Position numbers and translations under genes: made by a program | Assembly (NCBI RefSeq): GCF_028009165.1 | Contig: NC_079244.1 | Location: 1,674,001 to 1,738,000 of the forward strand | Length of the DNA stretch: 64,000 nt | Reading direction: 5' to 3' | Origin: Akanthomyces muscarius | Taxonomy: Eukaryota; Ascomycota; Sordariomycetes; Hypocreales; Cordycipitaceae | Notes under the pieces: model-generated | What the model saw: only the letters and a program-made list of their open reading frames with translations | What the model was told of the DNA's origin: nothing | Database searches by the model: none | In this document: one piece after another, positions 1 through 64,000 of the stretch | How positions within the stretch are numbered: position 1 is the stretch's first letter | How the letters are laid out: every line of letters starts with the position of its first letter

Positions 1-674
1 ACGATGCTGGGGACTGACTTGATAAAGACTTCGAAAGTGACGGCCGGAACCTTCTTTGCTTGAATATACACCATCCAAGGCTCCGAGGATTTCTACAGAG
101 ATGCTGGCTCCGTACACCGCCAGTACCGCAGCTCCGACCAAGATTTTAACCTCAACCTTGCAATCTTGGCTTTCGTCACCATGCCGGAATCTTCTTGATA
201 TAAGAACGCTGGTGGTGCCACTCCTGGAGTGATGCAATCTCAAACGAGCGGTTCCCGCGGCTGCCGGTCCGTCAACGGGCTCAATGCTAAGGCGCTGGCA
301 AGAAACCGGCCGGCCAAACCTTATTTAATACAAAGACGTTTATGTACTAGAGAGAGGTGCACGGCACACAGCACACCGAACGTGACAACGAATGGTACAT
401 CATGAGTCATTCTCTCTCGTGCTGTTACGATAGGAGTTTCTTACCAATTTCAGCTCGATTGACCATTTCAACCCACAAGATTGGTCCTACATCGACCCAT
501 TGATAACCACGCCCTACGGCGTACACGCCACATCTCCAGTTCCCCACCAAGTCTGACAATCTGCCGGCTAGTAAGGGCGTAGCGGTCGCGTATATATATT
601 TCAAGCAAAGATTTAAAGTAACTCACCGGCGCTCATCTTCTTCCCAGCTCATCATCTATATCACCGTTACCACC
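1..674. other. Left edge, upstream region
   Basis: A frame open from base 1 ends at a TGA at 61-63. It could be the last 20 codons of a gene lying outside the window, but nothing else supports that. The rest holds no recognisable gene and serves as upstream region of the PaiB-like gene. Confidence 0.4.
590..600 (+). promoter_or_regulatory. TATA-like element
   Basis: An alternating T/A run (tatatatatt) lies about 75 bp upstream of the start codon at 675. Position and composition fit a TATA box for the PaiB-like gene. This is inference from sequence only. Confidence 0.35.
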
Positions 675-1448
675 ATGTATTTGCGCTCTGACCACACGGA
701 CGCCGACACGGCTACGCTGCGCAGGCTGATTCGAGAGAACCCTCTGGGCATCATCACTACAGCGCTTCCATCAGATAACTTCCCACTGCTTCAATGCTCG
801 CATATTCCGTTCCTGCTGGATATTGAGGATGAGTCGAGCGAGACAGAAAAGGGGGTTCTGCGCGGCCACATGGCAAGGGCAAATCCACACAGCAAGGCGC
901 TCGCTGAGGCCGCGGCTAGCTCTCCCGATGCGTACCTGGAACAAGAAGTTCTAGTGTTGTTTAACTTTCCGGTGCACCACTACGTGACACCAAAGTTCTA
1001 CACCGAGACGAAGCCCGATACGGGCAAGGTCGTGCCGACATGGAACTACGCGGCGGCGCAAGTGTACGGCAAGATCAAGGTTTACCACGACAGCAAGTCG
1101 GACGAGGCGGGCAGCTTCTTGGGGCAGCAGATATCAGATTTGAGCGACATGAGCGAAAAGACCATCATGGGCTACACTGGCGAGGGATTGGCGCAAAAGG
1201 GATGGAAGGTCACCGATGCGCCGGAAAAGTACATTGAGCTGCTGAAAAAGGCCATAATCGGCATCGAGATCAAGATTGACAGGCTGGAGGGTAAGTTCAA
1301 GATGAGTCAGGAGATGAGCGAAGGCGACCGCGCGGGTGTCATCAACGGATTTAAGAAGCTAGGCACAGAACTGGGAACGAAAATGTCCGAGACGGTCGAG
1401 GAACGTTCCGAGCTTAAGAAGACCAGAAAAGCTGCCAAGGCTCAGTGA
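675..1448 (+). CDS. PaiB-like FMN-binding split-barrel protein
   Basis: Single-exon gene of 257 aa. The N-terminal half carries the pattern of the PaiB/FMN_bind_2 family: a conserved start (MYLRSDHTDAD), a segment ending HSKAL, an H-H-Y-V-T-P-K-F-Y stretch and the VPTWNY signature near residues 120-125. The bacterial founder, PaiB of Bacillus, is a negative regulator; fungal members are uncharacterised and probably bind flavin in the cytosol or nucleus. The C-terminal 40 residues are charged and lysine-rich. The start was chosen because the family begins at this methionine and a CACC context precedes it. Family assignment is firm, biological role unknown. Confidence 0.85.
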   Translation: MYLRSDHTDADTATLRRLIRENPLGIITTALPSDNFPLLQCSHIPFLLDIEDESSETEKGVLRGHMARANPHSKALAEAAASSPDAYLEQEVLVLFNFPVHHYVTPKFYTETKPDTGKVVPTWNYAAAQVYGKIKVYHDSKSDEAGSFLGQQISDLSDMSEKTIMGYTGEGLAQKGWKVTDAPEKYIELLKKAIIGIEIKIDRLEGKFKMSQEMSEGDRAGVINGFKKLGTELGTKMSETVEERSELKKTRKAAKAQ

Positions 1449-2018
1449 GAGAAATAGAGTCTAGTGAGCGTGGCAGCAGTGCCAAGATGAGATCCCGACG
1501 TTGATGGAAAGGGCAATATTTTGTATTAGATTATAAACAATACACGATCGAAGACCATTTTACCTTTGACAATACGCTGTTAATACACCCCCAAACGGGC
1601 CAGTCTAACTTGAGTTCGGTGTGCACAAAGGTGGAATAGAAAACAGAGACCACTACTATCAAGTGACGGTCTGAGAGGAAGAGCCAGAACTCAAAGATGC
1701 CGGCATCCACACAACAAAGGGTCAAAGCTGATTCACGTCTAAAATGCCCTCATCTTGAAAGCAATACCCGCCTGAAAGGATAACCAAGACCAAAGACTAC
1801 CCCGATGGTGCGAGATGGAGTTGAGACTGATTCACGCCAGGTACTGAGAACATCTAACGACTATAAGAATAGAGGGCCACAGGCGAGTAAAGCACAATGC
1901 CTATCTGTTCAAGTCACAATAAGTCCAACCAGCACAGATCCTTTTTGCTCATTCTCATCATTCTGCACAATCACGCAGGTAAAGTCTCATCAATTACACA
2001 CAGAAAACTACCTACACA
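1449..2018. other. Intergenic, no gene seen
   Basis: Only short open frames without codon bias or family resemblance. It probably contains the 3' end of the PaiB-like transcript. Confidence 0.5.
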
Positions 2019-2815
2019 ATGTCGTCTACATTTAACATCGACTTTACTCCCGAACTAACGAGCCTCTACGACCAGGCGACTTGGTAGAACGAACAAAGCC
2101 CCACATATCTATGAGAATATGGCTTGACTGACCTTGGATTCGAAGGCAACGTACTGCCGCTACTGCCCACCAGCCCCGATGCCACGGCGGGTGCAGCACA
2201 GGAAACTCATGCACCTTTCACGGTCGGTTGGTGGGCTGCGCACCAGAACGACGCACCACCCTTGATCTTCTTGAGCGCCGCAGCAAGCGGTTCCGCGGCA
2301 AACATTAAAGAATCAGAAGACAGGACAGATGCCGCCCTCATACATCATTTTGCAGGTTCGGACCTTCAAAGGCGCCTGGGTCCTGACCACGGTTGGCACT
2401 CTCGCCAAGCTCCGGGCCTCTGTCAGCGATGACGGGAGACACTTGCTGCCCGTGTTCCCGACGAGAATCCGGCTCGAGGCGTCAACGTAGATTGAATTGG
2501 GCGAGTTCCCGCGCGTGTTCGAACGGGCACTCTCAACGGTGTGGATGCATCCATGCCCGACGCCGAGTTTCCTGCGAGACGCGGCGGCCGGCAACATGGA
2601 CAATCTCATGGTGGACTTGAATACGTCGACAGAGGTCACCGACGTGACTGCGGTCGGCCTACGAGGGTTGGCTAGGCTGCCCGACGGCCGGGAAATAACG
2701 CTGCCGAGGTCCGCGTGGCGCCGGGCCCTCATCCGGAACAAGTGCAGCACCCAGGACGATGACGGTGAACGGATGTGCCACTGGAACTTGTGTGTTCTGA
2801 GGGGGTTGAGCTGAG
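2019..2815 (+). pseudogene. Decayed unrecognised gene
   Basis: An ATG at 2019 opens a plausible N-terminus (MSSTFNIDFTPEL) that stops at a TAG at 2085-2087. Farther down, about 2330-2776, the plus strand encodes a continuous protein-like stretch containing WVLTTVGTLAKL and LLPVFPTRIRLEAS. It is broken by an in-frame TAG at 2488-2490, then resumes with IELGEFPRVFERAL. The segments lie in different frames and no splice pattern joins them cleanly. I do not recognise the family. A gene with missed introns remains possible, but the internal stops favour decay. Confidence 0.3.
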
Positions 2816-3766
2816 GGAGGCAAGGAGAGCCACGGAAGAGCCGGAAGAGCCGACTGAGCAAAAGAGATGAGCCGCGACATGCCTCGTGCTTTGACTTGTA
2901 GGATGGAACTGAAAGAAGCAAAAAGATGAGAAAGACGAGACAGCCACACATGGATAACAAGGTTGAATTTTGCGTTTGACAAAGAATGATAGACTGGTGA
3001 GAATTCAATATTGACTGATTGTTATTTATACCGTAGCATGTCCCGTGAACACTAATGTTGATGCCTCCAGCTTGGAGGAGTGAATAAACATTGCTATCCG
3101 GCTTTTAAGATAGTAAGTATCAAGGCAACCTCGCGAGGTCAGATTCTGGAAGTGAGAGGCGGAAAAGGAATGAGAACTGATCCAATAAAGCGTCGCACTG
3201 TTGTTCAAACCGTCGGCTAGCCACAGAGGAGGCCACTTTTTCCCCAGACTTGAACGGCTGTCCGTGGGGTACAAACTATACTCGTGCTTAGCACGTAGTT
3301 CTCTAACCGACTCCACGGTGCCCTGTGCTGTGTTATGATGTGCATGCCGTTGCGTACAATGATACGGTCATTCTCACTGATGCGATTTATGTTGCTAGAT
3401 TTTGCCTGCCTCCATGTGAACTAGCGTCTTGAGCAGAACAAAGGTGCCATTGGCCATCACCAGGTAGAATCCTAGAAGGAGAGGAGGCTGCACCCGGGAA
3501 TACAGCGTTTTATGCGCGAGGAACTCGGTTACGGTCATTGTGTAATACTCAGTGCTACATTTTCCCACAGAATGGATGCATTGACTGCCTGGCAATGAGA
3601 TCATCCGTGTGTCTGTACTGCGTGTAAGCTGCAAGGCGCGGGTGGCGACGAAAATTGCGACTCAGCAAAGAGTTGGCAAATGGCACCATAGAAGGATGAG
3701 GCCAGCATGTCCTACGACCCTGTATGGAAAACATAATGTGACAGCCGGTAAGCAGGACCTTGCCAA
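2816..3766. other. Intergenic, no gene seen
   Basis: No open frame resembles a protein family. The region ends at the target-site repeat of the transposon. Confidence 0.5.
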
Positions 3767-3778
3767 CCTTGCCAGCCG
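3767..3778. repeat. Left target-site duplication
   Basis: CCTTGCCAGCCG occurs here directly outside the left inverted repeat and again at 11363-11374 outside the right one, in the same orientation. A perfect 12-bp direct repeat bounding inverted repeats is the footprint of cut-and-paste insertion. MULE duplications are usually 8-11 bp, so one or more bases may match by chance. Confidence 0.85.
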
Positions 3779-3840
3779 AGCACTAAGCTCACTGGTGGTG
3801 GTGGCGAAGCTATTGGAGGCTAGGGTGGGGCAAAAAGCGG
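3779..3840 (+). repeat. Left terminal inverted repeat
   Basis: 62 bp starting AGCACTAAGCTCACTGG and ending GGTGGGGCAAAAAGCGG. Aligned to the reverse complement of 11294-11362 it matches at about 52 of 61 positions, with one 1-bp indel and one 8-bp insertion in the right copy. Many of the mismatches are transitions. Confidence 0.9.
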
Positions 3841-4242
3841 CAGAAAAATGATTCTCTGCTGCAGATGCTCTGCATATGCAAGGTACCCGCCTTTTCACTC
3901 AAATTAGTATATGCCTCTTTGTTACTCTGATCTGAAGTTGATCTGAGCAATAGACAATGAAAAAGATCACAATGAATTCACTTCCTTTGAGATACCTCAC
4001 GTGCCCTGGCCAGTGCTTAGGAACAATTAACTCATATGCCTAGATCCTGCTCCTCTTCTCCTTTCTCTCTTCTTCATCATCATCAAATTCTGTATGCAGG
4101 CCCTGCCCCCGAAGCAAGCACCCAGCATATGCTGACTAGACAGGTAGTAGATATACAACAACTGCGCGCGCCCCCCCGCCATCATCAAAGGTAAGTTTAC
4201 CCCTGTTCCTAGAGTACACTCAGCATATGCTAACGAATGCAG

Positions 4243-5605
4243 ATGGATTCTTTCGGAAGTAAGTTTTTGTGTGGTACAATAACTTGAACATGTACTGAGC
4301 ATATGCCCAGCAACTTTCACTGACCAGGAGCTGGTCAACTGCGTTGGGGCACCCAGCGAGACAGCCCTTGGCATCCACTGCGGTAAGCACGGGTTGAGCA
4401 TATGCTCAAAGCCCACATACTAATTTTTTTCTAGGCGACATGGGCATCGAAGGCCACCACCCCCCCCTCCGTAAGCTCCCTGTCAACCGATTCCAGGCAT
4501 ATGCTGACCAATTTTCTTAGGCTCGATTCAGATCGCCAAGGTCAACACCATGGTGTAAGTAATACTGAGCATAAGCATATGCCCAGCTAATTCTCAAAAG
4601 GTGCGGCGTCAAGAACGAGCTTGGCGTCATGTGTGGCACCGTGATTGCCTTCTTGGGTGGCTCCGGCCAAGTAAGTGTTGCGCATCTTCCGGGCATATGC
4701 CGGGCTAACAAAAAAAATAGATGAAGAAGCACATCAAGACGATGCACGGCTTCGACCGTAAGTAAGCCCAAGTAAGTTCTGAGCATATGCTGACATCAGT
4801 AGCCGTTTCCTCCGGTCGGCGCAACTTGACCACCGCCGACAAGGCCACCGCCCGCCGGTAAGTAGTTTCAGGCCGATGCTGAGCATATGCTGACCCGTGA
4901 TAGCTCCCTCCTCTGGTATGTCCTCTCCCAGGAGTGGAAGAGGGCCGCCTTCCTGGACGAGCCCGGGTAAGTGAAAGAAACCGTCTGAGCATATGCTGAG
5001 CTAACAACCTCTAGTGCCGGTCCCCTTGGCGGCCCGATCCAGAAGATCGCGGATTTTCTGGAGGCCAAGGCGTGAGTAGAGAATCCTGTGCGAACAAGCT
5101 GAGCATATGCTGATTAATGTTAGTCGCGCTGATCCCGTCTGGCGCGCCGCGACCGGCGACAAGACTGGTCGTTTCCACCGCTCCCCGCCTGCTGTAAGTT
5201 TTAGTCTGAGCATATGCCGAGTACTCAAGATAATAATACTTTTTCTAGGCGCAGACCACCCCGCGCAAGCGCGGCCGCGGTGTAAGTATTAATCACTACG
5301 AACATGTACTGAGCATATGCTGACGAGTAATAGGCTGCTGTCCCGGACCGCTCCCCCTCCCCCTCCCAGGGCCCCCCCCGTAAGTATCTGAGCATATGCC
5401 CACAAGGTTCTAGGCTGACCCTCGACAAATAGCCCCGTCGAAGAAGCGCCGCCTTAACAAGGCGGCCACGGGCACCAAGGGTGCCGCCCCTGGTAAGTAG
5501 TACGCCGAGCATATGCTGACAGCATTCTGACAATCAATAGCTGCTACGCGCACCTCCACGCGCCAGGCCCAGCCTTCCAAGAAGGCTGCCGCCAACAAGG
5601 CCTGA
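4243..5605 (+). CDS. Transposon finger protein 1, 14 coding exons
   Basis: Spliced exons: 4243-4258, 4311-4382, 4435-4470, 4521-4554, 4601-4670, 4721-4757, 4803-4857, 4904-4966, 5015-5071, 5124-5193, 5249-5281, 5334-5379, 5433-5492, 5541-5605. All phases agree and give 237 aa. Two further introns (4092-4143, 4191-4242) lie in the 5' UTR; the second ends right at the ATG. Introns are 45-55 nt with GTAAGT-type donors, and each holds exactly one GCATATGC. Residues C54, C64, H80 and H85 form a C-x9-C-x15-H-x4-H finger resembling BED/C2H2 types but with unusual spacing. The C-terminal third is Pro/Lys/Arg-rich with SKKRRLNK, a likely nuclear signal. The 272-aa neighbour looks paralogous (shared V-N-T-x-x-C, C-G and H-I-K/R-T-x-H). 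Likely nuclear and DNA-binding; function is inference. Confidence 0.85.
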
Positions 5606-6218
5606 GCATATGCCCAGCCTTTCCTCGGGACTTGGACAGTTTTTTGCTTTGTTGTTTTCGTGAATTTCAGGAGGGTGCTCAGCATATGCTGAGAGGCAGG
5701 CGGCGATGTTTTTGTTCCCGGCAAGCAGACCGGAAGGATACCCTCGGCATATGCCGAAAAATAAAAAGTCATTTCCCAATCTTTTCTGTCCCTCATGTGC
5801 ATGTTGTGAGCATATGCCGAGAGATTTAAACGGCTACAGGCTGCCAGCTGCGCCTAGCTAGCGTAAGGCAGGCAGGCTACCCTACAGACCGCGCGGCGAG
5901 GCAGTCAACTTTTTTTCGGCATATGCTGAAATTCCAGAGCGCAATACAGCCTCCGGCAGGCAGTCGTTTTTTCGGCATATGCTGAAATTCCAATACATAA
6001 TACGGGCTAGTAGCGGGCAGGCAGCCCCTGGACACTTACTAGGTTATTTCGTAATCTAGCATATGCTCGCTATAAGTTATGCTTACTATAAAGATATTTC
6101 TATGCGGAGGAAAAATGCGTAAGCTATGGATTAATAATAATCCGTCCCGCCTAGTATAGAAATTAATCAGGCATATACCCCTCTTCCTCCTTACATCTTC
6201 TACTGAGATTCCTGTAAG
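5606..6218. other. Non-coding spacer inside transposon, 7 motif copies
   Basis: No gene seen. GCATATGC occurs at 5606 (immediately after the stop codon of the first finger gene), 5682, 5747, 5810, 5919, 5975 and 6059. The spacer should contain the 3' end of the first finger gene and the promoter of the second. Confidence 0.7.
5901..5992 (+). repeat. Short direct repeats around GCATATGC
   Basis: Two near-identical copies (5901-5936 and 5960-5992) read GCAGTC, a T-rich run, then CGGCATATGCTGAAATTCCA. They suggest local duplication of a motif-carrying unit, one way the octamer could multiply inside the element. Confidence 0.8.
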
Positions 6219-7293
6219 ATGGCGCGACAACTTCTATTAGAGTATACAGATATTGATGTGATAAATGCATCAAATCCATCAAAGTTTGGCTTCCATCATG
6301 GTCAGAATATTTATATCACTTTATCAGCATATGCTAACTCTATTTTAGGACCAGTTGAGAAGAAAAACACACAAATTCTCTCCCGTGTCAACACACACAT
6401 TTGTGATATTATTGTCAACAGTACTGGCAGAATGTGTGGAAGGGTATATACTGAGAATGTGAATGTAGGTGGCCTAACATATGCCAGGCGCTTGCTAGGG
6501 ATATACTTATCAAATACTTTAGTTTTATCGTCACATTCGAACAGCACATCCCTACCATATCCGCCTCCCAAATAAGGCGAATATATCAGACGAAGAACGC
6601 CTAATTGGAGAGAAGTAAGTATTCTTTTAGAATAGACGTGACATATGCTTACACTTAGTAGTACTATTCGCGCCTGGGTTCTCAATGGCGGTTGGCGTGA
6701 TGCTCGGTACCAGCGTGAGCCAAAAAACCTACCAAAGACCTCATTTTTATATAAGGTAGCGACTGAGCTTGAGTATCTTGCGTAGGTATCTACTATTCAT
6801 ATTATACGCATATGCTAATAATCTTATAGCCAACAAGACCTAGCATTTGCACAGAAATATGGTAGACAATTCCATCGTTCAAGTTTCCGACAGATGTTGT
6901 TCGAAAATACATTCAACACACCGTGTGCATATGCTCACGGTGTGCCAGTCTCTCCCACATTAGATCCTACAACCACACGATCAGAGCGGGATCAAACCAG
7001 CATATGCTCAGACAACGGTCAACCAGACACCACAATTAACACAGACTCCTCACTTGAGGACACAGCCAGAATGTACACAGCTAGCAGTCAGCATATGCCT
7101 GAGGATATTACCTCTACAGAGTCCGTGATAAGAGTTAATAAGTCGCAGAGCATATGCTACGCAACTACTTCACCTAAAAAGACTACCCGGGCTTTACAAA
7201 AGTTATCACAAGTAAGCCACTTAGCATTTTCCTAGCATATACTTATTTAATATCTAATTTTCAATCTAGCGTAAAAAAACGAAAAAAAACTAG
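6219..7293 (+). CDS. Transposon finger protein 2
   Basis: Exons 6219-6300, 6349-6464, 6523-6614, 6659-6781 (or 6662), 6830-7211, 7270-7293 give 272 aa with consistent phases. All five introns carry GCATATGC or a one-base variant (exact at 6327 and 6808; variants at 6477, 6641, 7235). C46, C57, H70 and H75 make a C-x10-C-x12-H-x4-H finger, matching the first finger protein around V-N-T-x-x-C and H-I-R-T-A-H. A conserved block with GGWRDARYQ follows, then a Thr/Ser-rich tail with four exonic motif copies, ending in a basic RKKTKKN tail. The second intron donor was set at GTAGGT because it gives canonical finger spacing. Probably a nuclear DNA-binding accessory of the transposon. Confidence 0.75.
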
Positions 7294-7338
7294 CTTATTC
7301 TTTTTTCCTTTCCTATATATAAATTAGTTAAGTATCTT

Positions 7339-10300
7339 TTAAAACTCTCTTAAGCATATACCTTGTCTGAGTCTTTGACACTTTTCTTTTATATGTTGAA
7401 TATCCTCTTGAATAAGATCTTTATACTCCTCTCTGACCACCTTCTGCTGTAGAAGAAGTGCAGAAATCTCAGCATCATCAAATTGATCTATCTCTGGCAT
7501 ATGCCGGGGCCGTTTTGGTCGTAGAGATATCTGAGAAATTGATGGTAGTGAGCACGTTGCTGATGAGCTAGAGCGATCCCGTTTTTGTTGTTGTGGTGTT
7601 TTTGGTTCCTAGAGAAAGTTAGTCCTGGGAATATGCCTATATTATGTCTATTACTTACTGGTTTACAATCTGCATCAGTAATTGGTCTAATACGGCTTGG
7701 TGTTAAAGCTCTTATACTGATGATTGATAGATCATCATCCTGGCATATGCCCGCGGCTGGGACTGTAGATAGATCGATTGTTTCCAACTGATCACTATCT
7801 AACAGGCTATTAAGCTCAATTACAGTCATATGCCTAACTAGTGCTGGTGCTGTGAGAGGCTCTAGTAATGCAGTTGATGCCCCATCGGTTTTGGGCGTAT
7901 GCCTACCGACTGCCGAGGAGGGCCGGGGCGTACCTGTCCCCTGTATTTGCGGATATGCCGGTTGTTGTGCAGGCATATGCTCCGCCAATGTCTGCACATC
8001 TTCTTGTGGTATATTTTGTGGTGATGGAGTAGGTGGTGTTATACGTGTATTCTCGGCATCATATAGGCCTACGTTGTTGGCCTGTATTGTGTGTTGTGAC
8101 GAAGAGATTGCCGGCATGTGCCCAGAACCTGTTGAGGACGGGGGCTCAGAGGGTTGCAAGGATCTTTGTGGGACAGGAGTTGTTGGTGTATCGGAGGCAT
8201 ATGCTGACGCAGGGCTTGAGCCTTCGGGTCGAACATGGTAGGGATTCCGTGGGTTAAGGGGTAGGTTTGGCTGAGAGATACGTCGATCTTGCGCTATGCG
8301 ATTAGTAGTATCTCGTCGAAGATATGCTCGGCTTATGCGGGCAACAGGCCCTCGATTATGCCATGTTACTGCTACTCCTAGGTCTGTTTGTGTTTGGACC
8401 TTGAAGCATTTCTCCAGCACATGCTGACGTAGCCCTAGGATACCTGATAGTAGGCTGCGGTGCTGTCCTACAGCAGAGTAGTCTTCCCAATGGCCACTCT
8501 CTGCGATATTCGTATTCTTCTGAGCATATAATCGCCATTTTGGAGGCACCTTTGAGGCACTTGCAATAAGCCCAGCAACAACCCAGGGAGCTGTTTTTGC
8601 TTTAAACCAACTTGCTCTCTCAGGGTGTGCCTCAATAAGCTGACGTACTTCCTCATTATAGATCTCAGCAGATGGTGAGTCTAGGAGCGACATATATGTA
8701 TACTCATCAGGAGCATCAGGATGGTTATGTCGCCAGTTCCGTTGGACATGTACCTGGCAGAAGATAAGCACATGCTCTAAATGTTCTTGCCAGGTCCATC
8801 GTGAATCAAGACTTTGTAAGTAATTGCCAAGTCCTAATGATATTAGCTATATTCTCCGTATATGCTGTGTAGCTGCTCACCATGTGCTTGCTTCCCATCC
8901 ATATCTGTCGTCACTGTATAGAACATAGGAGGAGGTCTTCCGTGTGGCATATGCTCGAGATGGTGCCAGCGTATGCTAAAGCCACCAATGTCACCAAGCC
9001 ACCGAAACATTGCTGCGAACATCTATTTAGATCAGTAGTGTCCTGGGTATATGCTGGGCACTTACTTACATCAGTGTATGCCTCTGTAGTTGTGATTGTT
9101 GTTATAGCATAAATATATGTTTCGCGAACTAGATATGTAGGTTAGAGATAGGTATTATCTGGACTGGGCATATGCTTACGATTAGAAGTGTCATTCCAGC
9201 TTGAGATGCTAAGAATATTTGCTTTCCCTCGAATCATCTTAAAAGATAGATCAATTTGTATACATCTTGCCTTCTGAGCAGCAGAAGCCTGGCTTTTTGA
9301 GCATATGATGATCCAATACTCAGAGCCGTAGAATTTGATCTCACGTATCCATTGCTGGTTTGGCTCACGGATTTGGTCAAGGCAGAATTCTCGTTGTACA
9401 CCTAGCATGGTTAGGACATATGCCCACAACATTCTAAATAGCACTTACCTGCAATATCATTACCCTCAGGGTATTTAAGGAATCGTGCACGTATAAGTAT
9501 TGCATGTATTTTATCCTCACAATTCAATGCTGGGTGGATGCTCCGAATATTCTTAGCCTTATACTTTTTAAGGAATTCATTAAGTAAAGGGCTTAAAAAT
9601 ATTTTCCCTATAGGGTATGTTATTAGCATATGCTTTAAATAGTATAGAATAATACTTACGAGCAGTTAGATATAATAAATCATCTCGCTCAGAGAGGGCA
9701 TAAATAAGATGTTTAAGAATATCTTGTGGTATGTTTTTTGGTGGCGGTGGAACGTGGGTATGGACGTCGCGTGTGCTGAGCATATACCAAGGGAAACGGC
9801 GGTTATTAATTGGTATGTAGACGTCAAATTTAACACGGCAACTGTGTGGACGTAGGCGGGATATATCCTTATGCTGAAATACTATATATTATTAGCATAT
9901 GCTCACTCTACATTCTATATATTCTTATCACTTACCACAGTCCTTTCTCCGTGTATTTGAGGCATCCCAAAAAGAGCAAGTATCGCGTAGAGGCTCCTCG
10001 GGCTCGTGTAACCCATACTCGACCATATGCTGAAGATATGCTAGGTCAATATTACCAATAACAACTCGGAGCTGTGTGTGCTGACAGGCCTCATTCGATG
10101 TTTGTGGACAGCCAATAAAGTACTGCCCGTCAGTCTGGACCCAGGTCATTAGTTGCTCTTCGCAGCATATGCCTGGTAGACTCTCAGGGTCTTCTGATAC
10201 AGGGAGTAGCCGACAAGGGCGTCGTGAACTATCCCATATCTTCTTATATGCCAGGTATGCTGCTTCCGTCTTCATTCGTGTGCGTTCGTCAATCTCCATG

Positions 10301-11016
10301 GTATCAATACTTGTGGCATATGTTTGGCGTATGCGGCCAATATTCTCTGGGTTAAAACCATTATTCCAGTCGTCTTGGTAGGTTATAAGATCTTGCTTGA
10401 TTTTTGAGCAGACTCGTATTCCAGTGCATTTGAAGGCCATATGCCAGCACTGTGCCTGCGCTCCTTTTCCAAGCATCTGCTCCCTATCTCTAGTCAGTAT
10501 ATGCTCAGCATCTGCACACTTGAAGAATTTACTCACAAGAATACCAGAGAAACAGTTGTGCATTTGCCAACCCGAGTTGAACCAAACTGTACCTAGTAGA
10601 TAGTGAGCATAGCACTGGCATATGCCCAGTATTACTTACAATACTCATTTGCTCTTGTATGAAGTTTGTCACTTCCTCAACCTTATCGCCAGCATATGTC
10701 GGGGATATATTTGGTATAATATATACCAATCCATCCATCGATGCTTTTGGATAGCTTGGAAGAGCAATGCAATCAATCACTTTGCGAACGCTCACAGCAC
10801 GCGCTCCGCGCCCACTGAGCATAAGCCCAGACTCTTCAATAATCTCTTTCGGGATATTAAAAAAGCTTGTAGGGTCATCGTCTTCGAGAGTGTTGGCGAA
10901 TAGGTCCTTGATGTTGTTAGCATATGCCCAGAGCCTTATTAGGGTATTCTTACCTCATTATGCTGAAACAGCTGCCCCCAAGGGTTCACCGCGCTTGACT
11001 CTGGTGATGACATCAT
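7339..11016 (-). CDS. MULE-type DDE transposase, 11 exons
   Basis: Exons, 5' to 3': 11016-10954, 10906-10640, 10592-10537, 10489-9936, 9881-9660, 9607-9449, 9401-9180, 9128-9070, 9022-8881, 8833-7659, 7608-7339. All phases agree and give 1062 aa. The catalytic core shows D491 (in IDLSFKMIRG), D574 (in VTTDMDGKQ), C607-x2-H610 (FCQVH) and E693 (in NTNIAESGH), the Mutator-like DDE order in an RNase H fold. The first 440 residues are Cys/His-rich in places and may bind the ends. From about 770 the chain is a Pro/Ser/Thr-rich low-complexity tail with repeated HMP, AYA and GIC peptides, ending in a charged helix. The ten introns are 47-54 nt and each holds GCATATGC (5) or a one-base variant (5). 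The 3' end converges on the second finger gene with 45 bp between stop codons. Confidence 0.88.
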
Positions 11017-11293
11017 GTAATAATATTGAAGTTGATTTTTGTTGTGTGTGATAATAGCATATGTATGGCATATGCGAGGCTTATGTGCTTTATCATTTTT
11101 CTCCTTGTTATCTCTTCACTCAATTTTCTGACCGTCTTTTGCGCCATAGCATGAGAATTCTTCTACACCGTATTTATGGCCGGGGGCATATGCAGAGCTG
11201 GCTGCCGGCATATGCATGGCGTATGCAGATGAGCTTTCCGACAAGCGCACAGTACGTCCATTGCATATGCATTGCATATGCGGTCAAGACTCA
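11017..11293 (-). promoter_or_regulatory. Transposase upstream region, motif-dense
   Basis: The interval between the transposase start and the right inverted repeat has five exact GCATATGC copies (11068, 11186, 11208, 11263, 11274) plus variants such as GCATATGT at 11057. The last two lie 11 bp apart. It must contain the transposase promoter. A regulatory role for the motif here is inference from density. Confidence 0.5.
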
Positions 11294-11362
11294 CCGCTTT
11301 TTGCCTTTTTGCCCCACCTGAACCTTCAATAGCTTTACGACCACCACCAGTGAGCTAGTCCC
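11294..11362 (-). repeat. Right terminal inverted repeat
   Basis: 69 bp, read on the minus strand from 11362: GGGACTAGCTCACTGG inward to CGG at 11294. It equals the left repeat except for scattered substitutions, a 1-bp indel and a tandem duplication of the 8-mer GCAAAAAG that lengthens it. Confidence 0.9.
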
Positions 11363-11374
11363 CCTTGCCAGCCG
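11363..11374. repeat. Right target-site duplication
   Basis: Second copy of CCTTGCCAGCCG, directly abutting the right end of the element, identical to 3767-3778. Confidence 0.85.
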
Positions 11375-12727
11375 TGGTGAGCTGGCAGTGGATCAGCAGG
11401 GCTGTGCTGTTTCGGCGCGGCTCGGAATCCTCTGGACCGAGGAGTGAGATCGGCTAACTTTGCCAAACTGTGCCGGATGGTCGTGATCGATGCGGAAACG
11501 AATGCAAGATGTTGGGCCAAGATTTGCACATTACCACGAGATTTGGTCTGCCACCAGGGTAATCCCGACGAGCTAGTTCCGTAGAGGGCGTCGCTCCCCG
11601 GCAGCTGGTAAAAGTGGACGACGAAGCCGAGGTTCATGTCAACGGCCGGTGTCGGGCGACATGGAAAAGAGAAGACAAATATTGCTAGAAAACGGAGCAC
11701 AATTATCCTTCATCCATCATGGCCTTGGCAAGTTTCTGCTTTGCCGAGAAGATGCTGCACATGAACGACAAAGATGGAGGTGTGGATCGTTGGACAGGGG
11801 CGCTGTAAGATGCATGGGTCAAGGACATTCCTTGCGTGGCCTTTTTGCAGCCAGAGAAGCGAGTGGCCGTAATTTGAAGTACACAAGGTGCGGCGCCAAT
11901 CCCTCTTGGCATCACCTCACCTCTGCTGGCCGGATAAGCCCACCGACTTGCATTGCACGACAGCCAGCCAAACAGTGGGAGGATGGGCTGTCAACTTGGG
12001 GGCCCGCGGCCACAACTGCCAGCGAACTAGCTGGTTAGTGAGACGGGGGCATTTAGACTATGCAAAGAAGCTTATTATTGCCTGGCCCGTAAGCGGAGAG
12101 CTGCCGCCCGTCAGGTCATTAGGGAAATAACGAGAAAAGTCTCCTCGGGCTGCAATCCACCACACCAACCCCGCGAGCTGACTCTATTCCGGCCTTGGCG
12201 TGAGAGGGGCCAATGAATATAGAATAAAAATAATTGATGGGAACCCGGCAAAAAAAGGCCAAGCCTTGGGGCATGTACAAAAATTGAGAAAAAATGCCAA
12301 GAGTGAAGGGGGCTGCGCCCATCAGCCTGGGCAAACCCGCAAAACCTGTCGCCTCCCCCTACCACTCCTCACGCAGGCCCTTTGCTTCTTTCAATCATCA
12401 TATAATACAGCAGCATCGCGCACCTTGACCATCATCATCATCATCACGCCCATCGGACCACGGCACCAGATAACAGCGTCACCCTTTTCGCCCAATGAGG
12501 CGTCTACCTGCGATACTGCATTTGTCAGCGTCTCCGCCTCTGCCTCCGCCGCCCAAGCTAGCACGACGACAATGGAGGTCTTTGGGTTGAAGAGCCAGTC
12601 GCTGCGGTACAAAGTGGACGGCTTTGGCAGCGTCCAGATGTACCTCACGCCGCCGCCTGATTACTTTGGCTTTGCTCTCCCTCCCACACCGCAGCAGCAT
12701 CACCATCTCACGCAAGCCACCACCGCC
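11375..12727. other. Intergenic and upstream region of SDR gene
   Basis: No supported gene. The frame of the SDR gene stays open upstream to about 12200, including an ATG at 12571, but the extension is compositionally poor (His/Gln/Ser-rich, ATC-repeat near 12431) and is probably 5' UTR. Confidence 0.5.
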
Positions 12728-13438
12728 ATGTCCAGCAGCACAGCACAGCCCAAGACGACGCTCGTCGTCGGCGCCTCGCGGGGCATCGGAAGGGAGCTCG
12801 CGCAGCAGCTTGCGCAGCAGCAGCAGCAGACGGGCGGTCAAGTGATTGTCTCTGTGCGCAGCGGCGCCGACTTTGGCGGCAGCCCTAACATGCGCTCCAT
12901 CACGCTGGACCAGTCGTCGGCCAAGTCGGTCAACGAGGCCGCCGGCAGCGTCACCGCGCTGGACACGCTCATCGTCAACGCCGCCATTGGGAACGACGAG
13001 CAGCTGCTGGACACGTCCGAGGAGCGCATGGCCGAGTACATGGACGTCAACGTCACGGGCGTGCTGCGCATCGTCAAGGCCTTTCTGCCGGCGCTCAAGG
13101 CCCGCAAGACGAGGCAGATTGTGCTCGTCTCGTCGACCTCGGGGTCCATCACCCGCCAGGTCAACGCAAAGAGCGGCTTCAAGGGCCCGTACGCCGTGTC
13201 CAAGGCCGCCCTCAACATGGTCGCCGTGCAGCTGCACAACGAGCTGCACGAGTCGGACGGCTTCACCGTGGTGCCCATCCATCCCGGCTGGGTCGATACC
13301 GACATGGGCCGCATCGCGGGCGATGGCGGCATGCCCGTCGCCAAGAGCGCGGCTGGCATTCTCAAAGTCGTTGAGAAGCTTACGCCGCAGAACTCGGCAA
13401 CTTTTTATAATTATGATGGAACGACTTTGCCATGGTAG
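12728..13438 (+). CDS. Short-chain dehydrogenase/reductase
   Basis: 236-aa protein with the SDR Rossmann pattern: GASRGIG cofactor loop near residues 14-20, NAA after the fourth strand, the serine of VSSTSG, and YAVSK as catalytic Tyr-x-x-x-Lys. The spacing and the C-terminal HPGWVDTDMG fit the C-factor/sniffer type of NAD(P)H-dependent cytosolic enzymes; the substrate is unknown. The start at 12728 puts the first strand at the normal distance. An in-frame ATG at 12571 would add 52 residues without family support. No intron. GC-rich codon use is like the neighbours. Confidence 0.85.
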   Translation: MSSSTAQPKTTLVVGASRGIGRELAQQLAQQQQQTGGQVIVSVRSGADFGGSPNMRSITLDQSSAKSVNEAAGSVTALDTLIVNAAIGNDEQLLDTSEERMAEYMDVNVTGVLRIVKAFLPALKARKTRQIVLVSSTSGSITRQVNAKSGFKGPYAVSKAALNMVAVQLHNELHESDGFTVVPIHPGWVDTDMGRIAGDGGMPVAKSAAGILKVVEKLTPQNSATFYNYDGTTLPW

Positions 13439-14737
13439 ATATCAATCATGTACATACAACTTGAGACAGCGTTTTGGGTAATAACGAACAATACACGACT
13501 TTTTTATTTTGATCTTTTTAACCGGACTTGAACATTATCCAATTCTAGTCTTGATAATCGCCGCGGAATATTTGCCGCGGTATTCAATCATAGGGTAGGG
13601 TGAGATGGCGGGTTGAAGCACCACGGACGAACTTGGGTGAGTGAGTGAGCGACCAAAGCCAGCCTCCGTCACTCTTTCTCGTCAGGTGGCACAATGCCGG
13701 AGGAGAGCCACCGAAACAGTGGTGCGCTTGCCCGCTGGAGCAACTGGGATGGCAAATGGGTTGGTAATAATGGCGCACTGTCTGGTGCAGCTCGGCGCCG
13801 CCACATGGTGGACCTTGAACGACGATGCGTTCATTTGTCTGCGTTCCCAGTCCCTGTCTTTTTTTGACATCAATTTTTGGAGACGAAGCCCGATATTCAC
13901 CTCGAGACGAATGTTTTGAACAGCGGAAGCGCCTTGTCCGGGCGCGTCACGATGGAAAGCCAGAAACCAAGGCCAAATCTATGACATGGCGGAACCACCG
14001 TAGCAAGCCACGCGACAATGAGTTCCCTGGGCATGGAAGCTAAATCCGCTAAATAAGAGTCGAAATGCCATTCTGGCACATTCATGGGTCCTCCAAGCAG
14101 CCTGGCCAAGCATAGGTACGCGTGTGAGTTAGCACTTGCATAGCTCCATCAAATAAGCCCTCGTCCTACTGCTCAATCCCCTGCAGCCTTCACCCAGAAA
14201 GGCTGCGATCCTTCCAGATATCAAGATGCCCATGCTGCGACGACGCGCCATTTTCCATCCAATTCTCAAGAAACTGTCGCTCATCACAGCTGCAAACAAC
14301 CTAGCTTGCTTTAACCAACAAACACCAAACCGACGCCCCCGTAAATTGTGACGTAGACTGACGGATTCTCCGTGCCGCTAAACTCTGCTGGCCCTGGGCG
14401 CTTCCTATCACCGTCCAGCTCCCGTTGCGCTACAGTGCACTAACCGAAGCCACAGTGTGCCGGCCAGCCCGTTTCCCGTTCTAAAAACCTGCAATCAGCC
14501 ACCTGGAGCGCCCGCCGGAGACGCGAGGCTGCAGTGCACGATCCCCGGAAAGATGGGATTGTTGTGCAGGGGAGCTGAAGAGTGCGGGAGGCTACTTCCC
14601 GCCCGTCTCGGCGCCGCCTCTCCTTCGTCTTTTTTTCTACTTCTTCATAACCTTCTCTTCTCTCCCCCCTCGTCTGGCCAAGGTTTGCCGCTCAGGGATG
14701 AGGCACGCGACACCAACACCGACTATTCTACATCATT
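13439..14737. other. Intergenic, no gene seen
   Basis: Holds the SDR 3' end and the ATG22 upstream region, which has a pyrimidine-rich run (about 14620-14680) typical of fungal promoters and 5' leaders. Confidence 0.5.
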
Positions 14738-16408
14738 ATGGATTCTGTCCCGCTCGCTGAGGAGAAGAAAACGGTGGTCGACCACGGGAACCCCAAAGGC
14801 CAGTATGTGTCCCCGTCTGCGTCCGACGCGGGGGCTCCTGAGGGGAGGCAGTCGCCGGGCGCCGGCGAGCTGGCAGCAGCCGATGAACGGCCCGGCCTGG
14901 TGATGCCTGCGCTGACCGACACCACCAACATCGCGACGACGACGAGAGGGGAAATTTGGTCCTGGTACACGTACTACATTGGCGCCAACGGCCTGGCCCT
15001 CTTCAACTTTGGCCCGACGGCCTTTCAGAACCTGCTCAGCCAGGCCGCCGGTGGCGACAAGGGCCTCTTGCGCTTCGCCGGCGGCGACCGCGACGTCAAC
15101 AGCATCGTCCTGCTCGCCAACGGCATCTCGTTTGCCATCCAGGCCGTCCTGTTCCTCATGATTGGCGCCTGGGCCGATTTTGGCTCCGGCCGTCGCTGGG
15201 TGCTCGTCATCTGGTCCATCATCGCCTACGCCATCGGCTTCGCGTGGCTCGGCGTGCACGACCCGAGCAAGTGGCAGATTGCCGCCGGCCTCTACATCGT
15301 CGGTCTCATTGCCTACCAGCTCACCCTGACCTACTGGACGGCCGCCTTCCCTTCGCTTGCGCGTAACACGACTTGGATCAAGGACTCGCGCACCGCCTAC
15401 GCAAACGCCGAAATCACGCTCAAGGAAATGGATCGCCGCGACGAGATGGAACGTAGCCGCTTGAGCAACGTCAGCTTCTACATTCAGTCGGTGGGCGAGA
15501 TTTTCATCCTCGCCATCATTGTCGGGATCATGTACGCCGTGCATGTGCGCCGCAGCACAGAGGACAACAACTGGGGGCTCTCGGTGCTCATTGCCTTTGC
15601 CACGGGCGTCTGGCTGCTGCTGTCGCTGCCGTGGTTTCTCATGGAAAAGACCCGGCCGGGAATGAAGATCCCGCCGGGGTTAAACATTGTCACCGTCGGC
15701 TTCTGGCAGCTATACGAGGCGGCTGGCCAGATATGGCAACTGAAGCAGAGCGTCATCTTCCTCGCCGGCTATTTCTTGCTCGGCGACTCCCTCAACACCA
15801 CCGTTACAGTGATTGCCACGCTGCAAAATCAAGTCATTGCATACGATACGCTCAAACTGACGTACCTGCTCATCGTCGGTATCGCTGCCCAGGCCGTGGG
15901 AATCGGCCTGTTCTGGCTGATACAAAAGCGCTGGAATCTCAGTGCCAAGACAATGTTCAACGCCGTCATGCTGTCTATTCTACTGCTCGACGGCTGGGGC
16001 ATGATCGGAAACTGGACAGACAAATTTGGCTTCAAAAACGAATGGGAGGTCTGGCTATATCAAGCCTTTTACGGACTGGTGGTATGCCCTTGGTACAGCT
16101 ATTCTCAGATTATGATTTCCTCCGTCACGCCGCGCGGTCACGAATTCCTCTTCTTCTCCATCTTCAACATCATCGGTAAAGCCTCAAGTTTTATCGGACC
16201 ACTTATTAGCAGCCGAATCATTGACGCGACACCGGGCGGCACCAACAACAGCGCGCCCTTTTACTTTTTATTCGCCTTGAGTCTGCTCAGCGCCGTGGGA
16301 CTGTGGGTTTTCCTCGACCTCGAAAAGAGTGCGCGCGAGCAAGAAGTGTTTTTGGCCAAAGAAAAACTCAGGATTGAAAGCGATAGCAACAGCGCGACGA
16401 CGGCATGA
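14738..16408 (+). CDS. ATG22: Atg22-type vacuolar amino acid effluxer
   Basis: Intronless 556-aa membrane protein. After a hydrophilic N-terminus of about 70 residues comes the Atg22 signature region (GEIWSWYTYYIGANGLALFNFGP), then about a dozen hydrophobic segments in the major-facilitator layout and a short charged C-terminal tail. Atg22 members export amino acids from the vacuole after autophagic breakdown. Fungi carry several Atg22-like paralogs, so this may be a family member other than the autophagy-dedicated one. Length matches the family. Confidence 0.85.
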   Translation: MDSVPLAEEKKTVVDHGNPKGQYVSPSASDAGAPEGRQSPGAGELAAADERPGLVMPALTDTTNIATTTRGEIWSWYTYYIGANGLALFNFGPTAFQNLLSQAAGGDKGLLRFAGGDRDVNSIVLLANGISFAIQAVLFLMIGAWADFGSGRRWVLVIWSIIAYAIGFAWLGVHDPSKWQIAAGLYIVGLIAYQLTLTYWTAAFPSLARNTTWIKDSRTAYANAEITLKEMDRRDEMERSRLSNVSFYIQSVGEIFILAIIVGIMYAVHVRRSTEDNNWGLSVLIAFATGVWLLLSLPWFLMEKTRPGMKIPPGLNIVTVGFWQLYEAAGQIWQLKQSVIFLAGYFLLGDSLNTTVTVIATLQNQVIAYDTLKLTYLLIVGIAAQAVGIGLFWLIQKRWNLSAKTMFNAVMLSILLLDGWGMIGNWTDKFGFKNEWEVWLYQAFYGLVVCPWYSYSQIMISSVTPRGHEFLFFSIFNIIGKASSFIGPLISSRIIDATPGGTNNSAPFYFLFALSLLSAVGLWVFLDLEKSAREQEVFLAKEKLRIESDSNSATTA

Positions 16409-16800
16409 AGCAACGAGGAGACCGTGGAAGAAGACTTGCGTTTTGTTTTGAGACTCATCACGCATTTTGGCTGTGGACATCGTTAGAATTCGATTGCAGC
16501 TCGTTTCTCCCTTATAACCTGTGTGATGCGCGCACGCCGTTGATACTAACTACAGGTAGTAGGTACCATGCTGGCAACGCAAGGTTGACTCAGCCAGGCA
16601 GGCTTCTTTATTGACCAACCGGGACTGTGTAGAAGTATGAGGTTTACATTCGAGGTTTGCTAGCAGGTTGTAAAGACCGGCTATGCACAAGCGTAAGGTA
16701 ACGTAAAGAGATTCCCAGTAGGCTGTAAAAGTAATAGCAACATCTTGCAATCTTGCAATCTTGCCATTCTTATCTTGATTGACAGTTTCTCCTCAGCCCC
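16409..16800. other. Intergenic between convergent genes
   Basis: 392 bp between the stop codons of the Atg22-like and TPR genes. No gene seen; it should contain both 3' ends. Confidence 0.6.
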
Positions 16801-18474
16801 TTAAACTTTGGTTCTGCAGAAGCACGACGACTTGATGGGTACGTCGGCCAGCTCCAGCGCAGCCTTCAATTTTTCGCCAACGTCTTCTGCTTCATCCTTC
16901 TTCCCAAGCTTGACTAGACATTCATGAAATCCATGCAGGGACCATACATTGTGCGGGTGTTGGTGCGCACGAGGCACAGAGTCGTCTATGCCCAGATCGG
17001 CTCTGTAGACAGCCAGGGCCTCCTCCACACACCCTTGCTCAAGAAGCAACGCACCATACGCGTGCCTCACCGGCTGCATCCAGCCCCAGGGCTCGTCATA
17101 CGGCAAGTTGTCATACAGGGTAATGCCGTCGCGGAGATGCGCAAAGGCATTCTCGTGGTTTCCAGCGCGGTACTCGACTTCGCCGCTGAGAAGCGCCGCG
17201 CCGACTTTGAGAATCTCGGTGCACTGGTTGTTGAACAGAGTGCGCGACTCCTTCACGTTGGCGCGCGACTTTTCAAAGAGCGCCTGCTGCTCCCTTGCGC
17301 TGTCGACGTTTCCGAGAGCGGCATGCGCCACGCCCTTGGCGTAGTACGTGAGCGCTGTGCAGACGCAGTACAGGTCCTGGTCCTCGGGCAGCTCCAGCGC
17401 CAGCACGTCGTCCCAGCGCCCGAAGCGGATTAGGGCGTGCACGCGCATGGCGAGGAACGACTCGAGCCAGTCGGCCATGGGCGGCGACTCGATGCGCAGC
17501 AGCTCCTCGGAGATGCTCGACTCGAGCCTGGCCACGGTGTCGAGCGCCAGCGCCGACTGGCCGGAGAACATGGCGCCGTAGAGCAGGAAGTGGTAGTCGT
17601 GGCTGCGGTAGAGCGTATAGAACATGAGGGCGCCCTCGCGGGCCAGGAACCTTTCGTCGGCGGCGACGGCGGCCGCGTTGGCGCGGCCGGCCGCGGCGTA
17701 GTCCCCGACGAGAACGTCAATGTGGCTCGGCATGTGGTTCAAATGACCGGCGTCGGGGACCAAGCCGCGGAGGGCATTGGCCGCGGGGAGGGCGGCATCC
17801 GGCGTGGTGGACATTTCCATGAGGTGGATGTACATGTGCAGAGCACCGGGATGCTGGCGTCCGCCGGGGAGGGATAGAGCGTGGTCCAGGACTTTCTTCA
17901 CTTCGAGTGTCCTGGCGCCCTCGGCGGGCTTTCCCGTGCGGATATCCCAGAGCGCCCATGGGGTGAGATTCATCATGGCGTCGGCATACAGCGTCGCAAC
18001 GTCCAGATCGTTTGGAAACTTGGCGGCAACACCGCCCATGGCATCGGCATAGTCTGCATTCCAGATGGCCGTCTTCTTCCCGTCTTCACCCGCATCAGGC
18101 GTCTCTTTCTGCGGGTAGCGGTAGCGCAGAGCGTGTATGAGCTGCTGCTCCACGGACGAGAGCGAAGCGTGGTGGTCCTGGGCCAGCGCCGTCGCCTGTT
18201 CAACGGCCTCGTGCGTGCGCTGCGTGGCCGACTTGCGCTCGCCCTCCTCAAAGGCCTCCCACGGCTTGTTGTAATTGGGGCCCAGCGCGTAGGCAAGACC
18301 CCAGTAGGCCATGGCGCAGTCCGGATCTGCCGCGATGGCATGCTCGAAGCACTTGGCGGCCTCCTCGTGGTTGAAGCCGTAGCTCCAGACCAGGCCGCGG
18401 TCGAACCATGTCTGCGCGTCCTTGCTGGCGGTGGTGACGGAGCGAGAATGGGTGCCCAGGTCGTAGTACTCCAT
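16801..18474 (-). CDS. TPR-repeat protein
   Basis: Intronless 557-aa protein. Near the N-terminus sits a clear tetratricopeptide pattern (WFDRGLVWSYGFNHEEAAKCF then AIAADPDCAMAYWGLAYA), and later helical pairs, e.g. AHAALGNVDSAREQ and a run ending GCVEEALAVYRADLG. No enzyme motif or signal peptide is visible. Homologous architecture is common in bacteria and fungi under the label TPR domain protein without a known role, probably a cytosolic scaffold. An antisense frame of over 200 aa is a GC-bias shadow. Confidence 0.8.
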   Translation of the reverse strand: MEYYDLGTHSRSVTTASKDAQTWFDRGLVWSYGFNHEEAAKCFEHAIAADPDCAMAYWGLAYALGPNYNKPWEAFEEGERKSATQRTHEAVEQATALAQDHHASLSSVEQQLIHALRYRYPQKETPDAGEDGKKTAIWNADYADAMGGVAAKFPNDLDVATLYADAMMNLTPWALWDIRTGKPAEGARTLEVKKVLDHALSLPGGRQHPGALHMYIHLMEMSTTPDAALPAANALRGLVPDAGHLNHMPSHIDVLVGDYAAAGRANAAAVAADERFLAREGALMFYTLYRSHDYHFLLYGAMFSGQSALALDTVARLESSISEELLRIESPPMADWLESFLAMRVHALIRFGRWDDVLALELPEDQDLYCVCTALTYYAKGVAHAALGNVDSAREQQALFEKSRANVKESRTLFNNQCTEILKVGAALLSGEVEYRAGNHENAFAHLRDGITLYDNLPYDEPWGWMQPVRHAYGALLLEQGCVEEALAVYRADLGIDDSVPRAHQHPHNVWSLHGFHECLVKLGKKDEAEDVGEKLKAALELADVPIKSSCFCRTKV

Positions 18475-19286
18475 GATGGGAGGAGTCGTATCTGATTTAT
18501 AGAAACCAGGCTTGTGCTTCTAGCGTCAAAATGAGAGAGATAATTTGAGCAGATTTAAAAAGAGCCCCCAAGATGGAGCTTGAATGTAACCAGCAGTCCG
18601 GGGATGAGCGCCCCATGTCATCATCGTCTGCGGCTGCATGCACGAAAAAACGCGGGGCAGATTCCGACACCGGGCGGAACCATCAAATACGCAACACTAG
18701 AATGCAAATTAAAAAAGAAAAAAACTGTCAAAAAGAAACCGAGAAATTGCGAGATCATTGCATGGTGACTCGGAAACATTGGAATTTTTCCCATCGAGAG
18801 GCAGAACCATCATCAAGTCGTCAACAAGCGATATTCATCACATCAGTCTGACAGGGTCGACGGTGAGACGCGCCTGCTCAGCATCATGCAACATATACGT
18901 AAAAGTGATTCAAGCACAGTCGCAAATGATAAACTCCCTTCATTATGATACTAGTCTTTTTCTTCTGGATGACGATCAGAAATGCGGGCTTACCTTTACC
19001 TATTTTGACAGTCGCCTACTATCTGATGAGCACAGCTTTTATTTATTTTTATAAATCCTTGATCCCAACATGAATCTTCGTTTAACACAGATAGTTGCTC
19101 TATTAATTGTAGTCGAGAGATCAACTCGTTATAGTTAAGTCGTAGCTATAATCACAACTGAGCAACTCACTAATAAGAGCCGTGTTCTGCTTACGTTCTT
19201 CACTAATCATTTACCATGATGTAGCCACCTTCTTGCATATAAAGCAAGACGTCCCGTGATAAACAGCGGAGGGGCCACTCATCAGA
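18475..19286. other. Intergenic, no gene seen
   Basis: AT-richer stretch with only short open frames. It includes the upstream region of the TPR gene and the 3' flank of the CxxC protein gene. Confidence 0.5.
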
Positions 19287-19821
19287 TCAGACAGATCGCC
19301 ACGAGAACTCGTGATCCCAATAACTCATGTTCTCATGCTTGGTAGCACATCGCGAGCAGGTCAGTTCATGGCCAACGAGGCCTGCGCCCGGATTAATATT
19401 GCCGAAAATGTAGTCCTTGATAAAGTCGACAGAGTGGATGCCAGCATAAAGAGCATTGTGCACAAAGTCATCGAAGCCAGAGTGCTTGCCGCATCCGCGG
19501 CACTTGGCGCGGTCCTCGGTGAAGTTGGCGCCTTTGATGTTGAGGTCGGCCACTAAATCAGAAAACACCACACGTCAGTAAAACTGGTTTCCTTCATTTT
19601 ATTTTACTTGAAATGAGTAAAACCGTTTGAGCGAGCAAGTAGAGGTCTCCCACCCCAAGGAACCTTTACTTACCGTCCATTTGCAGCATGTCAGCGATGT
19701 GAGATCGCTCGGTGTCTGAGAGTAGCCAGCAGTAAAAAGTCTTGCCCTTGAACTGATGCACCTCGGAGGGAGCAGGCTCGCTCATCTCCAAATCGTGGAA
19801 GGGGAGTTCACATAAAGCCAT
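19287..19821 (-). CDS. Small CxxC protein of unknown function
   Basis: Two exons, 19821-19674 and 19552-19287, joined across a 121-nt intron, give 137 aa. The start at 19821 (MALCELPFHDLEM) is the nearest ATG to the first conserved-looking segment. The second half has CRGCG and CSRCA pairs about 46 residues apart, a likely single zinc site, around FIKDYIFGNINPGAGLVGHEL. No signal peptide. I do not recognise the family; the clean splice, codon use and paired CxxC make it a real gene. Function unknown. Confidence 0.7.
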
Positions 19822-21890
19822 GTTCGCGTTTGCAGGAAATGTAATGGGTAATGCACTGTGTGGGAGTGTGTGTGTGTGAAGAAGAAAGAAGAAGATGCGC
19901 AATGGGTTTGTTGAGGGATAGCGGAGCCATTTATATACTTTCTGGGCAGCAGAATAAAGTTCCAACGTGTAAAAGTATTATACAAACCCCTATTTGCACT
20001 GACAATCACACAATCACACAAGACAAGATATGCAATGTCCTGGGGCCGCTGCGGCCGGTACAATCATCTAGACTCGCCTCCTTCCTCCCAGTTGGCTGAT
20101 TGCGAGTCTTCCTGCTAAAAAGCTAAGCTATTCGGACTATTAGGTCCGTATTATGAGACACTTGAGACTCTCCCTGGCCCTTTCCCCAATAACGCAGCAT
20201 TTAATGAACAGAGAGCTGAAGACAACACTGTCCCATTCGTGTGTCTGTTGACCAGCCATATCTTGCCACGGCATCTTGCCAACTGCCAAACCTAATCGAT
20301 GATGCGGAAAGTCTCGAGCTTATTGCGACGCCACCAGGCGAGGTTGACGCGGCAATCTATGTCTCCCAAGTACAACCCTACCGTGGGTGAAAGTTGCCAC
20401 CAGGGTCTAAATGTGTGCGAAACCAGCCCAATAGACAGATGATCGTCGGTGAAGTTAACTCAGCGTAAACAGCCAGTCGTTTATAAGTGATCAAATGCAG
20501 GCGAATTCTGACATATGACCTGCAATGGTATATGCGCACAGTTTGGCGGGTTTCTGCAGGCGCTAATGCCCAGCTCTGTAGACGAAATATCGATCTTACC
20601 TATATTCAGATATTATTTGTCTTCTGTTAAGTGATATTTTTGCGTGGCGTGCTTGAGTTTGGAGTAGGTTGCACGGTCCTGTACAAGGGAGATCGTCTCA
20701 GCCGACGATCGCAGCAAGATCAAGGTCGGCATATGACACTGTCTTGACCGACTTCATCTTTTCTCGCGGCAAAGGCGTAATTGGATCGGTTGGATGCAAT
20801 CATCGTGCCATATTACAACCGGCGCCGGGAGAATGATCAGCAAGTCATGAGCCGTGAATCGTGTCTGAGACACATATGGTCGCCGAAGGGCGGAGAGTGA
20901 GGTGACGCTGGTACGGACAAGAATAGAAATGCGATATATGCTAAGAACACTCGCGGGTTACGTTACTTTGATGATTTTTCATGGGCTTCGAAGTACTTTC
21001 TGCATGGTTGTCAAAATAGGCAAGCTACTCTAGCACGAGGCCTATTGCGTTACTCTGAATATACCAAATGGTCTCTTTCATCTTGATGATACGCCATCCT
21101 TGCCCAGCCTTGACGCATCAAGGCTAAGGTCAGGTAGAGCTTGCCGCTTGTGCGTCTGGTTCACCTCAGCCAGCTACTGTGACTAGATTGTTGCCTGTTG
21201 CAGACCTCTTTACCCGAGACATGACCTCTACCAGTTGTCTCACAACGAAGTAGTTGATAGCTAATGCGAGCAGGTATTGTGGCATTCTGACGTAGTCGTT
21301 GACCTATTTCCGTGCTTGCGTGCCCACCACGCTCATCCCAGTAGCGTCTTCTGCGCACGGCTACTGTAGAAAGCCTCGACTCAGCTTTGGGGCGCGCCGA
21401 ATACCAGCAAATGTGACACACAGTTTGCACACCAGACTGCACTCAGCGGTCGCCTTGCCGCCAAGCAACTTGACATAATTCCTAGACAAAATTCGCTAGA
21501 GCCGATCTTGCCTGGCTTGTAGACTATGTTTTTTGAATTAAAAAGGTGCCGCCGTAGGACATCGGTGTCTATTCCACCGCTTGCCAAGCAGGCAGGTCGC
21601 AAATCTGCCCATGATCCTGGAGGAGAACAGAGAATTGTGTTAGCTGTATTGATTTTTAGCATTTTACCAACTTCGAACTCTTTATTATAATAGATTAAGC
21701 ATTTCCTAACTTACCGATCGATATAAATCTGTCATTATTATACCTATCTTTCTGTCACACTCTAATAGACTTAACTGTACTTTTTTAGAGCTGTCATGTT
21801 ATACGAATAGCTTTTGCTATAGATAGATAGCTTTTAATGTATGGCTGAATGATTCTACCAAGAATCTGTACATATTTTTTCAGCGTCAGT
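19822..21890. other. Long gene-poor interval
   Basis: About 2 kb without a convincing gene. Open frames near 21161-21662 on the minus strand are short and lack codon bias. The AT-rich part next to 21890 suggests 3' flank of the epoxide hydrolase gene. A decayed repeat cannot be excluded by eye. Confidence 0.4.
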
Positions 21891-23117
21891 CTAAGCCTCC
21901 ACTACAGGTTTCCAAGCCACCTTGACAAAATCTTCAACATCCTCTAGCAAAGCCAAAGGTTGCTCCATTGCCGCGAAATGGCCACCTGCCTCGTGGTGCT
22001 TGAAGAAGACAAGGTTGCAGGTTTTAGCCGCCCAGCTGCGTGGAACCGGAACAATTTCGTGGGCAAACATGGAATACCCAGTCGGCTTCTGCACAAATGG
22101 AAGCTTGATCATTGACATCGAAGTGAGAACAGTGATGCGCGCCATCTTCGGCTCGTCACCGGCGCCGGCCATTGCTCGGTTGTGCCAGAAAGACCGCGAG
22201 ATGGTGTCCGTCATCCAGTAAAGGGTGACCGTCTCTAGAATCTTCTCCAGAGGCGGGTCCTGGTCCGTCCAAGCGAGCATCTTCTCGCCAATCCAGCTGA
22301 GGAGTGCTAGCGGGCTAGAGCTAAGAGCGAGGCCAATTGTGGCAGGACGTGTGCCCTGCTCCAGGGCAAAGGCCATTCCCGTATCGACAACCTCTTTTGC
22401 CTTGTCGAGCGCGGCCTTTTCCAAGTCGTCCTTGGGTTCCTCTCCGCCAGGAATGGTCATCATGTTGACATGCATGCCTTTGCAAGAATCGGACATCATG
22501 GTCAGAATTCGGCTGATGAAACTCCCCAAGTCGCCACCCTGCGCGAGATAGCCAGACTTGAAGCCGAGACCAATCATCAGGTTGTCAATGGCTCCAGCTG
22601 CCTTGTCCAGCGCGTAGTCCTTTTCCGTGGGTAGGCTTGACGAGTAGGCATAGCCTGGCAGGGATGGAACGACGACATGGTAGGGCAGGTCTTTCGCAGA
22701 GTATTTGTTCTTCAGATGGTCCAGTATATCCATAAAAGATGCAAACGAGCTGGGCCACCCATGGAGAAACACAATTGGGATTGCGTCTGCCTTTTCAGAG
22801 AACAGACCCATAAAGTGCATGTCGAGACTGCTGCCGTCTGCATCCTTGACTTTAGCTTTGAAGTTTGGAAACGAGTTTATGCGCTCTTCGTACTTGCGCC
22901 AGTTGAAAGAATTCAACCACTTTTCCTTTGCTTCTTTCAGCCAGTCTCTGGTTATGCCATATGCGCGCCCATGCTGCGTGTTTTCATACACGGCGGGCCC
23001 GATGGGCGACAGCTCCAGTAGCTGCTTGAAGTGCTGCACCTTTTCCTCGGATGCATGCGCGGTAAAAGAGTGCACGGCCAAGGTGGCAGCCGCCGGGAGC
23101 TTGGAATAGTCAGACAT
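21891..23117 (-). CDS. Epoxide hydrolase (EHN plus alpha/beta hydrolase)
   Basis: Intronless 408-aa protein. The first 110 residues match the epoxide hydrolase N-terminal domain (WRKYEERINSFPNF). Then comes an alpha/beta hydrolase core with HGWP as oxyanion-hole motif, GGDLGS holding the nucleophilic aspartate, and a late HHEAGGHFAAME carrying the general-base histidine. This is the microsomal-type arrangement that opens epoxides to diols. No obvious N-terminal anchor, so probably soluble. Substrate unknown (detoxification or secondary metabolism). Confidence 0.88.
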   Translation of the reverse strand: MSDYSKLPAAATLAVHSFTAHASEEKVQHFKQLLELSPIGPAVYENTQHGRAYGITRDWLKEAKEKWLNSFNWRKYEERINSFPNFKAKVKDADGSSLDMHFMGLFSEKADAIPIVFLHGWPSSFASFMDILDHLKNKYSAKDLPYHVVVPSLPGYAYSSSLPTEKDYALDKAAGAIDNLMIGLGFKSGYLAQGGDLGSFISRILTMMSDSCKGMHVNMMTIPGGEEPKDDLEKAALDKAKEVVDTGMAFALEQGTRPATIGLALSSSPLALLSWIGEKMLAWTDQDPPLEKILETVTLYWMTDTISRSFWHNRAMAGAGDEPKMARITVLTSMSMIKLPFVQKPTGYSMFAHEIVPVPRSWAAKTCNLVFFKHHEAGGHFAAMEQPLALLEDVEDFVKVAWKPVVEA

Positions 23118-23346
23118 GATGGATTAATGGATGAGAAAGAGGGGGTTCAAGTACTGAATGATGGAGGGCTAGGGAGTTGGTGAAGGTTGCTTGCCAAATG
23201 CACTAATAAGACGCCGGGGATTCGGTGCACTAAATAGCTATTTTGCGACAAGTAAACTGCGCGGGCGCCGGCCAAAGACTTCAGAACAATTGAAATTTCG
23301 CTGTATCGGTCTAGAATAATCTACAATACTCTAGAATCATAAAGAA

Positions 23347-23865
23347 CTAGCTAGTAGTCTCTCTAGCTCGTTCCAATCGACCATGTCGGCGGTTTTCCAC
23401 TTTCGGCGTAGATAGAGCCAGGCATCCAGACAGATCGAAGGCTGAGATACGTAGATCTCGGCCAAACAGTACCTGAAAATAGTAATGGCCCCGCAATGAA
23501 TCATCCAAGGATTGATTCGACACGAGTTGCAATACCGTATTCAAGGTTGGGAAAACTCGGGCCGGTCATCTCACAGAGAATCGCACTTATTCGCTATTAG
23601 AAATGAACTCTTTGATGTGCGGCGCGCACTACTTACTGCTTAGAATCCCTTTGAGGTCTTGAACTTGGGACAAGCCTCTAAATCGGCCACTGTGGTGCCG
23701 ACCTTCAGTTTGCAACTTCAGCTCGTTTATCTTAGTACGTGCCCGACAAGTCCCCCATTCGGGGCGCTTAGATGTATCGTCATCTCTCTCAGCATAGTTT
23801 CGATCAAGCGCAAGCATTGTTAGCGACGAAAGTAGCGCCCACCGCAAACTCCTCAAATTCGCCAT
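23347..23865 (-). CDS. Possible small spliced gene, weak
   Basis: The minus strand opens with a hydrophobic N-terminus (MANLRSLRWALLSSLTMLAL) that could be a signal peptide. GTAAGT at about 23638 and further coding-like stretches (CEMTGPSFPNLEYG; GHYYFQVLFGRDLRIS) follow in other frames. I could not find one splice set keeping every piece in frame, so this may be a small secreted protein gene or a relic. No family recognised. Confidence 0.25.
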
Positions 23866-24164
23866 GCTTAAGACTCATCAACCACACAGCTAAATATGAA
23901 TAAAGTAGATGGCGCCTTCGCTTTTCATGCAAAACTTAAGAACTTCGTTCAGTTCTCTTTCCTCGTCTGAAAATTAAGTGGTAGTCACCTATGTTTTCGC
24001 CATGAAGGCTGCACAGCTGAGGCTGAGGATGCCTAGCCGTGGAGCCTGGTCGGTACTACCGTCAATTTACATCACCCAAAGTGGCAATTTGAGGTTTCTT
24101 TCACCACCCAGTCTCAAATGACAGCTCTTTGCATGCGCCTCTGCGTGTATTTGATCACCTCAGA

Positions 24165-25540
24165 ATGGTAACCGATCTCGATTCTGTGCCTGTCGAGGTC
24201 AAGATGGTCATACTGCAAAGTATTGGCTCGTACCGAGACCTCATCAGGCCCCTACACGCCTCTTCCATCTTCTATCGAATATACCTACTCAGCCCCGCAC
24301 AATACTTGCGCGCCAGTAGTGCCGGAGAGCATACCGCTGGGATCGTCAAGGAGCTCGTAGCTGTTCACCTCGCCACGGTACAGTTTACACCCGTTGTTTC
24401 CAGCGACCAAGCGGCCCGTGTGCCGGCTCTTGCCAAGGAATTCTTTGGAGAGTATTTCGACGCTGAAAAGCAACGGCTGCTCCCTCGCTCGCATAAAGAG
24501 CTTCGCTCCATCATTTGAATGTCTGGCCAAATTCGCTACTTTACGGAAAAGTATGCCCTTTACGCACTGAGAGAAGCTAAAGCGCTACGTAAGTTCCATA
24601 ACCAGCCTTTCAAGTATGACTCCTGCGACCCTACAATTCTGGTAAATCTCTCCGACCCGGAGCGAATTCGTATTCACAGAGGCCTACTCCGGTTTCAGCT
24701 CTTGAGCACAGTCTTTCGCATGTCGCCAAGACGGCAGGGACAGCAGTGGCACTCGACCACATCCGCAGGATCAAGGCGGTAGTACGAAGTCTTGCGATCG
24801 ACGAGTCCGTTCTGATGTGTCTCTGTCACCAACTTGATCGCAGGATGTTGCACCAAAACATCCTCATATATCTGAAACAAAGAAGCTGTCGATACGGAAT
24901 TCACCAAAACTGGCCATCTTTCGACACCGTAAAGCGGACTGGGGCGTAAGGAAATCGTCTCGTTTGGCCTCGATTATATGTTCACGTTTGTTCGGCACGA
25001 CCAAGGGACGCAATACAAGATGTTGCAGAATAAATTCTTTTTTGGAACAGGGAGGTCATGACATACGGGAAGCCCTTTAAGCACCGTTTTTATGAGTTTC
25101 CTTCAGTTACAGACAGCGCGGGTTTTATGAGATACGCCGAGTCACACTTTTTAGATAGGCCGCCTCCTACACTGGAGAGCTGTATGCGCCCACCTCGGAC
25201 TATTGGTCTTGTCTTCTGGGACTCACCACCCACCCCATTAAGGCCGCCGTGTCGGCGGCCATTGAACGATGCTTCTGGCGGCGCTATGAGCCTTTCCAAA
25301 GCGATGGGAGAGGCGCCCCAGCCATGGCATCCTGGAGGCACAATTGAAAATGAGACATATCAAGGCTTTAGAAAAGACGTTTGGCACATCTTAGCAATAC
25401 AACGCTCCGTTATATTTTGGATAGTTGTGGTTACGGGCCGAGGCCAAGGAACTACTTTCCTGCTTTCTTCCTTACCACAAAGGTCAAATCTCACAACGGC
25501 GAACAGACATTCAAGCGACAGGCCAGCTTTATCGTCCTAA
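24165..25540 (+). pseudogene. F-box-like gene remnant
   Basis: Starts MVTDLDSVPVEVKMVILQSIGSYRDLIRPLHAS, the layout of the short F-box found at the N-terminus of many expanded ascomycete proteins. The frame hits TGA at 24516-24518 and simply continues in frame (MSGQIRYFTEKYALYALREA) to 24782. Coding-like sequence then shifts frame (24746-24949 and from 25058). F-box proteins recruit substrates to SCF ubiquitin ligases; this copy looks inactivated by a nonsense change and frameshifts. Missed introns are an alternative for the later parts but do not explain the TGA neatly. Confidence 0.5.
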
Positions 25541-25757
25541 AATAAAATAGCAAATGTAAAGCATCCATCAAGTATTCAGCTCAGCTCCTGTGAACCGCCT
25601 GCTGCCGTGCCCCGCTACTGCCCCGCCATCCCGCCACGGCGCCGGCGTCGTCACAACCGAGAAGTTCCCCAATCATCCGAAAATACCCTCTCTCACCAGA
25701 ATCACCTCTCCCCTTTCCGTTTTCACATTTAGCACACTTTCCGACACTTCACCAATC

Positions 25758-26729
25758 ATGTCCGCCAACCAACTGCCCCTCTCCCAAGGCACGCTCGGCC
25801 ACCTGCTGCCGCCGAGCTGGAAGACGCAGGTGACGGCGTGGCTCGCCGAGGACACGCCGTCGTGCGACTACGGCGGCTTCGTCGTCGGCGACGCTCCGCG
25901 CACCGCCACGCTCTGGGGCAAGTCCGACGGCGTCATCGCCGGCCGTCCCTTTTTCGACGAGGTCTTCACGCAGTGCGGCTGCACCGTCGAGTGGCACGCC
26001 GCCGAGGGCTCCGAGGTTCAGCTCAGCGACACCACCAGCAAGCAAAAGGTCGCCACCGTCACGGGCCCCGTCCGCGGCATCCTGCTTGGCGAGCGCGTGG
26101 CGCTCAACACGCTCGCGCGGTGCTCCGGCGTCGCGACCCGCAGCAAGGAGGTCGTCGACACGGTGCGCGCCGCGGGCTACACGGGCATCCTGGCGGGCAC
26201 GCGCAAGACGACGCCCGGGTTCCGGCTCGTGGAAAAGTACGGCATGCTCGCGGGCGGCGCCGACGCGCACCGCATGGACCTCAGCTCCATGGTCATGCTC
26301 AAGGACAACCACGTCTGGAGCCGCGGCAGCATCACCGAGGCCGTGGTGGCGGCCCGCTCCGTCGCCGGCTTCGCCATGAAGATCGAGGTCGAGGTGCAGA
26401 CGGAAGCCGAGGCCGACGAGGCGATTGCGGCAGGCGCCGACGTCGTCATGCTGGACAACTTCACGGGCGACGGGGTCAAGGTGGCGTCGCGCAGCCTCAA
26501 GGAGCGCTGGGCCGGCAAGAAGCACTTTATGCTCGAGGTGTCGGGGGGTTTGACGAGGGATAATGTTGGCGCTTATGTGTGCAATGGTATGTGCCCCTTT
26601 TTTACCTGCTTTGTGTATGGGACCGAAAGTGGCTTGCTGACTTTTCTTTTAGATGTCGACATCATCTCGACAAGTTCTATTCACCAGGGCGTTCCGCATG
26701 TTGACTTTTCGCTCAAAATCGAGCACTAG
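25758..26729 (+). CDS. BNA6: Quinolinate phosphoribosyltransferase
   Basis: Exons 25758-26586 and 26653-26729 give 301 aa. The enzyme turns quinolinate and PRPP into nicotinate mononucleotide, the step joining the kynurenine pathway to NAD. Family hallmarks: [26 protein letters not shown], the MLKDNH motif, [16 protein letters not shown], and a C-terminal [18 protein letters not shown] (normally STSxxxQxxxxxDxSLKI). The frame reads through the 66-nt intron without a stop, but removing it restores the family C-terminus. Start MSANQLPLS fits family length; upstream in-frame sequence lacks similarity. Confidence 0.93.
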
Positions 26730-26893
26730 CAGGTGATTGGAAAATATGTACAATAATAATACAGAAAATGCATCTCTACAAATCACATATAATCTATTAT
26801 GGTTCAGTAAAGATTGCGTTCAATTTAGTCGTGCAGTTGTTTGGTAACATGTATTGACGAAGTATCTCCAAGATCGATCGTACACATGTGATA

Positions 26894-29115
26894 TTAGTGT
26901 GCGCCATTGACGCCGTTTGCTCCATTTGCTTTGTCCTCTGCGCAGCATGCCACGAGCACGCTGCTCTCATTCTTTTTGGTGGGCACATCCAACGCTGGGT
27001 TTGCAGCGAAAAAATCAGCCGGACGCAGATGCATTTGGTGAATTTCAACAGGCCTGGAAAGGATTAGTGATAGTATTACAGCGAGTCGACGTGTGATTAG
27101 ACTTACATGACGGGCCAATCTTCGACTCTAGGGTTGTGAGTGAACCCGAACACGCTCCATAGAACGGGATCGCTCGTCTGGCCGGTGGCCTGTACTCCGT
27201 CCACAGCAAAGGCATCGCCTCGCTTGACCATGTCGGACACACCACCCTCTTCAAAGGTGCTCTGGTTTGTAAACTCACCTGCAGCCCAGAACTCGCCGTC
27301 ACGATGACCGGTTATCCAGTAGTTGTGCTCGGCGAAGCGCGCACGCTGGGCGATGCGGCTGTCCGTGTCAGCCAGCAGCATCTGAGTAGCGGGCGAGATG
27401 AGCTTGTAGCCAACATTTTTGCCGGATATGGGGTTCTTCTTGGCCGAATTCTCCAGCTTGATGGTGCGGTTGAGGCGCACCTCGGAATCAATCCATGTGG
27501 CGCGCTCCACAGGATTACGTCGAATCTCATAATAGTTGCCAAACGGGTTGGTCTCTGGGTTCATCTTTACGGGATGGCACTCCTCAACGACAATTTCAGT
27601 ATGACCATTGTTGCCGCCGCCAAAAAGATCGATGGCAGGGTCGATGCGCACGGCAAAAATATGCTGATGATTCTGCGCCAAAATGCCGGGCGAGACGATG
27701 TTGCCGTACTTGCTGGTCTTGCCGTCTTCAATGCTAACAACGCTCACCATGCCGGTCGCGCGTGTTTCAACGGTGATGCCACCGGCCTGATCGAACTTGA
27801 AGGCGAAAATGTACTCGTAATTGGCCAGTGTTGCGATGAACTGGACGACAAACTCACGCATACGCGCAACTACGCCGCGCTCGGTGCGAAAGTTGGTGTG
27901 CTTCCACAGAACGCCGCCATCTTGCTCGTGAAGGCAAGCGACAGAGTCCAACTTGGTTGGTGTTCCATCAGCAGCGGAGAAGCAGGCGTCGACGTAATGG
28001 ATAGCCCCAAGACAATCGCAACCAAGCTTGAGACTATTGGCGGCACGACCGATGCCACCGTCGCCAAAGTCAAAGGCCTGCTTTCGGTGGAAGGGTGCGC
28101 GAGGGTCACCATATGGGACTGTGAGCTCACTGTAGCTCAGACGGTAAAGAACAGACCGGTCATCATAGCAAATGTCATGGAGAACTGGTCCTTCGCGGGG
28201 GCTAATGGAAAGACGAAAGCGCCATTTTTGCCATTCAATGAGGTTGTCTGGGTGGATTTTGAATGAGGCACCCTCGGGCTGAACAACATTGAGCGGCTTG
28301 AGATCAGCACGTTCTGGAACGTCAAGCAGCTCCGAGACATATTCAGCCGGGACAGACTTGGCGAAAATGTCCCTTGGCTCTTGGGAGGCAGCGGAGGGCT
28401 CCATTCCGTCTTCGGAGCCGCCAGTCGGCAGCCGGTCAATGCGGATAATCTCCTTGGTCGACCAATCCATGACTGGAATCAATGGGATGGGGTATGGATA
28501 GTGATTGGTATCCGGGTTGCTCTTGCGCGCATCGCGAATAAAGACGAGGCCTTGCATGATCTTAGGGATACCATCGTCCTCATCTGGGCCGCCGTATGGC
28601 CAAGGATCAATAGTATACTCGAAGCCCTCTGGAATTGTGTATTCTTTGAGAGCCTCCTTGACCTTCTCGGACTTCATGCAGTATCCTTCGAAGAGCTCGA
28701 ATTCGTTGCTAGTCAAGGCTCAGCCGCAGGTCTATATTGTCATCGACTAGTCAACTTACACATTGAAATGCGGGAAGCCATTGTTCGTTCGTGGGATTTC
28801 ATCATTGGACAAAACCTGACCAGTAACAGCGTTGACCGTAGCACGGTGGAAGAGTTGAGCTTTTCCTGTAAGTACGTCGTATTCGACACGGGCAGTTCTG
28901 GTGGGGCGCGGGGTGGCGTCCGTCAGGCGGCCCGTATGTTCGGCGTCGAGAAATCGTAGCAGTTCTGCCTTGGCAGGCTCTTGGAGGTAGATGGTACGGA
29001 AGAAGAGTGGCTGGTCGGGCCCATGGGTTTTGATAATGGCATTTCGGGCGCTGGTAAACTCGCGCTCGGATAGCTCGGCCAGCGGATGCGGAGCAGTGAC
29101 TGCAGGGATGGTCAT
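26894..29115 (-). CDS. Copper amine oxidase
   Basis: Exons 29115-28760, 28708-27107, 27053-26894 give 705 aa. Oxidatively deaminates primary amines to aldehydes with release of hydrogen peroxide and ammonia, using copper and topaquinone. The tyrosine converted to topaquinone is the Y of NYEY (in ATLANYEYIFAF). Downstream histidines in NHQHIF and the C-terminal EDWPVM are family features. The N-terminal domain begins HPLAELSEREF. No secretion signal, and the C-terminal tail (NGANGVNGAH) lacks a standard peroxisomal signal. An in-frame ATG eight codons upstream (29139) is possible but less likely. Confidence 0.92.
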
Positions 29116-32100
29116 CTCGAAGTTCTTTTTATAGCACACAACCCTTTATGCTCTGGAAGCTTGTCGATTCAAGCAAGTCAGCGGCCTCTCATGCACGGAA
29201 TAGCAGCTGATTGGTGTTGATGATATGAGAAGGATATGAGAAACTTCTTGAGACAGCCTGGCGATGTCGCCGCAGAGTGGAGGGCGTGCAAAGTAGGTAT
29301 ATAAGAACAGCATTGATTGCCCCTCCCCGTTGATATCGGCTTAAGCTTGGCGGCCAGTAGTGCCGGCGAATTGTCTTGCGAAAGAGAAGGTCGGCAGCGC
29401 ATCCTGCAGCTGCAGTGGAGTAAGACAAGCTACGGCGTCCAGAACAGGCTATGAATTGAGAACAGTACTCCGCATCAAGCATCGGAAAAGATGCAGACGC
29501 GATGGGATGAAAAATCCGTTTGTAACTTTTGTTAGCAAGGGGCGCCGCGGAACCCGTACATCCACTGATGCCGCTAGATAAAGTTGGTGGCGATACCGCT
29601 CGCAAAGCATTATGATTTGATCACTGATGCGCAAAGTTTTGAGCATTCTGTCACTTCGAAACACTGCACGACTAAAGCTAGGGCGTGTGTGATATGCAGT
29701 AAAGACGCCCTCTCGCTGCGAGGATGCCACAAGACCGTTAGTTACTACATGGCAGTTAGCATGCTAGCACCTCATGGGTATGAATCGTGACTGAGCTTGA
29801 ATCATGGCAAGATAACAGAAAAGAGCCACGGCTTTGTAAGATGCTCTGCACCACCATCCTCCCACCTGAGTATCAGAGTACCAAAGTATCATTGATAACT
29901 GAGTGAGGAGATGTCCGACTTACAAGTGACATGGCAGTCGCCTCGCCAGATTGTGGAGCTTTCTACACACGATTAGCCAATGTAGAGCGATTGCGATGGG
30001 AATCGTTCAGAAGCTAAGTCGGATGCCACTATCAGTGGCCACGGAGGGGTTTACAAGAAAAATTGCTGCCAACTCCGCTGGCTTGGCAATCTTGTCGAGC
30101 TGCATTATGCACGGCGCATTGTGCGTCTTGCATTGCCATTTTTGTTGCGATCCATTCGAGACTTAAAGTTAAAAATTCCAGTTGCCGGCTGTGCTCAGAC
30201 GTGTGTTAGATGAAACAAAGGCAATCGAACGGCATCGGTGGGGGACGGCCCAAGGCTTGAGCAGTTTGAGACATGATGAAGCCCGCTGCATTCCACAACA
30301 AGGCGTCAAAGCCCGATATTAAGAATAGCATCAAATAGATGACGACACGGCAGAGGGCAAAAATGACAAGCACAAGTCACTTGCCATTTTTTGGGCTGCA
30401 GCTTTGGCGTCTGCTCTAGGGTTTACGGCGAATTAGTGGGAGAATGACCAGATTCCCATTTGTGCGCCAAGCATGTGTAAGCGTGGCTGCCAGCGGTTCC
30501 AGGTGCGCACGCGCTTCGATATCGAGATTGCAGGGACAGTTACACAGACGCTGAAGGATGCGTGTGTGCTCGAGCAATTTGTCGAGATGATTTGGTAGCA
30601 TTGTGATGCGACTTTGCGACTTGGACGGCCTTTATCTGGGGAAACAAAGGGGTTCTTGAACAAGGGCCCCATAAGCAATAACACGCACGTATGATATATG
30701 CCTGTGGAATTATTGCGTATTATTATTGACCAAGAAAGGGAGACGGCCAAGCCTCACCGGGGGCCACTGGTTAGTCGGGGGCCGCAATGCTAGCGAGATG
30801 TTCACACTGCCAGCAGCCAGCGCAACAAGGTCAGTCTTTGTTGTCATGTTGAGGCTCGTTGGTAGTTGAAATAATCACAGCGATACTGGTGAACTTTTAT
30901 CTTTGTGTCTTATTAGTGGCTTCTTGCCGATGCAGCGTGGCCATTTGGCTCTTGGACGTGTGTCAAGCTGTGGACAGGTTGGCTCGTGGGAACCAATGGC
31001 GAGAGAGCGCTGGGACATGCCGTGATGCTAGCGCGGTAGGCCCGTCATGGCCGGATGGAAGCATTCCATTGATGAGGCTTGATAGGGGAAATGAAGGTCA
31101 TCTCGGCTGACGGACTGGAATTGCACATGGCAATTGTGTTGCGTAGCGGTCGGGTGTCGATCCAACAGCGCACAGTTTGCGTGTCCCTTGTCCGCAAGCA
31201 CAGTAAGATGGAAACGACGCGATCGACTCGCGTGCACAAAGGATCGCCACTATGCGTGGATGCGTTCGAGTTTCGAGGCTACGAGGCTAGGCGAAAAGAG
31301 AAAGGTGCGCTGAAGTTTGCGTGGATGGTGCAGATACGAAACAAGAAGAAACGAGTGTCGATTAGAGGGCGATCCTGCGAGCAGCAGCGTTATCCGAGAC
31401 GGCGACTGGCCAGGCAAAGTAGGTGCTCCGTTCAGGGTGCTCATCAGTGGCTATCAGTGCCCACCGAGAGCCACCCGACGACTGCCAGCTGCTCATGTGC
31501 TGCCAGCTGCGAGCGCAAAACGAGCAAACGGAGACGAGCTACAGGGGCTCCCTAGGCGATGCGATCCACCATCTGTCCACTGTCAGCTCACCGTCACCCA
31601 CTGTCACCCACCCACTGCCCTCCATCCACTGTCGACCATTACCAACTTTAGCACATTCCCCCCGGCCGCCGTACGTCACAGCCAAAGGCAGCCGCGCCCG
31701 CCAGATCCGTTGCTCTGGCCCCCTATTTTTTTTTCCTAGGTAGCTTGCCAGCCGCCCGTATCGCATCCACATTATTAAAATACCAGCTTTACCTGCGCTT
31801 TTCCATTCTCGCGTTCTATTTTCGCTCCATTTTCCCTTGTTCGTCCCTATTTCTGTCTTCGCTTCTTCCGTGCTCTTTTGGGCTTGCGCATCATCCCTCA
31901 AGAGCATAACTCTTTCGCTCCTCAAATTTTCTTCTTTTTTTTTGCGCCCCTTTACTACACTCTCTATCTATCTGTTACAGACCTTACTCGCTACTGCGCC
32001 TCGAACTGAAACGAAGCACCGTCGTCGTCATCACCCCACCACCACTGCCGTTCTTCAGTCGGCAATTGATCCTCGACCTCAATCTGTCTTGTGTGGCTTC

Positions 32101-32294
32101 AGTTGGTTTTGCGCTGCAACTTTACTACAGCCTCAACTGTATCCATGCTTTTATAGTAACATCAGCAACCCGACTACTTCCCAGGACGCGCGACCTTGGC
32201 TTTGCCGCCACTGGCCAGACGACACGTAACACCATATACGGCCGCCTTCAAATCACCCACGACTCCTCGTTGACCACATAATACTACCAACGAA
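29116..32294. other. Long intergenic region
   Basis: About 3.2 kb. Many short open frames on both strands without codon bias. The last 600 bp are pyrimidine-rich with several CTTTTC tracts and look like promoter and a long 5' leader of the glycosyltransferase gene. Confidence 0.45.
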
Positions 32295-33446
32295 ATGTTG
32301 AATTTACGTCGGGCCCTTATTGCGGCGGCATTTCTGTTGACCGTCTTCTTCCTCGTGTCCCAGTCGCACCGATCGTCAGCCTCATCAAGCACCTTTGCTA
32401 CTGGACAAGCGGCCACGACTGCGACGGGCTCAAGCGACTCCTTGACTGGCCCTGTCACGCAGCCAGGCAGTCGTGTAGCCGCCCAGAAGCCACTGGTTGA
32501 CATGTCGCACATGTCAACCATTGACAAGCTCTCTTACACCTATCCTTACGATATCGAGAGGAAATTTCCTGCCTACATCTGGCAAACATGGAAGTACACG
32601 CCTGCCGACGGCGAATTCGATTTTCGCGACCAAGAGGCTTCATGGACCGTTTTGCACCCTGGCTTTGTTCACGAAGTCATCACCGACTCGGTTGCTCTTA
32701 GCCTGCTACGCATGCTCTATGCATCGGTTCCCGAAGTCCTTGAGGCGTACGAGGCCCTCCCTTTACCGGTCCTCAAGGCAGACTTCTTCCGCTACCTCAT
32801 CCTCTTTGCCCGTGGCGGCATCTACTCCGACATTGATACCTTTGCTCTCCAGAGCGCTGACGTCTGGATCCCCAAAGCCATATCTCGCGAGAGTGTCGGA
32901 ATGGTGATTGGCATCGAGGCTGATCCGGATCGTGAGGATTGGGCCGATTGGTACAGCCGCCGCATTCAATTTTGCCAGTGGACCATCCAGAGCAAGCCCG
33001 GCCACCCTATTCTGCGCGATACCATTGCGCGCATTACAAATGCTACTCTTGGTCTCAAGGCCAATGGCAAGCTAAGCAGCATGCACGGCAGTGAAGGCGT
33101 TGTCGATTTGACTGGCCCTGCCATTTGGACCGACACCATCATGGACTACTTCAACGACCCTCGCTTCTTTGACATGGCTGCGACCCCTGGCAAGATTGAC
33201 TTCCACAACTTTACTGGCATGGAAGTCAGCAAGCGGGTCGGCGATGTCGTCGTGCTTCCCATTACTGGCTTTTCTCCCGGTGTCCAGCAGATGGGTGCCA
33301 AGGATTATGACGACCCCCAGGCGTTTGTTAAGCATGATTTTGAGGGTAAGCTCCAACCACGTCATCGACAGAATACGGCTAACAACATTGCAGGATCTTG
33401 GAAACCCGAAGAACAGCGACACATTGGCGAGACACAGGACTCATAG
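32295..33446 (+). CDS. GT32 (Och1-like) glycosyltransferase, type II membrane
   Basis: Exons 32295-33345 and 33394-33446 give 367 aa. A short cytosolic end and one hydrophobic segment (residues about 7-24, ALIAAAFLLTVFFLV) followed by a Ser/Thr-rich stem mark a Golgi type II protein. The catalytic domain has PAYIWQTWK, then DFFRYLILFARGGIYSDIDTFAL, containing the DxD sugar-nucleotide motif of family GT32. Members include Och1 alpha-1,6-mannosyltransferase, which initiates outer-chain N-glycan synthesis. Fungi hold several paralogs, so the exact reaction is inferred. The 48-nt intron is a multiple of three and open, so retention is silent for the frame. Confidence 0.85.
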   Translation: MLNLRRALIAAAFLLTVFFLVSQSHRSSASSSTFATGQAATTATGSSDSLTGPVTQPGSRVAAQKPLVDMSHMSTIDKLSYTYPYDIERKFPAYIWQTWKYTPADGEFDFRDQEASWTVLHPGFVHEVITDSVALSLLRMLYASVPEVLEAYEALPLPVLKADFFRYLILFARGGIYSDIDTFALQSADVWIPKAISRESVGMVIGIEADPDREDWADWYSRRIQFCQWTIQSKPGHPILRDTIARITNATLGLKANGKLSSMHGSEGVVDLTGPAIWTDTIMDYFNDPRFFDMAATPGKIDFHNFTGMEVSKRVGDVVVLPITGFSPGVQQMGAKDYDDPQAFVKHDFEGKLQPRHRQNTANNIAGSWKPEEQRHIGETQDS

Positions 33447-34242
33447 CCTGGGTACGTCTCGGCCGTTTGATTCGTTCACTGGTCGCAAAAACTGCATCTC
33501 AAATCTTGCTTATGCGATGTATTTGACACGAGGCGTTATGTTTATTTCCTTTCGACTATTATATAATTCCAATCGCACCACTATACGAATGGGACTGGTT
33601 CCCACAGTTGTTGCGATGTTTGTCTTGTCTCTCCCGATGGAGACATGCGGATCGCTGGGGGTTTTGTTTTGCGTTGCCACTTTGTCATGATGGCCACCTC
33701 TGCTGGAGATTACACAAAAAGAAGAGGAGCTGGACGAGGCGAAATACTGCGCTGCACTCGAGGTGGAAGAGATATGCCGCGTGCTATTATCTTTTTGGGC
33801 TCTTGATTAAAGAGTCTGTTCCATTTTGTAAAATATTGTCATAGAATCGATGCAGGCGTTTGTGCCTTGAGTATTGACGGATGCTTTTTTAGTGTCCAAT
33901 AAAAATATCAACAACCAGACTGACGACAATGTGTGACTGACGACAATGTGTGCAGTGCGTGACTTGATTATCGATCAGCTAAAATCCTTCGACAGCCACA
34001 GCCGGATCGTGCAGCCTTATGCGACAGCCTGCCCTGCCTCGTCGGTCGCTCCATTCAGGCTGCGGCGAGCCGGGACTCGGGTCTCGCTTAGGTATGACGA
34101 ATGCCACAACTCGCTGGCCCCGCTCCAAGCTCGCCTTACAAGCTCAACTCAACTCCTCAGCCTTGCCTCATATCTTGGGAGACTGTCGACCGCAACACAT
34201 GCTGAATCTAAGACTGCAGGCGCCGACGTGTGCACACGCGAC
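33447..34242. other. Intergenic, no gene seen
   Basis: Contains the glycosyltransferase 3' end and the upstream region of the Zn2Cys6 gene. A 14-bp repeat (GACTGACGACAATGTG, twice at 33920-33950) is the only structure noted. Confidence 0.5.
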
Positions 34243-36118
34243 ATGGCAGCATTCATCCTAGAAAATGGCAGACTCTGGAATGACCCTCAAGCAATTGCCT
34301 TGCGACCCAAGAAGAGGTCGCGCAAGTGGGCACCAAAGAAGCGGACAGGCTGTTTAACGTGCAGGTGAGTCGCCCATCTTGTCTACTTTTCCTATCTGGA
34401 AGCAAGGCAATGGCACAAAGTTTTCTCATCTAATTGTGGAGTAACTCAGGCAACGCCGTGTGAAATGCGATGAGGGCAAGCCTTCTTGTCGGCGGTGAGT
34501 ACAGAACCTTTCCAAGGAACCACGAAGTCGCATGAGTTCACAATTTCTCCACAGCTGTGCTATTGCTTCGAGAGAGTGCATTGGCGTTGGCTATGCGGTT
34601 TCAGTACTGCCCGACGCCGCTTATCAAGAATTGAACTCCAGAGTTCTCGTCCCAGAGCGTCGGGTAGGACTGGTGCATCAGCCCGACGTCACAGTCCGTC
34701 CGCCGGGCGTCAAGACCAACGAGCAAGAGGTGATGCAGTTTCACTTTCTCTGCCAGGTCGCCGCATCCAGCATGGCCGGCGTGTTTGACCAAAAGTTTTG
34801 CTCCCGCGACATGCTGCAGGCGACGAGCTTCCATCCGATTGTCTGGCACGCGTCCTGCGCGCTGGCCGCCATGTACCAGCGCGAAGTCCTGCTGGCCGGC
34901 AGCAGCGACGTCAGTGGCCGGGACAAGACGGTGGCCCAGAGGCAGGGTCTGCGCAGCTTCGCATTGGAGCAGTACAACCAGTCGATTGCAGGCGTTCTCG
35001 GCATCATGAAGTCGGCGGAGCTGTCGAGCCTCGACCTGGAGGTGCTGCTGACGACGACGCTGCTGTTCACGGCCATATCTAGTCTGCAGGGGGACATGCC
35101 AGCGGCGATTGTTCACATCATCAACGGGCAACGGATCTTGCAGAGATGGAAGAGGGGCATTGCAGACAGGCAAACGAAGGACACGGGCAGTAAAAGTTGC
35201 TCGTCTATTGGCCTTCTTACACCTAGTTCCGTTGAAGCGGTCATGGGCCGTTTGGTCAGCCAGTCGTCCACTATTCGGCAGAGGCCGTGGTCAGAGGACT
35301 ACTACAGGAGCCTGGAAACCCCAGTGATCTCAGAAGACCCTTTTTGCTCACCAGAGGACGCGTACTATGAGTTTGAGCCTCTGAGCAAGGCGTACTTTGA
35401 GCTCGGGGAGAATAACAAATTCATCATGGACCCGTCGAAAAAGCAGCCAGCATTTCAGGTGCGCAGGGCGTATTTGGCCGCCCTCAGCGAATGGACCATT
35501 AAATTCCACCTCATGCAGCGGCGCAAAGGCATCGTGGACTCGCCAATCAACAAAGAAGCGATCCTCGTCTTGCAAGCCCGGCAGATTGGCATGGAAATCG
35601 AGGTTCAGAGAGACCCCGCCGGGCAAGAAACAACCTGGGACGAGTTCGACCCGCATTTTGCCAGGATCGTTGCCCTGGGCGAGCAGCTGAGAGACAGCCT
35701 GCACCAAGGACCCGGGCGCGTCTTTTCATTCTCGTCGTCCATGATGGACGTCCTCTTTCTGACCGCCATACGGTGTCGTGCGCATGGGGTGCGCCACCGG
35801 GCGCTGGAGCTTCTGCAGCGGCAGAATGCCAGAGAGGGCCTCTGCAACAGCAGGCTTGCCTTTGCCATTGCCGCTGGGTGGACCGAGATTGAGGAGGCAC
35901 CGGGGACAGCCAAGCGGAGCACCGCTGCTGATGAGTTGATCGCAGAGGAGGAGGGCGAGGAATGCGCCTGCGAGGCTGAGCGGTTCGTATGTGGTGAGCA
36001 TCGCGTCACAGTGGTAGGAGGCGAGTTTCTTGTGGATGATGTCGGCACCATGAGGTACTGGACGAAGCAAGCCTTGGACCACGGATTACCGGGAGAGATC
36101 CGACAACTGGCCTGGTGA
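34243..36118 (+). CDS. Zn2Cys6 transcription factor 1
   Basis: Exons 34243-34364, 34450-34494, 34555-36118 give 576 aa. Two introns split the binuclear zinc cluster, which after splicing reads C-x2-C-x6-C-x6-C-x2-C-x6-C (CLTCRQRRVKC then DEGKPSCRRC and AIASREC), preceded by a basic stretch (KKRSRKWAPKKR). The remainder matches the fungal-specific regulator middle region (VMQFHFLCQVAASSMAG, FHPIVWHASCALAAMYQRE). Nuclear regulator, targets unknown. The acyl-CoA ligase gene lies 0.8 kb downstream but co-regulation is not shown. Confidence 0.88.
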
Positions 36119-36912
36119 GCTTTGAGATTGATCTCAAAGAGGAAAATAACAGTATGACAATAAGCGTCATGAAAGTCAAACAATATTAGCATCTTCGCCA
36201 TCCAACAGCATCTATAACCGGACGCAGCCGGGCCTACCTAGCGTCCGTTTTAGCTATTTTGGCAGCGCATTTTCCTGTTACACACAAGTCCTATTTTGTT
36301 TATTATTAGACACCGGGCTTGGGTCGGCTGAAATCTGGAAGAGAATGACACAAGGCTTGCACAGCCACAGCCGGGACGTTTGAGAGAAATTCTTTCATTG
36401 GCGGCATTGTGAAAGAAACATTGACCGATAGATGAATCCACGTGTATACGCAGACTAGACTGTTTGTCGTCTCTGCTTTGTTAAATCTAGATGCCATCAT
36501 CAGCATTGACCATACACCAATCTGTTACCCCAGATTCTTGAACCGGGCGCTAAGCCGGCCGGCCGTCCGATGGCAACCTAGTTCTATCTAGTTAGTGCTC
36601 TGCACTATCTGGCCAGCCAGCTGTTGGCGATTCCACCTCGGCCCCAGCATTTCCATTTCCCGGCCCCGTCTCTGCTAACGAACAAGAATATCGGTAGAGC
36701 GGAATACAGCGGCCCCCGTCACTAACTACCATCTCACTTCATCTTCCCTCTCCAACCCCCACACACGCGTGAGCAGCCCCAGCAAGCTTGCGAGATTTTG
36801 TTCCCGGAAGCTAGGGACTTTTTACTTTTACTTATTCTCCAATTCGCGTCAAGCTCCGGGTCTTTGATTGCCTCTTTTTTTGTTTTAAAAAAAAAACAGT
36901 TCAGACCGCACA
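36119..36912. other. Intergenic, no gene seen
   Basis: Upstream of the acyl-CoA ligase. It ends with a T-rich then A-rich run just before the start codon. Confidence 0.5.
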
Positions 36913-39084
36913 ATGCTGGCCGCCGCTTCGAGGAGAGCGCCGGCGGCAGCAGCCGGTGGTGTCGTGCGGAGAAGTGTCGTCCACGCCGCGGCGCAGCGAC
37001 AGCAGCGACGATGTTTGGCTACTGAAGGATTGAGCATACGCACAGGTCCAAGCGAGGTAAATCTGGCTCCTTTCAACTTTCACATTTCCTTCTTTCCAGC
37101 AAAAGAAGATTCACCTCTCATACCGGGCTATTGCGTGGTCGCTGCGCGGTGCCGCCTCATCCCATCAACGTCACAAGCTTAGCTTCCCCCAACTCATCAC
37201 GATGCCCTCTCACCGCAAGACTCAGCACCACCACCTCTCACAGACACTATTCACCTTGCTCTCGCTGACGCAGCATCCGACAACTAGCCCCCTCTGTATC
37301 AAGGCACTATCCCTGATCACTTCGCCGCCACCGTCTCCCAGCACGGCGACCGCCCCGCCGTCATCGCGCGCTCGCCGCCGTCGCCGTCGTCGCACGAGAC
37401 GGCGCTCAGCTACTACGAGCTGGACCTCCTCTCCAACCGTCTCGCCTCGTCGCTCACCTCCCTCGGCGTCAGCAAGGGCGACCGCGTCGCCGTCTCCCTC
37501 GGCAACGGCGCCGAGTTTGCCGCCCTCACCTACGCCCTCTTCAAGCTCGGCGCCGTGCTCGTGCCGCTGAACCCGAGCTTCAACGCCGCGCAGGTCGCCG
37601 CCGCGCTGCGCCACCTCTCCGTCGAGGTCCTCGTCATCGGCGCCGTCACCGACGCCGCCTACCGCCCGGGCAGGGGCCGCAGCAACGAGGACCTCCTCGC
37701 GCAGCTCGCCGGCGGCGACCTGCAGGGCGGCAAGATTGCCAACCCCGACGTCCCGAGCCTGGCCAAGATGCTCGTCGTCGACAACCGCGTCAGCCACCCG
37801 GGGACAAGGTTCAACCTCGACGCGTGCCGGCGCGTGCTGACGCCGTACCGCAACCTGCTCGAGGGCTCGGACCGGCCTGTCAAGCCGTCGGCGCCGCTGG
37901 ACCCGGCCGACGTCATCAACATCCAGTTCACGTCGGGCACGACGTCGATGCCGAAAGCCGCGCAGCTCACGCACACGGGCATCCTCAACAACGGCATCCT
38001 CATCGCCGACCGCATGGGCCTCGACCCCTCGGACCGCGTCGTCGTGCCGCCGCCGCTCTTCCACTGCTTCGGCTCCGTGCTCGGCTACATGGCGACGGCC
38101 ACGACGGGCGCCGCCATCCTCTTCCCCAGCCCGGCGTTTGACCCCGTCGCGACGCTGCGCATGTGCGTCGACCACGACGCCACGGGGCTCTACGGCGTCA
38201 GCACCATGATCGTCGCCGTCCTCGAGGCGCTCGAGTCCGGGACCGTCGTCCCCCGCCCGCCGCAGCACCTCCGCAAGGGCATCGTCGCCGGCAGCTCTGC
38301 GCCTGAGTCCCTCATGCGCGAGATCTACGACCGCATCGGCCTGCAGGACCTCGTCATCTGCTACGGCATGACCGAGACGAGCCCCGTCAGCTGCATGACG
38401 CGGCCCTCCGACTCGCTCTCGCTGCGCTGCGCCTCGGTTGGCACCCCCATGCCGCACACCGCCGTCAAGATTGTCGACCCGCTCGACCGCTCCCGCGTCG
38501 TCCCCGTCGGCGAGCGCGGCGAGCTCGCCGCCGCCGGCTACCTCGTCATGAAGGGCTACTACGGCGACGCCGAGCGCACGGCCGAGGTGCGCGTGCCCGA
38601 GGACGACGGCAGCGTCTGGCTGTACTCGGGCGACGAGGCGGAGATGGACGCCGAGGGCTACGTCAAGATCACCGGCCGCATCAAGGACCTCATCATCCGC
38701 GGCGGCGAGAACATCCATCCGCTCGAGATTGAAAACTGCCTTTTCCAGCTGCCCGGCGTCAAGGAGGCAAGCGTCGTCGGCCTGCCCGACGACAAGCTCG
38801 GCGAGTGCGTCGCCGCGTTTGTCATCCCCAAGCACGAGTGGACCGTCGACGGTGTCAACACGGCAGCGGCGCAGGCGGCCAAGACGCAGCAAGCCGGTGG
38901 CGGCGGTGCCGGGGAGAACGTGCTGACGAGGGGGGCAGTCAGGAATTGGGTGCGGACCAAGCTGTCGAGCCACCTGGTGCCGAAATACATATTCTGGGTC
39001 GACGAGTACCCCAAGACGGCGAGCGGCAAGATTCAAAAGTTCAAGCTACAAGAACAAGCCAAGACGCTGCTGGAAGGACAGTAG
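36913..39084 (+). CDS. Acyl-CoA ligase (AMP-binding), likely mitochondrial
   Basis: Exons 36913-37056 and 37288-39084 give 646 aa. Activates a carboxylic acid to an acyl-AMP and then a CoA thioester. Motifs: the P-loop FTSGTTSMPK, YGMTETSP, SGDEAEMD, and GRIKDLIIRGGENIHP, with catalytic lysine in SGKIQKFK near the end. The first 38 residues are Arg/Ala-rich (RRCLATEG), like a mitochondrial presequence. No peroxisomal C-terminus. The 231-nt intron is long for this window; it was chosen because joining GPSE to PPLYQGTIPDHF restores the usual family N-terminus in frame, with a GCTGAC branch site 20 nt before the acceptor. Substrate unknown, probably medium-chain. Confidence 0.85.
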
Positions 39085-39642
39085 AAGACGCCCAAGCAGC
39101 GGCTAGGAGAGCAGCAGGGGACGACGATTCTGGGACGTTGAATACCATGTAGTAATAGCATAGGAGTGACTTGGCCATTTCCATACCAACCTTTTTTTTC
39201 CCCCGCATATAGATTTCGATGTCTACTTTGCTGCTATGGTATATACTGGCACATGATAGCCTTGCGGGCGGCAAACTCGTAACATAAAGTGTATAAGAAT
39301 GAATCAAATCTAAACTATTCATAGCTCATACAGTAGAGAGCTGTTCTAGCAGGTATAGTTAGAAGGCAAGTATGTCTTTTCCCCAAAAAGGGGGCCGTTC
39401 GGTAGTACGACGACGTTTGCAGCAGAGGCTAAACGTAGGTATCCCAGGTCAAATAGAAAGATGAGAGAGAGAGAGAAAACAGAAAACAAAAGTTCAAACG
39501 CAATTGCAGCTCAGGCAGCCCGCGGCTGCTCTTGGCCGTGTTGGAGACAACATGTAGTAAAGAGCAATCCCGCACAAAATAGACCCAACTCCAAACACCA
39601 AGATGAAATCGTCTCGCCGCGATTCAACGACGCCGTTTCCGC
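39085..39642. other. Intergenic between convergent genes
   Basis: No gene seen. A GA microsatellite lies near 39463-39474. It contains the 3' ends of the acyl-CoA ligase and ceramide synthase genes. Confidence 0.6.
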
Positions 39643-41317
39643 TTACTCGGGTTGCTTGTCGCAGCCAATGCGGCCCAGAAGCTCCTTGCGGTCGCTGTGT
39701 CCGGGCAGGCTAACGCCAGAGCTGTTAGCCTGTCGCTTGATGCCGGACCGGCGCTCCCAGCTCTTAAAGTCAAGCGCCTCGACGCCAACATCTTCCTCGA
39801 GGGCCTCCTCGTAGATAAACTCTTCCTCCAGCTCCTCCTCCTCCTCTTCGTCCTCTTCGTCATCGCTGCGCGAGTCCTCGGCGCCGTCGCCGCGCAGAAC
39901 TTTCATGGCGACGCGGACAATCATAGTGAACCAGATAATGGTAATGACCTGCAAGGCAAGAAGCGGGGTGAGGAAAGCCCACTTGATAGCGTTGTTGAAG
40001 CAGACACGGCCGGTGCTGTTGTAGTACGGTTCGAGAAGATGGCCTAGACCCTTGGGAGGATCCTGAGGGCCGACGAGATTGGCGTTGCTACCGGTGTAGC
40101 ACCCGTAATTCAAGACTTCAGGAATATGCGCATAGATTGACCAGCAAACCATCATGTAAATGACGTGACGCGCCGCAAACCATGAAACCATAAATAGGCC
40201 AAAGACGTAGTCACATGCATTAGTGAAGCCGCTGTACTTGAGACACTTGGCAGCCTGGAGAAGATTAGGCCAAGTATTCGCACGTGTAGAGTGTGAATGA
40301 ACATACCGGAAGGAATAGATCAACAACGTCCATGATGACCAGAATGAGGTGACCGACACGGGTGTGGTGGTAGCAGTAGCAAGAGGAGATGAGGATGGTT
40401 GTGATGATGTGGTGGCTAAACATTTGCCAGTGATCCTTGCGACGGTCCTCGATGTTGATGACGATGATTTGCTGGAGCCAGAAGGCCCACTGGGCCAAAA
40501 CGTAGCCCTTCATGAGGCCGTCTATCTCTCTGTTGGGCCAGTTGGTCCAAAGCTCACGCATGTTGAGCCAGTAAGGGGACTTGTAGTAGAGGTACTAGAT
40601 GCAACCGGTCAGCAGTGAGTTTGGGCAGTTTTGCAGATCGACTCACAGCACCCATGGTCCAAAAGACACTGTAGTAGACAAAAAGCCAACCCTGCTCGGT
40701 GAATCGAGTCAAGTCCTTGCGCTTGGTGATACCACGAGAGCGGCCCAGCGGCGCAAGCATGTACTCCATGCAGCCAGCGCGGAGGCCAGTGAAGAGGACG
40801 ATGAAGAAGGAGATGAGGTAGGCATCATCGGCGCCAATGGCATAGTTGCCAGACTCGGGGTTGAAATACGAGAGGTGGAAGAATTTGTTGGTATGCGTGC
40901 GGGCCTTGGGGATAAAGGCGTGGGCGAGGAAGAGCAGGGCGAGGAGGTTAGAGGAGAGGCCTAATCGGAGCGAAGCACAGCGGTTAGCGAACTTTATTCT
41001 GTGCATGATTGTTGATGGAGCGATCGCCCATTCGGTCAGCGTATGCGGCAAACGCCAGACGCGCCATTCAGGAGTAGGAGCGGCGCAAAGTATAAATTCG
41101 TACCAATTTGGTTCTCGACAAACCAGCGCGACAGCTGCTTCCAGCTGCCTTCGTCCTTTCGCTTCAGCCTGCGAACGAGGACGGCGCTGGAGCCCGATGT
41201 CTGCATGTAAAGCGGCCCGTTCATATTGGGGACGTTGGAGCCCGTCTTGATTGTCGGATGGGCCGACTTTGCGGTAGCAGGCCGGTCCTCGGCCGTGGTC
41301 GTGGGTGTCTTTTCCAT
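39643..41317 (-). CDS. LAG1: Ceramide synthase (TLC domain)
   Basis: Exons 41317-41104, 40960-40647, 40594-40307, 40254-39643 give 475 aa. Joins a fatty acyl-CoA to a sphingoid base in the endoplasmic reticulum. The TLC domain shows several membrane segments and the Lag1 motif with paired histidines (HWQMFSHHIITTILI), plus GHLILVIMDVVDLFLP. The C-terminus carries a very acidic run (SDDEEDEEEEEELEEEF) typical of fungal Lag1/Lac1. Filamentous ascomycetes usually have two such genes with different chain-length preference; which one this is cannot be told by eye. Confidence 0.92.
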
Positions 41318-44300
41318 TGCAACAGGCGAAGAATGGATTCGGTCGGCCGCGGCGAGGCAATTGGGATTCGAGGTTGACGAGGTCGAGCGGTGTACCTAAC
41401 AAAGTCTGCACAGCGGGTGGTTGAGTTTGGTGGCTACTGGGTGTGGCGGGGTGGTGACTTTTTTTTTCTTCTTCTTCGTTTCGAGGTGCAGCTCCCTAGG
41501 TAAGCGGTAACGGAGTTGGTGCTGGCCGCTCTCGAATGCAGTTATAGGTAGCCTGGTGAGGAGTCAAAGGCAATGTGGCGTGAGCAAGAATTGAAAAGGA
41601 TGTCGTCGAATTGATATCTGTCAGGGTCGAGAAGAACAGGGACGCGGCGAGATTGCTTGCGCAGAGAGTTCAGGAGAAGTGTCTGAGCGCCACTTCAACA
41701 AAAAAAAAAACAGCTGTAGCGGGAGGAGGGGAACGGCGATGCGAGGTGCTGCTTGCAGGGCGACGGCAAACAAAATCGCAGCAAACAGTATTGAGGAAAA
41801 GAGGACAATGGGGTAAATGCAATTGCCTGGCAGAGAATTCTTGTTTACCTCGAAGCCAGCAGGGCGTTTGAACAGAGGTAAATTAAAGGCGAAGAGGAGG
41901 AGATGGAGAAAGACAGATGGCGGGTGGAGGAGGCTAGCGGTGGGGGATTGGTATAGCAGAGCTGCGACTGGATCGATATAGAAGGATGTTCGAGTACCAC
42001 CCACCTTGGTTGGCAGCTGGCAGCTAAATTAATACCTGGCGCCTAGTATTACTGGCGCGTGAAGAGGGCAAAAAGTGACAAGGAACCGTCCTGGCAAGTA
42101 TTTACCAGTAGTTGCGACTTTTGGGAGGTGGGGTTGCAGTGTCTGGCTGTCTGTTGCTGGCCTTTGCCGTTGGCAGTCTCCTATTTCATTATATTTTATT
42201 CATTCTGTCTAGCATCGTTCAGAGGTCCATTTCCCTCCTGAATTGCCTTGCTCGAATGGTTTTAAACAGGCGGCGGCGCCACAATGCATCCATCCACATC
42301 CACTGGAGCAGCTTCTGTTGCAGTCGTGGACCCCTGATGCCCTGGGGCCTGGCACCTGCTTCTTCTGCCTGCGCGCCCGACAGCTGCTCCCCTCTCTTCG
42401 TTTTAGCGCTGCCCTCAGTGGGCTCTGGGCTCTCGGGGCGCTGCTTAGTGCAGGACCGCCATACGGTTCTCGGCGGGCTCGTGGCCTCGACCAAGTTGCA
42501 GATTTACCAACCACAAAGGAGCACAGAGCAAGAGGGAAAAGACGACGACAAAGACGCAATAGGAGCCCCTCTTCCTCCCCCTTTCCCCAGTCATGGCTCT
42601 GCTCAAGCTTTTCATGGCTGGCATGTACATGGACGTCTCCACCATCTGCGCATATCTTCTCTTTTACTCAGTATTCAGTTCCAGCGATCCGCGCCAGTGA
42701 AAGAGAGAGAGAGAGCGGTGAGTCTCCCCCTCGCTGCACATCACACCCAACGAACCAACCACCACCCCACGACAGGTTTCAGCACGCACTTCTTCACCCC
42801 GGCCGTCTTTTTTTCCCTCGCCAGCCGTGCTGATCCAGCGTCGTATTTTCTGCAGCCCATGGACCCATTTAATAGCATCCATTTGCCGGCTTGCCAGCCA
42901 GCCAAGCCCAGATGCGAGATGTCTGTACGAGCTGCACCCCGTCGTCTCCTTCGTGTCCTTTTCTTCATCTCATGATGAGCGAACGACGCCCGTCATTTTA
43001 ACACGACGCCAGGGTGCTTGAGAGAGCTTGGACCAAGTGTTGCAGCGGCTTCTCCTCCACGGAAAGCTCCCCACCAACTTAATCTAGCTGCCGTCTCCTA
43101 ACCTAGGCCAGATTTGCTCCCGCGTTGCACATTTTGCAAGTTTGCATACATCCTCATGCACATTCGCGACAGATCTGACGAGCCATGTCCTCATCAATGA
43201 CAAGAAATCAGGCTCCCACTCTCGGTAAAGCTACCCGTCCGCCGCACTAGGCCCGTTTTGTCCCGCTAGCCGTCTGTCGACAAGAACACCAACACTGCAC
43301 AGCACATCACTGGTACGCACTCATGGCACCACAGAAACGTCAAACGACGAAATAGTTGGAATCCCTCTTCACTGCTGCCTGTATCCCACCAGGTTGTTTG
43401 AGATACCCGACTACTTACGAGGTACAGTTTGGCGCATCCGCTGCTGGCATCTCGTTGCGTTCAGGCATCTCGTCTCCACCACTTCAAGTTAAACCATGGC
43501 CTGTGCATGCTATTACAAGATTGGCTGCATCTCCTGCTCAATTAGAGAAAATGATTGTCACCGCCCATGTAGTCACCGTCTTCTTACCACTGCAGCAACA
43601 AACGAGAAAAGAAATTCGCCTCGTTTCTTTCTTGGTTTTTGTAGACAGTCGTCGTGCATGTCTCAGGCAGCAGAGGCGCATCTCCAGGGCCGCGCTGTAC
43701 TATGCAACAAGGACGCTATCCGATCACATTTGCTGCATGACAGCACGTCTTTGAACCACCATCTCCATGCCATCATTTCGTTGATTTCTTTTCATCACAT
43801 ACGGTTCGTAAACATAGTGCAGCTCCTCCCTTTGCCCTTGACTCTTATACCAGTCAACCAAGTTGGTTTCTACGCTTCCCATTGTTCGAAGATGAAAAAG
43901 AGGGCACGCCGCATACGTCTTGGAATGTTTTTTTTTTTTTTGCCTCGCACAACTCTCACGCAAACGACGTTGGACGTTGTCCATGTGATAGGCCGCTCCT
44001 TTATCAGCTTCCATGAAACGTGGTTTTCGTGAGCCGCTGCCAGCGACTCCACCCTTAAGAGTTGGAGTTCTTCACCATCTCATCTTGCCTGGGTTATCTC
44101 ATTTTGCCAAATTTGCGCTTGTGACAGCTGAGATTTTCCAAGTTGCTTCTCTCAAATGGTGCTATTCTAGAGATTACGCTGTATATAAAAGAACACCAAC
44201 TGGGTTCGGTAGCGAGCAGGAGGTTCCATTCCAACCACTAGTCATGCGCCACAGTAGCACGGGATCTTAGTCCCTCCTCCCAAGGCGCACTTACGTGGAC

Positions 44301-44469
44301 GCCACACCACCCTCCAGCCTTATTCAGCAGGCCGCCCGCCGTAAGGTGGTTGTCACAGCTTCGCCACTACAGGCAAACGCATCCTAGAAACCACATCACA
44401 TCTCTCTTCCCATCCGCGATATCCAACGATAGCCGGAATATTTCTTTTCCCTTTATTCCATCGCCAGCC
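41318..44469. other. Long divergent intergenic region
   Basis: About 3.1 kb between divergently transcribed LAG1 and the BAX-inhibitor-like gene. Open frames up to 287 aa (42.1-43.0 kb) have no domain or codon bias. Pyrimidine tracts and a GA run (42702-42716) suggest promoters and long leaders. An RNA gene cannot be excluded. Confidence 0.45.
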
Positions 44470-45447
44470 ATGAGCTCCACGACCAAGTACCAGCCCGCGC
44501 CGCAGGACGAGCCCGACGACTACACCACCGCGCCGCCCGCCTACGGCTCCTCGTCCACCAACAATGCCACGGCCGAGGCCGCCACCGCGGGCCTCGAGGC
44601 GCAGGGCCTCTTTGCGCATGCGCGCAGCAGCGAGGATAACCTTCCCGATGACTTCAAGGTATGCTAGCTTGCTCTCCCAGATGACAAGAGCGCGCCCCAG
44701 CTAACACATCCACAGTTTGGCGGTTCCGTCGCCGAAGCCACCGTCGATATCCGAAACCAATTCGTCCGCAAGGTCTACACCATTCTCACCGTGCAGCTCC
44801 TCATGACGGCCGGCGTCAGCTCCCTCAGCTTCTTCAGCACCTCCTACAAGTCCTGGATCCAGGCTCACCCAGGCGTCGTCTGGATTTCCGTACGTCCTTG
44901 CCCTCCTCTCCTCTCCTCGCCAGAACCTCCCGCTAACCATCTACCACCAATCCAGCTCATCGGCTCCATGATCTTCCTTGGCCTCACCTACTGGAAGCGC
45001 AAGTCCTATCCGACCAACCTCCTCTTCCTCTCGCTCTTCACCCTCGCCGAGGCCTACACCATCTCCGTCATCGTCTCCTTTTACCGCACCAGCATCGTCC
45101 TCAACGCCGTCGTCCTCACCGGCGGCATCTTCATCGCCCTCACCCTCTTCGCCTGCCAGACGAAGTACGACTTCACCTCCTGGATGCCCTACCTGTTCGG
45201 CGCCCTCTGGGGCCTGCTGCTCTTTGGCTTCATGTCCATGTTCTTCCCCTACGGCTCCACCGGCGAGCTGCTCTACGGCGGCGCCGCAGCCCTCATCTTT
45301 AGCGCCTACGTCCTCGTCGACACCCAGATGGTCCTCCGCAAGCACCACGTCGAGGAGGAGATTGCCGCCGCCATCAGCCTGTACCTTGATATTATCAACC
45401 TGTTCCTCGCCATCCTGCGCATCCTCAACTCGCAGTCTAACAACTAA
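44470..45447 (+). CDS. BXI1: BAX inhibitor-1 family protein (TMBIM/LFG)
   Basis: Exons 44470-44658, 44716-44889, 44956-45447 give 284 aa. A Pro/Ser-rich cytosolic N-terminus of about 65 residues is followed by RNQFVRKVYTILTVQLLMT, the family entry motif, and seven hydrophobic segments. The C-terminus has SAYVLVDTQMVL and YLDIINLFLAILRIL, which contain the acidic residues linked to pH-gated calcium leak. Yeast Bxi1/Ybh3 acts in the ER or vacuole on calcium and stress response. Assignment to family is firm; localisation is inferred. Confidence 0.9.
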
Positions 45448-46230
45448 GTGCGGCTTGCGTGGATGCACTCGCGCATGGAACTTTGGCCAACGAAGGATGC
45501 TGCTTTAATGACGATGGAATTTAATGGGATCTTGGCGTTTTCTTTCTCTGTACCCTCTCAAGAGCTTGTTTGATTTTCTCGCGTTTTGTTTTTTCAGTCG
45601 CTGCCGTCTTAATTGCCAGTAGCGACAAACCGTATCAAGAAGAGTACACTGTACACCTCAGTCGGTAGCGATCACACCTACGTAGAGCAGTCACACTCAT
45701 ATCTGTCCTAGCTGCTATTGAATCATGCACAAGTATTTCGGATATTTGCATTAAGTCCACTAAAAACACTAAGAAAAATAATTAAAAGGCCACTTAGGCA
45801 GGCGCCGACATGGACGGGTATACACGCATGAATATCTGGACCAGTCACTTTCCGCGACTACAAATATTTCTTGCCCTTCACACATTACCAGCCCGGCCAA
45901 GCCCAATGCCACTTTTCACCGTCACGGAGCCAAGTCGCCCTCATTCATTCTCGCCCCTGCATATTGCTCTCTCGACCATTCAGGCTACCATCGACGCTCC
46001 GTGCGCAAAGTTGAGGTCACTGGCCTCCCCAACGTCGTCGCATTCATAGACAGCTTTTTGTAACATATTCGGATAAAAGACTTAAATTCAAGCTCTGACG
46101 CGGCAGGTTCATACCGGTCTGCTCAGTTTCTGTTTCTTAATCAAAGAACAGAAAGACACAAACGCCCTAGGCTCAAGCATAAACAGACCAAGGTCCCCAC
46201 GTGGTATATACACTCCGCATGTGGATTGCT
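45448..46230. other. Intergenic between convergent genes
   Basis: 783 bp between stop codons of the BAX-inhibitor-like and septin genes. No gene seen. Confidence 0.55.
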
Positions 46231-47716
46231 TTACTCTTCTTGCTTGCCATTCTCGGCCAGGCTGTTGAGATTGGCCTGGGAAGAGGCCTCGCGCTGCATG
46301 CGAGCCTCGATCTCGCGAAGCTGCGACTCGCGGGCCAGGAGCTCCTGGCGCTTCTCGTTGATCTCGCGCTGGACCTTGAGCTCGATCTCGCGCAGCTTCT
46401 CCTCTTCGCGGCGGAGCTGCTCCTCCTTGAGACGGACAGACTGGGAGGCCAAGTCCTCGGGGTTCATGGAGCTGTCGACACTGTGGATGGGGTTAGTATT
46501 ATATAATCCAAGCACGGTTTTCGTCTGAAACTCACCCAGTGGCACCATCCACGCTCTTCGAGAGCTTCTCGGTACGGTAGTTCTCGTAAAGGAAGTCGTG
46601 GGTGATCTCCTTGAGGTCGGCAAGATGGCTGTGCAGCAGAGCAGAGCGAATAGCAAGGAAATCGGAGTGGCGAGGGTTGTCAACCTCGACAACACCCCAG
46701 GGATACTGACGAGCGCGAACCTTTCTACCGCCGATCTCAACCACGTCCTCAGAACCGACAATAGCGAAAGGCATGAGGCCGCGGAGCTCGGCATTCTCCT
46801 CAACGGTGTCCTCATCATCCTCATCGACATCGTAAGGGAAGTTGTAAACGGGGATTCTGTAGTGCTCGATGTCCTCCATGACGAGCTTCTTGGATTCAGC
46901 AAGCTCCTGGGGGGTGAGAGAGTCGGCGCGTCCGATGACGGGAATAACGTTGACACGGGGGGCAAGGCGCTTCATCAGCTCAATATCGAGTTCACGGAGG
47001 CTACTTTAAGTTAGAAACTGTGCGGCCGCTGAGATAAGCAGTAAACATACCCGTGACCGGTGGGAGTGATAAAGTACAGCATGGCATGCACACGGTTGTC
47101 TCTGAATCGCGGGTTACGCTTGATTCGAGACTCCTCAGCCAAAATATCGTCATATTGTCTCTCGAGGTAGCCGACAATCTCGGAAAAGCTAGCGAGTGTT
47201 AGCTTCTGGCTCCATAGTGCTTTATGTTGTTTTTGGGTCGGTTCGTACCTGGCCTCGTTGTCAATCTGGTCACCGAATCCGGGGGTATCGACAATGGTCA
47301 GGGAGATGCGGGTGCCCTCCTCATCGAGTTCTAGTTCTAGGCACGTATTAGAAATGTGGTAAGGTGAATGGGCCCCATTCAAATTGTATCGTACCGACTG
47401 TGACGGGCTTGATCTTGACACTGTCTTCGACGTGGGCATCGTGGGCATCATCCGCATCCTTGTGCTGGAGAACGTCCTGGCCGCAAAGGGTGTTGACAAA
47501 GGTGGTACGACCTAGGGCGCAATGTTAGCTGTGTCAAGGCGGGGCAGGGACAGAGCGATAGCCATTGCCCAATTCAATGAAAACCGGGGAGTATTGGCAC
47601 GTACCAGTTCCGGAAGCACCGCAAACCATCAGACAGAACTGAATACCCTTCTTGACATTCTTCTTTCGGCGGATCATCTGTAGCGGGGTGGGGTGGTCAG
47701 CTCTGTTTGATGCCAT
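46231..47716 (-). CDS. CDC11: Septin, Cdc11/AspA type
   Basis: Exons 47716-47605, 47511-47395, 47336-47249, 47188-47051, 47000-46536, 46480-46231 give 389 aa. GTP-binding filament protein of the septin ring at septa and growth sites. The P-loop GASGTGRTTF spans an intron, followed by DTPGFGD (G3) and GRAD (G4), the septin unique element, and a C-terminal coiled coil rich in Glu/Arg (KEEQLRREEEKL). GRTTF instead of GKTTF favours the Cdc11 group. The start is uncertain: a 5' exon with ATG at 47880 (MSSAAV) spliced to DHPTPLQMIRRKK would resemble orthologs better than MASNRADHP at 47716. Confidence 0.9.
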
Positions 47717-49168
47717 TGTAGCTCGCGATGCATCAAGCCGACAGCTCTTAAAATGCAATCAGGAAGCGTACTGCCATCCCGCACAGCCCGCAATGCCATC
47801 GGGGTTCGAGCTTCGCGGACTGACGATGCGGGCGTTGGCAAAAGAGACGGTACGTACAGCAGCGGACGACATCTTGACAAACGGTTCTTAGCCCCTGAGG
47901 CTTCTGGTAGTCGCGAATCGACGGTGGCGGTAAAATATAGGCTCGAGGCGAAGCAAGAACAAGAAGAATTCGCCTTGCTAAGAACCTAACGTGCGATGAG
48001 GTCGAGAATAAATGCTCGAGCTGTTGTTGTCACGACGAGGAAGGGGAGAAAACCGTTGGCGGAATGATGAATTGAGGAAGGGCTCAAGGGGATGGACAGA
48101 GAGCGGTGCGTGCTGGCTGCTAAAAGGGGAGAAGGTCGTGGGCGGGCAGAAAGATGAGAGGAGGCTAGGCTGGTTGGCTAGAGCAATCCCACGCCCGGAC
48201 CACGTAGCGTTAGTGCGACTGCGGGTGGCAGCTGTGAGCTCTAGCAGTTGCAGCGGGCGCGCCGCTGGCAAGGCCGTCCCAGGGGATATTTGGGATATTT
48301 TGGTGGGAAACAGCGCCAGTCAAGTTCACTGATCAGGGGCCACCCACTCACCATTCAAGTCCCACGCTGTGCTCAGTAGCTTGGTTGACCGCCCCTGCCA
48401 CCGCCCCCCAATCGTGTCCCCTCTCGTCCCCTGCAGCCCACCGTTTTTCCCGGGGAGTGGGTTCGAGGTCCTCCAGGACAGGGGACTTTGGCTGTCTTGT
48501 CTGGTACCTGATCTTTTGCGGCTAACCCTATGAGAGAAACCGGTACCGCTGCCCCGTGCGCCGACCTAGGTCAAGTATTTATCGACGCCAACCCCGAACA
48601 AGACTGCCTGTGGGCATCCATCTCCCTTTGGCCTATCATCTCCCAATCTTCCATTTCCACGTCCACGCAAACGTTGCTTTGTCGCTGGTCTTATTCCTCG
48701 GGCAAAAGCAACCAGGTATCGCCAATTTCGTCCAAAGTCATCGTTTCACTACTATTGTGGCGCCAACCAAGTGCCATTCTCATGCATCACCCTACAAAGC
48801 TACATGGCGAAAACGACGAGAACTAAAAAGTATCGCGAAATCTCAAGACTCCAAACATGCACATTAGCTTTGAGAGTATATACCTGTCTTCCACTCAACA
48901 CAAAGACTATATTTGCCTATTGGTAGGATCCCGGACTTCAGGAGCTAGGTCGACTCGCAAAAGCAAAACTGATGCACACGCTGTAATGAAAATAAGTCGA
49001 TACACATTTCGCAAAGATGAATGTTTCACTAGAAAAAAAAGACACCGAGCTCCTTGTCTTTAAAGTCTCGATTAAACCAATTCCATGATGCTCTATAGTC
49101 TACGGATATGTGCACCTCCAAATCCAGCACGCATTCTTCCTCGCGTCTATGTTCTCCTCTTTCCCATG
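47717..49168. other. Intergenic, no gene seen
   Basis: Contains the septin promoter (with a possible first exon near 47860-47880) and the 3' flank of FAD1. GC-rich around 48.2-48.5 kb, AT-richer to the right. Confidence 0.45.
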
Positions 49169-50165
49169 CTACCGGCCTCGACCCAGCCTCTCGTCCTCAT
49201 CTCGGGTCAAGTCATACGCCGGTCGAAACTTGCTACACTCGGCGTCCATGGCCAGCTTTGGGTTCGGTTTCGTGTTACTCGTGCCTCCCAGCGATGTGTA
49301 TCCGAGGTTATACAAATTGCAGTATGGAACCTCCAATTGGCGTAGAAACTGTCACTTTTGTTAGAAGCTCTTCTCTCTCTCTCTCTTTCTTCTTGCCTGT
49401 CAACCTACAATCCAGATATCCACGTAATGCCAATCAATCATGGGATTGACCCGCATAAACTGCGGCCAGCCCGCGTCTGTCGGGCTAAAGTGCTCCAGGT
49501 GCTCGCTGTACGGGTCGGTTCGCCGGGTGCCCATGAAGATGGCCTTGACCGCAGGCGTCTCGGCCAGGTACGCGTCCAGCGCGGGCCGCATGGCCATTGT
49601 GTACTCCTTCAGGTCCAGGTGGTACTCCTCCGTCGACTGCGCGACAAACTCGCCCATCTCGGGGAACGGGTCGGGCGGCGCAATGTACATGGCCTGGATC
49701 CGGGGCACACTGCCGTTCGGCGGCGACGGCGCAGACGTCTTGTTGGCCGTCGTCAGCGTCGGCAGACACGCCAGCAGAAGCACCAGCAGGCAGAGGCAGT
49801 CCTTTCCGCCATTATAAGAGAGCGACAGCTCCTCGAATCTAATCCCGCGGCGAAAACTCCGTCGTTAGCCCATCTTTCACGCTGTCCGTTTTCCCCCCTT
49901 TGCAGGCGGCGCGGGGTTAGCCGAACAAGGCTGGGCCGGGGTAGACCTACTTGTAACGCTTCAGCGCCTCCTCCACGACCTGCAGCGATATGCGTGTCTG
50001 TTCCTGTGTTCGCTTAATCGTCTCGTCCGCCGCAGGAGTGTCGAGAAAGGCCAGGACCTTGCGCCGCAGCTCGGCGCATACGGCCGGCAGCGTCGGTGCG
50101 CCGCCGTTCGCGGCCTCGGCGTGCGCTGCGCCGTTTGTCTGTATGCTCGGCATGTTTTGTGTCAT
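49169..50165 (-). CDS. FAD1: FAD synthetase (FMN adenylyltransferase)
   Basis: Exons 50165-49951, 49838-49409, 49348-49169 give 274 aa. Makes FAD from FMN and ATP. The PAPS-reductase-like fold shows [10 protein letters not shown] (pyrophosphate loop), [21 protein letters not shown], and [19 protein letters not shown]. Only after splicing do the family end blocks appear: [22 protein letters not shown] and [17 protein letters not shown]. The second intron (49408-49349) contains a CT-dinucleotide run. Length fits fungal Fad1. Start could also be the fifth codon (MPSIQTN). Confidence 0.92.
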
Positions 50166-50728
50166 TCCCTGGTATAGATCGCTGTGCCAGGTATAAATGC
50201 AGACTAGAAATGCAGGGTCGTATCGAGTGTCGAAGATGGGATGCTCTGGTTAAAGTTTGCTTGCCCGAGTCCGCCCTGTCATCCCCAAGTCCGGAATTTG
50301 GGGTCCGGGCTGATGCGCATGTCCCCCACAGAGCTTGTGAATGCTGCCTTTTCCCACCTCCGTCACGGCTAGAGTGGCTACTGCGCCACTTAATTGTCGG
50401 CGGGCCTCGGCAATGTACACACTAGCAATGACTCGCTTCCGCATGGTGAAGTGTGAAAGGATACTATGATAAAAACAGATATCATTAAAATAGGAAGCGC
50501 AATGCAACTACCGAAACTGTATAGTTTACAATAATTGGAAGTTTGGATTGGGATCCGCCAAGCATGCTGTGGGCATTTCAGTGGCAAGAATCATGATCGT
50601 AGCAAGAGAATGTAGTTTGACGTCTTTCGTCAAAATTCCACTGGCTCATATTATCTGGTTTGAATAGTATCATACTCAACCGGATCGTTGGTACCATGCT
50701 TCACATCAGCCTACCAAAGCTAAAACTT
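50166..50728. other. Intergenic, no gene seen
   Basis: Upstream of FAD1 and 3' flank of the second Zn2Cys6 gene. AT-rich to the right. Confidence 0.5.
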
Positions 50729-53110
50729 TTAAAATCCCGGATGCTTTTCCAACAGATATGCTCCCATACCTAAGGCCTCCCAATCCCACAATGCCGCGAA
50801 GTCATCGAGCTGCACCGGCTGATCTGTCCCCTGCTCTTCAAACTCAAATGCAAAGTCGTCACCGAGGGTGGCTGCTTGTTCAGCTGCCGCCGTCTCATCA
50901 TAACTATCCATGGGCCAGGGCGACAGTGACTCGTCAATGGTGCCATAGTTTGCCCTGTGTTCGTCGACAGAAGAAGTCCCCCGCACGCCGTCGGTAGATC
51001 CTTGCCAGCCATCCGACATGCTAGCTGGAGTAGATTCATCTCTGGTCATGCTTTCTGGCGATGTTTCAGAGCCTGTTTCTTCGGCTAGACCCGGACTTGA
51101 AGCTTTTGGTTTTGGCGATGTCGCGTCAGCAGCCGTCTTTTGTCTCTTTTGTATATTGCGAGCCGCATTGGGGCGCTGCAGCTTCGCCACAACCTGAGAA
51201 GCAGTGTCACGAGCGAATTTGGCTGTGGAAGATGTATGAGCTATTCGAGCAAACAAAGACACGGCGTTGTCGAGTTCCTTGTAGATTTCGTCTTTCTTGG
51301 TCATCGTGTTCTCCACGTCTTTCATAATGCACGTGCATAATAGGACAACCGTATCAAAGGCTGAACTTGTCATGAAATGATAACCGCCGCCATGCCGATC
51401 GACATGCTCAGCCCACAGAACGGCAACTCTTATATTCTTCACACAATACTTGATACCATCCGAGCAGATGTCTCTCTCTTCTTCTGATAAAGCAGAGGTG
51501 TATCCCTTCAGCATCACCGGTCGGATAGAAGCAAGTAGGAGGAAATATGCCATTGTGTACAGATAGTATCGGTTGAAAATGATCCACGGGTTTGTCGCAT
51601 CTTTGGATGTGTCTGGATTGTCAAACGCGTAGACCCGGGGGAACGCTCTGGCCCAATTCTCTACCGTGGCTTGGTATTTGCGTATCTGATTCGGTTCCAA
51701 ATTATTACTGTTCGGATACGTGGCGGCCAATTGCGAGATGAGCTGTGACTGTATCTTCATATGCAGCATTGGTGATGGTGAAAAGGCTTCCATGGTGAGA
51801 GCTGGGAGCACAACTTCAACAGCGGACCAATTGACAATAGTGGCACGGGCCAATCCAGCAGATATTTGCCTATCATATGATCAGAGCTTGCATGGAATTA
51901 ACAAATTAGCTAGGAGCGACTCACCAGTCCAAGATCTGGATGATACACCATAAGCGACGTCTCATTTCGCGTTCAAAGGAAGAAAGTTCGTGGAACGCCT
52001 TGTCCTTTTCTCGTACTGTAGCGGATTTATGTTAGTGTATAAATTCTTGGAGTATACAAGATTGGCTTTGCCCTCACCAAGTATCTGGCATTCTCGAGCG
52101 GCAGCGCTAAGTGCATGCCATGCTTCTGGGTATTTGGCCTGCGATATATACCAATAAGACGAATGAAGCATGCTCTGGCAGCTGTGCAAGTGGCTGTATC
52201 CAGGTGGCACCACGCTTCCCAATTCTCGGGCAAGGTTGTGGTATTTTTCTGATAACGGCTCTGTATGCTCGCCCAAGTCTCGCTGAATTACTGCCCTGAG
52301 CGATTCGTCGGCATGCTGAATGGAGCAAGCGCAGACGGTAAACAGCAACGCGGTAAATTGGAGCGCCACGGGTCTCTTCTCTTGCACTCTAGTCCACCAA
52401 CTCTGGTACTCGTCAAAGAATGCGGCTGGGTAGATAATATAAAATTGGTTATTGACGTTGTTGAAAAATATTCGAAGGAGCGAGTCTGCAATCGGTAGTT
52501 AGACGCGCAACAGTAGCACAAAGAGAAAGCAATGTACTAACCAACCCAGTGTCGTTTCGGGAATTCGTTCAATGCACGTCCAAGCGCGGCGCACGAAGCT
52601 GCGTCGGTCCAGTATTGGTTATCGTCTGGCGCATCTTTCTGTCATGGAAGTTAGTCTCTTTCCCATTGCCACGAGGAATCGTGGGCATGCCTTCTCTTCG
52701 AGGCCGAGGCCTGCCAGCATCTCGGCTGTGCTATATCCCAAACTTCCGGGCTGGAAGTCCGGAGCGGGAGGGACGATGTCTGCGTGAGCCTCGTCTGGAC
52801 TGGACTGGCGCTTGCGGTTCTGTGGCGCTGTTGATGCCTCCGCCGGCGCTTGCAAGGCGGGCAGGGCAAAGCGGCACTTGTCTGCCACTTTGCGCTTCAC
52901 GCAGTGGTTACACGGCCATTCTCGATTGCACTGCACAGAGCGACATTAGCGTCATGGTGTTGCCCGCCGGCTTCCCTGGCCAAGGCGTAAGAGCTTCATG
53001 GCTGTGGCAGCGCGGGGTCGCCAAGTTTGGTGTCGTACCTTTTGCTTCCTGCGTTGGCACTCGCTGCAAGACAGGCGGCTCCGCGGAGCCCTCGAGGGAG
53101 TGCTTTCCAT
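50729..53110 (-). CDS. Zn2Cys6 transcription factor 2
   Basis: Exons 53110-53039, 52930-52673, 52638-52542, 52485-52078, 52015-51925, 51869-50729 give 688 aa with every phase consistent. The zinc cluster C-x2-C-x6-C-x5-C-x2-C-x8-C (CSECQRRKQKC then NREWPCNHC) sits at residues 15-45, split by the first intron. The fungal transcription factor middle domain follows (IFFNNVNNQFYIIYPAAFFDEY, RRRLWCIIQILDWQ). An NLS-like KRQKT and an acidic C-terminal segment are present. Nuclear regulator, targets unknown. The second intron would be only 34 nt, unusually short. Confidence 0.83.
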
Positions 53111-54328
53111 TATAACGGCGCAGGTGCTTGCATGGCGTGTAGATGGCTAGAGGAAGAAGAGCTAGAGGATCTGTCAGCCTTGTCTACCAAGTCTACCAAC
53201 TTGTTGGGACAGTGCGGCAAACAAAGTTGGAATATTACCGGGGCCGTCCGAGTGTTAAAATCAATAGCTGCTTATAACAGCAAGTAACGTTAGTCGATCA
53301 GCATCTACGCGAGCTACGAAGCGGGCATCCACGTACGAGGAACTTGGCTTTCGTCCTGATTGTTAAAATTGGCAACGGAACAGTGCTGACCTGGCACAGC
53401 GGAGAGGCCACAGCTGGATCCAGGTCGCCGATGTAGTGTTACCATCAAGTGATGAATAACTAGTGTGACACTAACAGCAGATGCCAGTGTCAATATGCAG
53501 CAGCGCTAGGGTACTATTGATTGTGCATGTGGCTGAGAGTTGAAGGGACCAGCACAAGTGATTGTCCAGCTCGCAGCTTTGCTGTGAGCGCCAATAGATC
53601 GAGTAATGAGCTGATGCTCGAGACTGTCGGGAGCATTGAGAGGTAATGTAGAATGAACGATGCAAAGAAGGATGCAGGGCATTGAGTCCCGAGACACTGG
53701 GTGCTGCCGCTAGCCCGGAATGGCCTCGTTTCGTGGCCGAGCCCAGCATCGTCGCCAACTTGCTGGGGTTTGGGGGGCATCAATGCGCTGCGTGGCTGCC
53801 TGCCGCCTGCCCGCTCCAATGCCCTCCCGTCCATTGTTCAGCGGCTGAGCTGCCCGGGTTTTGGCGGGGCACCCAGCTGGGCAGGGCAGCTGACAGCACC
53901 TGCCCGCGGCCTGTCCAGGCCGTAAACCCTCGCTGTAGGTAGCTCCAGACAGGGCCGTGTTTTAGCGCGTTCGGCTGACCCGCCTAGCGCCACCGCATGC
54001 AAACACCACAAGCACCACCAGCGCCGGCATTCAGCACACCACCGTCACTGTCCATCTCAAACCAACGCCGCGCTTCCTATTGCACCTCACGACCTTCTTA
54101 TCCGCTCTGACTCTTTCTTCAGTCTGTCTATCCTCTACCTTTGTCAAGAGCCTCGTATCGACGGCTAGCAACTTAGCCACTCCCCTATATTCATCGTTTG
54201 TTTACCGCGCCACTGCCGCTTGAGACGGACTGAGCGCAGCCATCATGGCCAGCTGATGCTAAGACTGCCCACCATCAGCTGCTTTCAACCCCTCATCTTC
54301 GATCATATCAACGCCTCAGTCTATCACG
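53111..54328. other. Divergent intergenic region
   Basis: Promoter region shared by the Zn2Cys6 gene (minus) and the PROPPIN gene (plus). A C/T-rich segment lies at about 54000-54200. No gene seen. Confidence 0.5.
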
Positions 54329-55633
54329 ATGAACGTACGGCCACCTATAGAGTCGTCAAGCCCTACGGCGGTGTTGTCAGTCTCTTTCAACAACGATGCC
54401 AGCTGTTTCGCCGTCGGCCTTGAATCAGGCATCTGCAGTAAGTGCCAGTCGAGCCAGTGGCCGCCGACTACATCCCTTACTAACACCTGTAGTTTTTCAC
54501 ACAAAGTCATGTCTATTGAAGGCGTCAAGAGGTATTTGTTGACTTATTTCATAATCTTGGGTTGCAAACTTATTTTTTATATAGATTTCAATGCCGGTAT
54601 TGGCTTGGTTCGCATGATGGGCATGACCAACTATCTGGCCCTTGTCGGTGGCGGGCGCTTTCCGAAATTCGCCATGAACAAGGTTCGTCATATTAGTCCA
54701 ACTATTACATTATTTCTGCTCGACGCTAACTTTTCCCACTAGGCGATAATATGGGATGATATGAAGGGAAAGGCGGCGTTGGAGATTGCCGCCCTCAGCT
54801 CCGTCCGCGGCGTCCAGCTTGGTCGCGAACGCATCGCCGTGGTACTCCAGAGCAGTGTGCGCGTGTACTCATTTGCCAAGCCCCCCAGTCTGCTGCATGT
54901 ATACGAGACGTCAGACAACCTTTCGGGGCTTTGCTGCATGTCCGAGAAGAGGCTCGCCTTCCCCGGCAGAACCGATGGCCAGATCCAGCTCGTCGAGCTT
55001 GCCACCGGCAACGTCAGCATCATTCCAGCCCACTCCTCCGCCCTCAAAGCGATCCAGCTCAGCCCAGACGGCGAACTTCTCGCCAGCGCCAGTGAGACGG
55101 GCACCCTAATTCGGGTCTACTCGACCAGCAACTGTGCAAAGATTGCCGAGCTGCGTCGCGGCATTGACCCTGCCACCATTTACTCGTTGGCATTCTCCCC
55201 GTCTGGAGACTACCTGGCTTGCACATCTGACAAGTCCACCCTCCACATCTTTGACGTTCCTCACCCGCGACGCACGGCGCCTCATCGCAGTCAACAGCTC
55301 GGCGGCGGGAACGAGTCCGATCCTGGCAAATGGGGTATCTTGGGCAAGATTCCACTAATGCCGCGGGTCTTCTCAGATGTCTACTCCTTTGCCTCTGCAC
55401 CTTTTGAAGCGGGTGACGAAGGCATGATTGGCGGCATACCCTTTTCCGAGGCAACGACGCTGGGAACGACGAAACATTGCAAGGGCGTCATTGGCTGGAC
55501 GAGTAATGACAGCCTCGTTGTCATCGGTGCGGGACAAGATGCTCGATGGGAGAAATTTGCCATCACCGAGGGAGAGGATGGCAAACGATATTGCACGAGA
55601 GAAGGTTGGAAACGATACCTTGGAAATACGTAG
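54329..55633 (+). CDS. HSV2: PROPPIN, HSV2/Atg18 family
   Basis: Exons 54329-54437, 54493-54531, 54585-54682, 54743-55633 give 378 aa. Seven-bladed WD-type propeller binding PI3P and PI(3,5)P2 at autophagosome, endosome or vacuole membranes. The lipid motif is L-RRG at residues 219-222 (AELRRGID), and blade sequences such as AIQLSPDGELLASASETGTLIRVY and SLAFSPSGDYLACTSDKSTLHIF are clear. The compact size and LRRG fit the HSV2/WIPI3-4 branch rather than Atg18 proper, which is longer. Convergent with IST3, 104 bp apart. Confidence 0.85.
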
Positions 55634-55737
55634 TCAAGTACATATGTGTAACGAGTCTAGGCGGCTGGCGACCAGACCTGTTTTTGACGCTGGCGCGTTT
55701 TTTATTACTATATTGGGTATTCGTATTGCGTCTCTTT

Positions 55738-56764
55738 TTAATCTTCACTTCGTTTCGGAGAGCAGCTGCGACTTCTTCGCCTGTGACCTGTATCTGGTTC
55801 GTGATCTCTGCTCTTGTAGCTCCTGTGCCGGCGTTCGTCCTCCCGCTGTCGGTCGCGCCGTCCCTTGTCCCTGTCGCGGTCTCGCTCTTTCTCATCATCG
55901 CCACGGCTCCGGAGTCTGTGCTCTTTTGAGTCGTCATCGTGCCTCCTGCTTTTATGGCGCTCGCCGTCGCCGTCGTGTTGTCTGTCACTCCGATGGTCGC
56001 TGCGATGGTCGCTTCTGTGGCGATGGCGGCGCTCAGAGTCATCGTGGTCACGCCGAGACCGTCTCTTATCATCTTCATCATGCCTAGACCTGTGAGATCT
56101 GTGCGAGCGATGCTTGGGTTTCAACTCTTTTTTGCTGGCCCTCTCCCGCGCTTCCTCCACCTCCTTCTTCTTCTCCTCTATTAGGAACGCTTTCATCGGG
56201 TCATCGTCGTCGTGATCGTGTATCAGTTTCGCAAGATCGCGTTCTTCTTGGAGCATGGGCCGTTGCGGCGCCTCGTCCTGGTCGCTTTCGTCCTCGGAGA
56301 GCGGCTTGCCCTCTTTTCGCTGGAGGTCCTCCCATCCGACCTTGAACTCGTCTTGGTCTTCGTCATCGCGCATCGAGTATCTCGCATGGTCCACGCGCAC
56401 AAGACGCCCCCCGACTTCTGCGCCGCCGAGATTGTCCACAGCAAGATCGGTGCTCTTCTGGTTTTCGTACTTGAGCCACCCAAAACCCTTGGACTTGCCT
56501 GTTTCCTTGTCGCGCACGAGCTTCAGAAATACGGGCTCGCCAAATTGTGAGAATATGGTAATTATATCGCCTTCGGAGAGCTCGTACGGCAGGCCGCCAA
56601 AGTAAATGTATGCCGTGTCCCGGTAGTCGGTATGCCACGAGGCTTCGGGGGAGCTGTGCGCGCCTGGTTAATCTTGCAGTTACGGATGTTCATGATACTG
56701 TGACTTACATTCCATTCTCAATCTCCTTCCTATTCAGCGCCTGAATTGCTCGAATTTGATTCAT
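55738..56764 (-). CDS. IST3: U2 snRNP/RES component Ist3 (RBMX2-like)
   Basis: Exons 56764-56709 and 56653-55738 give 323 aa. Splicing factor of the RES complex on U2 snRNP. Starts MNQIRAIQALNRKEIENG as in orthologs. One RRM follows with RNP2 AYIYFGGL and RNP1 KSKGFGWLKY, then NLGGAEVGGRLVRVDH. The second half is a long Arg/Asp/Ser/His-rich tail (RSHRSHRSRH, RDRDRDKGRRDRQ), much longer than in yeast and typical of Pezizomycotina. The acceptor was set at CAG/CTCCCC to give ISPEASWHTDY. Confidence 0.92.
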
Positions 56765-57293
56765 CTTGTTATCGCTCAGCCCATCAACTGTTCTTTTTTC
56801 AGGTCCAAGTTTGTCGCAGGCAAAGCAGCCCACTTTTCGATCAAGCTCGCTGCAGCCTGTACTGGTACGCCGACGCAGGTGCACGCTCGCTAAACTAGTG
56901 AGCTCGCTGGTGCGCGTCATGTCCTGGCACTTACGCGGGTCAATTTCCGGACCGAGCTAACCAAAGCTCCTTACAGTCCAGCACCGACAAATCGCATTCC
57001 CCATTACGACGAGCGGAAATCACAGTTAGGCAGCTTTAACTTTGTGCTGGGTCTGTCGAGCCGCGCGAGTGTGTTTCGAAGCTGATAGCTGCGGCGATCC
57101 GTTCTAAGCAAACCAGGGCCAAGATGCGAGGCTCGTCGCCATAGAGGACCCCTGACAAGTGCACAGCTCTACGACACAAACACAACTCGCCAATCTACGC
57201 GTTTTTCGACCCCCCAATTCGGCCACGAATTTGCCCGACGTACTGCTTTCCATTGTCAAGACGAAAATATTCGAAACCTTCTACTGCAGCAGC
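56765..57293. other. Divergent promoter region IST3 / dynein LIC
   Basis: 529 bp between the two start codons. No gene seen. Confidence 0.6.
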
Positions 57294-59154
57294 ATGACGT
57301 CAAAATCTGAGCGGGCGTCCACCTACACCGCTGGGTCTGGTGACGCCGATGCTCGCAATGGCGAACCAAAGAGGAACCTGTGGACGTCGATGCTTGAATC
57401 AGTTGCAAGCGGCAAGCGCCTACCAGAAAAGAATCTTCTGATATTGGGTAGGCAATCTTCCTGCCGCAGCGCTCTTTATCTCGGGAAGCTAACATGGGCG
57501 CAGGTGGCAGCACGGACGCGCAACGAGAGTTTCTTGAGTCGCTATCGGCCAACGAGGAGGGTCGCAACCCGGAGCGGCGAAAGACGCCTCCAATCGCCAA
57601 CAACTTTGCGCTGGGCTACACGTATTACGATGTGCTGGACACGGATCAAGACGGTTAGAGGATCTGGCCACTGCCCACAATCGGTCACCATTGCTGACAC
57701 GTATTAGATACCCTCGCTCGTGTGTCGCTTTACCTCCTTTCGCAACCCTCAGGCGAATTTGCGTCGCTAGTGTCGCCACTGCTTACACCGGAAACGATAC
57801 CAAACACTGCCTTGGTGATACTGCTGGACTGGGCGCAGCCTCATCTCTGGCTCAGACACATCTGGAGCTGGATCCAGGTACTGGAGGAGGTCATGGGTCA
57901 CACATCCCCCGAGGCGCGCAGCGAGATGGAAGAGACAATGTCTTCCTGGAGAGAGCGCGGCCGTGGCGGCAGCTCAACAAACCTAGACGGTACTCCATCA
58001 GCGACAGCAGCTGACAGCGACGGCTCTTTGCCTCTGGGACCTGGAGAATGGTCTGAGCCCCTGGGGCTGCCTCTATGCGTGGTCTGCCAAAATGTCAGTT
58101 GCATTCGTTGTAAACATCTTATATACTTTGCTTACCTCCATGCAGGCCCAGAAAATCGACTTTCTCGAAAGAAATCAAGGCTGGAAGGAGCCGGATTTCG
58201 ACACGGTTCTTCAATATCTGAGGACCGTGCTGCTGCGCCGTACGTATAAAGATCTCCATCGGCCTCCAGAGCAAAGCTAATGTGCGTCCAGATGGTGGCT
58301 CACTAATTTACACAAGCCAAAACACTCCATCTCAACTACCCTCCCTTATTCACTCTACGCTTGGCATCACATCCCTGCTCAAGCGCCAACCATTGAAGCA
58401 TAATGTTATTGACAGAGACAAGATTGTTGTACCACCAAACTGGGACTCTTGGGGCAAGATCCGTGTGCTTGGTGGCAACTTTGACACAGAAGTGGCCTCC
58501 AAGGGCTGGTCCGAAGACATCAAACTGCCCCTGGGTTCGACTCTGCAAAGCCTAGAAGCACTGGAGCAGGCCAGGGCTGAGGCTCCCGAGACTGGCAAGT
58601 ACGTGCAAGACGACAGCGCCATCGCGCGCTACGAGGACTGGTGCCGCGATCCCAACAGCGGCGGCATGGCCGTCGTCGAAAGCGCCATGGGCGGTGGTAC
58701 CGCGGTAGGCGTCGACAGCGAGGATACGCAAGAGTTCCTGGAGAGGCAGCTCAAGATTCTCGAAGCCTTCAAATCCAAGGTCCCAGAAAAGGCTCCCGAT
58801 AACAATGTCTCCACCGTCTCGCGACGGGGTGACTTTGCCGACGAGAAGACTGTCAGCGAGCATATTGGCCCCGTGCAATTCAACATGGGTGGTATCCAGG
58901 TCGACGCCGACGATATGCTGCAAAGGCTCAAGGTGAGCAGTCATTATAGATGCAGGCTATACTCGTACAAGATTTGACGACTAACATGACTATAGGATCG
59001 CAATGCCAATAATGCTTCAGACGACGAAGACGCCGTGGAGGAGGAACAGGCGCCTGCTCCCAATATCACCAAGGAGTACGACAATGAGCAGCTACACGAC
59101 TTTTTCAGCGGCCTCATGAACCGGACCGGCGGCGCAGCCGAGTCACCACGGTGA
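57294..59154 (+). CDS. Cytoplasmic dynein light intermediate chain
   Basis: Exons 57294-57447, 57504-57653, 57708-58093, 58146-58239, 58292-58932, 58996-59154 give 527 aa. Subunit of cytoplasmic dynein that links the heavy chain to cargo adaptors. The N-terminal Ras-like domain (NLLILGGSTDAQREFLESL, then FALGYTYYDVLD) has a degenerate P-loop, as usual for fungal light intermediate chains. Then NTALVILLDWAQPHLWLRHI, and a C-terminal region with DFLERQLKILEAF-like helix and DNEQLHDFFSGLMNR. Five introns, all in phase. Confidence 0.88.
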
Positions 59155-59664
59155 AGAAGAGAAGGATTGTGACATGAAATAACTGTCGCGCCAGATAAAA
59201 ACGAATACAAGTTCTCATAACTCGGCAACGCAAGAAAACTTTAGGAGCAGAAAATCTGTAGCAGTCTGTTTGAAAAGGCCCCGAGATTGAGGTCGAGTGG
59301 GCTGCGCTTCTGTAGATTAGATACCCTTCATGTGAATAATATTTTTTCCAAGCCGGTTCTACACGAAGTATAAAACAATGGGTAGTATGTGTATGAAATG
59401 TGTTTGTATTTATTTGTTTCTACTGCGACGAAGACAAAAGATTTAATCAGAAATCACCTCGTCCCCTCACTAGCCACAGCGCCGTGCTCTCCTTCAAAAA
59501 CAGACAACCTACCATAGGTATATAAAACATTTCAAGCATCGAAACCAAAAAAAAAGAAACATGAAAAGGTAAAGATCAAAGAAATCAGATCAGAAGAACA
59601 TCCAAACCTAGCCAGGCTTATTTTGCTCGGTTCTTTTTTTCTTTCCACCATATCAAGTCGCCCT
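59155..59664. other. Intergenic between convergent genes
   Basis: 510 bp with the 3' ends of the dynein and thioredoxin-domain genes. AT-rich, no gene seen. Confidence 0.6.
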
Positions 59665-61975
59665 CTATGCCTTTTCTCTCGTCGCCTTGTACTTGACCTC
59701 CTCGCTGCGGACCTGCGGCACGCCGAGGCGCGCCGTGACCACGCCGCGCAGCAGGCCGGGGAAGAGCCACGGATGTTGGAGCATCTCGGCCTCGAACGCG
59801 TTGATGCTGCTGCGGGCCATGCCGGCAAACGTTTCGTCATCGAGCAGCTGGCCGAGCCTGTACAAGTTGGCGACGGAGACGGCATTGGTGGAGGGCAGCG
59901 AAGTGTCCATGCCGTCTTTTAATCGCAGAATGGCAGTGGTCGAGTTGGCCGTGGTCGTGAAGAAGCCGCCTGCAGGATCGTAAAAGTATGAAGATTGTGC
60001 CTCTGTTTTATTAAATTAGCTTGTTTAATGAAGCTTTGGGGGGTTTGTGGGATACAACTTACTCTGCAGAGTATCGGCAAACTCAATCAGTGCCTCGTCG
60101 CCATTAGTGTGAAATAGATCCAATAGGCCTTGGATAACATAGGCATAGTCATCAGCAAATCCTTCAGTATCCCTGGCCCCCGTCCACGTTCGATACAGAG
60201 TCTTTGTCTGCGCGTCCCAAAGATTCTTTTGCAGAAAGAAGGCAATGCCGCTTGCCACAGAAGCGCACTTGGCACTGACTTCAGGATTTATCGTCTTCAG
60301 CGCTTCTGCCGTTTTGGCAAGCGCAGATAGAGCCAAGCCGTTCCATCCAGCGACAGCCTTGTCGTCAACCGCAGGGCGCACGCGCTCGCCTTCTCTTCTG
60401 GCCTTGAGTTCTTTCTGGGCAGTGCGAACAGACTGCTCAACCTTTTCAATGGTAGTGTTGAACTGTTTGCTCAGCTCTTCGGGGCTCTTTGCAACTCGCA
60501 GAATGTTCTGGTTCATAAAATCGTCATTTGGATCATGTTGCTCATCAACATTACCGCCCTCGAGAATGCCCCAGTGAGCTGCGACTACTTGGCTGGCGCC
60601 CTTCTCGGCGGCTTCAATGACGCTGTCGAATTCTCTCCTGGTCCAAAGGTAGAAAGCACCTTCTTTCATCTCTCTGTCGCCCTTGCGGACATATGAGTCA
60701 GCCGCTTCGCTGGATGCAAGTAGCCCGTCTGCTCGCAGAATCGGAGTAGACGTCAAGTAAGTCGCAAGTTCCAGGGCAATGTTATAGAACTCGCTCGTCG
60801 CTTGTCCGCCAGCACGGCGCCATGCAGTAAGATAGAGAGTAAGGAGCTGTGCATTGTCTACCACCAGCTTTTCGAAATTGGGTATCGTCCAGTCTGGGGT
60901 AACCGAGCATCGAGCAAATCCGGTGGCTCCGACATGGTCATGCAGTGCTCCATCTCGAATCTTGCGTAAAGTATCAACTGCCATGTCTATGGCATGAGTA
61001 CACTCAGCTTCGCCCACAATATCCTGGACAGCACTTGGCGAATCGCCAAGTCCAAGGAGAAACTGTAACTTCGGCGGGGTTAGGAACTTGGGAGCCAGGC
61101 CAAATCCACCATACACAGGGTCAAAGGTGCCCGCAATATGGGTGTACGCTTCCTCAACTTGGTCCAGATCGAGTTCGCTTGATACGGCAGCGGTTTTGTC
61201 GGCACCTTGCGAAGGCTCGCTGGGAACAGGCGCCGCCCAACCTGAAGGCGCAAATGTTTGCGTTTGCGTAATGGGTCTTGTTCCCAGAGTGCCTTCGGCC
61301 GCAAATTCTCTCAGCTGAGCCAGAACTTCGGTGGCTTCCTTGCGGCATCTTGCTTCTTGCTCTTTCCAGATATCGCGAACTTTCTTGACAATTGTCAAGA
61401 AATCCAGAGCATCCTCGGTATTTTCTTCGTGCGCCCGGCGTGCAGCATTGGGCCCAGGCCAATACGTGCCACCAAAAATCGGTTCTAGCTCTGGGGTGAC
61501 GAAGACGTTGAGCGGCCAGCCTCCGACGCTATTGACAGCTTGTACATAGTTCATGTAGATTGTATCTAGATCGGGACGGGATTCTCTGTCAATGAGAACC
61601 GGGATGAAAGCATCGTTGAGTACGGCGGCGCATTCGGCGTTTGCGAATGACTCGTTCGCCATGAGGCGACAGTCTAAAGCCAATAATCAGCGACTAATCA
61701 ACAAAATGTCAATTTCTATACTCACAGTGACAGGCTTTGTATCCAATATGCAAAAAGAGCAGCTTGCCTTCGCTCTTTGCACGTTCCACGGTCTCTTCGT
61801 TCAACGGCTGCCACGCGACAGGGCTTGCCTCAAAGCTGCGAACAAAGGGATTCGCACTTTCACCGGCGCGATTAGTCAACGGAGAGTCGGAGTCAGTAGC
61901 CTTGGCTGTAGGATCCTCTCCTATGCGCAGCGATCTTAAGGCCGCAGCAGATGCTGTCAGCTCCGAGAGAACCAT
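59665..61975 (-). CDS. YyaL/SSP411-like thioredoxin-domain protein (DUF255)
   Basis: Exons 61975-61726, 61673-60063, 60002-59665 give 732 aa. The N-terminal thioredoxin-like domain has CHYC, formed across the first intron (KACH joined to YCRLMANESFAN), in place of the family CHWC. Then come DRESRPDLDTIYMNYVQ and GGWPLNVFVTPELEPIFGGTYWP. The rest is the alpha/alpha-toroid seen in N-acylglucosamine 2-epimerases (FLTPPKLQFLLG, WNGLALSALAKTAEAL, LPSTNAVSVANLYRL). Found from bacteria to animals (spermatogenesis-associated protein 20); role unsettled. The ATG at 61975 is preferred, but a frame open to 62074 could add a mitochondrial-type N-terminus. Confidence 0.88.
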
Positions 61976-63135
61976 GTTGTCGGGTGTTGGGCTCGGCCGT
62001 CGATATGGAGGGGCAGTTGCCGAAATATGCTGTCGCTGTCTCTGCGTGCCAAAGCTCTTAATTTTGTGAAGCAAGTCAAGTTAAAACAGTGAAGGGTTGC
62101 GCCTCTTTTTTCAGACTCAGCGCGCAGTTACTGTAACTTTTCTCACGGTACAGGCGTTGGCGCAAGACGAACAACGGAACAGTTGGGAAGCCAGGGAATA
62201 ATTGGAGCCTCCCCGCCGGCAGATGCCCGCTCTGCCCGCTTGCAGCTGCGGGCGGCATCGCGGGGCAGTCGGTACGTAGGGGTCGCGATTATGTAAGCAG
62301 TCTGTGGCTAATACCCTATACAAGAATAAAATTGATATATAAAACTTAGAAGCATAACAGAGGGAGACTCTAGGTAATGAATTTTGTCTATAAGTAAATA
62401 TCGACAGTGAGCATCAAGTTGCATTGTTCGTCTAGGTAGAAAGCACTGCTTCATAAGCCACAGGCGGGTTAAGTTGGCTCTCGCCTAATATGTGCGTCAA
62501 GCAGCAAGGGAACGTCGCTGGGGATAGTATCAGCTAGGCTCCGTTGACTGTATGCTCTGCACATACGAACTTCTAGGTATAACAGTACAAATAGCCGATA
62601 ACACTCGTTGGCTCTTTTCTCACCAGGGACTAATTTCGGTGCTTAATTGTACTACTATCTTAGAATCTACGGCGAGACGTGATGGGCACCCCGTTTGGAC
62701 ATACGTTGCCTGGAACCTACAGCCAACTTCGAAGCGAAACCATCTGGGCGTCCCATGCATGGAGGTCGATTCTTTGACCATTTCTTTATTGTTTCCGTTT
62801 AAGCGCCATCTCAAACATAGTGAGCACCTAACGCTGGCGAGCCCTACACTACGTAATCTGTCTAGTTTCAAAACCTTAAATGCATAAACCCGAATTTGAT
62901 TGAATTATGCTTCCTGTGCTGTATGTATCTCATCGAGAACATAAATTGCCATTTCGTTCATACGACTTCAACAGTGCTACTTGTTGTATTATCTACGTTG
63001 TCGCCCCCCACCAGCAGCCTGGACTGTGGGCCCGGCTCGGCAGTGACATACCTTTATCGATACTCATCTTCAACTCCCGTGGTCGCAGCTGCACCCGCTA
63101 CTTCCATTCTTCATCACCACTACTGTCAGTCCATC
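61976..63135. other. Divergent intergenic region
   Basis: Between the thioredoxin-domain gene and ATG29. Open frames are short and AT-rich. No gene seen. Confidence 0.5.
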
Positions 63136-64000
63136 ATGGGTGAACCCAAGTACACAATTTACGTGCGGGTTCCTATACCGCGCGGAGACTTTGTAGATCC
63201 GCCGCAGGTGAGCTGGTTTCTCGACAGCTGTTTAGGTTGCGTGCCTAACCATATCCTAGGTCGATTGGGACACCGAAAAGGATGAAGCGCTGTGGCGCAT
63301 CCTGTCTAACGCTGCACAAAAAGAGATAGACTGTCAGTCTATCAATACTCCATGTTTTATGCTTCATCTTTGCTAATGTATTATCAGGGAATGACATGTA
63401 GGCTATCCTCCTCAAACTGCCTACCGGTTTCACGGCAGAATGCTAACCCAACTCAGCGCAGCCAGATTTGAGGTTACGGTCGACTTCCTGCTCAAGCAGG
63501 TTGCATATCTGACGGAAAGACATGCCTCGCAGGTAAGAGCTCAAGTACGGAAAGCAACCGCAGCGGCCAAGGGCTCTGCCGCCGAGTCTTCCACCACCGC
63601 CGAACGACGACCCCAACTTGGGCAACCCATCGGCCGCGATTCCCCGATTCCACGAACTGAGGCCACTGGAACAATACGTCCTGCTATCTCGCGTGATGGG
63701 TCTGGCAACACAATTTCTCGTGATATTGCTGGCTCCTCTCCGCGCCCAGAAAGCAGACAGCTGCCCTCGCGCCCTTCAGTGGAAACCGTTGGTCGCCGCC
63801 GTCTGTCATCTTTGCCCATCACGGCACCCGGTCCGAGACGAGCTGCATCTCAAGATGCGAACATAGACGAAGTGGCTTCTCCGGGACCTGCTGATTCTAC
63901 ATCAGGAGAGTCGTCCGAGGATGAGTCCAGCCCAGCACAATCACGAATTATTAGACGACCCCCTCGATATCAAGACAACGACGCCTCCTATCAGGTCGAC
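63136..64000 (+). CDS. ATG29: Atg29, 5' part (cut by window end)
   Basis: Exons 63136-63207, 63260-63332, 63388-63397, 63457 to beyond the window end. Atg29 works with Atg17 and Atg31 as the scaffold of the autophagosome assembly site. The conserved domain reads MGEPKYTIYVRVPIPRGDFVDPP, then VDWDTEKDEALWRILS, DWNDIAARFEVTVDFLL and QVAYLTERHASQ, followed by VRAQVRKATAAAKGSAAE. GTAAGA at 63533 looks like a donor, but reading through keeps this conserved stretch, so no intron is called. The third exon is only 10 nt. The remainder is a Ser/Pro/Arg-rich disordered tail. Confidence 0.9.

Follow-up and report, generated by a model that had tools for sequence, protein, structure and literature searches.

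The octamer GCATATGC, dispersed through a Mutator-like transposon of the insect-killing fungus Akanthomyces muscarius, is, with a probability of roughly 0.6, the core of a transposon-owned system of binding sites at the DNA level, helically phased and element-wide, perhaps for a VANC-like anti-silencing, and not an intron element. In the window, the whole 64-kb stretch of DNA analysed, 45 exact copies occur against 1.4 expected, all within 3872-11281 and inside the transposon (element A). Within this 7.6-kb element, for which about 0.3 copies are expected, 22 are intronic, 10 exonic and 13 located in other noncoding DNA. The whole 36.2-Mb genome contains 831 exact octamers, 604 of them outside five intact A copies, which hold 45-46 each (227 together). 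Four 9.9-kb stretches around Pfam MULE domains of the same genome contain none.

Element A (7587 bp, 3778-11364) was delimited by copy comparison and from its flanks. It is one of five near-identical copies in the genome and comprises two finger genes and one transposase gene. The target-site duplication TTGCCAGCC was read from the flanks at 3769-3777 and 11365-11373. Terminal inverted repeats (TIRs) of about 100 bp occupy 3778-3880 (forward strand, octamer at 3872) and 11262-11364 (reverse strand, octamers at 11263 and 11274), with a match of 78-79% in the end-to-end comparison. The 9-bp duplication differs for each of six full-length A copies, the mutated copy L034 included. Both copies of a second family, element B, are likewise flanked by 9 bp, within the 8-11 bp allowed for Mutator-like elements (MULEs), and have long TIRs (44 nt at 89% and 29 nt at 93%). 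Residues D491, D574 and E693 together with C607-x2-H610, a DDE arrangement with a C/H motif between the second D and E, are invariant in all four transposase sequences and are probably catalytic. No Pfam family, the MULE transposase profile included, was matched at E 10 by A residues 1-728, P0002 or B residues 1-682, and the sole match of P0003 was unrelated (E 2). The elements are therefore called MULE-like only, as PF10551 is not matched.

The three genes of element A were modelled by hand from open frames and splice sites, with the octamer positions known to the modeller. Gene 1 (4243-5605, forward strand) encodes a finger protein (C-x9-C...H-x4-H) of 237 aa. Its 15 introns (4092-5540) each contain an exact octamer. 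Two lie in the 5' UTR and are unsupported (4092-4139, 4191-4242). The coding introns are 4259-4310, 4383-4434, 4471-4520, 4555-4600, 4671-4720, 4758-4802, 4858-4903, 4967-5014, 5072-5123, 5194-5248, 5282-5333, 5380-5432 and 5493-5540. The deposited prediction LMH87_011223 (P0001, 240 aa) differs from the modelled protein in two places, its first five residues and a further two at one junction, and is otherwise identical. It backs 12 of the 13 coding introns, places the acceptor of the remaining one 6 nt further on, and begins inside the first modelled 5'-UTR intron. According to excerpts of the genome report (PMC10323777), the annotation was made with BRAKER2 and drew on RNA-seq evidence.

Gene 2 (6219-7293, forward strand) encodes a finger protein of 265 aa, paralogous to that of gene 1. 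Exact octamers occur in the introns 6301-6348 and 6782-6829, and octamers one base off in 6444-6522, 6615-6658 and 7212-7269. The 13 coding introns of gene 1 compare with five in its paralogue, and some intron positions are common to both. A long tail exon of gene 2 (6830-7211) carries four exact octamers (6927, 7000, 7091, 7150). The corresponding tail of gene 1, which aligns poorly, contains four introns instead. Seven further exact octamers lie between the two genes (5606, 5682, 5747, 5810, 5919, 5975 and 6059; 5606-6066).

The transposase gene (7339-11016, reverse strand) encodes 1062 aa and has 10 introns. Exact octamers were located in 10907-10953, 10593-10639, 9882-9935, 9608-9659 and 9129-9179, and octamers one base off in 10490-10536, 9402-9448, 9023-9069, 8834-8880 and 7609-7658. 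Across the junctions of eight introns (2 to 9), the proteins of two relatives align. The exons hold six exact octamers (7497, 7743, 7973, 8197, 8947 and 10165; 7497-10172) and 25 sites within one mismatch.

A preliminary description had stated that all 30 introns of the element contain the octamer. The hand models reproduce this, with 22 exact copies and 8 one-base variants, as well as the counts of 15 (two in the 5' UTR), 5 and 10 introns, save that the UTR pair is unsupported. The placement mostly in the 3' half holds for 20 of the 30. Sliding the motif positions gave a mean of 12.5 introns with a site and a largest value of 21, and none of 1077 shifts reached 30. As a feature of introns, however, the octamer is only partly described, because 23 of the 45 exact copies lie outside them, ten in exons. 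The proposal that introns are kept as neutral holders of the motif agrees with the GC-rich finger-1 gene of A, in which the motif occurs in 15/15 introns and in no exon. The tail exon of gene 2 instead has four octamers of its own. Restated in terms of site density, this neutral-slot reading is largely supported. Selection seems to act on site density along the DNA rather than on introns as such.

Sites within one mismatch have a mean spacing of 93 bp and a coefficient of variation (CV) of 0.57, compared with 0.98 for random placement; none of 5000 randomizations was as even. The spacing of the exact sites alone is no more even than chance (CV 0.86, P 0.22). Each site is a palindrome, with the consensus TNR-GCATATGC-YNA away from the element ends. 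There, 76 of 78 arms have a pyrimidine beside the octamer, while end sites are without the pyrimidine flank. The exonic octamers fall in three reading frames. Among offsets of 8-60 bp around sites, the best three for degenerate partner palindromes are 11, 22 and 33 bp in both families. The scores are 3.26, 2.90 and 2.48 in A (background 2.00) and 6.32, 4.85 and 3.92 in B (background 3.26). Pairs of B sites no more than 60 bp apart are at multiples of 11 in 7/7 cases; exact 11-bp pairs in A show a modest excess once all distances are tried (P 0.008). At the right end (11057-11281), 11-bp and 22-bp pairs are found at 11057/11068, 11186/11208, 11208/11219 and 11263/11274. Octamer pairs 60-90 bp apart number 60 on the forward strand of the genome, and the matches listed include only two places outside the copies.

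The comparison covers families A and B together with two relatives for which only the proteins are known. A homologue search with gene 1 recovered its own deposited protein only, and one with words from the first 500 residues of the transposase returned nothing. A search aimed at transposase residues 440-740 yielded P0002 and P0003 (33-35% identity). When 256 palindromic octamers are ranked by how far these two protein sequences could encode them beyond expectation, GCATATGC comes first, with 17 sites against 1.5. Their peptides thereby indicate that the family A octamer is present in their coding DNA. No hit better than E 0.2 was obtained in a PDB sequence search. A structure prediction of P0002 with P0003 was uninformative (mean pLDDT 33).

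Element B (L035/L036) of the same genome has 9-bp duplications, two finger genes and a transposase 25% identical to that of A. Its motif is the palindrome GAATYRATTC, with 30 copies against 1.7 expected, and GCATATGC is absent from the B copies. For B, the hand models, also built with knowledge of the motif, cover the finger-1 and transposase introns. The motif occurs in 14 of these 18 introns (shift mean 3.4, largest 9, 0/829 reaching 14). Four of the 12 transposase introns are without a 9-of-10 site. At a threshold of 8 of 10 the enrichment is weaker, with 9/12 transposase introns and 13/829 shifts as high. In the GC-rich finger-1 gene of B, the motif is found in 6/6 introns and in none of five exons checked, the same pattern as in A. 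Two introns of the A and B transposases coincide in both alignment column and phase, and another three agree in phase at a distance of 1-7 columns (probability by chance about 0.001 or less). These five introns carry the A octamer in A (exact in four, one base off in the fifth) and the B motif in B (9-10 of 10). The present motif therefore did not create them. Within each family the two finger proteins match each other (27% and 29%; E about 1e-11); between families the finger proteins do not match (lowest E 0.29), whereas the transposases do (E 4.9e-7). Tblastn with the B transposase recovered no third family.

Several other readings of these data were weighed. An introner-like origin, in which each intron began as a short inserted sequence that bore the motif, had been suggested in the preliminary description from the octamer common to every modelled A intron, and the 13 coding introns of gene 1 against five in gene 2 speak for it as well. 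According to excerpts of PMC9860276, introners also form many short introns with a common sequence, but the likeness there runs end to end up to both splice sites. In element A it is nearly confined to the octamer: outside the octamer and splice sites the masked pair score is 4.06 against 3.80-3.98 in 12 shufflings, a marginal likeness only. The octamer is moreover dense in exons and intergenic DNA, and introns are common to genes 1 and 2 and to families A and B, the latter with another motif. As a general account, an introner-like origin has very little probability left; for introns present only in gene 1, insertion is possible. A role of the octamer as splicing signal, supplying or aiding the branch site, is hardly more probable. 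A fungal-type branch site can be read within GCATATGCTGAC and GCATATGCTAAC, and the earlier statement that the octamer often runs into the branch site holds for some introns, in which a CTNAN candidate is overlapped. Several introns, however, have a separate candidate nearer the acceptor. The majority of exact sites outside introns, the palindromic core and the different motif in the B introns also argue against this role.

A neutral repetition, spread by slippage or gene conversion and without function, could draw on an octamer-bearing 56-bp tandem unit (about 5912-5967), whose number varies between copies and which is single in L001 and L004. It is scarcely credible, given flanks that differ among sites, the even spacing, exonic sites in three frames, the octamer indicated in relatives at 33-35% identity and the parallel motif in B. 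The motif might also be the target of a host factor that times the expression of the element favourably, e.g. a bHLH protein, as CATATG is an E-box palindrome. This is quite improbable. The second family in the same host uses GAATYRATTC, the 604 genomic octamers outside the intact copies would be costly for a host protein, and host sites would not need an 11-bp register. A service in transposition is unlikely but the strongest of these competitors. In this reading the element would be coated by its transposase or by a finger protein, which would join the ends, and internal sites would help in telling intact elements apart. Octamers lie at most about 100 bp from both ends, as 11-bp pairs (3861/3872, 11263/11274), and the A copies moved recently, as five target duplications indicate. 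Against it, the pyrimidine flank of internal sites is absent from end sites, and a need for sites in coding exons and in every intron is left unexplained. In Spm/CACTA and Ac/Ds, too, a protein of the element binds short repeats, which are not known outside the subterminal regions, unlike the sites of element A, which span the whole element.

In the preferred reading of a transposon-owned binding-site system, the sites with at most one mismatch, spaced at about 93 bp across introns, exons, UTRs and ends, would form a putative protein-binding array. Degenerate partners 11, 22 and 33 bp away are expected of a dimeric protein binding side by side on one helix face. A dimer is assumed, since each protein has a single finger, which is little for a palindrome of 14 bp. 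The likeliest binder would be the element's own pair of finger proteins. By analogy with the VANC proteins of Arabidopsis VANDALs, the likeliest purpose would be to mark the element for its own proteins, which would counter host silencing and maintain it in an open state; an aid to transposition would come second. The introns may be old slots without coding constraint, in which selection would keep or re-make sites that follow the binding specificity of the family. A wider proposal is tentative and judged slightly less probable than its opposite: a fungal transposon lineage in which each family writes its own palindromic, 11-bp-phased address along its entire DNA, read by its own finger pair, housed in old introns and in part in coding exons, and replaced wholesale as specificity changes, with the result that homologous introns of two families within one genome bear different addresses. 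This would be an independent counterpart of VANC anti-silencing. To our knowledge, sequence-specific self-recognition by transposons is known only from plant VANDALs.

The VANDAL/VANC system of Arabidopsis resembles elements A and B, as far as excerpts of the sources describe it, in its affiliation to the Mutator superfamily, its accessory genes and a family-specific short motif that is dense in its own transposon and sparse elsewhere. The VANDAL motifs are YAGTATTAY for VANDAL21 and AGTTGTCC and AGTTGTAC for VANDAL6 (PMC5735166, PMC10398659). In these excerpts, motif-bearing regions include introns (VANB21, VANC21), and tandem repeats change the number of sites, as in element A. The densities in A (45-46 per copy, 831 in 36.2 Mb) and the different motif per family fit this pattern. 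Unlike the VANDAL motifs, the A motif is palindromic, has 11-bp partners and occurs in coding exons, in noncoding DNA and in every modelled intron; relatives with 33-35% identity also point to it. The accessory genes of A and B differ from VANC as well: they are finger genes without a Pfam match, for which anti-silencing is suggested by analogy. For gene 1, gene 2 and one open frame of B finger 2, no Pfam family scored above its cut-off and no VANC-type gene was detected.

The fungal Hop and Mutyl groups resemble A and B in 9-bp duplications (several groups), TIRs up to about 100 bp and a DDE-type transposase, and some groups of this kind have a C2H2 finger or a second ORF (PMC6446971, in excerpts). 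Those excerpts mention no dispersed internal motif such as A and B carry, and the scanned parts of the A and B transposases are without a Pfam match. In the full text of 5.39 million open-licence papers, the octamer appeared in 53, and among the matches listed there was no paper on transposons by title. Matches listed there for introners, fungal Mutator-like elements and anti-silencing with fungi contained no report of such a motif, and a literature search for an 11-bp periodicity in repeat-induced mutation yielded nothing.

The two families constitute a natural experiment, since these related transposons of a single fungus agree in gene plan and in several introns but differ in their private motifs and have separate finger pairs. 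How the DNA-binding proteins of a selfish element evolve together with the sequence of that element becomes directly testable by swaps of proteins and motifs, and the motif-peptide test can look for such elements in protein databases alone. If the proposal is true, fungal transposons evolved self-recognition anew, under the added pressure of repeat-induced mutation, and introns, even coding exons, have long been shaped by a DNA-binding need unrelated to splicing or protein. Shielding of the sites from repeat-induced mutation was considered and rejected. One A copy, L034, is heavy in C>T/G>A changes, and its octamers show 88 hits of 92, compared with 84.8% overall. The octamers were struck at least as heavily as other CpA sites, and there is therefore no protection by the sites in that copy. 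No relatives were found in the viral contigs searched. A triple-octamer pattern gave 12 matches among viral contig stretches.

Element A is a Mutator-like transposon of 7587 bp (window 3778-11364), bounded by TIRs about 100 bp long, and it is placed in no named group. Its transposase gave no Pfam match over residues 1-728. The residues D491, D574, C607-x2-H610 and E693 are invariant in all four aligned transposase sequences. Five copies, about 99.6-99.95% identical, occupy five places in the genome, each with its own 9-bp duplication. A left-end fragment of 278 bp (99%; L046 = G000:C10:1225946-1226128) and a lone diverged TIR (79%; L047 = G000:C11:330751-330842) belong to the same family.

The preliminary description had reported that every intron of the element carries one octamer, and this observation was right. 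The palindrome GCATATGC or a one-base variant occurs in 30 of 30 modelled introns between about 4092 and 10953 (22 exact, 8 with one change). The three genes were rebuilt by hand from open frame and splice sites, with the octamer positions known to the modeller, giving 15 introns in gene 1 (+), 5 in gene 2 (+) and 10 in the transposase (-). A site map slid round the element matched a mean of 12.5 and a maximum of 21 introns in 1077 shifts. The deposited protein LMH87_011223 of Akanthomyces muscarius corresponds to gene 1 and differs from the hand model in the first five residues and in two residues at one junction; hence 12 of 13 coding introns are identical and one acceptor is shifted by 6 nt. 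The BRAKER2 annotation of this genome is described as having taken RNA-seq as evidence (PMC10323777). Both 5'-UTR introns of gene 1 are unsupported, because the deposited start falls inside the first of them. Alignments of the transposase to two relatives, P0002 and P0003, span introns 2 to 9; over residues 440-740 the identity is 43% for P0002 and 40% for P0003. At window 9415-9416, the octamer edge in transposase intron 6, the window copy deviates, while the other four intact copies have the exact octamer.

The octamer extends across the whole element. The window contains 45 exact sites (1.4 expected), all within 3872-11281. Introns (1515 nt) account for 22 of these, exons (4701 nt) for 10 and the element's remaining noncoding DNA (1371 nt) for 13. 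The resulting density in introns (14.5 per kb) is not far from that in other noncoding DNA (9.5 per kb), and exons hold 2.1 per kb. Transposase exons contain 25 sites within one mismatch (2.5 expected). Sites at this threshold follow each other at a mean spacing of 93 bp and more evenly than in any of 5000 random placements (CV 0.57, chance 0.98); exact sites alone are not more evenly spaced than chance (CV 0.86, P 0.22). The octamer is embedded in a longer palindrome, TNR-GCATATGC-YNA; away from the ends, 76 of 78 arms have a pyrimidine directly adjoining the octamer core. Exonic octamers are read in all three frames, yielding AYA, IC and HM peptides, which points to a requirement at the DNA level. 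P0002 and P0003 are known from protein sequence alone. All 256 palindromic octamers were ranked by how much more often they could be encoded there than in shuffled proteins. GCATATGC ranked first with 17 encodable sites (1.5 expected), followed by a palindrome with 10 (2.1 expected). Near the conserved NPLNP, the alignment of the A transposase with both relatives reads AYA or HMP, apparently one octamer in different frames. The gene 1 protein has no octamer-encodable peptide, as expected from its octamer-free exons.

A weak transposase match led to a second element, family B, present in two copies (L035 and L036, 99.5% identical) of 5.85 kb with 9-bp duplications. It has two finger genes and a transposase 25% identical to that of A. 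GCATATGC is absent from B, which instead carries 30 sites matching GAATYRATTC at 9 or 10 of 10 positions (1.7 expected). Of the 18 introns modelled in finger gene 1 and the transposase, 14 contain such a site (6/6 and 8/12, respectively), where 829 shifts of the site map gave a mean of 3.4 and a maximum of 9. Relaxing the threshold to 8 of 10 weakens the contrast for the transposase introns taken by themselves: 9 of 12 then contain a site, a count reached by 13 of the 829 shifts. Five checked exons of B finger gene 1 are free of the motif. Elsewhere in this genome, four stretches of 9.9 kb centred on Pfam MULE domains and not trimmed to elements lack GCATATGC, and their most enriched palindromes reach 2-6 copies. 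At L035:5570-5622, a B transposase intron contains a 20-bp tandem duplication; shifted site positions suggest that L036 is one unit short. By eye, the finger-1 genes of both families (window 4243-5605; L035:1639-2600) have GC-rich exons, and finger 2 and the transposase seem AT-rich. The GC-rich and AT-rich genes of one element possibly have different origins.

Within the aligned part of the transposases, A has 9 introns and B 12. Two coincide in column and phase (P 0.001); three further introns keep the phase at a displacement of one to seven columns, with the larger displacements in gapped regions (P 0.0003 for five within seven columns). All five contain the octamer in A (four exact, one one-off) and GAATYRATTC in B (9 or 10 of 10). 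Since common introns hold different motifs, they would most simply predate the present motifs, the sites having been replaced within them. An introner-like origin from motif-bearing insertions, proposed earlier, is not supported by these introns or by the octamers in exons and other noncoding DNA. The other proposal, introns as neutral places for the motif, is largely borne out, although as a secondary aspect of an element-wide site system. Genes 1 and 2 of A are paralogous (27% over 164 residues, E ~1e-11). Three of their introns match in column and phase, a result that none of 20000 random placements equalled; a fourth matches in phase at a shifted gap. Both genes have the octamer at all four, two of the gene 2 sites being one-base variants. 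Where the tails align poorly, four octamer-bearing introns of gene 1 stand against a single long exon of gene 2 with four exact octamers: equal site number is reached by two means.

Both families also have a register. When the match to the own motif was averaged from each site at offsets 8 to 60, the best three offsets were 11, 22 and 33, in this order, in A (3.26, 2.90, 2.48; background 2.00) and in B (6.32, 4.85, 3.92; background 3.26). All seven B site pairs within 60 bp lie at multiples of 11, and six A pairs lie at 11 bp (0.85 expected; P 0.008 for any single distance reaching six). The mean base composition 11 bp from sites is a faint motif copy in both families. At eleven bases, roughly a full turn of the helix, adjacent dimers would share one DNA face.

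Beneath the intron pattern lies the deeper result: a self-addressing system of sites, with binding proposed from sequence comparison, that is not the same in the two transposon families sharing this genome. The two finger proteins of one family resemble each other (27% in A, 29% in B, E ~1e-11); no resemblance is detectable across families (lowest E 0.29), although the transposases still match (E 4.9e-7). The fingers thus diverge along with the motif, which makes their proteins the likeliest binders of the own family's sites. With a single C-x8-10-C...H-x3-4-H finger per chain, a dimer would be needed to read such a palindrome. Arabidopsis VANDAL transposons encode VANC proteins, described as binding a short family-specific motif, introns included, and removing silent marks; motif number is reported to vary via tandem repeats (PMC5735166, PMC10398659). 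The fungal elements likewise have a private motif switched between families, and A has an octamer-bearing 56-bp tandem unit of copy-variable number. In contrast to VANDAL, the motif of A is palindromic, phased, and present in coding exons and every modelled intron. As the purpose of the sites, anti-silencing or self-activation was judged likeliest, ahead of a role in transposition. Against anti-silencing, if the proteins were present at the time, stands a sixth full-length A copy (L034:1284-8870 = G000:C1:6921783-6929369), also flanked by a 9-bp duplication. Of the 1373 aligned positions at which it departs from the window copy, 1359 are G>A or C>T, mostly in CpA (84.8% changed) and CpG (61.5%), the signature of repeat-induced point mutation. 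Its octamers are mutated as much as or more than the remainder (88 of 92 motif CpA sites vs 84.8%), so the sites gave no protection from this mutation there.

This heavily hit copy exists alongside five almost untouched ones. L002 and L003, two A copies with different target duplications, have 24 C>T or G>A differences in common over the part matching window 8573-11259, with stops in transposase exons. A lightly mutated copy seems to have moved later, helped by another copy. Genome-wide, 831 exact octamers occur, and the five intact copies account for 227. Among IMG/VR contigs, twelve viral stretches (L049-L060) have three GCATATGC at 73-103 bp steps, the densest (L060, 22% GC) with 8 octamers in 1.4 kb; these are perhaps unrelated repeats.
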